From NCBI GenBank assembly GCA_020086605.1, contig JACBWW010000008.1:18757352-18821351 (forward strand): a stretch of 64,000 nt of DNA. Reading direction: 5' to 3'. The stretch comes from Lanius collurio. Lineage: Eukaryota > Chordata > Aves > Passeriformes > Laniidae. The notes beneath the pieces are model-generated. The model did no database searches. It was not told where the DNA came from and saw nothing but the letters and a program-made list of their open reading frames with translations. Below, piece by piece: positions 1 through 64,000 of the stretch (its first letter is position 1; each line of letters begins with the position of its first letter). The position numbers and the translations under genes were made by a program.

Positions 1-1282
1 TGACAAGGCTTTTTAAGAACTGGCAGTAGAAACTTAGGGGGAGAAAAAAATACCAAACAACCACCAACACAAAGTGATGGCTGGGGTAAAAACCTTTCAT
101 ATGGAAGTGTAAATTTAAGTCTTGTCTCTAACCCTACATCCTGGGACAAGACTCTTCATGAAGCAGAAAGGTCTCTTCTATGCTCTGTTTCCTCTTTCCA
201 AAGGGACCCAGAACTCTTGGGTTTGTTTCAATCATTGTGGTTGCAAGTTTTTTCAGGCAAGCACTGTCAGAGCCTGTTTGGACACTGATGTTATTGCCAT
301 GCAAAGAACAACACAATACACATTTTTCTAGAATTGGGAAGAATACATCAGCTACATCCCATCTATGCCAGGGATAGACCTGAACGTGTCGAGATCATTG
401 GACTCTTTGAGCCAAGCACGTTTGTAACACAGAGAGGTGAAACATATACTGGTGTCAAACTAATCACATGTATTTTAAACTAGTATTGCTGCTTTTGCTA
501 GGAAAGACATGAACAATAAAATTTACTGTAATGGATACTAAGTGATTAGAATTGTGTAAAAACTACAATATCAACACAATTTTATTGCTCCATTATAAAA
601 AAATAATAAGGCAATGTCAATGTGATCTCCAGCATTAAACTACTAAAATGAAACCAGCATGTTATTGAATTATTTTTTATCTATCTCTATCTATATCTGT
701 ATCTATATCTATATATCTATATACACATATATATATCACCATTTATATTCATGGAATGTATAGTTACCTAGCATGTACCACTGTTATATTAATGATAATA
801 GTGATAAGCTACACTTAAAAAGGTGGAGAGGCAATAAGTCTATGTTCCAGTTCATAGGGGGCACAGAACAACAAACCATTTGAGATACCAAGGACTGAAG
901 CCTAATGAGATAGTGCCTAGAAAACTCTGCGAAATTATCCTTTGTGCCATATCAAAATATTGAATTTCTCTGCTGTTTAAGTCGTTAGATGAACTGGTCA
1001 GATTTGAATCAGGATTTTTTGAGACTTAATGGCTCCTCATCATTAAACTAACTTGAAATTATTTGTATTCATGGAACAAAAAACCAGGAAATCTGGGTTT
1101 AAGACTGCTACAAATGTCTCACAAAGGAAACACTGTTCAAAATCCTCAAGCACCCCAGGAGGACCGGAAGCTTAAACTCCACAAGATTAAAGATCTTGTT
1201 ATTCCTCCTTCTCCTTTCGATATCACCCTATCACCCAAGAATGATGAGATGCAAGCATCAGTAATCTGTCCTAAATCCATCC
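1..1282. other. Noncoding DNA, RAB3C intron 2 (inferred)
   Basis: This is AT-rich sequence to the left of RAB3C exon 2. Because RAB3C runs on the minus strand, it should belong to intron 2. Apart from the TATC-type microsatellite near 0.7 kb no repeat or exon is recognised. An open frame at 1063-1416 (+) runs into the following CR1 and matches no family I know. Confidence 0.6.
671..741. repeat. (TATC)n/(TATATC)n microsatellite
   Basis: An imperfect run of TATC, TATATC and finally TATATA units covers about 70 bases. It is a simple sequence repeat with no sign of function. Confidence 0.9.
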
Positions 1283-1854
1283 GTGTCCTGGGGCGCACCA
1301 GGCACAGCCGAGCAAGGGAAGGGATTGTCCCACTCTGCTCTGCACTGGGCAGCCTCACCTCAAGTCCTGAGTATGGTTTTGGGTACCATAATACAAAAAG
1401 GACACAAAACAATTAGAAAGCATCCAAAGAATGAACACAAGGGTGGTGAAGAGCCCTAAGGGGAAGCCATATGAGGAGCAGCTGAGGACCCTTGGTCTGT
1501 TTAGCCTGGAGGAGATTGAGGGGAGACTTCATGGCAGTTACAACTTCCTTTAGAAGGGAAGTGGAGGGGCAGGCACTGAGCTCTTCCCCGTGGAGTCCGG
1601 TGACAGGACTGAGGAAATGGCATGAAGCTGTGTCAGGGGAGGTTTAGGCTGAATTTTAGGAAAATGTTTTTCACCCAGAGGGCGGACGGGTGCTGGAACA
1701 GGCTCCTCATGGAGGTGGTCATGGCACCAAGTCTGCCAGAACTTAAGAAGCTTTCGACGGGACTGTCAGGACTATCTCATGGAGTGATAGTTGGGTTAGT
1801 CCTGTGCAGGGCCAGGAGTGGAGACCCTTCCAGCTCTGGATATTCTGTGATTCC
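1283..1854 (+). mobile_element. CR1 LINE 3' fragment
   Basis: The plus strand carries the end of CR1 ORF2 followed by the 3' UTR. Recognisable stretches include GGGATTGTCCCACTCTGCTCTGCACTGG, shown here as separate blocks (GGGATTGTCCCACTC then TGCTCTGCACTGG), the CCTGGAGGAGATTGAGGGGAG block and the terminal ATTCTGTGATTCC. It is 5'-truncated, as most avian CR1 copies are, and its reading frame is broken. Confidence 0.85.
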
Positions 1855-2501
1855 ATGGAATAAGTTTTGGCTATCATTTATTTTTGATGAGAGTTTGCAG
1901 AAAAGGAAGCCTATTCCCTGGCATCTCATTTTTTTTCCACTGGGCATCTATTTCTAGGGAATGGGCAAGGGGTTTTGTAATGCCAGGGTAATATTATGTC
2001 TTGGCACAAGTTTTCTTCCTCAGCAGAAGATGGAAGACATTTCAGGTGATCTGGATAACAGAGCAAAAAATTATGCTTTCTGTTATGCATCCACTATTAC
2101 AGCTCCTAAATGAATTCATAATTTTTAAGGGAAGACACCAGATCCTAAAACTGGTATTTCAAGGTACATTGATACAACATGTACCACATTCAATAGTCTA
2201 CACACTGCACAGGTGTTCATAGCTCACTGCACAGATATTAATATGTATCAACCTGTATTATTTCCTACAGGAATTTAATTTATGATAAACAACTGTACTT
2301 CAATACCTGAAAAATGCTGTTTGCACTCTAGTATTCAAGACAGAAAAACTATACAAGAAATAATTAACTGCCATTTCATTCCTGTGCTCTCTCTCTAAAT
2401 ATATACAAAATGGTTATGATACTCAATGCAAACCTGCAGCTACGTAAATACTTCAAAACTACTACATTTTGCTTAATTCATAGAATTATTTTTTAGCTTA
2501 C

Positions 2502-2729
2502 CCAGATCTGTAGCTTAATTCTTTTCTCATTTTTGAAAACTGTTTTTACTTTGAAATCGATCCCAACTGTGCTTACAAATGCAGATGTAAAGGAATCATC
2601 AGCATATCGGAACAAAAAGGAGGTTTTTCCAACACTGCTGTTGCCAATAATGAGCAGTTTGAACATGTAATCGAAGTTCTGGTCAGATGTATCTTTCTGG
2701 CCATATCTGGAATCTTGAACGGATGCCAT
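2502..2729 (-). CDS. RAB3C: RAB3C exon 2 (N-terminal part of Rab3C small GTPase)
   Basis: This exon encodes 76 residues of a Rab3 GTPase, the synaptic-vesicle-associated G protein that controls regulated exocytosis. The P-loop GNSSVGKT is at residues 29-36 and switch I with the effector/RabF1 stretch STVGIDFK is at 53-60. The paralogue is chosen from [14 protein letters not shown] and [12 protein letters not shown]3A and RAB3B have a proline where this has serine-alanine. A splice acceptor (TTACAG) lies directly before the ATG on the minus strand, and the donor GTAAGC follows the tryptophan codon of QIW in phase 0, the usual Rab3 intron position. Human RAB3C has a short first coding exon adding a few residues before this methionine; it was not found here, and it could lie to the right, possibly in the gap near 11.0-11.4 kb. 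Exons 3-5 lie left of the window. The exon is intact. Confidence 0.95.
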
Positions 2730-3408
2730 CTGTAATTCAAAATAAAAAAGAAACATCTCATTGTCTCTTTTATCAAAAAAAAATGAAACATTCAGATTTT
2801 ATTGGAGTTTTTCACACCAGGTATCAATGAAGCTCAAGAACAAGATCTTGAAAGATTACTAATGTGTGCTTCAATGTAAACTTCAAGAAAATCACAGAGG
2901 TTTAATTATTTTTTTTGTGATTCTTGTATCCAGTAGTAGCTCTGGTAGCCAAAGAGGATGTAAACATGACAGGTGACTGGTACAAAACCAAAAAATAATA
3001 ACTCTAAAAATCCAGGACAGTTCTCAAGTATACCACTAAAAATATTTGTTTTCAGAAAATGTGGTGAATAGATGGTGAAAATACAATGACACTTCATTTG
3101 TACAAGAAAGAAATGAGTTCAGTGCTGCATTTTGACACTGCAGGTTTATTTCCAAACAGAAGCTTAGTAAGGTTGACATCTAATAAAATTATTGAACCAT
3201 TTATTTTACTGTAAGTATGTTTTTATCTTTTGCCATGCCTATAAACTTACTCAAAGCATTTTGCCTTTACCAGCTTTTAGCTATCATACAGTTAAATAGT
3301 GAGTATTTACATCTCTGAAATAAAGTCTTGATTTTTTCCCCAGTACTAGTATATTCTGTAGCTTTTTGAATTTGCACTATTAATTCAACATCACTATAAG
3401 CAGCAGTT
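2730..3408. other. Noncoding DNA, RAB3C intron 1
   Basis: AT-rich intronic sequence immediately upstream of exon 2 on the minus strand. Only the splice acceptor and its pyrimidine tract (2730-2760) are recognisable. Short open frames here have no coding features. Confidence 0.6.
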
Positions 3409-4250
3409 AGAATGATAGAATGTTAAGGTTTGGAAGGGACATTAAAGGTCATCTAGTCCCAGCCCAACTGCCAGGGACATTTCCCACTAGGCAGGTTGCT
3501 CAGGGCTTTATCTAACTTGGCTTTGAACAGCACCAGGGTCGAGGCATCCACAACATCCCTGAGCAACCAGTTCCAGTGTCTTACCACCCTCACAATAAAG
3601 AATTTCCTGCTAATATCTAATATAAATTTCCCCTCTTTTAATATGTTCCCATTCCTCCCATTCCTGCCACTCCAGTTCCTGTCAGAGTCCCTCTCCAGCT
3701 TTCCTGTAGGCCCCTGCAGATACTGAAGGTATCTGAAGGGGAAGGTCTCTGTAAGGTCCCCACAAACCCTCTCTTCTCCAGGCTGAACAGCCCCAACTTT
3801 CTCAGCCTGTCCTCACAGCAGGAGTGCTCCAGTCCTCTTATCAACCTCCTGGCCCTCCTCTGGACTTGCTCCAGCAGTTCCATGACCCTCTTATGTTGAG
3901 GACCCCAGAGCTGGATGCAGTGCTCCAAGTGGGGTCTCACAAGAGCAGAGCAGAGGGATAGAACCCCTCCCTCGATCTTCTGGCACTTTTCTTTGGATAC
4001 AGCTCAGAATCTCTTTCGTATCTGGGCTGTGAGCACTCACTGCCTGCTTGTGGAGCATTTTTCATCAGCCATCACACCCAAGTCCTTCCCCACAGGGTTG
4101 CTCTCCATCACTTCTCTGCCCAGCCTGAGGGTATGTCTGGGATTGCCATGACCCAGGTGCAGGACCTTGCACTTGGCCTTGTTGAACTTCATGAGGCTTG
4201 CAGTGGCCCATCCCCTAACTGCGTCAAGGTCCCGCTGGATGCCATCAACA
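3409..4250 (-). mobile_element. CR1 LINE 3' fragment
   Basis: A CR1 copy in reverse orientation, with its 3' end at the left (ATTCTATCATTCT on the minus strand). The minus-strand frame around 3638-3940 retains the CR1 ORF2 C-terminal signature, with RPHLEHCIQLWGP followed by LEQVQRRARRLIRGLEH. It is 5'-truncated at about 4250 and has stop codons, so it is inactive. Confidence 0.92.
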
Positions 4251-7200
4251 TTTTGAACTTTGAGTCCTTAAAAAGTTTTTAATCCATATAAAACACCTGA
4301 ATACTGTTAAAGCGCAACCTGCTTTGCTCTAGGGACTTCAAAGATCATGGATTACATTTATAAAATGGACACTTTAGGCTTTCACGAAAATTTCAGAGAT
4401 TAACATGAAAATCTGACCAAAGTTCTACCTTGGTTGCTCAAAAACGAATGGCAAAAATAATCTAGAGTGTTTCATCTAAGTTTTTAAGAAAAAAAAATAT
4501 TTTGAGAGTCCGTGGAGGTTTTTGAACGTGATTATTCTAAGAACAACACTTCTGCATGCTGATTTGAGACAGAAAGACAAACACCATAACCTAACATAAA
4601 GGCTTACAGAAAAGCAGCTCATGTAAAAGCTTTCTGACTTAGGCATCTAAGAATGTATTTGGACAATCACAAAAGAAAACTGGGTGAGAGATGGGCACTA
4701 ACCCACACTCTCAGCAGAATTTTATTTACTGTGTAATTGTTTTAAGCTAATTCTACTATCTCATAGCAACATAAACATTATTCCAGCTTCTTTGGGCAAC
4801 TGAAGAGGGATATAGGAGTGGGGACAAAAAGTTCTGAAGAAAACATCGGAAGTAGCAAGCTTTTAACAGAAATTCAATGTCAGACTTATATTTCATAAAT
4901 TATACAGTAGGGAGTGTTTGGTTTCAGAATTTGATTTCAGAATTACCTTCCTCATTAAATGTAGTATTGGGTACCTGCACGCTTGTAACCTGAGTGCTTA
5001 CACTGGCCTTAATATTTATTCATTTCTTCCTCAGGTATGCAACAAAAAAGCTTTAGAATAAAAACCTGAATACTGGCAGGCATACACATTACTAACCTTT
5101 CAGCTTTCTGATTTCTATAGAAAAGACAGAAATCTTCACTACTGTCATGTATTGTATAACTATTTGGGGGTATTTTGCTTAGAATATGAGAAAAAGAAAA
5201 TCAAACATTGCCTATACAAGTCTATTCACAAGTCACTGCAAAGCAGTGTGACACAGGGCACGGTGATGTTGTGCACAGTTGGCAACAAGAAGTCAATGAA
5301 GTCTATCAGAGCAAAGTCTGCTGTGGGTGCCAGTGTGTGACCACAGAGCATTGCTACAGCAGCCTGTTTCACTGCCTTTCCAGGCCCTCTCTGCTGTGCT
5401 GCAGCTGACAGCAGTAGTTACCACTTGTAGCAAGGAGGAACATCATATTCTTTCCTGATTTTATCTCCCAGGAAGACTTTCACAGAGCTTCTTCAACCAG
5501 CTTAAGATTTACACAGAAAGATTTAAGCTTTCATCTGTTTGCTGCCCTGAGTCCTATGAAGCTTACAACTCATCTCCATGTACTTTAATTCCTAACACTT
5601 CAGAAACAGTATGATTCAGTGAGTAGAGAAATCAGATCTGGATTCTAATAATAGTCCTGCTAAACCATGTACATTGTGTAGCCTTCCTGAGTAAGAATGT
5701 GTTTCCTGCGGATAGTTTTAAACATAGACTTTACCCACAGAAATTTCAGTGCTACTATAAATTAACGTGGTTGCATGCATTACCCATGCAATAGTTTCCC
5801 AAACATTTCTTTAAAAAAAAAATTAAAAACCCAACACCTTCACTGTGCCATGAAATTACGAAGTCATAATTTGCTATATCATAGGCAGAATTACAGGCAT
5901 GTTGAACATAGAATCAGGGACAGGAGTACGTCTGCTTATTACAGCATGCAAAAGGCACAGGAAAGGCATAGGAAAGGACTCATTTCTCCAAAAGGATTAG
6001 TGAGGTAATAATTTAAACTGTTTGGAGAGACTAACTTTAGCCTAGAGAGCCAGTCTCCCCAGACTACTGATAGTGATCCTTTCTCCTGTCCAAAACCCAA
6101 ACAAGCCTGCACTTATGTGAAGAAACCTTAGACTCCATGCAGTTGCCAAGACTTTGCCATTACTTCCCAAACTCAATCCTTCTGTAGTCAGCAGAGACAA
6201 ATTCTTCCAAGCACAATCCACATTAAGTTCACAATCTAAATTACGCCCTAAAGGAATATCTATAATTCTGCTGGCTTTAAGAGAAATCTAGATGCTTGGT
6301 CCTCTTGAACTTTTTGAATAAGCCTTCAGTGCTTCTCTTTCGTATATGCAAGCTGGTGACTTAAAAATTAAGTACAAAATGCACTGTAATCCACTTCCCA
6401 AGGTATTAATATGTCAGCTCACTCCTAACAGTACTTGTCCCTACTATTGGAGGCATTTGTAAAAGAAAGATGAAGAAGCTAGTGCTGATGCTGTGTTCCT
6501 CCTTTGGAACTGATGCTGGAAGCAATCACTAGGAATGCTGTGTTCCCACCTGTAATTAAACACTACACGCATGGAAAAGAACAAAACAAACCTCACTGAT
6601 GTTATGATATTCTCTTTCAAAAAATGTAAAATGCATACTTCTATTTTGACAAAGTTCTTTTCTCAAAGGTTAAATGGATATATTAAACGAGCCTCACTTT
6701 CAGCAAAACACATTGAGTGTTCTCTTCAGTACAATTTTGCCCTTATTTAGTAAAATTGAAGAGAAAGTGCACAAGGTTATTTTCATTAGCACCAAAAGCT
6801 ATCTCAAGCAATTTCCTGAAGGGCTTAGGACAGACTTGAGAGTCCACTGAGAATTCTAAGTTCAGGACAATGAACAGGAAATCTATAGACAGGAGATCTC
6901 ACACACTTGCTCCTTATCAAAGTCAGGGGGGTGTTATGTTGCTGGTTTTAATATGGTATACGGACAAAAAAAGGATAGCTTTGCATGCTTCTCTGTGTAC
7001 AGCACATCTCTAAACTCCTTAAACGTGGATTATTTAAGGGCATAGGCAAGTTCAATCATTAAGCAAAGTTTTCTATTCAGACCCAAATGCTTTCCAAGTC
7101 TCATGTTCAGCGGTTTCCTGGATCTCAAGTGGTGAAAACAGAGCAGGGTAGAGAGCAGATGTCAGGAAAACTGTGTTTACCTGCCACCTTAATGAACATA

Positions 7201-10200
7201 ACAAAACATTTGGCTATGTTACTCTCTATGCTTTGGCAGGCCTCATTCTTTGACAGAAACAATTTGAACAGCTTTCTTCCTTCAGCAGAGTAGGATGCTG
7301 TGACATCCCTGGCCTGCACATAACTTCCATTTGCACTCACATATGCACCCCACTCAGCATGCTTAATGCAGCATGCACTGCCCCTGGAAAATATGACACA
7401 AAAGGCAAGAAAACTTGAGATTGAAAACACTGAGATCCATTCATTCAAGCCCTTAGCCAATATGTTGTTTTCTTTTAAAAACTCTAGTAACAGGCATGTC
7501 TTTAAGGAAAAGATCATAAGTCCAGAGAAAGTGTCTTGCTTCTATGTACAGTGAGGATAGATGGAGACTAGCAAATTTACAGTTATTTCAAAATGCAACA
7601 CTCCCTTTCTATCTACAGTGTTGTTACAGCCCGCCCCTGAGAGTAGGGTAACTGAAGTCCTTTTTAATAGATCCCTTCAGAAGGATTAGAGTGAAACACC
7701 GACTGACCAGTGTTTATACATACATAGCTGCAGTGGAAAGAGAAGTGCTTCTTTCCTATATACAGGGTAGAAATATATACACTTCTATTTCTTTCTATAC
7801 AGAAACTGACTTTATTTGATATAGTTGGTATTTTAGTAAAAAAAGAGTTTCCTGCACACACAGCCTTTTGAGAGGTGATCTTTCTGTCTTTTATAAAATA
7901 TAATTAGTCAAACATAATCAATGGACATTGAAACAAAGGAATACAATGGAAAAATTCAATGAGTGTAACTCATCAAACTATGTAGGATGTGCAAGTGTGT
8001 GACACTCACTGCACATTAGTTGTCTTTCATGTGAGATCAAATGGCATCATGAGAGTAGTTAAAATGTTACCAAAATACTTATGTATAAGAACACTGTGAC
8101 AAATAACCCAGTCATGAAGAAATTAATTACTTTTGAGGTGAAATATGAGATTAATCTAGGGACTGGATTTTATTCTTAACTCTTTCAGAGGCATCCCATG
8201 ACTTTTGTTTTCTTCTTTTCTATATCTTGGGCAAGCTGCTTAATTTCTTGTATGTGTGATCTCAACAAATACATTGATATCCACAGATGCAGACTACAGT
8301 CAATCCTCACAAATCCTTATAATTTATTTTTTAACTGACCAATTAGTAAGAATTAACAGAGTTCAGTAGACAATGCACCAGCCACTCATTCGGAATTTAC
8401 TGATTGCCAGCCATCTGCAGAGCACAGCTTGTAAACTAATGTATTTGGCAGCATCAGGACAAGCTTATCTGCTTCAAGGTATTATGAGGTCGGAATCATG
8501 TATATGTGTAAATGTATCACAGCACAATTAGAAACCTGTAGTTTGAAATTCAAAGGGTTTTTTTAAGCAGAACCCTGAAATGCGAATTTGGGGAATATTA
8601 AGATGATATTGAGATGTCCAAAACACTTTAGAGAAGCTCTACTTGCTTCATATCAGCAAAACTAGCATGTATATGGCCACACTGCCAGGAGCTGCCCAGA
8701 ACAGCAGAATTTAAGGTGAGTAAAAACCAGTTTTGGCAAGCCTCCACCACCTGGATTCTTGTGGTGGGCTAGTGAATCATCCTTCATTTCTTTTTCTTTA
8801 ACCTGAATTTACTTTGTCCATGAAAAGGCTAGCTTAGGACACATATTTCTAATTCCCACTCTAGATAGTATATTAAAATCCCCTTCTCCAAGTAGTAGCA
8901 AAACCAGAGATATAGACCTAAGTGGGCCAGTCTGATGCAGGATGTCAAGAGGCCAACAAAAAGTGCAGCTATGAAAAGAAAAAATAAAAGCTGCGTCAGC
9001 CCAGTTACCCCAGCACAAATAAATTTAGATTTACTGGGGAATATGAAAATGAAAACAAGATGGCTAAAGCCTTCTGCCATTTACTCTATTTAGTACAGCA
9101 CTCAGGGTCATGAGACTAGGAAAGGCTCTGCACCTTTTTGTTTGCCAGAGAAGCTGCGTCAGGCTAGGAGACTAAATTTAATACTAATGCCACTGTCTAG
9201 GGCACTGGTGAGACAGCATTAGTGACAATTCTGGTCAAGTGTGTTTATGAAAGCCGAGTTCAAACTGGAAAATACCCAGAGAGGTTAACAGGAAGATTAG
9301 AAGAAAGAAGAATTTATCTTATGACAGAAATAAAAACAAAACCAAACCAATCAAACCAAAAAAAATATAAACAAAACATACACTTGTTTCTCTGGATAGT
9401 AATGTGGTCATGATGCAATGAGAAGTATTTAGACTGATGTATACTGGAGCAGACACTGGGTGTTAACAATAGTATAAACTAGCCCTCAGTGCCACTGAGC
9501 TGGAGATTAGTAAGATTACAATCAGACAAGGAGTGAAACAAGAAGAGAGGGAATCGGTGTATGAATTCACTGAGAATTTGCCACTGAACCTTCTCTTTTG
9601 AAAGTACCATTGAAAGCCTTAGGGACACTACTGAGAGAGATACATAGATATCTCAAGTAATTCAGCCCAATCATTAAAAGAATATGCAGAAACCATATAG
9701 AATTCAATGTTTCACAGAAAGGAGTTCATTGCTTTTGAACTAAAGACCTCTCCATGGCCATAAACACTGCTAAGATTTATATCTGCTCTTTGAAAACGTA
9801 GCTAAAAAAATGAAAATAGTCACAAACTGATCCAGACTCAGCTATATGCAGCAGATGACAGCGGCAAACTTTTACAATAGACAACTTTTTCCTGGAAGGA
9901 CTATCTTTCTGGTGATTGCAGCCCCTTCCTGTCTTCAGAGAAATGGCATGAGCTTGAGATTGAAATGAAGGACCCACAAACATAGAATGACAGCAACAGT
10001 GCTCAGGTCCTTTTTTTCATCCTACTAAAATATTTAAACATTTTAGCTTTCTTTTAAATTATTGCTTGATGGAAAAGGAAAAACAAATGCTTACACTCTC
10101 CTCTGAGTTGTTTTTGATATGATCAACAGACATATATGATCACTCTTTCTCTTGCTCCACAATTCAGAGATGGTAGCTCTGTAAGAGACTGCTACAAATT

Positions 10201-11005
10201 GTTGTGTGCAAAGAAGTAACTACATTTGTTTCGTGTAATGGGAAATCACATAGCTAAAAAAAACTGATTCTAGCAATTAGTTCAGCCAGTCTAAACCCCA
10301 TTTGAACAAGGTTCAGTCATGTTTGCTTAATGTCAGAAAACAAAAGATTCTGCAAAAGAAGAATCCACAACAGAAGACTGTTTTACTGGAATTCTTTATA
10401 GCAATTATACATGGGTATGCTGGCAATAATGTAAGTAGAAGAAAGAAAAAAAAAAACCTGCAGAAACTACAACTGAAAATCAAATTGTGTGTGCCAGACT
10501 GCATTCCCACATTTTGGAAAAATCCATATGCATATGATTATAATTTTGAATGAGACATGCCTAAAAATAGACACTGTTTGACCATGACAGCAGTCTTGAA
10601 AAAATGGAAATTATAGGGGGGGGGGGGGAAAGAGAGATTTCTGTTGTCTCTCTTTATTCTGAGGCTATGTTTCTGCTGACATTTACTCAATTATATTTAA
10701 CAATAATTCCATTTGTTCTGACAATCTGGAAAAAAAACCCAAGAAGCTGTTTTCTGTCTGTCTAGCATTTTTTTGTTTTCTAATATCTGAACTTTCCTTT
10801 CTTTAGATTCTGTTTTAATGCTGTACTACCATTTTGTTTCCACAACTACTTAAGAACACTGGTGAATTTAACAATCTGTCAAAAATGTCAAATACAATAG
10901 AGACCAATCTACTATTGTCACCCTTCCCTTTCATTAAAGTTTCCTTTAATGAAATGTTCTCCAAAGCCAATACATACTAAATGTATCTTCAGTAGATAAA
11001 TAAAT
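4251..11005. other. Noncoding DNA, probable RAB3C intron 1
   Basis: This long AT-rich stretch shows no recognisable exon, RNA gene or transposon. The open frames, such as 7125-7517 (-), 7087-7293 (+) and 8829-9080 (-), have no family resemblance and no supporting splice pattern. A 13-base G run lies at 10616-10628. Confidence 0.55.
10616..10628. repeat. G13 homopolymer
   Basis: A run of 13 guanines in otherwise AT-rich DNA. Such a run is prone to length errors in sequencing. Confidence 0.9.
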
Positions 11006-11375
11006 NNNNNNNNNNNNNNNNNNNNNNNNNNNNNNNNNNNNNNNNNNNNNNNNNNNNNNNNNNNNNNNNNNNNNNNNNNNNNNNNNNNNNNNNNNNNNNN
11101 NNNNNNNNNNNNNNNNNNNNNNNNNNNNNNNNNNNNNNNNNNNNNNNNNNNNNNNNNNNNNNNNNNNNNNNNNNNNNNNNNNNNNNNNNNNNNNNNNNNN
11201 NNNNNNNNNNNNNNNNNNNNNNNNNNNNNNNNNNNNNNNNNNNNNNNNNNNNNNNNNNNNNNNNNNNNNNNNNNNNNNNNNNNNNNNNNNNNNNNNNNNN
11301 NNNNNNNNNNNNNNNNNNNNNNNNNNNNNNNNNNNNNNNNNNNNNNNNNNNNNNNNNNNNNNNNNNNNNNNNNNN
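11006..11375. other. Assembly gap (370 N)
   Basis: The bases are undetermined. The gap begins in AT-rich sequence and ends inside the first visible unit of a 19-bp GC-rich tandem repeat, so it probably contains more of that repeat or the GC-rich sequence around it. Confidence 0.99.
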
Positions 11376-11562
11376 ATCCCGCTCCCGCCCCGTCATCCCG
11401 CTCCCATCCTGTTATCCTTCTCCCGTCCCGTTATTCTGCTCCCGCCCCATCATCCCTCTCCCATCTCGTTATCCGTCTCCCATTCCGTTATCCCGCTCCC
11501 GCCCCGCTATCCCACTCCCGTCCCGTTATCCCGATCCTGCCTCTTTATCCCGCTCCCGCATT
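11376..11562. repeat. 19-bp GC-rich minisatellite, about 10 units
   Basis: Nearly ten tandem 19-base units of the form ATCCCGCTCCCGCCCCGTC continue to 11562. The frame is kept by ATCC or ATTC at the start of each unit, with substitutions at most other positions (for example TGTT, CATC or CGCT at the unit end). The array abuts the gap and probably extends into it. Confidence 0.93.
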
Positions 11563-11850
11563 CGGGCTGGTGCCGTTCCCGTGGCCGTGCCCCGTGGCCC
11601 ACGCTGGGGCTGGGCGAGGCCAAGCGCCCTTCAGCTTGGGGACTGCTGGTCCGTGTCCTTGTTGAGCACAGTGACAGTCCCTAGGCTGCGTCCTCATCAC
11701 ATCCCGCTGTCCTGCTTTCTCTTGCCACGCTTGGCTTTTCTCTGGTGACTGACAGACAGGGTCGGGCAGCGCCAGGCCGTGCTGCTGTGCCATGGCCTTA
11801 GCCCCGCATGGTCATGGGGACATTGGTTCTGGCTGGGGGCAGCCATTTTT
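11563..11850. promoter_or_regulatory. GC-rich segment, candidate RAB3C promoter/CpG island
   Basis: GC content rises sharply here against AT-rich flanks, and several CpGs are present. On the minus strand at about 11840-11853 there is a YY1-like AAAATGGCTGCC motif, often found close to transcription starts. The position, about 9 kb upstream of RAB3C exon 2, would suit the first exon and promoter. No exon-1 coding sequence was recognised, and the adjoining gap may hide it. The alternative is simply GC-rich flank of the minisatellite. Confidence 0.35.
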
Positions 11851-13250
11851 TATGTACTGATGTCATTATGAGGTGGTGTTTAAACACCGTCCAAGAAGAT
11901 GTTTTAAATATCTCTCTCAGCAGTTCTTGCATAACCCCATCCTCTAATGAAGATCCCATACTTACCTTAGGCCCAAATGGACAGGTCTACATAGGGTAGA
12001 AAAATGTATAAAGGGTGTTGGAGCCAGATTTAAGATTTGTCATGTTCTGCTCTAATGAATGGGTGAAGATGAGATATGGATGACTCACTCTGGGGATGTC
12101 TGCCCAAGGTTTGAGAGCTGGATACATCACAGGCAGAGGAAAGGGCAGGAGAAGGCAGCAGTGGTGGCTGAGGCAGCATGGAAACAGCAGTTTGCCCTGT
12201 GGGTTATCTTTTCCATTTGAAGCAACTATAGGAGCTGTAACACGAGCAAATTGTGTTGTAGAGACATGAGTATGGATTAAAGTGTATGCCAGAAGAAATT
12301 TCATTCTAACTCTGTAAGTTTTTAATGCAATTTGCAACTGTTTATACTTACCCCACTATAATAAGAAGATATGAAGTGTCTTTTTCAAAGATATTTTTTG
12401 GAGCTCACCCTTTTTTCCTGCATGAAACACAGCATGTTGCTCTTTCTGCCATTGTGGGCATGTAGATATCTTGAATTTGCTCAGCATTTTCGACCCATCT
12501 GTATGAGCGTGTACACACATGAGCAGCTAAGAGTCGCTTTTGAGTTTTCTTAATGCATGCAATTTAGTCTTACTCTTGGTTTTAGGTGAATATCTACCAA
12601 TAAACATGAGTAGCAACCCATTTCCCTCTAAATACAGGGCTCATTATATGTTAACAATTTCAGTTAGGAAAGAAACAGAGAGCTTTTTTCTCCTATGAAA
12701 GCTTTGTTTCACAGGGTTTTGGCTTTAGAAAGTATTATAAATACATTATCCTGAATGTATTAAACTATAGTTTTTCATAAAACATTTCTCATTCTGAAAT
12801 ATCACTTTAAATCTTAGCTGAATAGATATTTGAAACAGTAGATTAAAGTATTCAGAGAAGTTTTTGATTATGGAATTTAGAAAATAGATACTATGGATTT
12901 ATTATTATATTAAAGTAGATTTACTGCAGATACATTAGAAATTACAAGACTTAAATGATGTCATGTTCCCAAATTTATCCCAAGACAAAGATCCTCCACA
13001 TCTTTTAATTATATTTGCATTTACCTTAGCATTGAAGCCTTGAAGCAGTCTCTCACCTAGAACCTCCATGCAGGCAACTATCAATAGTACATAAATCTGT
13101 GTGACTTCTACAATGTCATATGTCCTTCAGTAAAGCATGGGATTTTTCTTCTAGTGCAAATGTTAAACAGCATATCTGCATGAACAATCTTTTTCTTTCT
13201 TTCTTTTATTTTCAAATGCTTAAAAATGTACAATTAACACTGACTTTGTA
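11851..13250. other. Noncoding DNA
   Basis: AT-rich sequence with no gene, RNA or transposon recognised. The open frame at 11987-12337 (-) has no recognisable domain. Confidence 0.55.
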
Positions 13251-13364
13251 GAATCACAGAGTGGTTTGTGTTGGAAGGGTTCATCTGGTTCCAGCTCCCC
13301 TGCTGTAAGCAGGGACTCCACCCACTAGAGCAGGCTGCTCAGAGCTCCATGCAGCCTGGCCCTG
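13251..13364 (-). mobile_element. Short CR1 LINE 3' end
   Basis: About 114 bases of the CR1 3' UTR in reverse orientation. It starts with the GAATCACAGAGTGGTT block and includes the AGCAGGGACTCCACCCACTAGAGCAGG-type motif (here as GCAGGGACTCCACCC and ACTAGAGCAGGCTGC). It is severely 5'-truncated. Confidence 0.88.
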
Positions 13365-13900
13365 TCGTTTTTCATTGTGTGTCGGTTGAAGAGATGATAC
13401 ATTTGTTACCCCATTTTTGCCTCTTATTTGTTGTCTGGAAGAAATTTTATCCTTTTGTTTCTGTCTTCTTCAGAGGCTTTAGAAGACAGTATCAGAAAGA
13501 AATGGACCAGAATGGAATAGTACAGTGCTATACACAAACAAGTTTTTGTAGCTCAAGCATGGTAGTCCAGTGACCTGCTGTGATGATACTCCTGAATACT
13601 CTTGTCCACAGAGCACTGTGTTCATGAGGCACCAGTTTCTGTTGATTACTAATTATTGGGTCACAATATATTAACAGTTTTGAAACACAGTGTACTTGAT
13701 GCTCCCTTTTAAATGTAATTGCTATGAATAAGGTATTTTCACCAGGTGTTAAAATACACGGGATCTATGTAAGTAAAATGTCTTATTCTTTTAACCAGGT
13801 GTAGTAGAAACACCAGAGGACTAGTCATGAATATCAATTCAGGTTTTCAGCTGTGTTGATTATACTAACTCCTTTTCATTTGCTTTTCCTACCCTCACAG

Positions 13901-13986
13901 GAATGATTATTTTTCCCCGTACAAAATGCCGGATTATGGGATTCACAGAACAAGCTGGTTACTACTTGCTAATTGAAACCAAAGAA
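13901..13986 (+). other. Candidate exon of unknown transcript
   Basis: The splice signals are nearly ideal. A TACTAAC branch-point match lies at 13863-13869, followed by a pyrimidine-rich tract, the acceptor CCCTCACAG ending at 13900, and the donor GTAAGA starting at 13987. One of the three frames is open across all 86 bases, with an ATG at 13903 (28 codons starting MIIFPRTKC); the other two contain stops. I do not recognise the peptide. It is on the strand opposite to RAB3C, so it could be an antisense noncoding exon. It could also be chance, since no partner exon was identified. Confidence 0.3.
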
Positions 13987-16900
13987 GTAAGAGAAGTAAT
14001 AATTTTCCTTAGGTTATGGCAAAAAGTTATTCAAATAAAATAAGTCATCACAAAAGCTAACCTAGAATGAACATGCTATAAGACAGTTCATGCAGTCAAT
14101 CTGACTTATATGTAGATGTAGAAAAGTGTGATTTTAGGACAATTTTTAATCTTTGTAACAGTTTGGTTTTTGCCCAAAACACTATTCAACAGCACATAGA
14201 AGACAAACAATAACTTTAAGAGATGCATGTGAAATGTAAGAAAACTTGTAATAACAAAGGCACCAGGAAGGCAACTGGTTTGTATCCAAGTGAGTTGTTT
14301 TGGATGCGTGCACTCTGGAAGGATGGAGACATTAAGAAAGCTGTTTCTCAGTTTTGCACCAGAGGTCTGCATAAGTAAAGATAATACAGATGCAATATAA
14401 TTTCACAAGTTCAGTGCATATATTGTGAGCAAATATTCTCTGTGCTTTCAAAACTTTCTAAGTATAGGCCATGCTATAAAAGGATAAGTAGGCAAGATTC
14501 AGAAGTAGAAGAAATCTGAATTAATACAGAGAATAACAAGGCAAATACAGTTAAATAATGATCATAGTTCCTTTCTTGTAATCCTTAGATAAACATACAA
14601 ATCCTTTCAATTTTTGATTTAAGAAAATAAAAGTTCTCACTAGCTACAAAATTCTAGCCATTTTGAAAGATCTGTACCTCTTGACAATGATTTCTCTCAT
14701 GTTCTCTTCCATAAGGTCAAATAGCTTTCTTTTTTTCCCCTGACCTTTTCGAAAACAGTGTTTCTTTTACTCCAGCATGCCATTTGACTTATCCTGGGAT
14801 TGGACTTTGGATGCAGAGAACAGAAAAAAAGAGAGTCATGAGTCTTTCACTAAGCAATAAAGGTTGTTCCCCGTGGCTCAATCTGTCACGTTTTCAAATC
14901 TGCCTTATGATTGTAAAATGCAAATGCTGAAGTGTGCCTTCTTTAGATAGTTCTTTAAAAAAAAGTATGAGATCTTTTGACTAGATAAACAGGAAATGTA
15001 GAGAGCAAGAAAATGGTGATTAGAGATCTCAGGAATGTTTCTTTCCAGTTTTAAACCTGATTTCATCAAGAATGCAAGCATAAATTAGCAAAATACAGTT
15101 CTGAAATTAAGCTAGAAATTTATAGTGGATGTGACACTGAGACAAGATCTGTCTCAAGCACAGATCTCCGATACACACCCATTGAAAAAAATCTGTGGGG
15201 AGTTCTTGTCAGGTTAGAAGACAGATAAAGTACATAGAATCTTATCGGGGGTAAACCATATTGTATTTTCAACAGATAAAGATTCTTCAGTGCTGCATAG
15301 ATACTTGGGTTTGTGACCTTGGCAGATTCTGCAAATCCTTAAAGTCCCAACAGACCAGACTCACACATCAGGCCGCATGACAGCACGCTGCTGATGCATG
15401 AACTGCAGATGCCACAGTAGGGAATGAGAAAGCAGTTGGTAAAAGAACAAGTCTGATGCTCATCACATGAGACTTGACAGGTCTGCATTACAATGAAAGA
15501 CAAGCAAACAGTTCTGTCAGGGATTTTTTTTTCTTCTTCTGATTCTCAGAACAGAAGATACTGTTGGTCTATTCACTGTTAAACTTTGCAACCAGTAGAA
15601 CTGTAACATAGAACTGAAATGCAGCTTTTCATCTTGTGGACAAGGGACCAGCATAAATCACTGAAGTTTTGCTGTTAATGTAAATGAGCATTGGTGTAAT
15701 CTGTCTTTGCACTATTGTTGCCATGGCTACTGGGTCACAGCACCACATACACCATCACATTTTGTGCATCTCCATAGTCTACATGCAATGGTTTTGTTAG
15801 TGTATAGAAAGGGGAGAACATGTGATTTTCCCTTTCTTTTGCATAGCACCACGGTCTTGTCTGTAGTAAGGCTCACGCAGGTCTGTGAAATCAAACAGGC
15901 ATTTCACACTCCTCTCTTTGAAGGCATCTCCCTATGCTGTGTGTCCCGGGGCTGAAGAACAAAAACATCTCACTCTTGACTCACCACCACCTAACATGAG
16001 CACCACTATGCATCTGCATGTCCAGTGACCTGTCCAGGCATGGGCAAAAATGCCACCTGGAGCTGAAGGTGGCAGTAAAATGTCATCTGGCACAACTTTT
16101 GGTACCAACTGTAACTTCAAAAATTTTAAAAACATCTGCTCAGCTATTTCCTGAAAAAGGGCCTTACACTTAGAGTCTGCAAACCATTCAAGAGGAGTTC
16201 AAAGTGATATATATTCATCATGATGGACAGATGGTGATTAAAGATAATACAAATATGCAACTAAAACCCACGCTTAGAATTGTGCAAATACCTGTAGAGA
16301 CATTTACTAGCAGTGCATGCATAGTCAAATTTAAAAATGCATTTAAATTACATATCAAATGTATTGCATTTGTAATGCTTTTGCAACAGGACTTCTGTTC
16401 ACAGTAAAATGTTATCACCATAAACTTTCTGTGTGTCAGAAGAATGGTTCTGCTATTGTGCCTGCATTTCTGTACCATTTTTCACAAGATCTGGCATAGA
16501 CAGGAGGAAGCTCTTACAGTAGAAAAGAGTATACATTAATTTCTATAAAGCAGAGAAATACTTAAGCGTGGCCAACAAAATTGTTTTGTCAGGTCTGTGA
16601 TATGCCACATCACAAATCTGGATGGTCACTGGATGACACCGATGACTCAGGGGTGACAACAGCTCAGATCAATCAGATGACCTAGAGAGAGGGGTTCTGC
16701 TCTGGTAGGAATTCTTGCAGTTTGTCCCGTCAAATAATTTCTGCACTGCCAAAAGGGTTGTTAAAACAACATAGCAGCAAATGCTGTGTAATGAATTAAT
16801 AGGCTTGAGGTTCTGCAGAATGGCCAAGGGAAGCAGCAGCCATAAACCCCATAAAATGGGGTTTAGGCTCTCAAAACAAGCAGTCTGATTTTTTTTTTTT

Positions 16901-19900
16901 CTACTCTTAGTGAGAGGTTGGTTGGTTATAGAAAGAATCTGACCAGTTTTATCAGATATACACACAGTCAGTGAGATGTTATGATGCTGTGTTGATTCAT
17001 TTTGCATCTGACTTGTCTGTCTTCCCTCAGTATGATGTTAGCATAAAGCTTCCAGTAATTAGTGGAAATGACAGATATTGCTATAGTTCATGAATTCTCC
17101 TGCAGTTCATTAGATTATATTTTGAAAGTTTCTGCTATAGTAACTGTAGACTTTAGTAAAAAAAAAGTGAAAAGACAGAATTGAAAGAACTGCATATAGT
17201 CAGCTGGTATATTTTTCAGCCAGAAATACAAAAATGAATGAGTAAAAAAACATATTCACATCTAACTCTAATATAATTTAATTTTTCTTGCTTCTTCTCC
17301 TCTGATAAGAATTTCAAGGCAGAAACACAGTTGTTGCTAATGATATCATGGTGATTTTATCAAGTACTTCCCATGAATACTCTGCAGCTGTGTTAGAAGA
17401 GGCTGTTGTGGAAGGAAACAACCCAATAGCTATTTTTGGGTCCCTTAGCTATGCATGACTCAGGAAGAAAAAGAATCATTGCTTGATTTTCTATTCTGCA
17501 TAGGTACTTAAAACACCAATCATCAGACCTACTCAGACATCAGTCGTATTTCATCAGGGATATGAACACTAAGCCTCTGGAGGTCAAATACGAGGATGTA
17601 ATTCTGTGAGATGCTGATCCCCTGTAGATCTCATTAGCTTTCAGTTAGAGGCATCCACCTTCTCTCAGATCTGAAAACATGGGCTAAAAATCAAAACCAA
17701 GGAAGGAGCTCCAACTCGGCCTTAAATGTCAGATCAACTTCATAGTCATTTGGCATCTTTAAAAGCAGCTAATAATTTGTTCACCCAAGTGGAGATGTTG
17801 AGTGGTTGGTAGTTGCCATACATGATTAATGATATATTGTCTATCTGCATTTTGCTCCTAATTTTCAAGTAAAATGCTTCCACAGTTCCTGGTCTTCCTT
17901 GTTTTACATTATCATGCTAGGGAGCTGGCAGTAGCCTCTAGCATTAGGTCACCATTATTTTCATTGAAGAGGAGCCTTTCTGTTGTTTCAGAGAAATCAC
18001 CGCATCCTGTCTCTAATATCTGCAACTGCCTCTTAATCCATTTGGTATGTTCATTTTTTGGATGTCTTTTTCCTTCTCTTGCTTTTACTTATAGCTAAAT
18101 TCGACACACCTCACCAAAATAACAACTGAATGTGAACATCTGAACCTAAGGGCAAGTTCAGCCACAGTATCTTGGTTTAGCTCACTGTGCCTGGCAATCC
18201 TATGGGCATGCTCATTTGGCATGCAGGGCTGAGGATGCAGAGGAATTAATCAGGAAGGGAATTAATCTGTCTGTTTGCATAGTCTGTCCCAAGTGCTCTG
18301 GAACTTGCAAATTGTGCAGCTAATGAGAGCATAAAGGCAGGAAGATAAAGACGGGATGTGTTGGATTGATGTTTTGCAAATGAACTCAGTTCTGTCATCA
18401 TGACTTCTGCATAAGGTACTGAGAAAAATTCTGGCAGCTGGCCATAGAGTGCACAGTTAGCTATTCTCTGCAGAAACCATTGTGTCATTTTAAGACATTT
18501 CACAGAGCAGGCCAGTTTCCCACAAAGTCAGTGATGGGCCACAAGTAATTTCATTAGCTGTTCCTCTGCAGTAGCAGTTTCTAGCAAGGAGGAATAACAG
18601 ACAGTCCTCAGGGAAGGATCCCTTACCCTGCCATGATTCAGAGAAACTCTCAGTACAGCCAGGTTCCATCTTTCTCATTTTCAACATGCCTAATTGGATT
18701 CTAATCTGCATACATTCTCACAAGTGCAATCAAAATGCCAAACATTAGCTGCTTGTTATGGAAGTGTGAATGTGGTCAGAAATTAGCTTGAAAGTAGATT
18801 TGGATTCTGCTTTTCCCACTGACTGGTTGTTGGCTTAAGAAAGTCCCTTTGTTTCTTTTTCTGTAAAATAAGATACTGAAGATACTGCTGGTCTATACTG
18901 TTGTTCTCTCATCATAGTTGCTGCTGTGATTGGAGTGTTAGGAAAAAAAAAACCAAAAGTTGGAAGAAAAAATATGAGTAAATTAGTTTTATTGTGTTCT
19001 TTGAAAATTGTGCATAATATGGTCCATCTAAGGTGAGATACTTACAAATAAGTACAGATTTTAATCTTGCTTTAGATTTGCTAGCATTTACTGGTATAGC
19101 TTTTCAGATAGCATTTTGCCTGTTCAAATAACTGCATTTTGTAGTTAACAAGTAAAAATATTACTTCAAGAAAATTCAAGATTCTAGAGAATATTGTATT
19201 TTTTAATATTTATCAAAGTCTTGCTAGTTGCTTTGCATAGCAGAAGGAAAACGAGTCTCTATGGCATACACAGTTCAAAAATTATCTACTGAGATATTCT
19301 GGTTATGTTTTTAGCAGGGCCTGATAGTTTGTGTTTACAGTTTCTTCTAACTTATGAACCACTCTTTATGTTCTTGGTGTAGGTAGACTCAGAAGGAAGG
19401 ACTTACTTTAGGCAGCACCTGCTTCCTCAGATTGTAGTACATTATTATTCTCATCTGGTTAGAAACAAAACACAAAACAAAGTCATATGGCTCTAGTTTC
19501 AAGAGTATGAAATGCAGATTTGTGCCTGGTAATGTAATTTGCCACTAGGATTGCCTTCATAATTACTCACCCGTCAACCTCACAAAGCAAAAACATAAGG
19601 AATGTAGTAATGTCAACTTTTTTGTATTCATCCAGTGTACCAGATCATTCCAGACCTATGACAACTACTTAGATATATGACAAGTTCAGTCAACCCACAA
19701 TAGCAATGAACACTCTGATTGTGGACACGTACAGAAAACATGACATCAAGAGCTCTACTGTTCAAATCTGTATTTTTAGGGTAGTCAGAGCTGCAGTATT
19801 AGACATTGGTAAAGAGGCAAGAAAAATGCATTCATGGGACAAACACATACTTTCCTGCACTGGTCTTCTGGCACCATTCCTCTGAGCTCTAATAGCTTGA

Positions 19901-22520
19901 AAGAAGACAGTGCAAAGACTTCTTTTGAACAGAACTGAAGAAAGAAGTCACTTGTTAGATCCAGATGGCCTTTAGTTTTTACCTAAGGAAGTATGACAAA
20001 AAACCCGTATATTTTACATTTTGTTTAAAAAGTCTAGTATCAAAAAGCTTGGCGTGTAATTAAGCAGAAAACTCACTTTCCATGTATTTTTAAACATAAG
20101 ATTTCACTTCTACTGGAAATAATGAGAAGGCGGAACCTATTATTCTGCCTGAGACCTACATCCATGTGTATTCTATCATAGTACTTAATGAGTTTTGTAG
20201 CTTGCTCTTCTCAAATGGGAATAGTTTCACCACATAAACAGTAGGTTTAACACGGGGAACAAACACGATGTTGGTTTTTAAAAGTAATTCATCAGAAAGT
20301 GAAGATGAGAGCAAACGGGAGCTTCAATTATACAGAGGAAAAACAGGTGTATCAATCAATACACTGCACGTATGTAGTAGCTCTTGAGTCAGCCATGCCC
20401 AACAGCATTCAAGAAGCTGGCTTTAGATTTATCACAGAGCTGGCACCTGCTGCTGTTCTTCAGTAGAAGGTGGCTACATAGTCTATTTGATTTGCAGCAA
20501 CAATATTTACCAGATGAGAGGGCAGTCATAGGGAAGAATTTCAAGAAAGATACCTGAGCTGCCTCCACAGCTCAGGAAAGTACACTGGGGCAGTGCCCAG
20601 GCTCTGAATCACAATGAGAAGGAGAAACATAGATTTCAACCATATGAGCAACAGAGGCACTGGAAAGTCATGTAAAAGTGGACAGACAGGGGAAATTGCT
20701 TTTCTGCAATTTTAGGCAGAAGTTGATTTGTGTATGCAGGTGAGATGCAGCAGAATAATGCAAAAAAGAAAAGAAACTTTGCTGCCCAGAGACTGGTGAG
20801 CACTGTACACATATTGCCAGGACAGAGAAGAGCTCTTACAAAATTTCATGACCCCAGGATTATTCCTTAAAAGAATCTTTACTGCTTTCTGGAAAAAAAA
20901 TTACCAGTTGATGCTGAGAACAAACATAGTTTGTAAGTGCCTCACACCATAAGCAAAACCATGTTGGGTTCAAATCCACATGCTTACACTAGTGTCCTAT
21001 GCTTTGTAACACTTTCCTAAGAGAACAAATCTAGTCACCCAGCATATGCTTTTCTTTGCTCCTGCAAAGCTACTTTAAACTACTTCGGCTACGTGAGTAT
21101 CCTGTTTTCCCGATGTCCCTGGATCTGCACTCCAGGGTTTTAACATGCAGTCTATACAAACATTTCAGGCCCTAGGCACTGTAGGCAATCTTGCTGAGTG
21201 TGTTAAACAATAAAGGATACTTAGTGCTGGTGCACAGTTGGCAAGGGAAGAATGAGTGTCTACTGTCCTTCAGCAGCATTGACCGCAAGGGTGTTAAACT
21301 CCAGCCATGGTCTCTAAGCTTTCCTCATGAATCTTCTGGGTCATCTCTCCCTGATAATCACCTTCAATCATTCCTTGGTAAAAGCAAGGAGTACAGTTAG
21401 AATTAAGCTCTAAAGGCACGTTCAATATGGGAGATTTTTCTCCGTGCTAACCAGAATTGCACATAGACCACACATACATTGCTTTGAACAGACACAGTAG
21501 AGGTTTTAATTTATATTCATATTTTATGTCTGACTATTGCAGTTGTCATTTAAGTGACAGAAGTCAGAGTTGGTAGCTCTCTGTTATACAATACTAGTGG
21601 CTGTGCTGTATTTATGCTGCAGTAGGCTGTAGTTTATGCACTAAAATCAGAAGTAGAAAAGGCGATTCATAACATTTAACTGTTTAGTTCATTTTTCTAT
21701 ATGATAATAATACAGGTATATTGTATACCTATTACAGTCTCAACCGCTTGAAGACAAGAAGATTAAACTAGTGAGAACATTTAAAATCTTCCCTTGTACA
21801 CCTAAGAAACAACCATAAAGAAGTCTGTTTTAAGGTAATAAATTAATGTTTACACTAGATTAGTAAAATATTGATTACTGTTAGCATAAAGTCAGCAATA
21901 TCTTTCAAAGTATTTATGTAGATGTCACACAATTTTTTTTGGAAATTTTTGATAAAACAAAGATAATGCCATTAACAATTTAAACTGACTGCACTTAAAG
22001 ACTGTACAACTGGGTACACAAATAAAGTTTGTGTTTCCTTTCTTTTAGAATTACTTTGACTAAGGTTATAATTATAGATAACTAAGGAAAAGGGATGCTC
22101 ATTTTGGGTTAGAGCCAAACCACTACATTATGATAAACATGTCAGTGGTATCAGTACATTTTTTCACATAAAACCTAGTTGTTTTGAGGAAAGATATACT
22201 GGAGATTATTTAAGCCTCATGGATCAACTGCACAAACATTTAATTCCTTTAGGATAGTTTAGAGCAGTCTTTATCCTCCACATTCCCTTCCTGCCCCCTT
22301 TTTCCAAAACTCTGGTGAAGGTTTTTGTCACATCTGATCTTGCTAATATCTTGATAGAGCTCTTTCAGATTGCTCTCAGATTCTTCTTACTCTTTTTCCT
22401 CTACCTGTCAGCACCAAAAGACTGAAATTCTCTGAACCCAGTTCAGAGTGCCCATCCAACAGGGCACTCCAGTCACAGGACTCATCCCACCAGATTTCCC
22501 TTATATCATGTTGTAGTGAG
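13987..22520. other. Noncoding DNA
   Basis: About 8.5 kb of AT-rich sequence without recognisable exons, tRNAs or transposons. The longest open frames (16669-17007, 18246-18503 and 18490-18711, all minus) show no domain, repeat structure or conserved-looking motif. Confidence 0.5.
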
Positions 22521-22804
22521 GGGAATTCTTACAACATATACATAAGACAGCAATGAACTTGGAAGGAAAGATGAAGTGATATTTCTTTAGATGTTCAGGG
22601 ATGATTTTATTCCTCCAGCCACACGGCTGGAGTTCCCAGGCAGACCCCAGTCATGGGACCCTGCTCTCTTCCCAGCCCCCAGGCACCCAAACCACCCAAT
22701 CAGGAACAGGTATGGGGCACACGTGGCATGGGGACAGGGACAGAGACAGACCTGTACACTGCAGGGTCTTTCCCCCCGGGATTCCAGGGGAAGGCACCTC
22801 CACA
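22521..22804 (-). mobile_element. ERV 3' LTR (left copy)
   Basis: This 284-base segment is a direct repeat of 24721-24999, with about 87% identity by eye. On the minus strand it begins TGTGGAGGTGCC, as LTRs begin with TG. A purine-rich tract, AAGAAAGGGTG, sits just before that start at 22807-22818, where a polypurine tract should be, so this is the 3' LTR of a minus-strand element. The outer end is uncertain because no clean target-site duplication is visible. Confidence 0.8.
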
Positions 22805-23020
22805 ATTCACCCTTTCTTATTAAATGAAATAACATTGGAAACAGCTGGATAAACAACAAAACATTTTCAAAGGAAAGGAAGCCACTATCTTGAGTCCCAA
22901 AGTCTCCAAACAGATTCTCTTTGGAACATCAGAAGGGAGACAGGACTTGAGCATGCTTCAGATGGAAACTGAGGAAGGGATTTTCCTTTCTGTACCTGTT
23001 GGAATCTTAGAAAATGACAG
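22805..23020 (-). other. ERV 3' untranslated part with polypurine tract
   Basis: About 216 bases lie between the cold-shock stop codon and the 3' LTR. The part next to the LTR is purine-rich (AAGAAAGGGTGAAT on the minus strand), consistent with the primer for plus-strand DNA synthesis. The remainder resembles nothing I can name and could be the captured transcript's 3' UTR or the parent virus's 3' end. Confidence 0.5.
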
Positions 23021-23482
23021 TTAATTTCTTCCCTCCCTCCTTTTCATCCCTCCCATCGGCATTGCAAAGGGATTCATGGTGAATGGAAAAGCCTGGTTTT
23101 GTGAGGGGTACCAGAAAGGGAAATTTGGGCTGGGCATATATGGGGGATAAAGAAGCATGGGATAAAAGGGGAAGGTGGAATAGGGGAAAGGATAGGGATT
23201 ATGGGGATATTGTCTAGCATATCTACTGCCTTTGACAGGGACACCCCCAGGGTCTGTAACACATGCAGCCTGTGGGCCCTTCCTTCCTTGCACAATTTTA
23301 AATTCTACTCTTTCTCCTTCTTCTAAGCTTGGAACATCACTTTTGGGGTTATTTTTTACAATAACAGATTTATGGACAAAAATAATTTCTCCAGTATCGT
23401 TTTTCAATAAGAAACCGTAATTTTTCTTTACATTATACCACTTTACAGTTCCAGCAACCCTAGCTGCAATAATTTTTTTCAT
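23021..23482 (-). CDS. Y-box-like cold-shock-domain protein inside an ERV
   Basis: This is an intact 153-codon ORF. The chosen ATG (23482-23480) has A at -3, and an in-frame stop lies a little upstream, so the longer frame from a GTG at 23512 is not used. Residues 6-90 match the cold-shock domain of Y-box proteins (YBX family, single-stranded RNA/DNA binding and translational control). RNP1 is seen as KNYGFLLK and RNP2 as IIFVHK; the contact residues corresponding to YBX1 Trp65, Phe74, Phe85 and His87 are present as W15, F24, F35 and H37. The domain ends with the family's GGVPVKGSRYA. The usual C-terminal basic/aromatic islands are replaced by a tail of about 60 residues rich in Pro, Phe, Tyr and Met, ending in a short basic stretch. 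It sits between two LTRs on the ERV's sense strand, without introns, which suggests retroviral capture of a cellular mRNA. An alternative is a processed Y-box copy that inserted into the provirus. Whether it is expressed is unknown. Confidence 0.8.
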   Translation of the reverse strand: MKKIIAARVAGTVKWYNVKKNYGFLLKNDTGEIIFVHKSVIVKNNPKSDVPSLEEGERVEFKIVQGRKGPQAACVTDPGGVPVKGSRYARQYPHNPYPFPYSTFPFYPMLLYPPYMPSPNFPFWYPSQNQAFPFTMNPFAMPMGGMKRREGRN

Positions 23483-23514
23483 TTTTCCGAGTTTCTTTGT
23501 TCTTGCTTTCACTT

Positions 23515-24310
23515 TCGGTTTTTCTCACTCTCGTGTCGGAGCTGCCGCAGCCGGGACCGCTGGGGCTGGGGCCGCCAGCGCGTTCCTGTCACAGGGTCTG
23601 GACTCCTCGGGATCGCGTGTGGGGCCGAGTGGGTCTGGTCTGGCCGTGCTGCTGCACACTGACCCTGCCGGCTGCTCCGCCTTCGGCCACCTCTGCACCG
23701 CCGCTTGGCGCTGTGCTCGCTTCTCCTCTGGAGCTCCGTGTGACTGCTCCACGCTTTCTGGGCGTTCCCACGGCTGCACGGCCGTGCCCTGTGAGGCGTT
23801 CGCGTGTGCGCGGCTTTGTACCGCCGGTGCTGCCGCTGCTGCTGCTGTCGGCTGTGTCACTGCTGGGCACTAGCGCAGTTCCCTTCTCACCCCCACGGCC
23901 CTCTGGCTCTGCTCGGTTTGGCTCACTGTGGTCGCCATAGCGACTGTCACAATCGCTGCTGCCTTTCTCAGCGCAGGGCTGGGAGCGTCGCTCGCCACAC
24001 GACGTGGGGCGGCCATCACCGGCTCACACCTTGGCTGCCACCACTGTCGCCTCTGCCTCAGGACGAACACTGCCAGGCCCAAGCCACCGCGCTGCTCCTG
24101 GCTCCACTCTCGCCACCTCCGGTCTCCCTGCCGGCTCTGCTCCCGCCGTGCCTGGCCTCACTGGCTCTCCCACACCCGGGAGCTCTCTCGCCGCCGCCCG
24201 CAATGCACTTGGCGCCCATGGCCGGGGCCACGCATTCTCCAGGGTGGCGGAGGAGCCCGCTGCAACTCGAGCGCTGCTCGACCACGTGTTCACTGCTGGA
24301 ACCGCAGCAG
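23515..24310 (-). other. GC- and CpG-rich block inside the ERV
   Basis: Composition jumps abruptly at both borders from about 40% GC to very high GC with dense CpG. In several minus-strand frames it encodes Ala/Pro/Gly/Arg-rich sequence. The first part is read as the C-terminal half of the gag-like ORF (to 24024). The rest precedes the cold-shock ORF and could be the captured gene's 5' exon or UTR, since Y-box genes have GC-rich, Ala/Pro-rich first exons. The original frame may have been broken here. Confidence 0.6.
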
Positions 24311-24620
24311 AACACAGCTGATATTGCTCAACAGTCTCCAAAATCAGGTAATATTCATGGAAATAGTCCTGCATCAGCAAGTTTTTTGATTCGGAAATTA
24401 ACTGTGTCCAAACATTCTTCCAAAAGTCCTTGGTAAGAATCAAATCCCAAGAAACATAGAAGACGTTTTTAAACAGCCATGCCAAAAAGTGTCTTAATTC
24501 TTTCTGAGTTTGAATTAAGCTAAAATCTACATATTGCTGTTTAAGAACCTTTTTAACTTTAAGGTAAATGTCTCTTTGTGGTTCAAACAGCCATGAGTCC
24601 TTCCATGAGTCCTCCATCAT
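24024..24620 (-). CDS. Gag-like ORF: matrix-like N-terminus plus Ala/Pro-rich tail
   Basis: A 198-codon ORF starts with tandem methionines about 100 bases inside the 5' LTR. Residues 1-110 are rich in Trp, Phe, Leu and Lys (motif FWKNVWTQLIS near 76-86) and look like a helical retroviral matrix domain, by general character rather than by exact match. From about residue 105 the sequence switches into the GC-rich block and becomes Ala/Pro/Gly/Arg-rich until the stop. No capsid, major homology region or zinc-knuckle motif follows, so gag is truncated. The function is presumably defunct, though in transducing retroviruses a gag remnant often leads into the captured gene. Here a stop and frame change separate the two. 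Confidence 0.6.
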   Translation of the reverse strand: MMEDSWKDSWLFEPQRDIYLKVKKVLKQQYVDFSLIQTQKELRHFLAWLFKNVFYVSWDLILTKDFWKNVWTQLISESKNLLMQDYFHEYYLILETVEQYQLCSAAVPAVNTWSSSARVAAGSSATLENAWPRPWAPSALRAAARELPGVGEPVRPGTAGAEPAGRPEVARVEPGAARWLGPGSVRPEAEATVVAAKV

Positions 24621-24720
24621 TCAGAGATGGGACATCAAAACGAAAGCAAGAAGAGATATCGAGAGTTACTCACGAATTATCTTCTTCAGGGATCGTTTGC
24701 CAGCATTTCTCCACCATTTG

Positions 24721-24999
24721 GGAATCCTTACAACATATATATAGGACAGCAATAGACTTAGAAGAAAAGATGAAGAGATATTTTTGTAGATGTTCTGAGA
24801 TTCTTTAATCCTCCAGCTGCATGGTTGGAGTTCCCAGGCAGCCCAGTCATCGGACCCTGCTCTCTCCTGGGCCCTGGGCACACCAACACACCCAATCAGG
24901 AACAGGTATGGGGCACACGTGACATGGGAGCAGGGACAGGGACAGACCTGTACCCTGCAGGGTCCTTCCCCCCGGAATTTCAGGGGAGGCACCTCCACA
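24721..24999 (-). mobile_element. ERV 5' LTR (right copy)
   Basis: This is the partner of the 22521-22804 repeat. On the minus strand it starts TGTGGAGGTGCC at 24999 and contains ATTAAA (24809-24804) as a likely polyadenylation signal. Downstream of it lies AAATGGTGGAGAAATGC, which begins with TGG as primer-binding sites do, but the tRNA could not be identified. An E-box-like CACGTG core is visible at about 24915. Confidence 0.8.
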
Positions 25000-27900
25000 G
25001 TGTCAAATCTTGGGCCTGGGCCAAAGCCTCCAACTCCTCTTCTTTGTTCCTCTCCTACATGCATTGGCATAGAAACATTTCCACATGTGGTACTTCATAC
25101 CCAAATTATGGTGAAGCAAATTGAGGGTTACCATTAGTGCTCATTTCCTCAAGCTTTGGCACACCATCCCATTGCTCATCACTGCTGAGCCTGGTTCCCT
25201 TCCCCCTTCCAAGCTAGTTTAGAGCTCTTTCAATGAGCCCATCTAGCTCCTGTGCTAGTGTCATGTATTTAAATGAAGCCATGACTTTCCACTTTCTAAA
25301 CTAAGCTATCTTGGATACTAAAAATGATTTGCACTGCAACTCGATCCTTCTTTGGTCAGAGACTCTTCCAGGCTAGAAATACTTTCTGGAAAAAATTTGT
25401 CAGAATCTTAATCATCAGTGTCAATGGCTGTGAAGATGCTTTATTGTAATTGGTCCCTTGACTTTTCATATGCCTCAGTTCCCTTGGTTTGCTTGTTATG
25501 CAGAGATTATTCTCTTAACAAGGTGAGTTAAAAAGCATATGTCATTCTGCTTTTGAACTAGTTCAATAATTACTTCAGATGGGTGGCTGAATTAATTTCA
25601 GGTCCATAAAAGTCAATAGTTTTTCCACTCATTTCCATGATCCCAGCCTGCCTTTGCTAATGAAAAACATCTTTTGACATGGACTCAAGACTTTTTTTCT
25701 TTTACTTCTAATCAGCACTGAAGAATAATTTTCCAGAATTCATGTTGTTCATATTGTTTTCCATTTGAAACCACAGAGTTCTGTTTCACAAGGGATTCAT
25801 ATCTAACTCATTCTGTGGCTTTATATGAGTTAGCTTCTGTATAGAAATCCCCAAATGCACCAACAGGAAAAAAACACTTTCCACAGCCTCCCATTATGTT
25901 TGACTCAATCACAATATCTAACTTGTTTACATTGTTTCAAATTAAACACTTGCTGAACCAAAGCCTAATCTCCAACACAATTTTAATGTATCTCCTAGAG
26001 TTCACTGCATTTTAGCTACACAACAAATGTTTTTTATTTTGAAAATATACCCTCAAAATACTCAGGTCTCATGGCAATTAAGATCATCAATAGTACTATT
26101 TGCACCCTTGGTTGCCATATGTTACTTTCAAATACTCACATTGCTCTCCAGAATATTCCCCAAATATTACTTTAGAACATTTTCCGATACACTTATTCAG
26201 AGTTCTTTGCTATCAGTTTATGAAAAGATTAATATTAGTACTGTGACACCACATCACATTTTAAATACACATTGAGGCAGCTTTTTGACTTCCCTACTAC
26301 AGTTTATTCCAAGTTTGATGATGAAAAGGCCTAAGTAGAAACTCTTCCTCCATCCCACATTATGCAAATCAGAGGGAGTGGACATCTGTGCCACTGGCAT
26401 CTCTGAACTCTTTGACATGTAAACATTTGTCCTGAAGTTCTTCATAGATGTTCCACATCATAACATTTTTTCAACAGATCATTAAATACAGATCCCATGA
26501 AGTTTTAAGAGTCAGGAGCCCTTGGCTTGTGTGCATGTCTATGCCCTCTGACCATTCTGGCAGCGTTTCTCAGCTCTCCTTTCCAGCAGCTGTGTTGCTG
26601 TAGCAAACTGGGATCAAGAAAGGAATCTCACCACTGAGATTTGATAGTTATGGAAAATCAATGGCGTTAAACTCCGAATTGGGAAAATACTTTAACATAT
26701 CAGCCAAGGCCATATTGGCTGGGTTTCCACTTTTCATCATATGTTTTAACTGTCTAGTTTAGCAGCAACCTAATACCTAAGTACCTTTCTGCTATTTCTC
26801 CTCTTGTAGGTGATGTGGTGTCTCATTTCTCCTTTGTGAGTAATTGTTGTTCTAGTGAATCTTAGTTAGGAAAATGATTTTTCACAAATATATTAGAAAA
26901 TGTTTTCTGGGTTTATTAATTTCTTACTAGAAGTTAAATGTGCACAGGGAGTTTGGCTGGTAAAATACTTGCTAAAAGATTACTCCATCTTCTGGATCAA
27001 TCACTAACAAAGAACTAAAATTTGACTTGGCATTAACAGTCTTTTGGAAGAGAATGTTTTCCACACACCCACATATGCACATACACTCTCATCTAGGCAG
27101 CTCCCCCTCCTGTCACCATCATTTTTTTACAGACATGAAGACAATTTCTTTTAACACTGCTTTTTCCTGAGATGTTTTTAATTATGTTTTCTGTTAAGTT
27201 TTTGTAAAGCACTTAATCAAATCACTAGTTAAATCTGGATTGCACTGACTGATGTCAATCCTTTAATTTCTCAGGGTTGACCACATTCATCCAGTATCTT
27301 CATATATTCTTTATACACTCATTCTTCATACACTTATACCAGGGTTTTTTTCAGTTCCATTAACTTTGACAAACTTAATCTTCCTACTCCCTGTTGTGCC
27401 TTAAGGAAAGGTAAGTACACCTTTCATTAAACTTTTTCATCTTCATTTCCTCATCACAATTAATTTAATAACTTTAAAAATGCCAATCTCACCTAGTCCA
27501 TGCTATCTTTATTTTTTTTTCAGTTATTGATCTATTTTCTTAATTTAAATACTGATTCTTGCACTTGCAGCTTGACCTTCTACACAAACAGTTGTCTGCT
27601 CTTCATACGTACTACTTTCTTCCCTTGACTTTCCTCTGGCCACAGACACTGACGCAACTTCAATTACCTCCTGGCTGAGCTTCAGATCTGAGTCTTTGAT
27701 CTGCCCCTCCTTCATGCCCTTTGTAAGCCTCTCAGGCTTCCGGCCTGTGTCTGAATTAGCCACAGTATCCAAAGGTGTGCAACACAGTAAAAGTTTTGAA
27801 ACATTTCTCACCGCAAAAAAAATCCAGGAAATCAATTAGAGAGGAACAGGCAAAACAGTATGCACGCCATTTTCTCAGAAACACTCAGCCGAAATAGTTC

Positions 27901-28929
27901 AATACAACCATTATGTGACAGGACATAAATCACATTCTCGCTCAAAATATACTTACCAGGAAAACTCTTAGTGCATGTTTTTCAACCTGAAGTGTATCTC
28001 AACTACTTCTCAAAAAAGAGAGTCCCTTTAAAAAAGCTTAATTAACAGCAGATTTTAACTCCCTGTAAGGCAGTTTGACTATCCATTAAACAATGTTGAA
28101 GTGGTCTGAAACATAAAAAATTTCAAAGGTAAAGATTTTCAGCTCTATCCATATTGATAATCCTGGGGTTTTTTTACTTACATTGATGAAGAATTTGTAA
28201 TTTAAGACAAGGAATTTGCTCACAATAGAAAATCATTAACACTTCAGAATCTACCATTTTAGCAAACCAAAAGGCTTAGACAATTAAAAGATAAAAAGAT
28301 TCTTATATTCATTGGATCATAAAGAACTTAAACCTAACTCATTCCATACAATTTTTTTCAGAGCACTGCCTGGTTTTGTTTTCCAGCTTGCATCCTGGCA
28401 ACAACAAACACACCTTCATTTATTTAACAGCTATTTTTGATCATTAGGGACTTTGCACAATGGTTTGGGGTTTGGTGGTTTTTCTAACTGTTCATTAAAT
28501 ATGTTGCTTAAAAGACTGTTCAATTAAATGATAGCTTTATCAACAAGGAGTAGGCATAATATTACTGTTACTGAATGAAAGAATACAGTTGTGTATGAAG
28601 CCATTCTCAGTAATTATGAATTTATGTAAATCTGAGCCCTGGGGGAAAGAATATCAAGAAAACTGCTTTTAAAAGAAATGCCTAAAAGACTAGATGTCAA
28701 TGTAAGTTGAAGAGCCTGACATGAGTTACCAAAGTTCAGTTCTAGCAGGTGCAGTAATTTGAGGAGATAAAGACTGGGAGCTTGTAAATAAAAATTTTCT
28801 GTTCTTTCCTTCCTATCAACTATGGATTTCACTACAGGCAACAAGTTTTTAAAGTGTGAGTTACCCAGAAAAGGTCTAACAAAATTATGATAAAAGAGTA
28901 AGCAATTTTTTGATCACACTCTTAACTTT
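25000..28929. other. Noncoding DNA with one unexplained ORF
   Basis: AT-rich sequence without recognised transposons. The only part that stands out is the hydrophilic open frame at 27545-27835 (-), listed separately. Confidence 0.5.
27545..27835 (-). other. Unrecognised 96-codon open frame
   Basis: The frame starts with a short hydrophobic stretch and then becomes hydrophilic and charged (for example GRKPERLTKGMKEGQ), ending ASARISI. Local GC content is higher than in the flanks. On the minus strand a CTAATTCAG acceptor-like site and a GAG/GTAATT donor-like site bracket part of it. I recognise no family. It lies on the strand where GAPT would be expected by synteny, but it does not resemble the GAPT protein. 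It may be a chance ORF or a noncoding exon. Confidence 0.2.
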
Positions 28930-28934
28930 TCCTC

Positions 28935-29659
28935 TGTAGTAAATAAAAAGGTTCTGCAGGACACATTCGGTTTGGGTGATATCTACAGTTCAAGGCAGCT
29001 CCTGAAACATGCAGTTTATTTGCAATGGTCATGGGGCAGGAGCTCTGCTTAAGGTGCCAGCCACAGCTTAGAGCATGGCCCAGAGAGAGCGAGAGAGGTA
29101 GAGCAGGAGATAGAGATCGAGAGAGAGAGATTGCCAGAGAGATTGAGAGATTGCGAGAGAGAGAGATTGCAAGAGACAGATTACTAGAGAGAGAGATTGA
29201 GAGAGAGCTAAAAGTCTGGTTCCATGATATTATATCTTTTCTTATTCTGAATATGGCAATAGTACAACATCCAATCAATAGAAGGCAGAAATCCTTATAG
29301 AATTTAAATACAACCTATCAAAACTACTACATTACCATACTGTGTTACATTTTAACTCCTAAAAACTACTTTCTAAAACTACTTTTGTCTTCCCTGCCGT
29401 GCTGGCAGGGTTTCTCTGACCCTTGGACTTCTCTGCTTGCTGAAGCATCCTCTTCTTTGCTAAAGACGTTGTTCAATCAAGAGGGATTCTCCCTCAGCTG
29501 GCTAGCCCGTTGTTTTTTGGTTGTACAGTAACTAACAGCTTGGTATCTTATATCTCAAAGCTAGCTTTCATTTCTATTTCACTTACAGGTTTCATATTTT
29601 CAGAATCTTTTGCCAAGCAGTCATATTTATAAGGTTTCCCTATTTCATCCTCCCCAACA
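28935..29659 (-). mobile_element. Solo LTR, family A, with 5-bp TSD TCCTC
   Basis: This is a 725-bp LTR whose plus-strand ends are TGTAG...CCCCAACA. It is flanked by perfect TCCTC duplications at 28930-28934 and 29660-29664. The minus-strand orientation is suggested by AATAAA in the GCAAATAAACTGC context near its minus-strand 3' part. It is very similar (above 90% by eye) to the LTR at 34907-35549 but has a longer GA-rich tract. The 5-bp duplication is typical of ERVL-like integration. Confidence 0.88.
29081..29208. repeat. (GA)n-rich tract inside the solo LTR
   Basis: Imperfect GAGAGA runs are interspersed with GATTGC and GATTGA units over about 128 bases. The sister LTR has only about 78 bases of the same tract, so the repeat length varies between copies. 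Confidence 0.88.
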
Positions 29660-29664
29660 TCCTC

Positions 29665-32600
29665 CTTTTCTAGTATTTCTTTTTCTTTCAATAACAAAAA
29701 GAAGAAAAAAAGAATAACGGAAATTAAGCTATCCTCACTACTTCACAGCAAGTCCTGCACTTGGAGGAAATGTGGTGCCAGACACCCACATTTTAGGACA
29801 GTTGTAAGCAGCTTTCAATTTTTGTGAAGTTCTGTTAAATTTTTCAGTTTCAATGGGCAAAAAGTATCTCAAAATACTGTTACACTTTTCTGTTGAAATG
29901 TAATTAAAAATCTGGTGTCCTCCAGTAACATTGTGATGATGTCAAAACTGAATGTTATCTAATAACAGAGCTATCTGTTAAGTTTGTGAACACAGAATCA
30001 TTCTGCAGCAGTACTGACTCCAGAGGAAACCATCTAGGTCATAAGAAATGAACAGTGCTGCTTTTCTTTAGGTTACATTTAAGAGATCTGGGATAAATTA
30101 TATTTTTAAAAAAATGAAATGAAATGAAATGAAATGAAATGAAATGAAATAAAATAAAATAAAATAAGAGTTTTCTCTTATCTAAGCCTTTCTCCTACCA
30201 GCTCTAAAATCAGAATTGAATTGCTAAACCCTACCAGCTTTTTTTTCAGTAACATTCTCAGGTTCATGTAATGTGACAAGGACTATTGAAAACGAAGGAG
30301 AAAATTCATTATATTTTCTTCAGGGTAGTCTGACTCGTGGGCAATAATTACCACATGGAAGCTCATTAACTGAGTGTTGCCTACACTTATCCTATGCAAA
30401 AAGAGTGGAAAATACACATGTAGTCTGAAAAAGAAGATTATCACAAATACAGCTACACAAAGAGATAGAATTATATTGCATAGAGAGTCTTAATTTTGCC
30501 ATTTTGGGATGCGTGACGTATTATTAATAATGTCTTCTGGTAATTATCCCATGCAGTTTGGTATTGCAAATATTTCTAAATATATATATATTTGTACAAA
30601 ATTATTTGGAAAAATAAAATCCATTAAAATACTCAATCTCCAAAAAGACTTTTATTTACAGAGAGTGAATCTCGGTCCTTTCCTCTTGTCCACAGTGATG
30701 ACCATGTAACAATTATTTTGTGCAGGTGTTATAAGAGATACTGTCACCTCTGTTCTAGGAGATCTTGTCAGGCCAAGATCTGTGTTTTTCCTAGTTCTTC
30801 TGCCCAGCATTAACATGCCTCACCTCGTGTTGAAAAAGCAGAGTCCAAAGGAAAAATGAAATTTGCCCAAGACTTTAAACTAAGCTGTGCTCGTTCTTCC
30901 ATAGGTTGGACTTACACAGAAACACTCAGGGCAAGGCTAAGGGCCTAGATGGAAAGGGATGAAGAAAATTATCTCAGGCTTTCTTTCACAGCACCACGTC
31001 TGCCTGCAGTGGAAAATCACAGCAGAGACAAGGCACAGATGGATTTTATAATGATACAGAAAAAATGAATAGTCCACTCCATCACCTAGGGGCCTGAATT
31101 TTCATCAGGCCACATTGACTCGATTTTCCAGGAAAAAGTACCTCAGAAGGTCACAGCCTGATAAAGCAAAGCAAAAACACAGAGCCGCCCCCACCTTCAT
31201 TGAGGTATGAACCTCGGGAGCTCTCTGAGGATCTGCTGACTCCCCTCCAGGCACTAATACTCCTCAGTTCATGACAAGTTTCACACACAGGTCCTGCCAT
31301 ATCTGATCATTAAAGCTGATGTGCCACAGCTCCTGAGCTGCCGAGGGCTTTGTTCCAAATGGCAAGGCTGCGGCAGAAGTGCTGGTTGTCCTTCAGCTCT
31401 TTCATGCCCTCCCTCTGACTGTGCCCTGCCATGGTAATCTGGGAGAAAAACTGCAGAGCAGCCCAAACATTTCACATATATTTTCCCTCACTTTTCACAA
31501 ATTAATATATGCAAAGAGAAACAAAATAAATGAAATGGAAAAGAAAGATTAAGGTAGACCAACACTGCATAAATGTACATTGCATTGAAGTCAAAACACT
31601 GATAGATATCCTCCACCACGATTTTTCCTTGTACAATTAGGAAGCTTTAAAGTACCAAAAGCTTCTTCTCAGCTTTTCTTTTCTCCTCACAGTTGTGCAT
31701 TGTCACTGACACACTGCTTTCTATTCAGTCAGCAAGCAGCTACTCCATTTTGTGGCTTTTGTTTTCTTCCTATCACTCTGCAAAAGTAGTAAATGTATCT
31801 TCCTTGCTAATCAGCCAGCATCTGATGCATCACATTAATAGCTGAGTACAAGAAAAGGCTCTCTTTAAAATACCCTCTTTTGAAAACTGTAAATTAGGAA
31901 TATAGACTAATGAAAAACAGAAAGCTGGGCACATCACCATCACAGAACACTTTGTTTGTTATAAAGCTCTAAAGCTGGTAATCTCTAAGAGGCTCTCCAC
32001 ATTAATCACTCTGTTTACAGCTCACAGTCTGAACACCCTAGACAGGATCCTTGATTCATTACAACTTTTTAGAGTGTTACTGAATAATGGTTTTCTTGTC
32101 CTTCTGAAACTTAGTGTCCTTCTTTCATACAGATCTGCTTTCTTTTGTGGTGGTGTTAGCACAGTGAGAAATGACTTTATCGTTCATAAGTTAAAACATT
32201 CCAAATAACACATAGTTCTTCTGCTCCTTATTGTTTGTCTGAGTAGCTCAAGAACTCTTCTGAACTTGCCAGCCTTTCAAAGTGCTGCTAGGCCATTTCA
32301 AAGGGATATTTTGATCATGAGCAAGGTGTGAGTTGTTTGAAAGAATTCCTTTCTCACTTAACTACAACTCTGAAATGTCATAGATTCTCCTTATTTTAAT
32401 TTTTTGTGTCTGTTGTAACACCAAAGATCACGGCAGTGATAACTAATTGCAATAGAAACAAACACATTTAAAAAACCCCAGCAGGTGACAGTGCCAGCTT
32501 TTCCTAATTGTCCTGTGTGGTGTTGTGAAAGAGGCAATGGGCCAGGCATTACTACTGACCTTCAAGAAGCAGATATGTAGAATACATTACATTTTTTACA

Positions 32601-34690
32601 AGGAAAAGGACAATTTTTCTTCTGAGAACCACTTTTTTTGATATATCAGTATATCCCAAGCCCTGCTTTCTAGATTTGAGACCTGCAGCAATATGATATG
32701 CTGACAATACAAGTTATTATTTGAAAGGCATCCAGCACAAAAAAACCCTCAAATTCCTACTGGAGCTCTAACAAAGTAGTAATGTAAATAGTTGTAATTT
32801 ACTGTGAATCCTCTTTTCCAGGAAGACATCAGAAAGAACTATGAAATGATTCTTATGCTTTTATCTAAGCCCAAACTGTAAATATTTGCAGGTCTGAGTC
32901 CTGTTTTGTGGCAGATCCAACCTAATTTACTGTGTCTATTTGAACTGGAGAGGCACGTCCATCTAGCAGTGTGGCTTACAGTGTGCCCTGTTGATGCTTC
33001 TCCCACCTGTGTCCCAGGGTCCCCTTCTGCTTTTTAGACAAGGTGCCTTCAGCACTAACACCAGAAGCAGTATAAAAGATCGGCATCCATATTTCAATTT
33101 AAGCAACTGAGAAAATTAGATAAAGAGAAGGGAATGAAAAGATATGCCTGAGTGAAAGGACTTTAATTTCAAGGGTGTTTTTTGAGTAACACACGAGCTG
33201 AGAAGAGACCAAATCCTCTCAGAGATACCTAATACTGACAGGCTGTATGTTGCTTCTTAGCTAGGAGGTGTATCATTTCCCCTCTAGGTGTACTTAATCT
33301 AACCAGAGGGATACTCTATGGTTTCTTGGCTCAGCCAGTCTGCTAGACATGAAGGGCCTCTAGTGGCTGATGCTCTCATTATATTATATTAAAAGTAACT
33401 TATAACTGAGGCTTTTAATGGCTTTTAAAGAATTAAAACATCACACATTTTGAGATGATGCTTTGTCTATCATCTTCTACACAGTCTGAATTAAAAAAGG
33501 TAAAAGGATACTGAACCATAAGATGATGATGCTATTTCACATGTGACAGAGACTTGTGGAAGGTAGGAGACTGAGTTTTGCCATTTAAGGTCACCTAAGA
33601 ATTTTATACATATGTGTCTCCCTTATGTATTCCACCCGTATCCTTAACATCCCTCAATCACACAGTTAGAAGACCTTTCTTTTCAGAAATGCCAAAAAAA
33701 AAAAAAAAAGGCTTTTTCTTTTGACAGATTCTTGTCATGGTTTGACACTGCAATTCCTAATTGATTTGGTCTGTGAGAAAGTGGGTAAGAATGCTTTACT
33801 CTGCAGACATTGCTAAAAGACAGCTGATAGTAGTACATCATTTCAGCATAGCAGAAAAAAGCAAGATACAAGAAATTAGAAGTCTGCTCCAAATTTGAAG
33901 AATGTTGAAGTCAGCAAGGCTCAAACTGGAAATAATGCAAGATTAACAGAAAGAACAATTAAGCACTCAAGGAGATAACAGGATACAGAGAACACCAACT
34001 GGTGGAAAACAAGCAACAACACTGGTTGACTTTCCACATTAATCTAAACCTAGCAGGTCAAGCAAAAGTAAGTTAGGGATAAATGGATTATGACTAGGCA
34101 GAAATCTATATTTCTAAGACAGAAGAGACAAGATTACCTCCTCTGAACTAAAAAATCATAGGAAAATGGCTAGTATTACCTGAGATGTGAAATCAGTGCT
34201 AGGAAGTGAGGAAGAAAATGGGGAGAATTTGAAAGTGTTGGGGACACAAAACAAATAAACCATCTATCCAAGAAAGGCTTCAGGAGATGAATTGTGATTA
34301 CTGTATGGTAGACCCTGTTATATGAAGGGAAGGGCATTCACTTCACTTTGAGACAGTCCATTGGACTCATCATCCCGAGACAGAATAGCCAACAAATCTG
34401 ATGTAAATGTCTTGTAGGTCAAAGTATAGAAATAGAACTTCTGTCTTGCCATTATTATTGATATTAAGATAAGAGATGCAAGCTCAGCCTTTCACATATG
34501 ATGATCTTACTTGACAGCTGCTCTGCATCAGCCTTTGAACAAGTTACCAAAAAAGTGTATGAAGAAACCTTAATTAACCTTGCTTAATTAATTAAGCAAC
34601 AACAAAACAGTAACTGGCTCTGAGCCAATAGACACTTCCAGCGTAGCCTTGTTTTAAAATTTCCTCCATTTGCAAAAGGCTTTTTAGTTG
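29665..34690. other. Noncoding DNA between two solo LTRs
   Basis: Ordinary AT-rich sequence with no retroviral coding region, although same-family LTRs lie on both sides. It holds an (AAATG)n/(AAAAT)n microsatellite at 30111-30167. The minus-strand frame at 31281-31475 is not recognised. Confidence 0.6.
30111..30167. repeat. (GAAAT)n then (AAAAT)n microsatellite
   Basis: Tandem GAAAT pentamers pass directly into AAAAT pentamers, about 57 bases in all. Confidence 0.93.
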
Positions 34691-34695
34691 AAAGG

Positions 34696-36477
34696 CGCAT
34701 TAGGTTTTTATGTCCAAATTTTGGAAGTGGGGAGCTACAGGGGTGGCTTCTGTGAGAAGCTTCCTCCATGCTCCCCTGCTTCAATGTCAGCTGGCCCCAG
34801 GACAGATGCATCACTGGCCAAGGCTGGGCCCATCAGAAATGGTGGTAATGCCCCTGCAATGACGTATTTAAGAAAAATAAAAAACATGTTATTGCACAGA
34901 TGTAATTGTAAAAAATAAAAAGGTGCCAGGGACAAGGCAGTTTGGGTGATTTCTACAGTTCAAGGCAGCTCCTGAAACGTGCAGTTTATTTGCAATGGTC
35001 ATGGGGGCAGGAGCTCTGCTTAAGCTGCCAGCCACAGCTTAGAGCATGGCCCAGAGAGAGAGAGAGAGGTAGAGAGGGCTAAAGTCAAGAGAGAGACAGA
35101 GAGGGAGAGAGAGAGATTGCAAGAGAGTTAAGGTCTGGTTCCGTGATATTATAGCTCTTCTTATACTGAATATGGTAATAGTACAACATCCAAGACAGAA
35201 ATCCTTGCAGAATTCATATACAACCTATCAAAACTACTACATTACCATACTGTGTTACATTTTAACTCCTAAAAACTACTTTCTAAAACTACTGGCAGGG
35301 TTTCTCTGACCCTTGGACTTCTCTGCTTGCTGAAGCATCCTCTTCTTTGCTAAAGACATTGTTCAATCAAGAGGGATTCTCCCTCAGCTGGCTAGCCCAT
35401 TGTTTTTTGGTTGTACAGTAACTAACAGCTTGGTATCCTATATCTCAAAGCTAGCTTTCATTTCTATTTCGCTTACAGGTTTCATATTTTCAGAATCTTT
35501 TGCCAAGCAGTCATATTTATAAGATTTCCCTATTTCATCCTCCCCAACAGTAATTGTGGCCAGAGAGGAGCAGAGTGAATATACATGAGAGGAAGAGCCC
35601 TGCAGACACTAAGGTTGGGGCAGAAGGAGGGGCAGGAGATGTTTCAGGTGCCAGAGCTGAGGTTCCCCTGCAGCCCGTGGAGCAGACCATGGTAAGACAG
35701 CTGTGCCCCTGCAGATCACAAGGATGCAGAGATCCACCTGCAGCCTGTGGAGGTCGCTGGGGATGTAGAAGTCTACCTGCAGGTCAGGGAGGAGACCCAT
35801 GCTGGAGCAAGTGGATAGCTGGGACAAGGCTGTGACCCCGTGGGAGGCCTGTGCTGGAGCAGGATCCTGGCAGGGACCTGCAGATGCATGGAGAGGAGCT
35901 CGCGCTGGAACACATTTCCTGGTAGGACTTGTGACCCTGTGGGGGACCCACACTGGAGCAGGCTGTTCCTGAAGGATTGTACCCCGTGGAAGAATGACCC
36001 ACATTGTGGTAGTTTGTGGAGAGCTGTTGTCCATGGGAAGGACTCACATTGAAGAAGTTCATGGAGAACTGACTCCCATGTGAGGGACCCCAGGACTCCA
36101 TGTTGCAGCAGGAGAAGGACACCTCTCCCTGGGCAGTGGCAGGGACCAGGTGTGATGAACTGACCATAACCCCCATTCCCTGTCTCCCTGTGCCACTAGG
36201 TGGGAGCAGAGCTGAAAAGGAAGGAGGGGTGAGAGGAAGGTGTTTTTAAGGTCTTATCTTACTCAGTTATCCCAGTTTAATTTTGTTAGTAATAAATTCA
36301 ATTAATATCTCTAATTCTAGCTTGTTTTGCCAATGACAGTGTTTGGTGAGTGATCGCTCTCCGACCTTATCTCAACTGATGAACCCTCTGTTACATTTTC
36401 TCTCCCCTGTTCAGCTGCAGAGGGGAGTGATAGGCTTTGGTAGGTGCCTGGCATCCAGCCAGCATGAACTCACTACA
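34696..36477 (+). mobile_element. Old ERVL-type solo LTR, split by a nested LTR
   Basis: Two blocks, 34696-34906 and 35555-36477, form one LTR of about 1.13 kb. The first has the CCATCAGAAATGGTGGTAA and ACGTATTTAAGAAAAATAAA-type region. The second has the repetitive GACCCACACTGGAGCAGG-like units, AATAAA at about 36291, and the end GGCATCCAGCCAGC...CACTACA. A perfect 5-bp duplication, AAAGG, flanks the whole at 34691-34695 and 36478-36482. The starting TG is mutated to CG. This is a widespread avian LTR type. Confidence 0.82.
34907..35549 (-). mobile_element. Solo LTR, family A, nested, with 5-bp TSD GTAAT
   Basis: This 643-bp LTR has plus-strand ends TGTAAAAAATAAAAAGG and CCCCAACA. It is flanked by GTAAT at 34902-34906 and 35550-35554 and is inserted inside the older LTR that surrounds it. 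It matches 28935-29659 almost base for base outside the GA tract (35052-35129 here) and a few short indels. Confidence 0.9.
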
Positions 36478-36482
36478 AAAGG

Positions 36483-39400
36483 TCAAGCTAATTTTAAACA
36501 TTATTTCTTGTTTCTGATCAAATGTTTTGGTCATTCCAGTCCAGGACTGCTCTTTTGAAAAAAAGAAAGAATCCTGTTAAATGCAGTGCCGGTTAATAAA
36601 AACCAGCACAGGCTTTACAGATGAATAAGGTATTATGGTAGACATGATGTGAAATCCTGAAAGTTTCAGGAAAATTCTCTTATTCATAAATATGGGGGTT
36701 TTTTTCCGAAAAGCACAATCAAAATGACATGAAGGACATATGTATATACATATTTAAATGAATTCTGATTTTCTAAGCTGGTAGCTCTGTTTGTTGTGAC
36801 ACTTCTGTCATTTCAGTGTGGACATTTTTCTGTACTTTTTTTCTGCATGTCTGCTGAATTAGCAGTGTCCTTTATAGAAAGTAAATTACTAGCATGGCTC
36901 TTAGTGGGAATTACAGTAATTGACAGACTATAGGGGACATAATAATCCTACACCTATTTCTGGGATTTTAAATGGCTAATGGTTGCTAAGTGCACTGTTA
37001 CAGCAAGTCACTCTGGGTTTTCCTTGCAAATGCAAGGAAAATCATGTACTGTAACAGTCTGGTTCCAGGGAAATTGACATTGAATCTTTAAATTGATCCA
37101 GAGGGGTCCAGACAGCAAATACAGGCAGAGGTATAAAAACTGCGTGAGGAAAGACAAAAAGAAATTTAGATTCATTTAACCAAGAAGAGAGTGGAAGATA
37201 ATACAACGTTCTTAAAATATTTGAAAAGTGGTAAAATTAGAAATACATCTCTGTATTCACCAGAAGTGGAGTTGGAAATGATGGGTTTATACTGCAACTA
37301 ACTTCTGACCACAAGAAAAGCTCAAAAAGAAAGGCTAATGAAGCATTAGCAATATCTGTGTGTAAATAGGATCGATAGTAACCTGCAAAGAACAATCTTG
37401 GTATCCTTGATTCTCTTCCTGATTGCAACAGATTTCAGTTCAGTGTTACCAACTACAGCTCTCCCATAAAGCACAAGTTTGAAATGCACCCTACAGATGG
37501 CACCCTGGATGCACTCGCACTAAAAAGTCACTATTTCCCTCTTTCAAACTTATTTTCACCCTGGGGAGCTATTTGCAACATTCCATACCCTAGACCAAGG
37601 ATAAAGATATCTGTATTTCTTTGAAGGGTGACTCAGCCATTGGGACTAGAAGGGAAGTGTCCCGAAGGTGCAGTGTTCAACCAGGACTGCTCTTGTCATG
37701 GAGTGAAGGCTGCTGTGAAAGAGAAGCGGTAATTGACCATTTTTTCAACCCCTGGTCTTTAGGCTAAAATCCTCTCTTTTTTTGGATTTCCATGCTGCAC
37801 ATACATTTTCTGGAACCAGAAAATGAACCTATAGTGGATGTCTATTTAATTTGTCTCATATTAGTATATAAGGGTGAAAGAATATAAATTTATATTTGCT
37901 TTTGGTAGACAGACACTTTTTTATTTTAATTTCCTTCCTAGCCCCATTTTACTCTGTTCTGTTATTCTTTAGTACTGTAACCTCCTGCTGAAATGAGATG
38001 TTTGTGTCAGTACTCTTTGCCTAAGATGTTAAAGCTTGGAAAACTCTGCTTATTAAAGTGGGTCTTTAACACTGTCAAGATTTTTGAAGCTTTAAAAAAT
38101 TCACTCCATTTCTCCCTCACCCTAAAGGAAGGCACGCACAAAAGGAACAATTGGAGCAACACAGCTGAAGTACATGATCCAAGATAGAGGTCAAGCTATA
38201 TATCACATTTTGACATAGAATATGAGCAGCTCTGTCCTTGTCATAATTTAAAATCTGAGTCACTTTGTAACCTTATTAAAAATTGAGAAAAATAAAGTTG
38301 GGGCTGTCTTCAAATGCTCTATTGAACTTTCTGTCCAACAAAAGCAAGTACCCTTTTGTTCAATATTTCTTTGTGAATTTCCACAAGAAGAGGAGATTAA
38401 AGTCTTATTTATGTCTTTCAGCAGCAAACAAACATGTACCATCTGCATATGTAAATGTAGGGAAGTCTGGGGAATATGCAGAGTTTAATTCAGGGTGAAT
38501 TAATGGAAGCCTATTTTAATATCACTGGCTCTTCTCCATGTGCCAAGCAAAACCAAAGAATGCAAGTGGCATAGTTATCCTGGCCACTATTCACAAAAGT
38601 GTTCTGGCAAAGTGTTGGAACATTTTTAAGCATCTAGAATCAGAGCAAAGGGCTCATGATCTGTACCAAAAAGTTGCAGTTGTTATTCCAGTTCTCAGGC
38701 AACAAAAGCAAACATAAATCTGATGTGGAATCTGGGTCATTGCTGGGTTTAGTTTAAAAAAAAAATCCCAATGGAAATAAAAGACCTGAATATTTCATAT
38801 ACTCTAATCATGTTTCATAGTTGCCAATGACTTCAAAGTAATCAGAGAGTTGGAAGCTGCTTGTGAATAAACAACTTAGCCATTGCAAGCCACAGAGATC
38901 AGCATCAGGAGTCCATCTTGTATCAGCAAATCCACCAATTCTTCTGGGCTCAGTTTCCCTGGCAGGGAGCTCGTCCTTTCAAACAAAGCTCAGCTATAGA
39001 TGTTTGCAATGATTAGAAAATTTCTTTAAGGAGAAAATAAGAAACTTCCTTCTTGAGAGCTGCAGATCAGCCTGCTAAGTGTACAGCCCAAGCATGTAAT
39101 GTCAGAAAGGAGATTTGGTGTTTGCACCTAGGGGGTTCTAGGAAGAAGGACAGGGACTGATAAACAGCCAATTCCTGCCATTAGAGAAGGACTAACAATA
39201 GAGATACTACTGATGATTGCACCTGTGTGATGTGAGGAGGCAGCTGAATCACCAGGCACAGTAAAAGAAGATCTAGCTTTCTTTTAAAAATTAATTGGCA
39301 CTGGGAAAATGCCTGTGAAAGGCTGGTATTTGGCCAGGGTGCTGAGGAATGTTAGATATTTGTTAGATACTGACCTTTTTTTATTACATTTCTTCTGATC

Positions 39401-39764
39401 TGTATTGCAGCTTCAAAACCTCTCTTTTCCATGTGCTCTCCTGCTTACTACTGCTTCAGGTGTTTGCCACTTTCAGCAAGTGATCTATGAGGCAAGGGCT
39501 CTCCTCTTTGCCTCCACCCGGTAGCTTTTGTACTAAAAATCATCATTTTCTGATAATTCCCCAAAACATTTACTCTCTGCATCCCTGTGCACTATGTGGA
39601 ATACAAACAAGGCACCATACCCTACCTGAATGGCATATCTAGTTGTCCACCAAATGTTTAGTTCTGCAAAAGAGAGAGTTTGGAGCAGTTCTGAATAAGA
39701 TTTCCAGCTAGTGAAGACACTTGAAGGCTGCATGTGGTGGGTCCTCTCCCAGCTTGTGATCAAT
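36483..39764. other. Noncoding DNA with a 65-bp palindromic hairpin
   Basis: No gene or transposon is recognised. The notable element is the nested inverted repeat at 36994-37058. Confidence 0.55.
36994..37058. repeat. Nested inverted repeat (hairpin-forming)
   Basis: The outer arms ACTGTTACAG (36994-37003) and CTGTAACAGT (37049-37058) are perfect complements. The inner arms TTTTCCTTGCA (37018-37028) and TGCAAGGAAAA (37031-37041) are also perfect, with a 2-base centre. The spacers between arms are 14 and 7 bases. It could fold into a small stem-loop; no terminal duplication or transposon family was recognised. Confidence 0.85.
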
Positions 39765-39769
39765 ACATT

Positions 39770-40686
39770 TGTCTTGGTTTGAAAAGATAGATGTCTGCTA
39801 AGGAAAGCAGGAGCCTCCCTTGAAATGAAGGATGCAACCCCCTTCTCTCTGAATTATTATAATTTTAAAATTAAGGGGCTTTCAGGCAAAGGTATCAAGA
39901 ATAGGAATACAGTTCTTTAGTAAAATACAGATATATAAACAGGCAAACAAACAACAATAACTACAGTGGTGACAACAAAACAGAACCACAAACCCAGTGC
40001 AGCCTCTCTCGGCTGTCAGGCCCTTTCCCCTCTGGTGCAGTTCCAGTCACAGCCGGCAGGGGCGCTGGCGGCTCCCGGTGAGCAGGGCAGGTGCGATGGT
40101 TCCCCCGCGGCTGCAGGGGGCGCTGTGGGGAGAGCTCGGGGGGCACGCAGTAATGGCGGCCTGGGATCCGGGAAGGGATGGAAGAAAGGCTTCACAAACC
40201 TCCCTGGGCAGCTGATCCTGGGGTCTGTCCGGGCTCTCCTGCCCAGGCAGGCTGGAGCAGCAGTAGGAGCACAAATTCCGGGTGGCAGGCGAGATGTATC
40301 GAGCTGCGGAGCTGCGGTAGGAAATCCCCGGAGGTCTGGGCAGGCAGGACGGGCAGGGCTGCAGAGCAGCGAAGGCTGAGGCAGCAGGGTCTGCAGCTCA
40401 GCTCCCAGCGAGGCAGGGAAGGACAGGTTTGGGATCCTGGGGTTTCTCCAGCAGGGAGGAAAAACAGCAGGAAACCCGCAGTGCTGACGAGAGTGGCCTC
40501 TCCCTGTCTCCACACCGAGTCCCAAGTCCCAGGGCAGAGCCAAGTGAAGGCAGTAGCCCAAAGTGGGCTCCTCCTCTCCGTGGCCAGTTCTTTTGTTTCT
40601 CCCAACTACCCAGCAATTTGTTGTCTCCATAACATATATGGGAGAAAATTCCTCAAGAGAAAAAAGGGAACTCTCAAACCCCAACA
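39770..40686 (-). mobile_element. 917-bp solo LTR with 5-bp TSD ACATT
   Basis: It starts TGTCTTGGTTTGAAAAG and continues with the GCAGGAGCCTCCCTTGAAAT and GAATTATTATAATTTTAAAA blocks typical of a common songbird LTR, ending CCCCAACA. ACATT flanks it at 39765-39769 and 40687-40691. The central 40000-40600 is GC-rich, which creates long overlapping open frames on both strands that are not genes. The orientation is assigned tentatively. Confidence 0.88.
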
Positions 40687-40691
40687 ACATT

Positions 40692-41357
40692 CAAATTGTT
40701 TAACGTTTGCTGAAAAAAATAGCAACTGTAGGTTACCTGCTGCTTTCTTAACTTGTAAAGACAACACAAGCATCACAATGGACTGGCACAGTAACAGTGT
40801 CATCTGACATTCTAGTTATGCCTGAACGACTGTATCTGGTATATGACATACTTTGATAAAAGAAATAGCTCAATTTGGAGACCGGTTTTAGTAAGTCTAC
40901 TTAAATTAGAGACAGTTCCTCAAGGAACTTTGTATGAGAAAAGTCAGGGAAAGATTTTGAATTTATCCATGTCTTTCTTGCCTAACTTCAACTACAACAT
41001 AATCAACTATATTGTTCTGTCAATGATTCAAAACGTAAGTTTTCTAATGCACAGGAGGAGCAATATAAAGATGAACTGCTAGCCTGGCACTTATGATATG
41101 CTCTTGTTTTGCTACACACTTCCTTTATACAGTTAGGCAAGTCACATTCAGCCTTGCCTTTGCATCAAAAAGAAAAAATAATTAACATGATGTCGCTATA
41201 TTTGGTGTTGGTTGTTGTGTTTTGGGGGTTGGGGTTTTTTTAAATAATAAAAGACAAAAAAAATGCACAAGCTTCTCAGGACAGCAGAATATGCAGTTTG
41301 AAACATAAATTTAGTGTTTGAAGCCTAGATGTATCAGTATTCATTCTTTAATTCATT
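40692..41357. other. Noncoding DNA between LTRs
   Basis: AT-rich sequence with nothing recognised. Confidence 0.6.
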
Positions 41358-41362
41358 GTCCA

Positions 41363-42211
41363 TGTTATAAATGAGTCAAAATTCATAATAAATTAAATGG
41401 TATCAAGGTTGATTTTAAGTATAAGGGATATTAGACTGTACATGTATCCAAAGATGTTATGTTTGGAATGTGCCTTGGCATGTTCCCTGGTAGCCCACCC
41501 AGAGTCACGGGTTACCCTTCTCAGTGATAACATTTGCATCTGAAGCACAGGCAGAACTTCGCACCTCCACCAGAGAGGTCTCAAGTACCCATCATCATCA
41601 GGAAGCCAGATATCCATCTGGCACATCAACCTACTCCAAATCCACTCTGCCTTTGGAAAATCCTTTTTCCATCTGAAAGGAGCAACAGATATGATCACCT
41701 AAGTTTCTGTTCCTCCCTGGACCATGCTGATGAACGGACCTCTTACCTAAGACTCTTCGTTTTAATTACACAAGGGGGTTCCTGGAAACATCAACATCTG
41801 AACAGACCCTTTACTAGAATCACAAGAGTTCCTGGAAATATCAACCAAAAACACAAAGAGAGTTCCTGGACACATCAACATCTGAACGGACCCCTGATCT
41901 CTGGACCAGAGGACCATAGAAGACAAGATGAATATGAAAAAGACAAAGGATTTTCTAGCCGGAGGCAAGAAAAACAGTATAAAAACCAGACCCAGAAACC
42001 TCGAAGGTGTGCACTACCTACCCGAACTGCTGGTGTTCAGGGCTGTGTATGTGTCACCCAGGGTCAAGAACCTAGGCTTGACTCTGCCGTTTTATAGTGG
42101 CTATTCAAAATTGTCAATTTGATCATCAAATAAACTCTGTTTGTTTTTATATTAATAATTTGGCTCATGCAATTTATTAATTCTATTTAATTGGCAGTTT
42201 CATTTATAACA
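41363..42211 (+). mobile_element. Solo LTR, family B copy 1, with 5-bp TSD GTCCA
   Basis: This 849-bp LTR begins TGTTATAAATGAG and ends TTCATTTATAACA, so its ends are near-palindromic. GTCCA flanks it at 41358-41362 and 42212-42216. A TATA box, TATAAAAA, is at 41978-41985 and AATAAA at 42129-42134, which sets the plus orientation and puts U3 at about 600 bases. U3 carries three related TTCCTGGAAA/ACA-type repeats starting at 41779, 41829 and 41863. A long sense ORF crosses U3 into R (41534-42097). Confidence 0.92.
41534..42097 (+). other. 187-codon ORF within LTR family B copy 1
   Basis: The frame is open across most of U3 and past the TATA box. The predicted product is hydrophilic, rich in His, Gln, Arg and Pro, with an internal repeat (KHQHLNRP / THQHLNGP). 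The inverted copy at 49482-48916 keeps the same frame. No known domain is recognised. It may be a by-product of a young LTR rather than a gene. Confidence 0.3.
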
Positions 42212-42216
42212 GTCCA

Positions 42217-42514
42217 TATAGGCAAAATATGATCTCCCTCTGTTACCATGGGAGCATTAAAATTCACACCATGAGTACCATCTCAGAAAAACAACCTGCA
42301 ACAACAGAGTGAAGGAGTGCTGAACAGGGCAAGAGGCAGGAATGTGAGCACTCCAGTTGAAACAGAAAATGTAATGCTGTTTCTTCCCTGAAAAGATGAG
42401 CTGGTGCAGAGGCAGTGAATCAATGTCTGCAGCATGGAGATATCTTCTGAAGCACTGAGCAAACCAAGACTCCTCACCTGAGTGACAACTGTCTTAAACA
42501 AAGTCATAGCTGTT
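42217..42514. other. Noncoding DNA between LTR and CR1
   Basis: About 300 bases with no recognised feature. Confidence 0.5.
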
Positions 42515-43394
42515 CTGCCATCCAGAGAGACATAAACAAGCTTGAGAATTTGGCCCATGTGAACCAATTTAGGTTCAACAAGGCCAAGTGCAAGGTGCTG
42601 CACCAGGGTCAGGGCAACCCACGGTATCAACACAGATTGGAGGAAGAAGCGATTGAGAGCAGCACTGCAGGAAAGGACTTAAAGGATACTGGTAGATGGA
42701 AAACTGAAATGACCTGGCACAGCCCAGAAGGTCAACTGTACCTTAAATTGCATCCAAAGCAGCATGGCCAGCAGGGCCAGGGAGGGGATTCTGCCCCTCT
42801 GCTCTGCTCTGCTGAGACTCCACCTGCAGTGCTGCATCCAGCTCTGCGGTCCCAGCGCTTGGAAGGACATGGACCTGTTGGAGCAAGTCCAGAGAAGGCC
42901 ATAAAGATGATTAGAGGGAAGAAGCATCTCTCCTAGGAGGAAAGGCTGAGAGTGCTGGGATTATTCACCCTGGAAAAGAGAAGGCTTAAGGGAAACCTGT
43001 CATGGTTTAGCACAGTTTGGGTTTTTAGTTAAGGAGGGCTCTATCAGAAAAACAATTATTACAGTCTCTCAGTACTTACAGGGGGCTGCTAAGAAAGATG
43101 GGAACTAATTTTTTAGTAAAGCCTGTTGTGACAGGAGAGAGTATAACAGTTTTGAACTAAAGAGGGTAGATTCAGACTAAGATATTAGGAAGATGTGTTT
43201 CATTATCAGGCTGATGAAACACCCTCAGTGGAACATTGTCTAGAAAGGTGTTACATGCCTGAAAGTGTTAACGGTCAGGTTGGACTAGGCTCTGAATAAC
43301 CTTATCTATTTGAAGATGTCCCCACTCATTCCAGGGGGTTTGGACTAGACATCCTTTAAAGGTCTCTTCCAACACAAATTGCTCTATGATTCTG
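42515..43394 (+). mobile_element. CR1 LINE 3' part, interrupted by a 60-bp LTR scrap
   Basis: CR1 ORF2 C-terminal sequence is visible (CATCCAGAGAGACATAAAC, then GTTCAACAAGGCCAAGTGC and CTGCTCTGCTCTGC), followed by the 3' UTR ending CTATGATTCTGT at 43394. A foreign piece at about 42998-43057, starting TGTCATGGTTTAGCACAG like many avian LTRs, breaks the copy. The copy is inactive. Confidence 0.85.
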
Positions 43395-45190
43395 TACCCG
43401 CTACCACCTTGCCACAACACACCATAAAAAAAATTACTCATGAATTCAACATCATCATGCAGAGAAAATAAATCGTGATGCTGCTCAGTGTGAAAGAGAC
43501 ACTGCTTTTGCAGCTCCCAGACAGTATGGGAAAACTCTCTCAATGCTATTGCCATGTCAAGGTAACTTTCCTGTCTCACCATCCAAGAGCTACTCTAGCT
43601 ACCTGTTGGACACTGTCGGACACAATTTTGTCACTCAACTCCAGATTTTCCATAGCAGAGCCTTGTATGTTTGGATCCTTAAAGTAATTTAACCATGGTG
43701 CAACAACAGCATAACATCCCAAGCTGGTGTTTCCAAGGAGGAACTCTGAACAAAGGAGAACCCTAGCTTTTACCCCCTCACAGTCTGTGTGTGTGACAAT
43801 TTGGGGTCATAGACCCATGCTGTGCAACTGAGTGTCCAGTCTCCTGGCTGGTGCCACAAGTCCCCATGCCCTTTGTTCTGCAAAGGGCTAGTACCAGTTC
43901 ACTACCTCTTGCCTCAGGCTCCTACCACCCAGAGCTCCAGCTGCAGCCCACACTGCAGTTAAGCTGCACACTGAGCTACCTGCATTAGATGCAGTCCAGA
44001 GCAGCCAACATGGCAATATTGATAAAAGAATAAAAGCAGTATTGTTTAAGCTCAAAGATAAATTTGTATTTACTTTACAGAAAGATTCATCTGTTTCAAA
44101 CCTCTAAGCTCATCCTTGAGAACAGAGTGCTGTTGGTTATAAGTACCACTCAGACTATCACTTAAGTTTTGGCTGCTGGCAGCTAGGCTTCTGGAGGAAG
44201 GCAACAGATAAACCAGTTTTCAGTCATATAACTCCCCTGCTAGCTGCTGCTAGTAGTTAAAAAAATCTGATTCCTTCTTCCCACAATCTCATTTAGATGC
44301 TAGGAAGTCTTATACCCAGGCCCTTTGAAATATGGTAAATACAATCTCATTGTATCTTTGATTTTTCTTAGTTTTATCAAGATAATCAACTTATGTACTT
44401 CGGCTTCAGCAGTCAAAACAATCAAGCTACTCTGGAACAGTCACCGACACAGAATATATCTTTCTCTCTGTGCTTCCTTCATTACACATAGTCTATACAG
44501 AATACTAGCAGAAAGCTTATTTTACCATGTTTTTTTCCCATGCAGGGTACACATTAATACTCTGAACACAAACATCATCTCCTCTTAAAGATTATGAGTC
44601 ACTTCTGCGTCAAAAGAAATAAAAAAAAAAACGTATTAGCACATTCTGAGAAACAAAGCACTTCAGAAATTTTTAGACTAGTATTTAGATGTACCCAGAA
44701 GTATTTTTTTTTTTTCTTCAAGGTTCACTTGCCTGAGGAAAATATTACAATCATTCTTTTCTTCCTCAAAGTTTTCACCTTAGATGTAACCTAATCTACC
44801 TGAGAGTGCATACTGGTACATTGCTAAAAAATCTGTCCCCTTCTCAAAAAACAAAAGAAAACCACAACTTCCTTCCTATAGCAGACACCACCTTCCAACT
44901 TACCTGTTCATCAGCTCTTTCTCTATATGCCTACTTTGCATTCATGTGATAATCACTAAATTGCTAATTGAAAACCATTAATTGTGTTAATTGACAAACA
45001 TATAAAATGCCCTTAATAGGCTCCGTATAAAATTTTATTAGAGGCATGATGGTGCATAAGTCTATGTTATTGTTAAACTCTATATCTGCTCTATATTTAA
45101 TCAAGACTATTTATCCCTTACTAAGTAAACTTACTTTATTAAAACCCACAGTTGCAAAATACAAATCTGTATGTTTTATGGAAGAGTGCT
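43395..45190. other. Noncoding DNA
   Basis: No exon or transposon recognised. Confidence 0.5.
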
Positions 45191-45194
45191 TCGG

Positions 45195-45670
45195 TGGATG
45201 GATGCGGTGTTTACTCCAGAGGGTCCCTCACGGAGACGCTCAGGCAGCGCTCTGCCAGCACCCACCCGTGCCCTCCATCTCACCCTCACAGGTGGCCACG
45301 AGCAGCCACTCACACACAGAACCAGAGACAGAGGCCAGAGGGGATCTCTGTGTGCAATTCCGAGGTGTTTAATGAAACCAACACACTCGAAGGAAGCAGG
45401 GACAAAGAACCAAGAACAAAAGCCCGCATGTGGTTTTATCCCAAAGTGTCCCAGGGGTGGGCAGAGCATCAGAAGCCAATGGTCTGAGGGCTAGGGGACA
45501 GAGGCAAGGGTGAGTGACATAACAGGGGCCAATGGCAGAAGGGAGGGGAGGGGGGAAGAGTCAGTAAGCAGTGGGATCTCGGTAAAGAGAGAACTTTCTA
45601 GCACAGAGGTTTACAGAAACACCTCTTTCAAAGCAAAGTGGGGGTGTAAAGTGGACTTTGCCACCTCAGC
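45195..45670 (-). mobile_element. Probable LTR of another ERV family
   Basis: The minus strand has LTR architecture in the right order: two ATTGG (inverted CCAAT) boxes near 45530 and 45478, a TATA-like GGGATAAAACC at about 45440-45430, ATTAAA at 45373-45368, and a GC-rich U5-like end. The exact ends and target duplication could not be fixed, so the borders are approximate. Confidence 0.5.
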
Positions 45671-45854
45671 AATGTTTCAGCAGGCAATCAGTAAAAACAC
45701 AACTGAGGTTAGCAAGCTCAGGATTAGCACCTGCCTGAGCTGCCTCCTAAGGTTAGTGTCATGTGGCAACTCACCAGGCATGCTTGCATTTAAATCTTTA
45801 ATGCTCGCACAGAGAATTCCTTTATTTGAATTATGTTACTGCACTTAAGAGACT
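45671..45854. other. Noncoding DNA
   Basis: Short unassigned stretch between the probable LTR and a CR1 fragment. Confidence 0.4.
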
Positions 45855-46831
45855 AAAAGGAACAGGAGGCTTGCATGGATGAAAAAGGAGCTCCTGTCAG
45901 TGGTCAGGACATAAACATGGGATATGTATCAGGGGGAAGCAGGGACAGACCACCTGGGATGGATATAGGGGTGTTATAAATGAAATGTCAATTTCATCGG
46001 ATTAATAATTTGCGCAAGCCAAATTATTAATATAAAAACAAATAAAATTTATTTCAATCAAATTGACAATCAAGATCAGCCACTATAAAAGAAAGCAGGG
46101 CCAAGCCTAGGTTCTTGACTCTGGGTGACACATACACAGCTCTGACCACCAGCAGTTCAGAGAGGTAAGTGCACACCTTTGAGATGTTTGAGTCCAGTTT
46201 TTATACTGTTTTTCTTGCTCTTGGCTATGAAATCCATTGTCCTTTTCATTCCTGATGATACTCAGGTCTGGTGCTCAGTGGTACATTTAGATGTTGATGT
46301 GTCCAAGGATTCTCTTTGTGTTCTGGTTGATGGTTTCCAGTAACTCATCCCAACCTATGATGATCTTTCCGAGAAATCCTTATATGATGACAATGAGGTA
46401 TCTCGAGCAATAGGTCCATTCATCAGCACTGTCCAGGGAGCAGCAGATCCTATCTCTTGCTTATTTCAGATGGAAAAAGATTCTTGTTGGGTAAGGTGAA
46501 ATCATGGGTCTGAGGTCATCCCTTGAGCTTGCCTGCATTTCTTATGTTAATTAGTACCTTCCTTGAGCAAGATGTCATGAGACTTGCCAAGGTGTACTCT
46601 GAACACAACTAAGTTTAAACATATATACAATTTACAAGATATAGTTTACATTTTAGATCTCACATTAATAACTTATTACATTTATAGTGTTTTAATTCCT
46701 TATGAATTTTGAGTCATCTACAACAGGGGTATTGTAAGAGTATGCAGAAAGACAGTGAAGAAGGCCAACACCCATTTGGAATTAAATCTGGCCAAGAACA
46801 TCAAGGATCACAAGAAGGGTTTCTTCAAATA
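45855..46831 (+). mobile_element. CR1 ORF2 internal fragment, split by an LTR
   Basis: The two parts 45855-45971 and 46730-46831 join into one CR1 ORF2 stretch. The first part includes GCTTGCATGGATGAAAAAGG. The second includes CATTTGGAATTAAATCTGG and CAAGAAGGGTTTCTTCAAAT. LTR family B copy 3 sits between them. Confidence 0.78.
45972..46725 (-). mobile_element. Solo LTR, family B copy 3 (diverged)
   Basis: This 754-bp minus-strand copy of the 41363-42211 LTR runs from TGTTATAAATGAAA to CTACAACA on the plus strand. GGGG flanks it at 45968-45971 and 46726-46729. It is clearly older than the other two: it has many substitutions and deletions, and the long ORF is broken. Confidence 0.85.
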
Positions 46832-48432
46832 GAATCACACAGTGGTTTTAGGTTAGAAGGGACCTTAAAGAACATCTAGTTCCAGCCCTCCTGCTATGAG
46901 CAGAGATATTTTCCACTTGACCAGCTTGGGGAAAGTCCCCTCCAGCCTTGTCTGAACACTCCCAAGGACACTCACAACTTCTCTCAGCAACCGGTTCCAG
47001 TCCAACACCACCGTTACAGTGTATAATTTCTTTATAATATCCAATCTAAGCTGACTTCTTTCAGTTTAAAGCCATTCCCCCTTGTCCTGTCACTATATGC
47101 CCTTGTAAAACACCTCTCTCCATCTTCCTTGTACACTACCTGCTGGTACTGGAAGGTGACAATTGGATCACCCTGAAGCCCTCTCTTTTCCAGGCCAAAC
47201 AATGACAACTCTTCAGTCTTTCCTCATAGCAGAGATGTTCCATCCCTCTGATTCCTTTTCAGGTCCTCCTCTGGACCTGCTCCAACAGGTCCATGTGCTT
47301 GCTGTGGTTGGACCCCAGAGCTGGGTGCAGCACTGCATGGGTACAATGTTTCCCCTTTTTCAGTCACACAGGGCTTCACCGCTGGACTGTCATGAATTTT
47401 CAAATATGGAGACTGGCTTGGCACCTGTATCAGCCATTTCCCTCAGAACTCTGGGATGAACCTCACTGGGTCCCATTGAGATAAACACAACAGCCCAATT
47501 AAAATTAATAAAGAAATAAAATATATTATGCAGCCAAAAGATCAGTAACAAAAGCCACAATTGAAGAACGAACTGTTCTGAGCCCGGGATTGGAGCTGGG
47601 TGAAGCAGTGAGCCTGACCTCTATCGCATCAGACCTCCCTGATTCATGCCAGCTATCTGGTTTTGGTTTGGGTTATTTTTATACAATTATTGGGGAGTGT
47701 CCAAACCTAGTCCATTCTTCTTGCTCTTCAACATATTCATGGGGGTTCCTCTTTCATGGTGCAGGACTGGACAAGGCATTTCCTGGATGTGATGAATTGC
47801 GCATCTCCGATGATGAAATTGTCCATCTTCGGTTCCCGGAACCCACAATGGAGTTCCCAGATCCTATAATGCTTTAACAACTGAGGTGTAGATATCAGAA
47901 GATAGTGATCAAGTCATCATCATTTGGGCATAGTGTTACTGTTCATTCGGTAAGATCCAGCTCCACCTGGGTGGACTCCTCTCTGTTGATTACGTTTTGG
48001 TAGAAAGAATTTCCTGTGCAACTGCTCCAGTGTTGTGAAATGCTTTCTCCAACCAGGCTGTTTGGGGAGGTTTGAAACTCCTGTTCTTTGTACATTTTTT
48101 TTTATCCTAGTTCATTTTTATATCCATCAGCATGAATTATAGACTTCATTTATAACACCATTGACTTCTGTGCATTCAGGTTCCTGAAGTGATCATGAAC
48201 CTGAATTTTACTTACAGTGGGAGGGACTTTGCTCCCCCAGTCCCCATCCTACTGTCCATCCACTTGAGAAGTGTGGGAAGAGAGGCTATCACTGAAGCCC
48301 AAGGCAAAAATATTGTTGAGTACCTTGGCCTTCTCCTCATCTTTGTTACCAGTCTTGTTTAACAGGGATCATTACTCCTTCTTTGACCTTCCTTTTCTGG
48401 TTAACATACCCATAGTAGCCCTTCTTGGTATT
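46832..48432 (-). mobile_element. CR1 LINE, internally deleted and split by an LTR
   Basis: The 3' UTR (46832-47345) starts with AGAATCACACAGTGG. Part of the ORF2 reverse transcriptase region follows at about 47380-47476 (CTCAGAACTCTGGGATGAAC) and 48158-48432 (AGGTTCCTGAAGTGATCATG, then AGTACCTTGGCCTTCTCC). The core between the 3' tail and this region is missing. An LTR at 47477-48157 interrupts the second part. Confidence 0.8.
47477..48157 (-). mobile_element. 681-bp solo LTR related to family B
   Basis: On the minus strand it begins TGTTATAAATGAAGTC, the same start as family B, has GTATAAAAATAACC as a TATA region near 47688, and ends TGTGTTTATCTCA. CCAT flanks it at 47473-47476 and 48158-48161, and removing it rejoins the CR1 sequence GGTCCCATTGACTTCTGTG, which confirms the borders. 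Confidence 0.85.
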
Positions 48433-48797
48433 TATATTCCTTCTTTCTTAACAAAGCAAGCTGTAGTCTTCAGTGATGAGACACTTACCATGTTTAAGCC
48501 TGTTTTATTTCTTATATCTGTAGAACAGCAATCTGCTGGACATCACTAACAGCCATGCAATGTAGGGGGGAGCGCTGTTAACAGGAGGGTGATTGGCCAC
48601 TACAAAGTGCTCTTTGTGCTGTTGGGCTTTTATTGCTTCCAATTGAAATTGATAACAAATAAAATTGGGAAGGAAAGAGCTGACCAAACAAACTGGAAAA
48701 TGTTATTTTAAAATGCAGATGCCAAAAAATGTGAAACCTGATAAAGAACATTGTACTGTTAATATTCAGGTATATCTTGCATCAACAGGTTCTCATG
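48433..48797. other. Noncoding DNA
   Basis: Short stretch between CR1 and LTR; nothing recognised. Confidence 0.5.
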
Positions 48798-48801
48798 TCA
48801 G

Positions 48802-49643
48802 TGTTATAAATGAAACTGCAAATTAAATGGAATTAATATATTGCATGAGCCAAATTATTATTATAAAAACAAACAGAGATCATTTTATGATCAAATTGAT
48901 AATTTTGAATAGCCACTATGAAACGGCAGAGTCAAGCCTAGGTTCTTGACTCTGGGTGACACATACACAGCCCTGAACACCAGCAGTTTGGGTGGGTTGT
49001 GCACACCTTCGAGGTTTCTGAGTCCGGTTTTTATACTGTTTTTCTTGCCTCCGGCTAGAAAATCCTTTGTCTTTTTCATATTCATCTTGTCTTCTATGGT
49101 CCTCTGGTCCAGAGATCAGGGGTCCGTTCAGATGTTGATGTGTCCAGGAACTCTCTTTGTGTTTTTGGTTGATATTTCCAGGAACTCTTCTTGTGTCTTT
49201 AGTGAGAGGTCTGTTCAGATGTTGATGTTTCCAGGAACCCCCTTGTGTAATTAAAATGAAGAGTCTTAGGTAAGAGGTCCGTTCATCAGCATGGTCCAGG
49301 GAGGAACAGAAACTTAGATGATCATATCTGTTGCTCCTTTCAGATGGAAAAAGGATTTTCCAAGGGCAGAGTGGATTTGGAGTAGGTTGATGTGCCAGAT
49401 GGATATCTGGCTTCCTGATGATGGTGGGTACTTGAGACCTCTCTGGTGGAGGTGCCTGTGCTTCAGATGCAAATGTTATCACTGAGAAGGGTAACCCGTG
49501 ACTCTGGGTGGGCTACCAGGGAACATGCCAAGGTACATTCCAAACATAACATCTTTGGATACATGTACAGTCTAATATCCCTTATACTTAAAATCAACCT
49601 TGATACCATTTAATTTATTATGAATTTTGACTCATTTATAATA
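48802..49643 (-). mobile_element. Solo LTR, family B copy 2, inverted relative to copy 1
   Basis: This 842-bp LTR is nearly identical to the reverse complement of 41363-42211 (about 95% or more by eye). TCAG flanks it at 48798-48801 and 49644-49647. One terminal CA is changed to TA. It keeps the long sense ORF of the family (49482-48916). Confidence 0.9.
48916..49482 (-). other. 188-codon ORF within LTR family B copy 2
   Basis: This is the counterpart of the ORF at 41534-42097, with about a dozen residue changes and one in-frame length change. There is no recognised domain. It is listed because the frame is preserved in two independent insertions. Confidence 0.3.
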
Positions 49644-49647
49644 TCAG

Positions 49648-49999
49648 TGTCCAAATGTTTGCCTGCTAAAACCAGTCTCTCTTCTGCCTTAGCTTTCTTA
49701 TAACACAAGGGATGTTTATTATCACCCCAAGATGATAGTGGCACCTCCTGCAACTGATGTAGCAGAAAATTTCCTTCACAGGTATGCCATCTGGACTGCC
49801 TTCATGCTGGCTGCTTGAGGTGCATAGGAAAGGAAAGATGGGGGTGGCAGTTCCCAGAAAGTCCAAGAAAGCAGAGACCACTGAACTCATACTCCCAGGG
49901 AAGATGGATTTCTCTGCAGCTCTGTCATGCTGGGATAAGTAGAATTTTCTCTAAAATGGCATAAGTTTTGCTGCTAAGTTTTCAATCAAAACACACACA

Positions 50000-50036
<37 letters not shown>

Positions 50037-53000
50037 GGGTACTGGAGCTTTGATTAATATTTGTGTGAGGCAAATTGGATTTAACAGCTCACCAAAGCTG
50101 GACACCCAAAAGCAAATGGTTGTGCTCCAGTCCCCATTATCATTTATAATCCACCTCAATAAACAGGACTGCACACGTCAAACTGTGATTATATTCTCAG
50201 ATAGCACCTGTTTAATAACATGCATTAAAACTGCTCTGTTTTGACAAATGACAGATATTGCATGAATATTGCAAGTGTACATTAGTCAGTGTTTTCCAAA
50301 ATGCTGGAGAACACAGGAGAAAAAAAAAAGCTGTTAAGGTCACCGTGTATAGGGATAGTTGTGACTGCTGTGATTGTTTTGGGCCCTGATTAAAAGGTAA
50401 TCCCTTTTAATGCCACCTATTCCAGTTTCACATGGAGAGTCAAGACATGGGGTCTCTAAATCCACTGTCCCTCTCCATCTGTGCCAGGTCTTCGTGATGC
50501 CAAAATTCAAATATTGTGTCCTCTAAATCTTGGACGTATTTTTTCTCCTCTTATATCTTAAACCATATGAGATCTACTGGAGCACTAAATATGTTCAGAC
50601 AGACAAATATTCAAAACAGAACGAGAAGTTAGCCCTGCTGTTATATTTTGTGTATAAAGACACATAAGTGTGGTCAATTATGAGCTGAAAATACAGCTGC
50701 AACACCAAGCTACACTTTTTACTACTGATGATTATAAAAACTTCCTTTAGTCCTCTCTCATCCACATAATCATTACTAAGAAGTGACAGTAAATTATTAT
50801 GCCTCTTTGGGATTTGTCAGTCACGATTTATATATTTCATGTAAAGTGATGGATAACATTAGTCAAAATTTTAAGGGAAGTTTCAGTTAGAGAAGTATTT
50901 GACCTGTGGGTATTGGGACTATTAATTACATGAGAATGAGCCACTTGTTGAGAATAGAAATATACCTTCATCCCTCAGACCTGCCAACCAAGTAACTGGA
51001 AGGAAACTACTGGGTTTAGGAGGGAGCACCGCATGTTCTGCCTTTCAGCACAATGTTCCACTTGAATTTAAAGAGGTAGAAGTGAGAAAAAGTTAGAATA
51101 AAGAGTATTTATTCATGCCTTGAAGTGGATTTAAATTCAGGGAGTTAGTTGGACTGGTGTTGGTCATGAATGAATGATCTAGGTAGCTTAAATAATCACT
51201 GGTAAAGCTGTCAGCAAAAGCAGGTTTAATAAAGATTTAAGAAGTATGACAAAGTTGGACAAAAAGGTTCACTGTATTACTTTATAGATGAAGCACACAA
51301 GGGAAAATATGAGTAGAATCAATTTAGAATGATTTTCACAGACACCAGGGATGCAAAAGCTGAGGGTGAAATAGGGATTTAGTAGCACTTAATCATTTAC
51401 TAACTTAACATTTATGAAATGATTCAATAGGGTTTACTATAAGCATAGCAATAATGATAAAAAACCTTAGATGATGATAATCATATTAGATTTACCATCT
51501 GGCATTTAAATCATTTCACACATTTATGCACACAGACACAGGGATATATGTATGTATATATCAATATGTACAAAAATTCAAAATATCAAAAATTCCCATC
51601 AAGTTCAGTGAAATACTTAAAATGCCTGAGCATTTCTCAACAGGCAAGGGTTGAGCTTTGAGGAGTGGGGAGGTGCCAGCCCAGGCCCTATCAGCTTTTG
51701 GCAACAGTACTCTGCATATCACAAAATTGAGAGCTGGTAAGCTCTGAGAGGCATCCCAGAGAGACAGGATTGCTGGCTGCAGTCCTCTGTGGCCCAAGAA
51801 AGTTCACAGTGCCTCAGCCCCAGTGCCACTGCCTCTGGGGTTGTGAGATGATTGGCTTTAGTAATCAGTCAATATCTACCCTGGCTGCAATCCAAGTCAA
51901 AAATTTTACTCAGAAGTCCAATAACATTGTCCCACTCAGGTTACCACACAGACAAAAACAACATTCCAAGGCCATCTGTTGGAAAACAGGAGCTCATTAG
52001 GCAACAGAAGGTCCTAGGAATAGACAGCTTCTTCTGAGCTCAACTGCCCAGGAGCTGTTAATCAGGGAGGGCCTCCTGAGCTGTCCTGACATCACAGAGT
52101 GACCTGGGGGAGAAGAAGCACCCCCACACTCTCATAGGATTCTCTTTTCATTCTGAGGATGCCATAAGGCATTCCTCCAATCCTGGAACGACAGTTGTTC
52201 ATGTGTCTGTGCTTCACAGCATGGAGAAACATTGGTCTGCATTTTGGAAATAGGCAGCTGAAAATACTCAAGCTTTGCCTAAGCTGGCTGCCTTCCTTTA
52301 CTATTCCGTGGAGCCAGAGAGGGAGAATGAAATCTGTCTCTCTTGCTCAGAGGAAAGTGCTGAGAAAGAGAAGTTTCTAGTGTTCTCACCTTGAAAGTAC
52401 CTATGCTTTCTGATGAGCTACAGAAGGGGAGGGTGGGCTAACAGAGATATTCAACATCCTTTCGAATGAAAAATGGCAAGACAGTGCTTAGAAAAGTTAC
52501 TACTAGCTCTGCCCTGTGTACTTATTCCCAGGAAAAACAAAATTCAGTATATTCATCACATTTATGGGAAAGGAACCATTTGCTCACATTTGCTGTTATG
52601 GATTTCAAAAGAAGTTATATGTTCTTCGGAATTGAGCACAGACGAAATTCTTGTGCCTTGGAGAGTTTGCGCAACTTACGGCATGTTTTAAAGGACTTTT
52701 AGTTACATGCTAAGGGTAATGTTAATGCTGAGCTTTTAAATGGTAGCTGGATGCATTTATGATGAATGTAGGACTTGTTGGGAAATAGAATTTCCAAGCT
52801 TCATACACCTAAGAGCTGGGGGTGAACTGTCATACACTCCTCTTAGGAAACACTTAAATGACATTGCAGATCAGCTGATTTTAAAGCCATTAAGTCCCAC
52901 ATGGGAGATTATTGTTGGGAGGGAATCTGCAGAAACATCAGAGGGAATCACTCTCTTGGAGATTTTCATATCCCAAAAGGGTAGGAGTACAAAATACAAC

Positions 53001-54688
53001 TATTTGCCTTTAGGTAAAAAACACAAGCAGAATCTCCTATTATTCTTTTATTTTTTTTCCCTTTGCAATATGCATTTTTTTTTTCCTGATAAAGCATTTT
53101 TAGCGTGCTTTAAGCAGGCTCTTGAGAGTTGCTGGTCACAGCCTGTTGAGCCATGAGAGTGGAGCTGTGAGGAACCAGCCAAATGGGGTCAGTGTACACC
53201 ATTTCAGTTGCAGGGAAAGGATGGGGGTGGGTCATAGCTGTGGACCTGGCAGAAGCCATGCCTGAAGGAAAAACCAGAAGTTTGTCTACTCTGGAGCTCA
53301 ACACAGCTATGGAAAGAGCATATATCATTAGTCATTCCTGACTCACACTGTTTGAAACAGGGTCTTATTTAATGGTAAAAAAAAGAGTATCTTGCACCCT
53401 GCAAGAAGATCTGTCTATTACTCAGCAAATCAACTCAGCCTATGTTAACTCCAAACAGTGAGAATTTAATGATTAATTGTTTTATATTCTCCTTGTCTGG
53501 GGAGCTGTGCCCCAGTTGCACTGCACACACTCTCCAGCCCTGGTGCAATGTAACTCAGATATCCTGAGCAGATTGGTGAACACAACTCTACAGGCACAAA
53601 GATTTCTCAATAGTTTGAGAGGAAAATACTGGGTTTAGTCATAAGGCACACATACAACAAAATGAGACTATAGATGAACCCCTTAGAATCTTCCTTTCTG
53701 AAAGAATCAGTCTTTTGCAGTCCCTAAGAAAGGAACTTTTGATAATTTCTCATAAGATCATAAAGCAGGTGATAAGATTTTATCATCCCTTCACCTCTGT
53801 AACTAATTTGAACATTAACAAAACAAAAATGTTGAGAGAAAATGCAGCTGGTGAATATTATTATAACTGTTATCTGGAGCACCTTAACTCCCTCACAGGC
53901 ACTGCTTTTCTCCCTTGATGAAATGGCTGTTTCATAAAGAACAGGATGATGCCCACAGAGCAAGCAGTTTATATGTAGTATTACAGAACAAGGGGTTTCC
54001 CAGTTCCTGGGCCTGTTGGGGCTCACTGAGGTGTGCCTGCTCTCTCTAAACTTCCAAACATTGTAATTCAGTAAATACTGGTTGATACAGTGTCACAGGA
54101 GGACTGTTGAAAACGTTGTTCCTCTCAAACAGCAGTGAGAAAGAAAGCACTTAGGAGTTACTTCAGGGAAGATGACAGATGACCCATTTGATTCCAAACT
54201 TAAAATTCATCTAGCTTAGTCTGTGGCATCAAGTTCTTGTAAAGCAACAACTTCTGACACAGTCTCTCTTCTGTATTTATTCCATTGTTTTGTTCTTTCC
54301 ACTGGCTATTTAATTTGTTACTCTCCCTTCCCCTCACCATAACCTAATTTGCTGTTTCCTTCTGCATGTTCTGTTTCCTGATGTTTGAGAAGTCAGTTTT
54401 GATCTTTTCCTCAAGACTCTTCTGAGTGTTACTTTCTCTTCAATAAAAGATGGTGGTGCTTTTCAAACTTTTTCGCAGAGCAAACTGAACAGGTTGAATT
54501 AATGCAAGTGGGAGAGACCCCAAAGCTGTTGGTTTAGACTGCAGAGGATGGTCTGACAGCTCCCCAAGAGGCTGACTCATGGATGCCAGATACTGTCTTG
54601 ACTTAAGAAATCAGTGAAGCAGAGAATATCACCCAACTACAAATTCAAAGTGAGACTCAGTGACTAAGAGAAGATAAAACAGAGGGGT
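49648..54688. other. Noncoding DNA
   Basis: About 5 kb of AT-rich sequence without recognised genes. It contains an A31 run at 50003-50033. The open frame at 52740-53156 (+) ends in low-complexity Phe-rich sequence and shows no family. Confidence 0.5.
50003..50033. repeat. A31 homopolymer
   Basis: Thirty-one adenines preceded by ACACACACAAGC. It could be the tail of an old retroposed transcript, but no parent sequence was recognised upstream and no flanking duplication was identified. Confidence 0.92.
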
Positions 54689-54735
54689 GGGAAGGGAAGG
54701 GAAGGGAAGGGAAGGGAAGGGAAGGGAAGGGAAGG
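54689..54735. repeat. (GGGAA)n microsatellite
   Basis: Nine or so perfect GGGAA pentamers in tandem. Confidence 0.95.
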
Positions 54736-54924
54736 ATTGAATTTACATGAGAGAGACGAGTCTGGGGCTAATGAAGTCCAGCAAAGTCTGAAGTTCTTAA
54801 TGCATATAGACTGGGGCATTTGCATTTCCTGATGAGAGAAACTTGTTAAGCAGTTTATCTGCTTTGTTTCTTTCTGCCCAAAGACATCCTTGGGAACTAG
54901 TCTTACTGAAACCAGGATAGCTTT

Positions 54925-55632
54925 GAATCATAGAATCATCAGTGTTGGAAGAGACATTCAGCATCATCCAGTCCAACTGTCAACCCAGCACTACCACTGT
55001 AATCCCCAAACCACTCCACACCATTCACCACCAGATCCAGATGCCTCTTGAACACCTCCAGGGATGGTGATTCCATCACCTCCCTGGGCAACCTGTTCCA
55101 ATGCCTGACTACTCTAACTGTGAAAAAATTGATTTTAATATCTAACCTGAATATGCCCTGTCTCAGTTTAAGGCTATTTCCTCCTCTCCTCTCACTGCAG
55201 GCACAGCTGAAGAGACTGGACCCCACCTTACTAACAACCTCCTTTAAGGCAGTTGTAGGGGGCAATGAGAACTCATTCCCCTGAGCCACCACTTCTCCAG
55301 GATAAACACTCCCAGCTCCCTCAGGTGTTCCTCGTAAGACTTGATCTCTAGACCCTTCATGAGCCTTGCTGTCCTTCTCTGGACATGGCCCAGCTCTTCA
55401 AAGTCTTTTTTGAAGTGAAGAGCTCAGAACCAGCAAACTCACCAGGGACAATCCCTGCCCTGGTCCTGCTGGCCACACTATTGCTGATCCAGGCTGGGAT
55501 GCAATTGGCCTTCTTGGCCACCTGGGCACACTGTGCTCATGTGCAGCTGCTTTCAACCAGCACCCCCAGATGCCTTGCTGCTGAGCATCTCTCAAGCCAC
55601 TCCTCCCCAAGACTGTAGGGCTGCATGGGGTT
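54925..55632 (-). mobile_element. CR1 LINE 3' fragment
   Basis: Reverse-oriented CR1 with its 3' end at 54925 (GAATCATAGAATCATC). It includes the CATCCAGTCCAACTGTCAAC, CTCCCTGGGCAACCTGTTCC and CCTTCTTGGCCACCTGGGC blocks. It is 5'-truncated and broken. Confidence 0.92.
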
Positions 55633-58600
55633 TGAAAACATTTGTTCCAACCACAAATGTACTTTTTAAAGCACTCTAAGATACTTAAAAAATAACACTC
55701 ACCACATTGTTTTCCACTTAGGTGACCTTTTCCTGTTTTCTTGCAAAGCACGTACAAGTGTGAACGCCTTGTCTTACTGCTGAAAGGGCAGCAACCAGAG
55801 TTTCTCATGACTGTGCACTCTCTCCATCTCTTAATTAGTACTGTTCTTTTTGAAGAAGCCATGTTTCCATAAGTACCATACATCTAACCAGGAGCATCAT
55901 CATCAAGGACCCCAAGGGGCAGTATAACAAAATTCTGATTTTTTAAAAATTGGTATGTTTTATGCAAGTGTGTATGGGAGCATTTCCTTCATACATCAGA
56001 CTTATCAATTGGGTATTATTTGGAATGCTGATCATGACTCCCTGTCACTGCTTGACAGATAAGTGAAAACTGTCCATGTCTGTTTAAGTCAGGAGTTTGC
56101 TAATTCTATGAGTCTTAAATCTGTCATCTAAGACTAGCAGTAATGAGATAACTAAGCAAAAATCAGGAAGCTTCTAGTGGCAGAATCTCTGCCATGAGAA
56201 TCTAAATATACAAACCAGACAAGGGAGAGGTAATATTTTTCATAAACTTGAGTTGACATATCTAAAAAAAGAGATAGTTCTTTCAGCACACCAGCCCTTC
56301 CAAAAGTCCGAAATAGAAGCAGAAACTTTTGAAGTTAAATTCAGACTTAGATAGGAGAAACCTCACAGTTCACTGTGAAGGTCACTGCTACACATTCACT
56401 GAAGGAAGTGATCTGCTCTACTTGAAATGAGAGCTAAAATTAGCTCAGACCCATCTCAAAAATCCAATAATCTATGCTGTAGGCCGAGCTATCACATCCT
56501 GTTTCTAAACTTGTATTTGCAATATTTCGCTTCCTTTCCAAAGGCTCACCCATCGCCAGATGCCAAAGTTTCTCTCTGCATTGCAGAGCTGCCATAACTA
56601 CTTGTGTTCTTGTTTTTAACTTGTTGTAAGTTCTGTTGAGTGTTATCTTTCTGTGTTATTTTGTTCTGGGGCATTACTATGCACTTCAGACATGGAAGTA
56701 TGGCATATGTGTTACATGCTAAATTTGCTATGGTTGATCTGTGCCAATAAAAACTGCTTTCAAAACTTAAAAACAACTGCCCCATGTAAAGCAATACATA
56801 ACATTAAAGGCCATTTGAGAATCCACAACCCAAAACTGCAAAAAAATGTCAGTTTGAAATAGAACTAAAGATTTGATAGAACTAAAATTTTCCCCAAATG
56901 CCCCTGTGTTGGAAAAAAATGGTTGTGTCAGTCTGTAGCTCTGGAAATGAATTTTTGTGCTCCCTTTGGGTCGTCCTAACTCTCTCCTCTCAGCACAGAT
57001 GTGCAGAAAAGCATCTGTTGTGGTGCTGGGAGGCATACAGATGTTTTACTCCTCAGTGTATGTCTAGTCTGTCAGGGCAGTGGCAGCGCCCAAAGAGATA
57101 CCCCATGCCCAGTGGGCAATATTTACCCTTCTGGCTAGTGTATATATCATTTTTCCCCTACGTTTTTTCTCATAGTTCTGGATTTGTTTGCATTAGTCAA
57201 AAATGTTTGCCACTGATGAGTAGCTTTTTTCAAGGGACTGGCCTTCCTAATTTAAAAAGCAGATGTCCAATAGCTGTCTAAGGTCTTTGGTCACTGGTGG
57301 ATTGTACAGCTAAATTCAGGGAAAGGAAAGTATGGCACTGGCCATACACCCATCTTCCCTGGGTGGCTGATGTTAAAAATAGCTTTAATCAGAAAGGCAT
57401 GCTGAAACAAAAGGATCAAAGTGAGTTGCTGAAAAAAATCTAGTGGGGATTTTCACTATCACATCTAGCTATTTAGGTCATCCTTTTTGTTCATCTTTTC
57501 TTTTATCTATTCTGTCTTAAATATCACCTACTCTCATTTCTATTCTTAAAGAGGCCAGCAGACCAGACTTTATGTGTTTCCTAGGTGTCTTAGCTTTCTT
57601 TAGAGGCCATTGATCAGTGTGTGGTCTATTTTTATTTGGTACACTGACTTTACTAATGACATGCTCCAACTCTTCAGATCAGCAATCAGGACAAGTACAA
57701 CTCCAATAAAGTGCCAGCCACTTTTCATTATTTACATAAATGTAGAAAGTACTTTTACCTGGAAAAACTGTAGATATCAATATAAAACACAAGGTAAGAA
57801 ACACTTAGAAAATCTTCTGATGTATGTAAGACAGCAAAGAGCTTATTGAAAGTGTGGTTAGCTCTCCACAGAATCTCTGAATACATGGCTCTGTCATGTC
57901 AAGACTTTGATGGTAACATATGGCATTAAGTCTCCTTACGATGTGCTTTTCTAATCTTATGGTTCTTATGTTAGAGCAATGCATAGAAGAAACCTAGGAA
58001 AGATAATAATTGTTAATTGGGTTTAATATAATCCCAATGAGAAAGAGAGGACAGGATGTCCTTCTTTCACAGACAAGTGTGTTGCTTCACTTGCCTCTGA
58101 CAATGGCAGCTTTCAGCCCACTTTTTCATCCTGACACTCACTATTCTATTTAGGATTGTTTCTGGCACATCTTGTTTTGGTAGCAATGAGCTCCTCTTGT
58201 GCCTACAGTGCTGATAGGAAGTGTTGGCTTATATCCACTTATGCAGTAACTAATTTTTCTGTAGTCCCTCGACTCTCCTACCTTCAACTCTAACTTCCCA
58301 GAGTTTCTCTATATCCAAGCATTCTTGAGAACTGCATCCCTATCTTGCGCTGTTTGAATATTAGCTGCAACTGTTGAGGATGTAGGTCCTAGGGTCTAGT
58401 CCTTGTACTCCCATTTGCAGGACATTTGGTTCTTTGCATTCCTTTTGTTCTACAATCCTAGCTGATTAAAGACAAGACAACAAATGTTTACAATCTCCTA
58501 AATGTTCTCCTCTTTTGTGCTTCACATTTATAATACATAGTCAGAAGTCACCTGTACATGACTAGTTACTGGCAGCACATGCATCAAAAACAGATAAGGT

Positions 58601-61600
58601 TGTTCTTGACAGAAGAGAGTGTCACAGAGACAGATAACCTATGACATAGGCTCTTACATCACATATCTCATAACCCTCTTCCTGTGTTGTCTGTGTTATC
58701 TGAGCATTAGTATCACTGACTTCTGCCTTCAGGATTCAGGAAGCTGGGATTCTATCCATAGAAAGAAAATAAGCATTTAGCCTTATTGGTAAGCAACTCT
58801 CCTGTCCTGTATCCTGCAGTACTTGAAGACTGAAATTGGAAAGGATGAGGGAGATCAGAAAGGGAAACATACTGACTGAAGTACTGATCTCTTTGCTCCA
58901 TTTGGAGCATTTTGACTACCCTTTGGCATTATTTTCTTTAACAAGGAGGTTTTATGTGTAAGGTATTTGGGCATTGAGAAGGGCTAAATAAAAAAAAAAA
59001 GTCAACACAAAAGAGTCTAGACAGTTATTTTAGGGCATAAAACACAATTGTTCTTCAGGTTTGAAGCTAAGTGTCTCTAATAGTGGGCATGAAGCTTCAC
59101 AATCACACAAATCTTTGTTCCTTCTGCATGATCAATGCAGTTGCATATGGGCCTAGCGGTCATTTATACAGGAGGAAGGCTAATTCTGGCCAAAACAACT
59201 GCATCACCAGCATGCGGCGTCTCAAGTCCTGGACTAAACTTTCAAGCACTTTAAATGGGATACCAAAAATCATCAGAAGCTGTGGCAGCTCCTGAAAAAA
59301 GATGCTGATGGCAGATCGGGTGGATGCAGTGGCAGGATATCTCCCTAAATATCTCATGGACAGATCCTCTTTAACTAAGTAAGCACTTAGGAATATTCTC
59401 TTTGCAGAAAAAGGCAGAATGACTGTGATTCCTACAGGACACTAAATGAAATATTTGCATGTGTTTCTGTTCATTAGGTTTAACAGTTTCTTATGGATAA
59501 GTAATACAGGTTGCACTCTTGTTTCTGCTCAGTGTATTTAAAGGCGGCAAATAGAGGACACAGAGAATTTCATTGAAGGAAATTATATGTCTGACAGTAC
59601 TCTCTATAAAAACCTTTAAAGCCAAAAGCTTTAGAGTCTTTACTTTTGCAGTACTCAGTTTTGAGGTTAGTACAATCTTTGTTTTGGTCTGGCATATGCA
59701 AGAAAAACAAGTCAAGTTGTGAAAAAAAAAAAAAAAGAGAAACATAACACAATGTGCAAACTTCTGGTCTGACTTCACTTTTGGAAGTAGATGGTGTTTG
59801 AAGGTGTTACTGCACTTTCTGAGGGCAGGGGCTAGTGTCTCAAATAAAGCTGTGTGACATTATTCAACCCAAGCCACACGGGGAAAGAATGAGAGAGTAG
59901 TGAGGGTTAAGAGGAAGGTGAGTCTCTTTGACATTGTCTTTACTTGACACTAACACTTGGCTGGAGCTGTATTATTTTCATACTCTATCACTACACTGGG
60001 GGAATACCTTTCAGAGCCATCCATCCATCCTGACCATGTAAGTATGCATTAAATTCAAAGAAACAGAGTTTTGTGTCTTTGAGCACCAAATATGGGATCC
60101 TATAACCACCACAACTGCAAGCCTTTTTTCCTGCCAGTCCAAGGAGCTTACACTAAACAGGCAGGGAGGGAACAGACTTTGGCACCATTCCAGAAGGAAC
60201 TAAAATCTAGCGCAGCCTGTGTGACCACTACCCTCCTCTTTTTTTTGAGAGGTCTTTCTGGGAAAACATATGATTGCCTTAAGCTCTTGGTAGTCTGCCT
60301 GCTTTTTAATTAGTAGATCACTTCAAATGAAACTGCAAAAGAATTTAGGTCTTTAGAAACATTGCCAAGCTTGAAACAAAGAAAATTAAAATACATGAAT
60401 TATAGCAGAAACAAGTGCTTTGCACTAGCTCTGCAATGACTTAAGGAGAACAAGTGATATCATACCTGTGTGTAAGGACAACCTATGACAATGAAATCCT
60501 GCAAAGGAAGTGACACACTGAAACTGCATGGCAGCATCAGAGCAAATGTTTAATTTTATACCTAGTCCAACTTTTATGTGTTTTATAATTTATTTGTTAA
60601 GGATGCCTATGCTAGAAACCCTAGAAAAGAATACTTTACTGGAAACAGAACAACAACTGCCCTGGAGAACAGAGAAAGTGTGGAAAACAAAAGCAGAAAA
60701 TGTGGAGACCCATATGGGGTGGTGAGAAAAGGCTGGTGTGAAACTGAAGTTTAAGAGGATAAGTTAGGGAATAAACCAAGAAGAAAAAGGAGACTTAGTC
60801 AATTAATAAAGACTAAAGTGCAGTAGGATTAGCAATAGTTTCTCAAGACATGTCACAAAGGATCATGAAGAACTTTCTGTAAAAGCCCCAGTTTTAATAA
60901 CCAGTGGGCTACATTTTCTATAGGGTGATGTTCTAGAAGGAAGCTGCTTATATATGTTGATACATATTCCAGGGAAGATGCTACTCATGGAACCTGTTAG
61001 TTTGTCCCATCTTTAAGTAGAATACACTTTTTAGGACAGACTGCCATAACCTCTCTTCAGCAGCTGAGGGCACTCCATGACCAGCTAAATGAAAAACATG
61101 GTTCTACCAAAAGTAAAGCCGAGGCAGGAGAGCTATCAGCTAACCTGAGAGCAGAAAGCAAATGAGGAGGCCAGCCGGGTAAAAGGTCAAAGCTGCCTGC
61201 CAAACCAGTGTGGGCTGCCACCTGAGCCCAATATGAATTGTGTCTTTACATGTAGGAGCATACTGAATTGGCTCAGATTAGTATACAGGGGAGGGAAAAT
61301 TATATTAGTGGCACCAAATATTCAGAAAGTTCAGTTGAGTCCGTCTGGAAGCCACATAGATAGTGTTGGTCCTGATTTCATATAAAGCTTTTGTTTCCCT
61401 GGAAAAATCATGTCCATGAACACAATGACAGAGCTCTGTAATATTAATGAAGTTGGACATCCAGGATTTAACATGCTTCTTTCTGGAAATTTAAGTCTCT
61501 GAACACCTCACTTTCACAATATTAGGGTAAGAACAAGCAGTTCCTGACAAAACCTTCTTCCCACAAGCCTGGTTAATAATGCAGTTTCCAACTCTGTCAA

Positions 61601-63439
61601 ATTCCCATTCCTCATCTGACCCATGGATTAATGCACACCCAGTCTTCCCACAGCCTTGGTAATGTGGCTTTTATGAACAGCTGTATACTTGTGTCAAAAT
61701 GGAGTTGTAGGAATAAGTGATTACTTTTTTTCTAGAGACAGAGACAGAAGGCATGCCTGAGGCCTGAGTTTGGGCTAGGTTTGCTCTGTTTCTTGGCAGG
61801 GAAAATGTAATGCTGCATACTGATTTGGCTACAGAGCTGCTGCTATCTCAGCCAGCTTGCAAATAAGCTTCTCGTGCAGTCTGCAGGTACACTTGGGCAT
61901 TCTGCTACTGTAACTTGGAAGAAAAAGTGGGAGATTACAGAGTGCAGGCTAGGATGGCTTTCCCTTGCAAGATGTAAGAAGGTCGGTTTCAAATGTTTAC
62001 TGTAATGTTATTTTATCCAAGAGAGCACCTTTAGAAGAAAGCAAGTTTGTTTTGTAAAACCTCACAATAAATAGTACGGTAAACTTGGCACCTTGAGATA
62101 AGTATTAGGTAAATGCTTCCTATGCAAAAGTGGGAGAATCGATCTTCAAGTAACTGCTGCATGGGACAGTCTAGCAGCTTCATGGACTTTTGCAGCTCAG
62201 AGGGAACACAGCTTAAATACCTCGTTTCAGCAAAGTAGGTGAGAAGAAATAGTGCCAGTCCGGCTTATCAGAACACTTCGTGTACTTAGTTTTAACCATG
62301 TGTTTGTGTCCTCTTAAAGTCAAGCTTAACAATATTCCCTAAACTTTTACCAGACAAAGCTTGCTTTTCTTACACTTGCTTTTTACCATGTGCAGTACCA
62401 CTTCTTTCCAGCGGAGGGAAAGCGTGTACTTCTATTCTGCCTATTTTCCCCTTTCCACATAAGCCTTTCAGCACAGCAGACCAAGGCAATATACTGACAC
62501 TAAACAAAGCATAGAGAAATCACGTTTATATTAAGTAACTTACTTTGCAAAAACAGGTACTAATTTGGAGAAAGGTAAAGTCATGTGAAGGTAAAAATAT
62601 TTGTCTAGGAAGTCAATGCCTGTAAGACTAAGGGCTAAGGGGACACAGGACTGAGCAGCGTCTCTGTATCCCCATTTTTCCTTCTTATTTTTACCTCTAC
62701 CCCTATGGTTAATAACTAGTAACACTAGAGTGAATTGACTAGGCTTTGCAGAGTGAATTAGGAAGGCACCTGAATGCAGCAGCACATGCCCATTAAAAAA
62801 CTGCAGATGGGCAGAAAGAGCGTACACAATACAGTATATTTAACACTTGAGCACTGTTACCTTCCTAATGCAATACCTATGGAGAGAAAAATAAACAAAT
62901 ATTGTTCTACTCTTTTGGTGGTTTTGGCTGGGGGGACTATGTGTGTTGAGGCATGCATCCTGCTGTTGACAGTCTAAAATAAGTATATTCTGTTATTTTA
63001 AGATGTGAAGTGAGAGATTTTCAGGGACTGACACTGAAATAACTTACACAATTACATGCTCTGAAAGTCGTTCTAAATCAACTAGTCTTTGATTTTTACC
63101 AGCACTGAAAGTATTCTGTCTGCCAACAAGAAAATATTACTTCAGAAATGTGTAACACACTAAGAAAATAATGAATTTTGGTATTTTTGCATCTTCATAG
63201 TGTAGAAATGCAAAACTGTTTCACATTTCAATATTTTTCTCCCAAATCATGCTCACTCTAACGATTGTCTGTACACAAACACTTAGATCAGAGGTCCTAC
63301 ACTACAATTAACTTCCAACTTGATCGATTTGCTGCTTATGAAGAGATTTCAGAGCTGACTATTGTCAGACAGCTGTGGGGGGTGTCCCTAGGCATGGGTC
63401 TCCTCGTAAAGCAAGGGACAAGGTAGCGCCTTGGCAGTG
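55633..63439. other. Noncoding DNA, RAB3C-PLK2 intergenic (inferred)
   Basis: Almost 8 kb of AT-rich sequence with no recognised exon, RNA gene or transposon. By synteny GAPT could lie in this interval, but no GAPT-like reading frame was seen. A minus-strand frame at 55862-55703 ends at a consensus GTGAGT donor but is not recognised. Confidence 0.5.
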
Positions 63440-64000
63440 GGGCATTCACACCAGTGATTGGCACCATCCGAGAAAGCCCATGGGCCTCAGCTCCATGCTG
63501 GCCCCGTCTCTCTGCTGCAGTGGAGCTGCTTTGGCATAGGCGGCACAAACTCCTTCCCTTCCTCTCATGCAGCAACAGGCACGCTGCTCCCACATCTCGG
63601 ATCGTCCATCACCAACCCCCGCTGCCCCGCACGCAGCGATACTCGAGGAGAACACATCTGAGGCTGAAGCTCTCTTTGTCGAGCTTCCACACCGGACTGT
63701 AGCGGCCAAAGGAGCCTCTGTCGCTGCAGGAGGACAAGAGAGTGGTTCAGCCCCCGTTCGCTCCGCCGCTCGGCTCCGGCCACAGGGCCGGGGAAAGGCG
63801 GACAGAACAGAACAACCCAGCGCTGCTCAACACTCCTCAGGCCGCCCTGAGGCGGGGCGGGGCCGGGCCAGGCCTAGTCGGGCGGGAGGAGTGGAGTCGG
63901 AGCGGGGACCGCCCCTCAGCGGTGGGGCGGAGCCCGCACCTTCTATATAAAGGGCGAGCCGCGGCGCTGCTCGGCATCGAGACCGGAGCGGGTGGGAGGT
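63440..64000 (+). promoter_or_regulatory. PLK2: GC-rich promoter region, probable PLK2 promoter
   Basis: GC and CpG content rise strongly from about 63440 to the edge. GC boxes (Sp1 type) are seen at 63851-63864 (GGCGGGGCGGGG), 63909-63915 (CCGCCCC) and 63923-63930 (TGGGGCGG), just before a TATA box. PLK2 encodes an immediate-early polo-like kinase and in mammals lies beside RAB3C, transcribed in the opposite direction; strand and position here match. No PLK2 coding sequence is inside the window, so the assignment rests on synteny only. Confidence 0.5.
63944..63952 (+). promoter_or_regulatory. TATA box TATATAAAG
   Basis: A near-consensus TATA element lies in GC-rich context 30 bases upstream of about 63975, where GCTCGGCATCGAG could hold the start site. 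The last 20-30 bases of the window would then be 5' UTR. Confidence 0.75.

What the first reader, a model, noticed from the sequence alone, without database searches (positions are those of the whole stretch)
22521..24999. Small ERV that appears to have captured a Y-box/cold-shock-domain host gene
Two LTRs in direct orientation flank a gag-matrix-like ORF and, on the same strand, an intronless ORF with a full cold-shock domain; no pol or env is visible. The arrangement is that of a host-gene-transducing, replication-defective retrovirus, known mainly for oncogenes. A captured RNA-binding translation regulator in a bird germline would be unusual, because Y-box proteins bind mRNA and also associate with retroviral RNA. 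The LTR pair, purine tract and ORFs are seen directly; capture is inferred.
Basis: partly seen in the sequence, partly recalled or inferred. Interest (0 to 1): 0.88.

Follow-up and report, generated by a model that had tools for sequence, protein, structure and literature searches.

The report
Retroelement family carrying captured Y-box domain
A small retrovirus-like element, present in many copies in this animal's genome, carries the RNA-binding domain of a Y-box protein, and the pattern of changes suggests that the element needed that domain while it was spreading.

Summary
The window copy (minus strand, about 24999-22509) has two LTRs, a primer-binding-site-like motif, an N-terminal ORF, a CpG-rich coding-like stretch, a Y-box-type cold-shock domain (51 of 88 residues as in human YBX1, gapless) and a purine tract; no pol or env was seen. 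The genome search answered two requests. The CSD DNA gave 40 scored places (the cap; 1053 first-look candidates); all 39 others, fetched, have CSD, tail and at least one LTR. Twelve loci sampled from a search with the N-terminal ORF alone all carry the CSD. Flanking 6-bp duplications match at 5 or 6 positions in 21 of 29 loci. So this is a replicated non-autonomous ERV family, not one insertion, nor a processed pseudogene in an ERV. Private variants look neutral; variants shared by six or more copies are mostly synonymous in the CSD and N-terminal domain, suggesting selection on the active lineage (cut-off chosen afterwards). Donor gene, helper virus and species were not identified. Host-gene capture by ERVs is known; I found no description of a Y-box domain in an ERV family in my paper searches.

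The parts
24719..24999 (-). 5' LTR (TG...CA)
22509..22804 (-). 3' LTR; outer end set by comparison with other copies
25000..25005 (.). flank of the 5' LTR, possible target-site duplication (4 of 6 equal to the other side)
22503..22508 (.). flank of the 3' LTR, possible target-site duplication (4 of 6 equal to the other side)
24699..24716 (-). primer-binding-site-like motif (tRNA-Ala-like, tRNA recalled)
24318..24620 (-). MA-like N-terminal domain (the ORF itself runs on to 24024)
23528..24317 (-). GC- and CpG-rich stretch with three-base periodicity
23021..23524 (-). CSD ORF, stop to stop
23206..23482 (-). Y-box-type cold-shock domain
23024..23205 (-). aromatic/proline-rich tail of the ORF, no coding signal found
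22805..22818 (-). purine tract before the 3' LTR
   Evidence: by eye

Best explanation
This is one copy of a multicopy, non-autonomous, probably class II-like endogenous retrovirus family of about 2.5 kb: LTR, primer-binding site, MA-like domain, GC-rich linker, Y-box cold-shock domain, purine tract, LTR. Shown here: LTR anatomy, flanking duplications, many dispersed copies with the same CSD-tail-LTR part, co-occurrence of MA-like domain and CSD, conservative divergence of the CSD from YBX proteins, and mostly synonymous changes among widely shared variants of both domains. Inferred: a spliced host Y-box mRNA was joined to a retroviral 5' gag region by the classical transduction route; pol and env were lost and supplied in trans by a helper; the CSD protein, alone or joined to the MA-like domain, bound RNA and helped the element's own RNA to be stabilised, kept from translation or carried to assembly, as host YB-1 does for MMTV. 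After insertion the copies decayed neutrally.
For: Family: CSD DNA gives 40 scored places, the cap, the 39 others at 92-94% (1053 first-look candidates); MA-like DNA 40 scored (690 candidates). 39 of 39 fetched CSD loci have CSD, tail and at least one LTR; a pair of long LTRs was measured in 34 of 39. 12 of 12 MA-chosen loci carry the CSD. Flanking 6-mers match at 5 or 6 positions in 21 of 29 loci against 14 of 1450 background comparisons. CSD: 51 of 88 identical to YBX1, gapless; four RNA-contact residues kept in 38, 38, 38 and 39 of 39 copies (residue list recalled). Neutral drift to that distance needs 0.25-0.29 changes per site, keeps the frame in 0.2-0.5% of runs and reaches the observed conservativeness in 0-0.1%. 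N/S over expectation in the CSD domain: 0.96 for singletons, 0.17 for variants in six or more copies (4 N, 9 S); MA-like 1.13 and 0.16 (3 N, 7 S); pooled against variants in one or two copies Fisher p 8e-5. [quoted passage not shown]
Against: The six-copy cut was chosen after seeing the classes; variants in 3-5 copies show no constraint in the CSD (12 N, 4 S); with a cut of three copies p is 0.022 pooled, 0.12 for the CSD and 0.09 for the MA-like domain. No profile, solved sequence or fold identifies the N-terminal ORF as retroviral matrix. The donor gene was not found (search unanswered). Whether MA-like domain, linker and CSD form one protein is open: spacing is a multiple of three in 11 of 24 loci, 8 and 5 in the other phases, and open length upstream of the CSD does not separate two of the three frames. 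There is no RNA-binding, expression or helper evidence.
Confidence: 0.8

Rival explanations
1. The CSD is an old, regular part of Gag in a retrovirus lineage, autonomous members included; the small elements are internal-deletion derivatives that kept it.
For: CSD divergence from YBX proteins is far larger than the age of the copies; 12 of 12 MA-chosen loci have it; two diverged MA types share it.
Against: No autonomous relative was seen, but only 52 loci were read, 12 of them only 0.7 kb long, and no pol search of the genome was made.
Confidence: 0.2
2. The donor was a fast-evolving host Y-box paralogue, so most CSD divergence predates capture and the element itself selected little.
For: The donor is unknown; sites separating YBX1 and YBX2 point both ways.
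Against: Widely shared variants among element copies are themselves mostly synonymous.
Confidence: 0.2
3. A processed Y-box pseudogene inserted into an ERV, which then multiplied or not.
For: Intronless ORF; a 10-bp direct repeat near the junctions.
Against: No poly(A); homology of the MA-like ORF runs past the repeat; the CSD is conserved in place across copies. CR1 is thought to make few retrocopies: 78 found in chicken against 4738 in human (PMC3136929, passages).
Confidence: 0.03
4. The window locus is a host gene domesticated from the element and kept by selection.
For: MA-like and CSD frames are both open here; at the LTR distance of this copy that is unlikely under neutrality (about 0.03 and 0.04).
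Against: Its CSD end branch is average for the family (0.039), 18 of 39 other copies are open too, and MA and CSD lie in different frames here.
Confidence: 0.04

Closest known systems
CrocERV31 (nectin3) and CrocERV29 (KIT-ligand) captures in crocodilian ERVs (PMC4299795; abstract and passages seen)
   Same: A host mRNA-derived ORF inside a multicopy ERV lineage, with purifying selection reported on the captured ORF; nectin3 replaces env.
   Different: There a KIT ligand and a nectin; here a nucleic-acid-binding domain, in a 2.5-kb element in which no pol or env was seen.
Acute transforming retroviruses with gag-onc genes (recalled, no call)
   Same: 5' gag piece followed by an intronless cellular domain between LTRs, replication in trans.
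   Different: Those are exogenous isolates with donors almost unchanged; this family is old, germline, multicopy and its domain is far diverged.
Vertebrate YBX1 and YBX2 cold-shock domain
   Same: 88-residue gapless match, four RNA-contact residues kept.
   Different: 37 and 39 of 88 residues differ; the basic/acidic C-terminal domain (recalled) is absent, replaced by an aromatic/proline tail without coding signal.
Host YB-1 as cofactor of MMTV Gag and RNA (PMC4486188, passages)
   Same: A Y-box domain acting beside a retroviral Gag and RNA is the proposed role.
   Different: There the host supplies the protein; here the element encodes the domain.
TguERVL2 of estrildid finches with a herpesvirus-like domain in gag (PMC6523648, passages)
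   Same: Songbird LTR element with a foreign-looking domain in gag.
   Different: Another domain, intact GAG, AP, RT and RH reported; 'cold shock' and 'Y-box' do not occur in that text.

Membership tests
Endogenous retrovirus / LTR retroelement | Paired direct LTRs with TG...CA ends | tested here: met
Endogenous retrovirus / LTR retroelement | Fixed-length target-site duplication | tested here: met
   6 bp, at least 5 of 6 in 21 of 29 loci against 14 of 1450 background; window copy 4 of 6
Endogenous retrovirus / LTR retroelement | Primer-binding site after the 5' LTR | tested here: inconclusive
   TGG-starting motif behind the LTR end in 29 of 40 loci; the match to tRNA-Ala is recalled, not computed
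Endogenous retrovirus / LTR retroelement | Own pol (autonomy) | tested here: not met
   none seen by eye in three frames; Pfam on four ORFs found only the CSD; 34 measured elements are 2.06-2.63 kb
Class II (ERVK/betaretrovirus-like) ERV | 6-bp target-site duplication (class rule recalled) | tested here: met
Class II (ERVK/betaretrovirus-like) ERV | Gag matrix domain recognisable by profile or fold | tested here: inconclusive
   no Pfam family above cut-off for type A or type B ORF; fold model pLDDT 66.6 without clear match
Class II (ERVK/betaretrovirus-like) ERV | Position in a pol phylogeny | not testable with these tools
   no pol seen in the element
Host-gene-transducing retrovirus | Intronless cellular coding domain inside the provirus, viral genes missing | tested here: met
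   contiguous 88-codon CSD between MA-like ORF and 3' LTR
Host-gene-transducing retrovirus | Donor gene identified in the host, with introns | not tested
   search sent but did not complete
Y-box protein family | Y-box-type cold-shock domain with RNA-contact residues | tested here: met
   YBX1 chain E 6.4e-31; best bacterial cold-shock chain 7.7e-13, best LIN28 chain 6.5e-8; W65, F74, F85, H87 kept
Y-box protein family | Alternating basic/acidic C-terminal domain (recalled) | tested here: not met
   tail is aromatic/proline-rich, periodicity z -0.5, 9 N to 2 S among variants in six or more copies
Processed pseudogene | Poly(A) tail and own flanking duplication | tested here: not met
   longest A run 4; the one 10-bp repeat is not at the homology boundary

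The most novel reading that the evidence does not exclude
The family uses a captured Y-box domain in place of the capsid-nucleocapsid part of Gag: a minimal MA-linker-CSD protein binds the element's own RNA and delivers it to helper particles. The CSD module was kept by selection while the 5' domain was exchanged between two diverged MA types by recombination.
Probability: 0.35. Interest if true: 0.87.

Novelty: new variant of a known kind. Interest (0 to 1): 0.74.

Why it matters
Retroviral capture of host genes is known mostly for growth-control genes of transforming viruses (recalled) and for a few ERV cases such as KIT-ligand and nectin3. A captured RNA-binding domain that was kept while a defective element multiplied would mean that such elements can arm themselves with host mRNA-handling machinery. 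It gives a natural test of why retroviral RNA needs Y-box proteins.

Full report
What was claimed. Two direct LTRs flanking a gag-matrix-like ORF and an intronless cold-shock ORF, read as capture of a Y-box host gene by a small defective retrovirus.

The window copy. The element is on the minus strand. Its LTRs, 24720-24999 and 22521-22804 in the first comparison, are 85.6% identical over 285 columns; with 27 transitions, 16 transversions and 3 indel events in 283 columns the K2P distance is 0.172. Many other copies have LTRs ending in CTACAACA, which puts the outer end of the window's 3' LTR at about 22509 and leaves flanks TGACAC and TGATAT, equal at 4 of 6 positions with two C/T differences. 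Two bases after the 5' LTR comes TGGTGGAG..., like a primer-binding site for tRNA-Ala (recalled; a motif of this kind stands behind the LTR end in 29 of 40 loci). A purine tract precedes the 3' LTR (by eye). No other match of the element lies in the window.

Coding content. The N-terminal ORF (24620-24024) starts after the leader. Its first 101 codons have three-base periodicity (z 4.0), as do the two halves of the GC-rich stretch (z 3.6 and 5.6) and the CSD (z 5.3); the CSD tail, the 3' non-coding part, the LTR and two flanks do not (z -1.3 to 0.3; against single-base shuffles). The GC-rich stretch 24317-23528 has GC 0.69, CpG o/e 0.79 and excess TpG and CpA, as expected of a once CpG-saturated sequence in decay. 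It could be the donor's CpG-rich 5' end or a gag linker; the data do not decide.

The CSD. Pfam CSD E 6.7e-20. Best solved chain is human YBX1 (E 6.4e-31), YBX2 1.2e-29; the best bacterial cold-shock chain is at 7.7e-13, the best LIN28 chain at 6.5e-8. The match is gapless over 88 residues: 51 identical to YBX1, 49 to YBX2, 54 to P0001, a database Y-box protein that I take for an invertebrate one (no name given). Sites separating YBX1 and YBX2 point both ways, so the donor paralogue is open. Drifting a YBX1 or YBX2 CSD neutrally to the same distance needs 0.25-0.29 changes per site; 0.2-0.5% of such runs keep the frame, and the observed conservativeness (mean BLOSUM +0.27 or +0.26 at changed sites, null -0.59 to -0.76) was reached in 0 to 0.1% of runs, 0 to 0.35% among stop-free ones. 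The CSD therefore diverged under constraint, in the element or in an unknown diverged donor.

The MA-like domain. One outside relative, P0003, is 72% identical over 94% of the query; a profile search found only it again. Pfam, solved sequences and fold searches do not name the domain. The name 'matrix' rests on its place in the element and a low-confidence helical model only.

The family. The genome search answered twice. The CSD DNA gave 40 scored places, the cap, out of 1053 first-look candidates, in a genome of 1.097 Gb and 2132 contigs. I fetched all 39 others. All 39 have CSD and tail (92-96% and 90-95% identical to the window's) and at least one LTR; 34 gave a measurable LTR pair. In 23 of 39 the MA-like domain covers at least 90% of the window's. 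Eleven loci carry another 5' region (L013 and ten at 88.6-91.6% identity to it, one of them over a part only), which in one frame shows a diverged homologue of the MA-like domain (28 residues at 54%, E 1.4e-6) and joins the same GC-rich and CSD part. L030 and L043 have the same flanks and are probably one insertion on two contigs; L043 was dropped but not in 100, 101, 103 and 143. These 39 were chosen by likeness to the window CSD. As a check not chosen by CSD, the MA-like DNA alone was searched (40 scored of 690 candidates); 12 of the 39 other rows, from the upper part of the list, were sampled, and 12 of 12 carry the CSD. Those rows are the ones most like the window's MA-like domain, so more distant relatives without CSD are not excluded.

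Integration and age. Of 29 loci (window included) with both LTRs and a readable end, the flanking 6-mers match at 6 positions in 17, at 5 in 4, at 4 in 2, at 3 in 2 and at 1 in 4; 14 of 1450 background comparisons reach 5 or 6; two further loci had no readable end. LTR-pair distances in 34 copies have median 0.099, range 0.040-0.179. At a recalled rate of 2.5e-9 per site and year the median is about 20 million years. The tree of CSD plus tail (38 copies and window) is star-like, end branches median 0.039, 1 of 36 inner branches well supported; the two 5' types are scattered on it (9 changes; 330 of 500 shuffles as low). This fits a burst with recombination between 5' and 3' parts, although the poor resolution weakens the second claim.

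Selection. The CSD ORF is open in 18 of 39 copies, the CSD domain alone in 28 of 39, the MA-like domain in 11 of 23; most stops and frameshifts are seen in one or two copies, one frameshift in the tail in five. Relative to expectation, N/S in the CSD domain is 0.96 for singletons, 0.98 for doubletons, 1.17 for variants in 3-5 copies and 0.17 for those in six or more (4 N, 9 S). MA-like domain: 1.13, 0.57, 1.00 and 0.16 (3 N, 7 S). Tail: 0.75, 0.66, 0.66 and 1.49 (9 N, 2 S). With CpG sites left out the last class is 2 N, 4 S (CSD) and 1 N, 4 S (MA-like). Variants in six or more copies against those in one or two: CSD p 0.005, MA-like 0.007, pooled 8e-5, tail 0.50; with a cut of three copies pooled 0.022, CSD 0.12, MA-like 0.09. 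The cut of six was not fixed beforehand and variants are not independent, so this is good but not final evidence that both domains mattered to the replicating element while copies decay neutrally afterwards. The four RNA-contact residues are intact in 38, 38, 38 and 39 of 39 copies (mean of the commonest residue over 88 positions is 36.9 of 39).

How it may work. No pol was seen, so replication must have been in trans (inference). Host YB-1 co-localises with MMTV Gag and RNA and its knockdown lowers particle production (PMC4486188, passages). A defective element that brings its own Y-box domain could protect its RNA, keep it from translation and route it to helper Gag. Whether the domain is made alone or joined to the MA-like part is open. 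In the window copy the MA-like domain and the CSD lie in different frames.

Literature. Searches for ERVs with a cold-shock domain or Y-box in birds, bird LTR elements with a cold-shock domain, and gene capture in ERVs (listings and starts of abstracts) showed no description of this family in the open library; subscription papers and repeat databases were not searched. The closest cases found are KIT-ligand and nectin3 in crocodilian ERVs (PMC4299795, abstract and passages).

Limits. Copy number is only bounded by capped searches. The host donor search did not complete; a search for autonomous relatives by pol was not made.

Noticed in passing
window 41362-42211 and 48802-49644: Inverted repeat pair, 95.3% identical over 853 columns, about 6.6 kb apart, with a third copy at 45972-46479 (72-74%); open frames of 188 and 198 aa lie in the two arms. 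May be copies of one repeat family.
   Followed up: partly
window 28935-29659 and 34907-35549: Direct repeat pair, 83.8% identical over 727 columns, about 5 kb apart; may be LTRs or two copies of one repeat.
   Followed up: no
L013, L023, L033, L039 5' parts: A second, diverged MA-like domain joined to the same GC-rich and CSD module.
   Followed up: partly
L030 and L043: The same insertion with the same flanks on contigs C45 and C46: haplotype or assembly duplication.
   Followed up: no
window 11006-11559: Run of N followed by a GC-rich 57/19-bp tandem repeat.
   Followed up: no
window 24719-24999 and 22509-22804: LTR distance of the window copy (0.172) is near the top of the family range although its CSD end branch is average (0.039): its two LTRs may be different variants.
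   Followed up: partly
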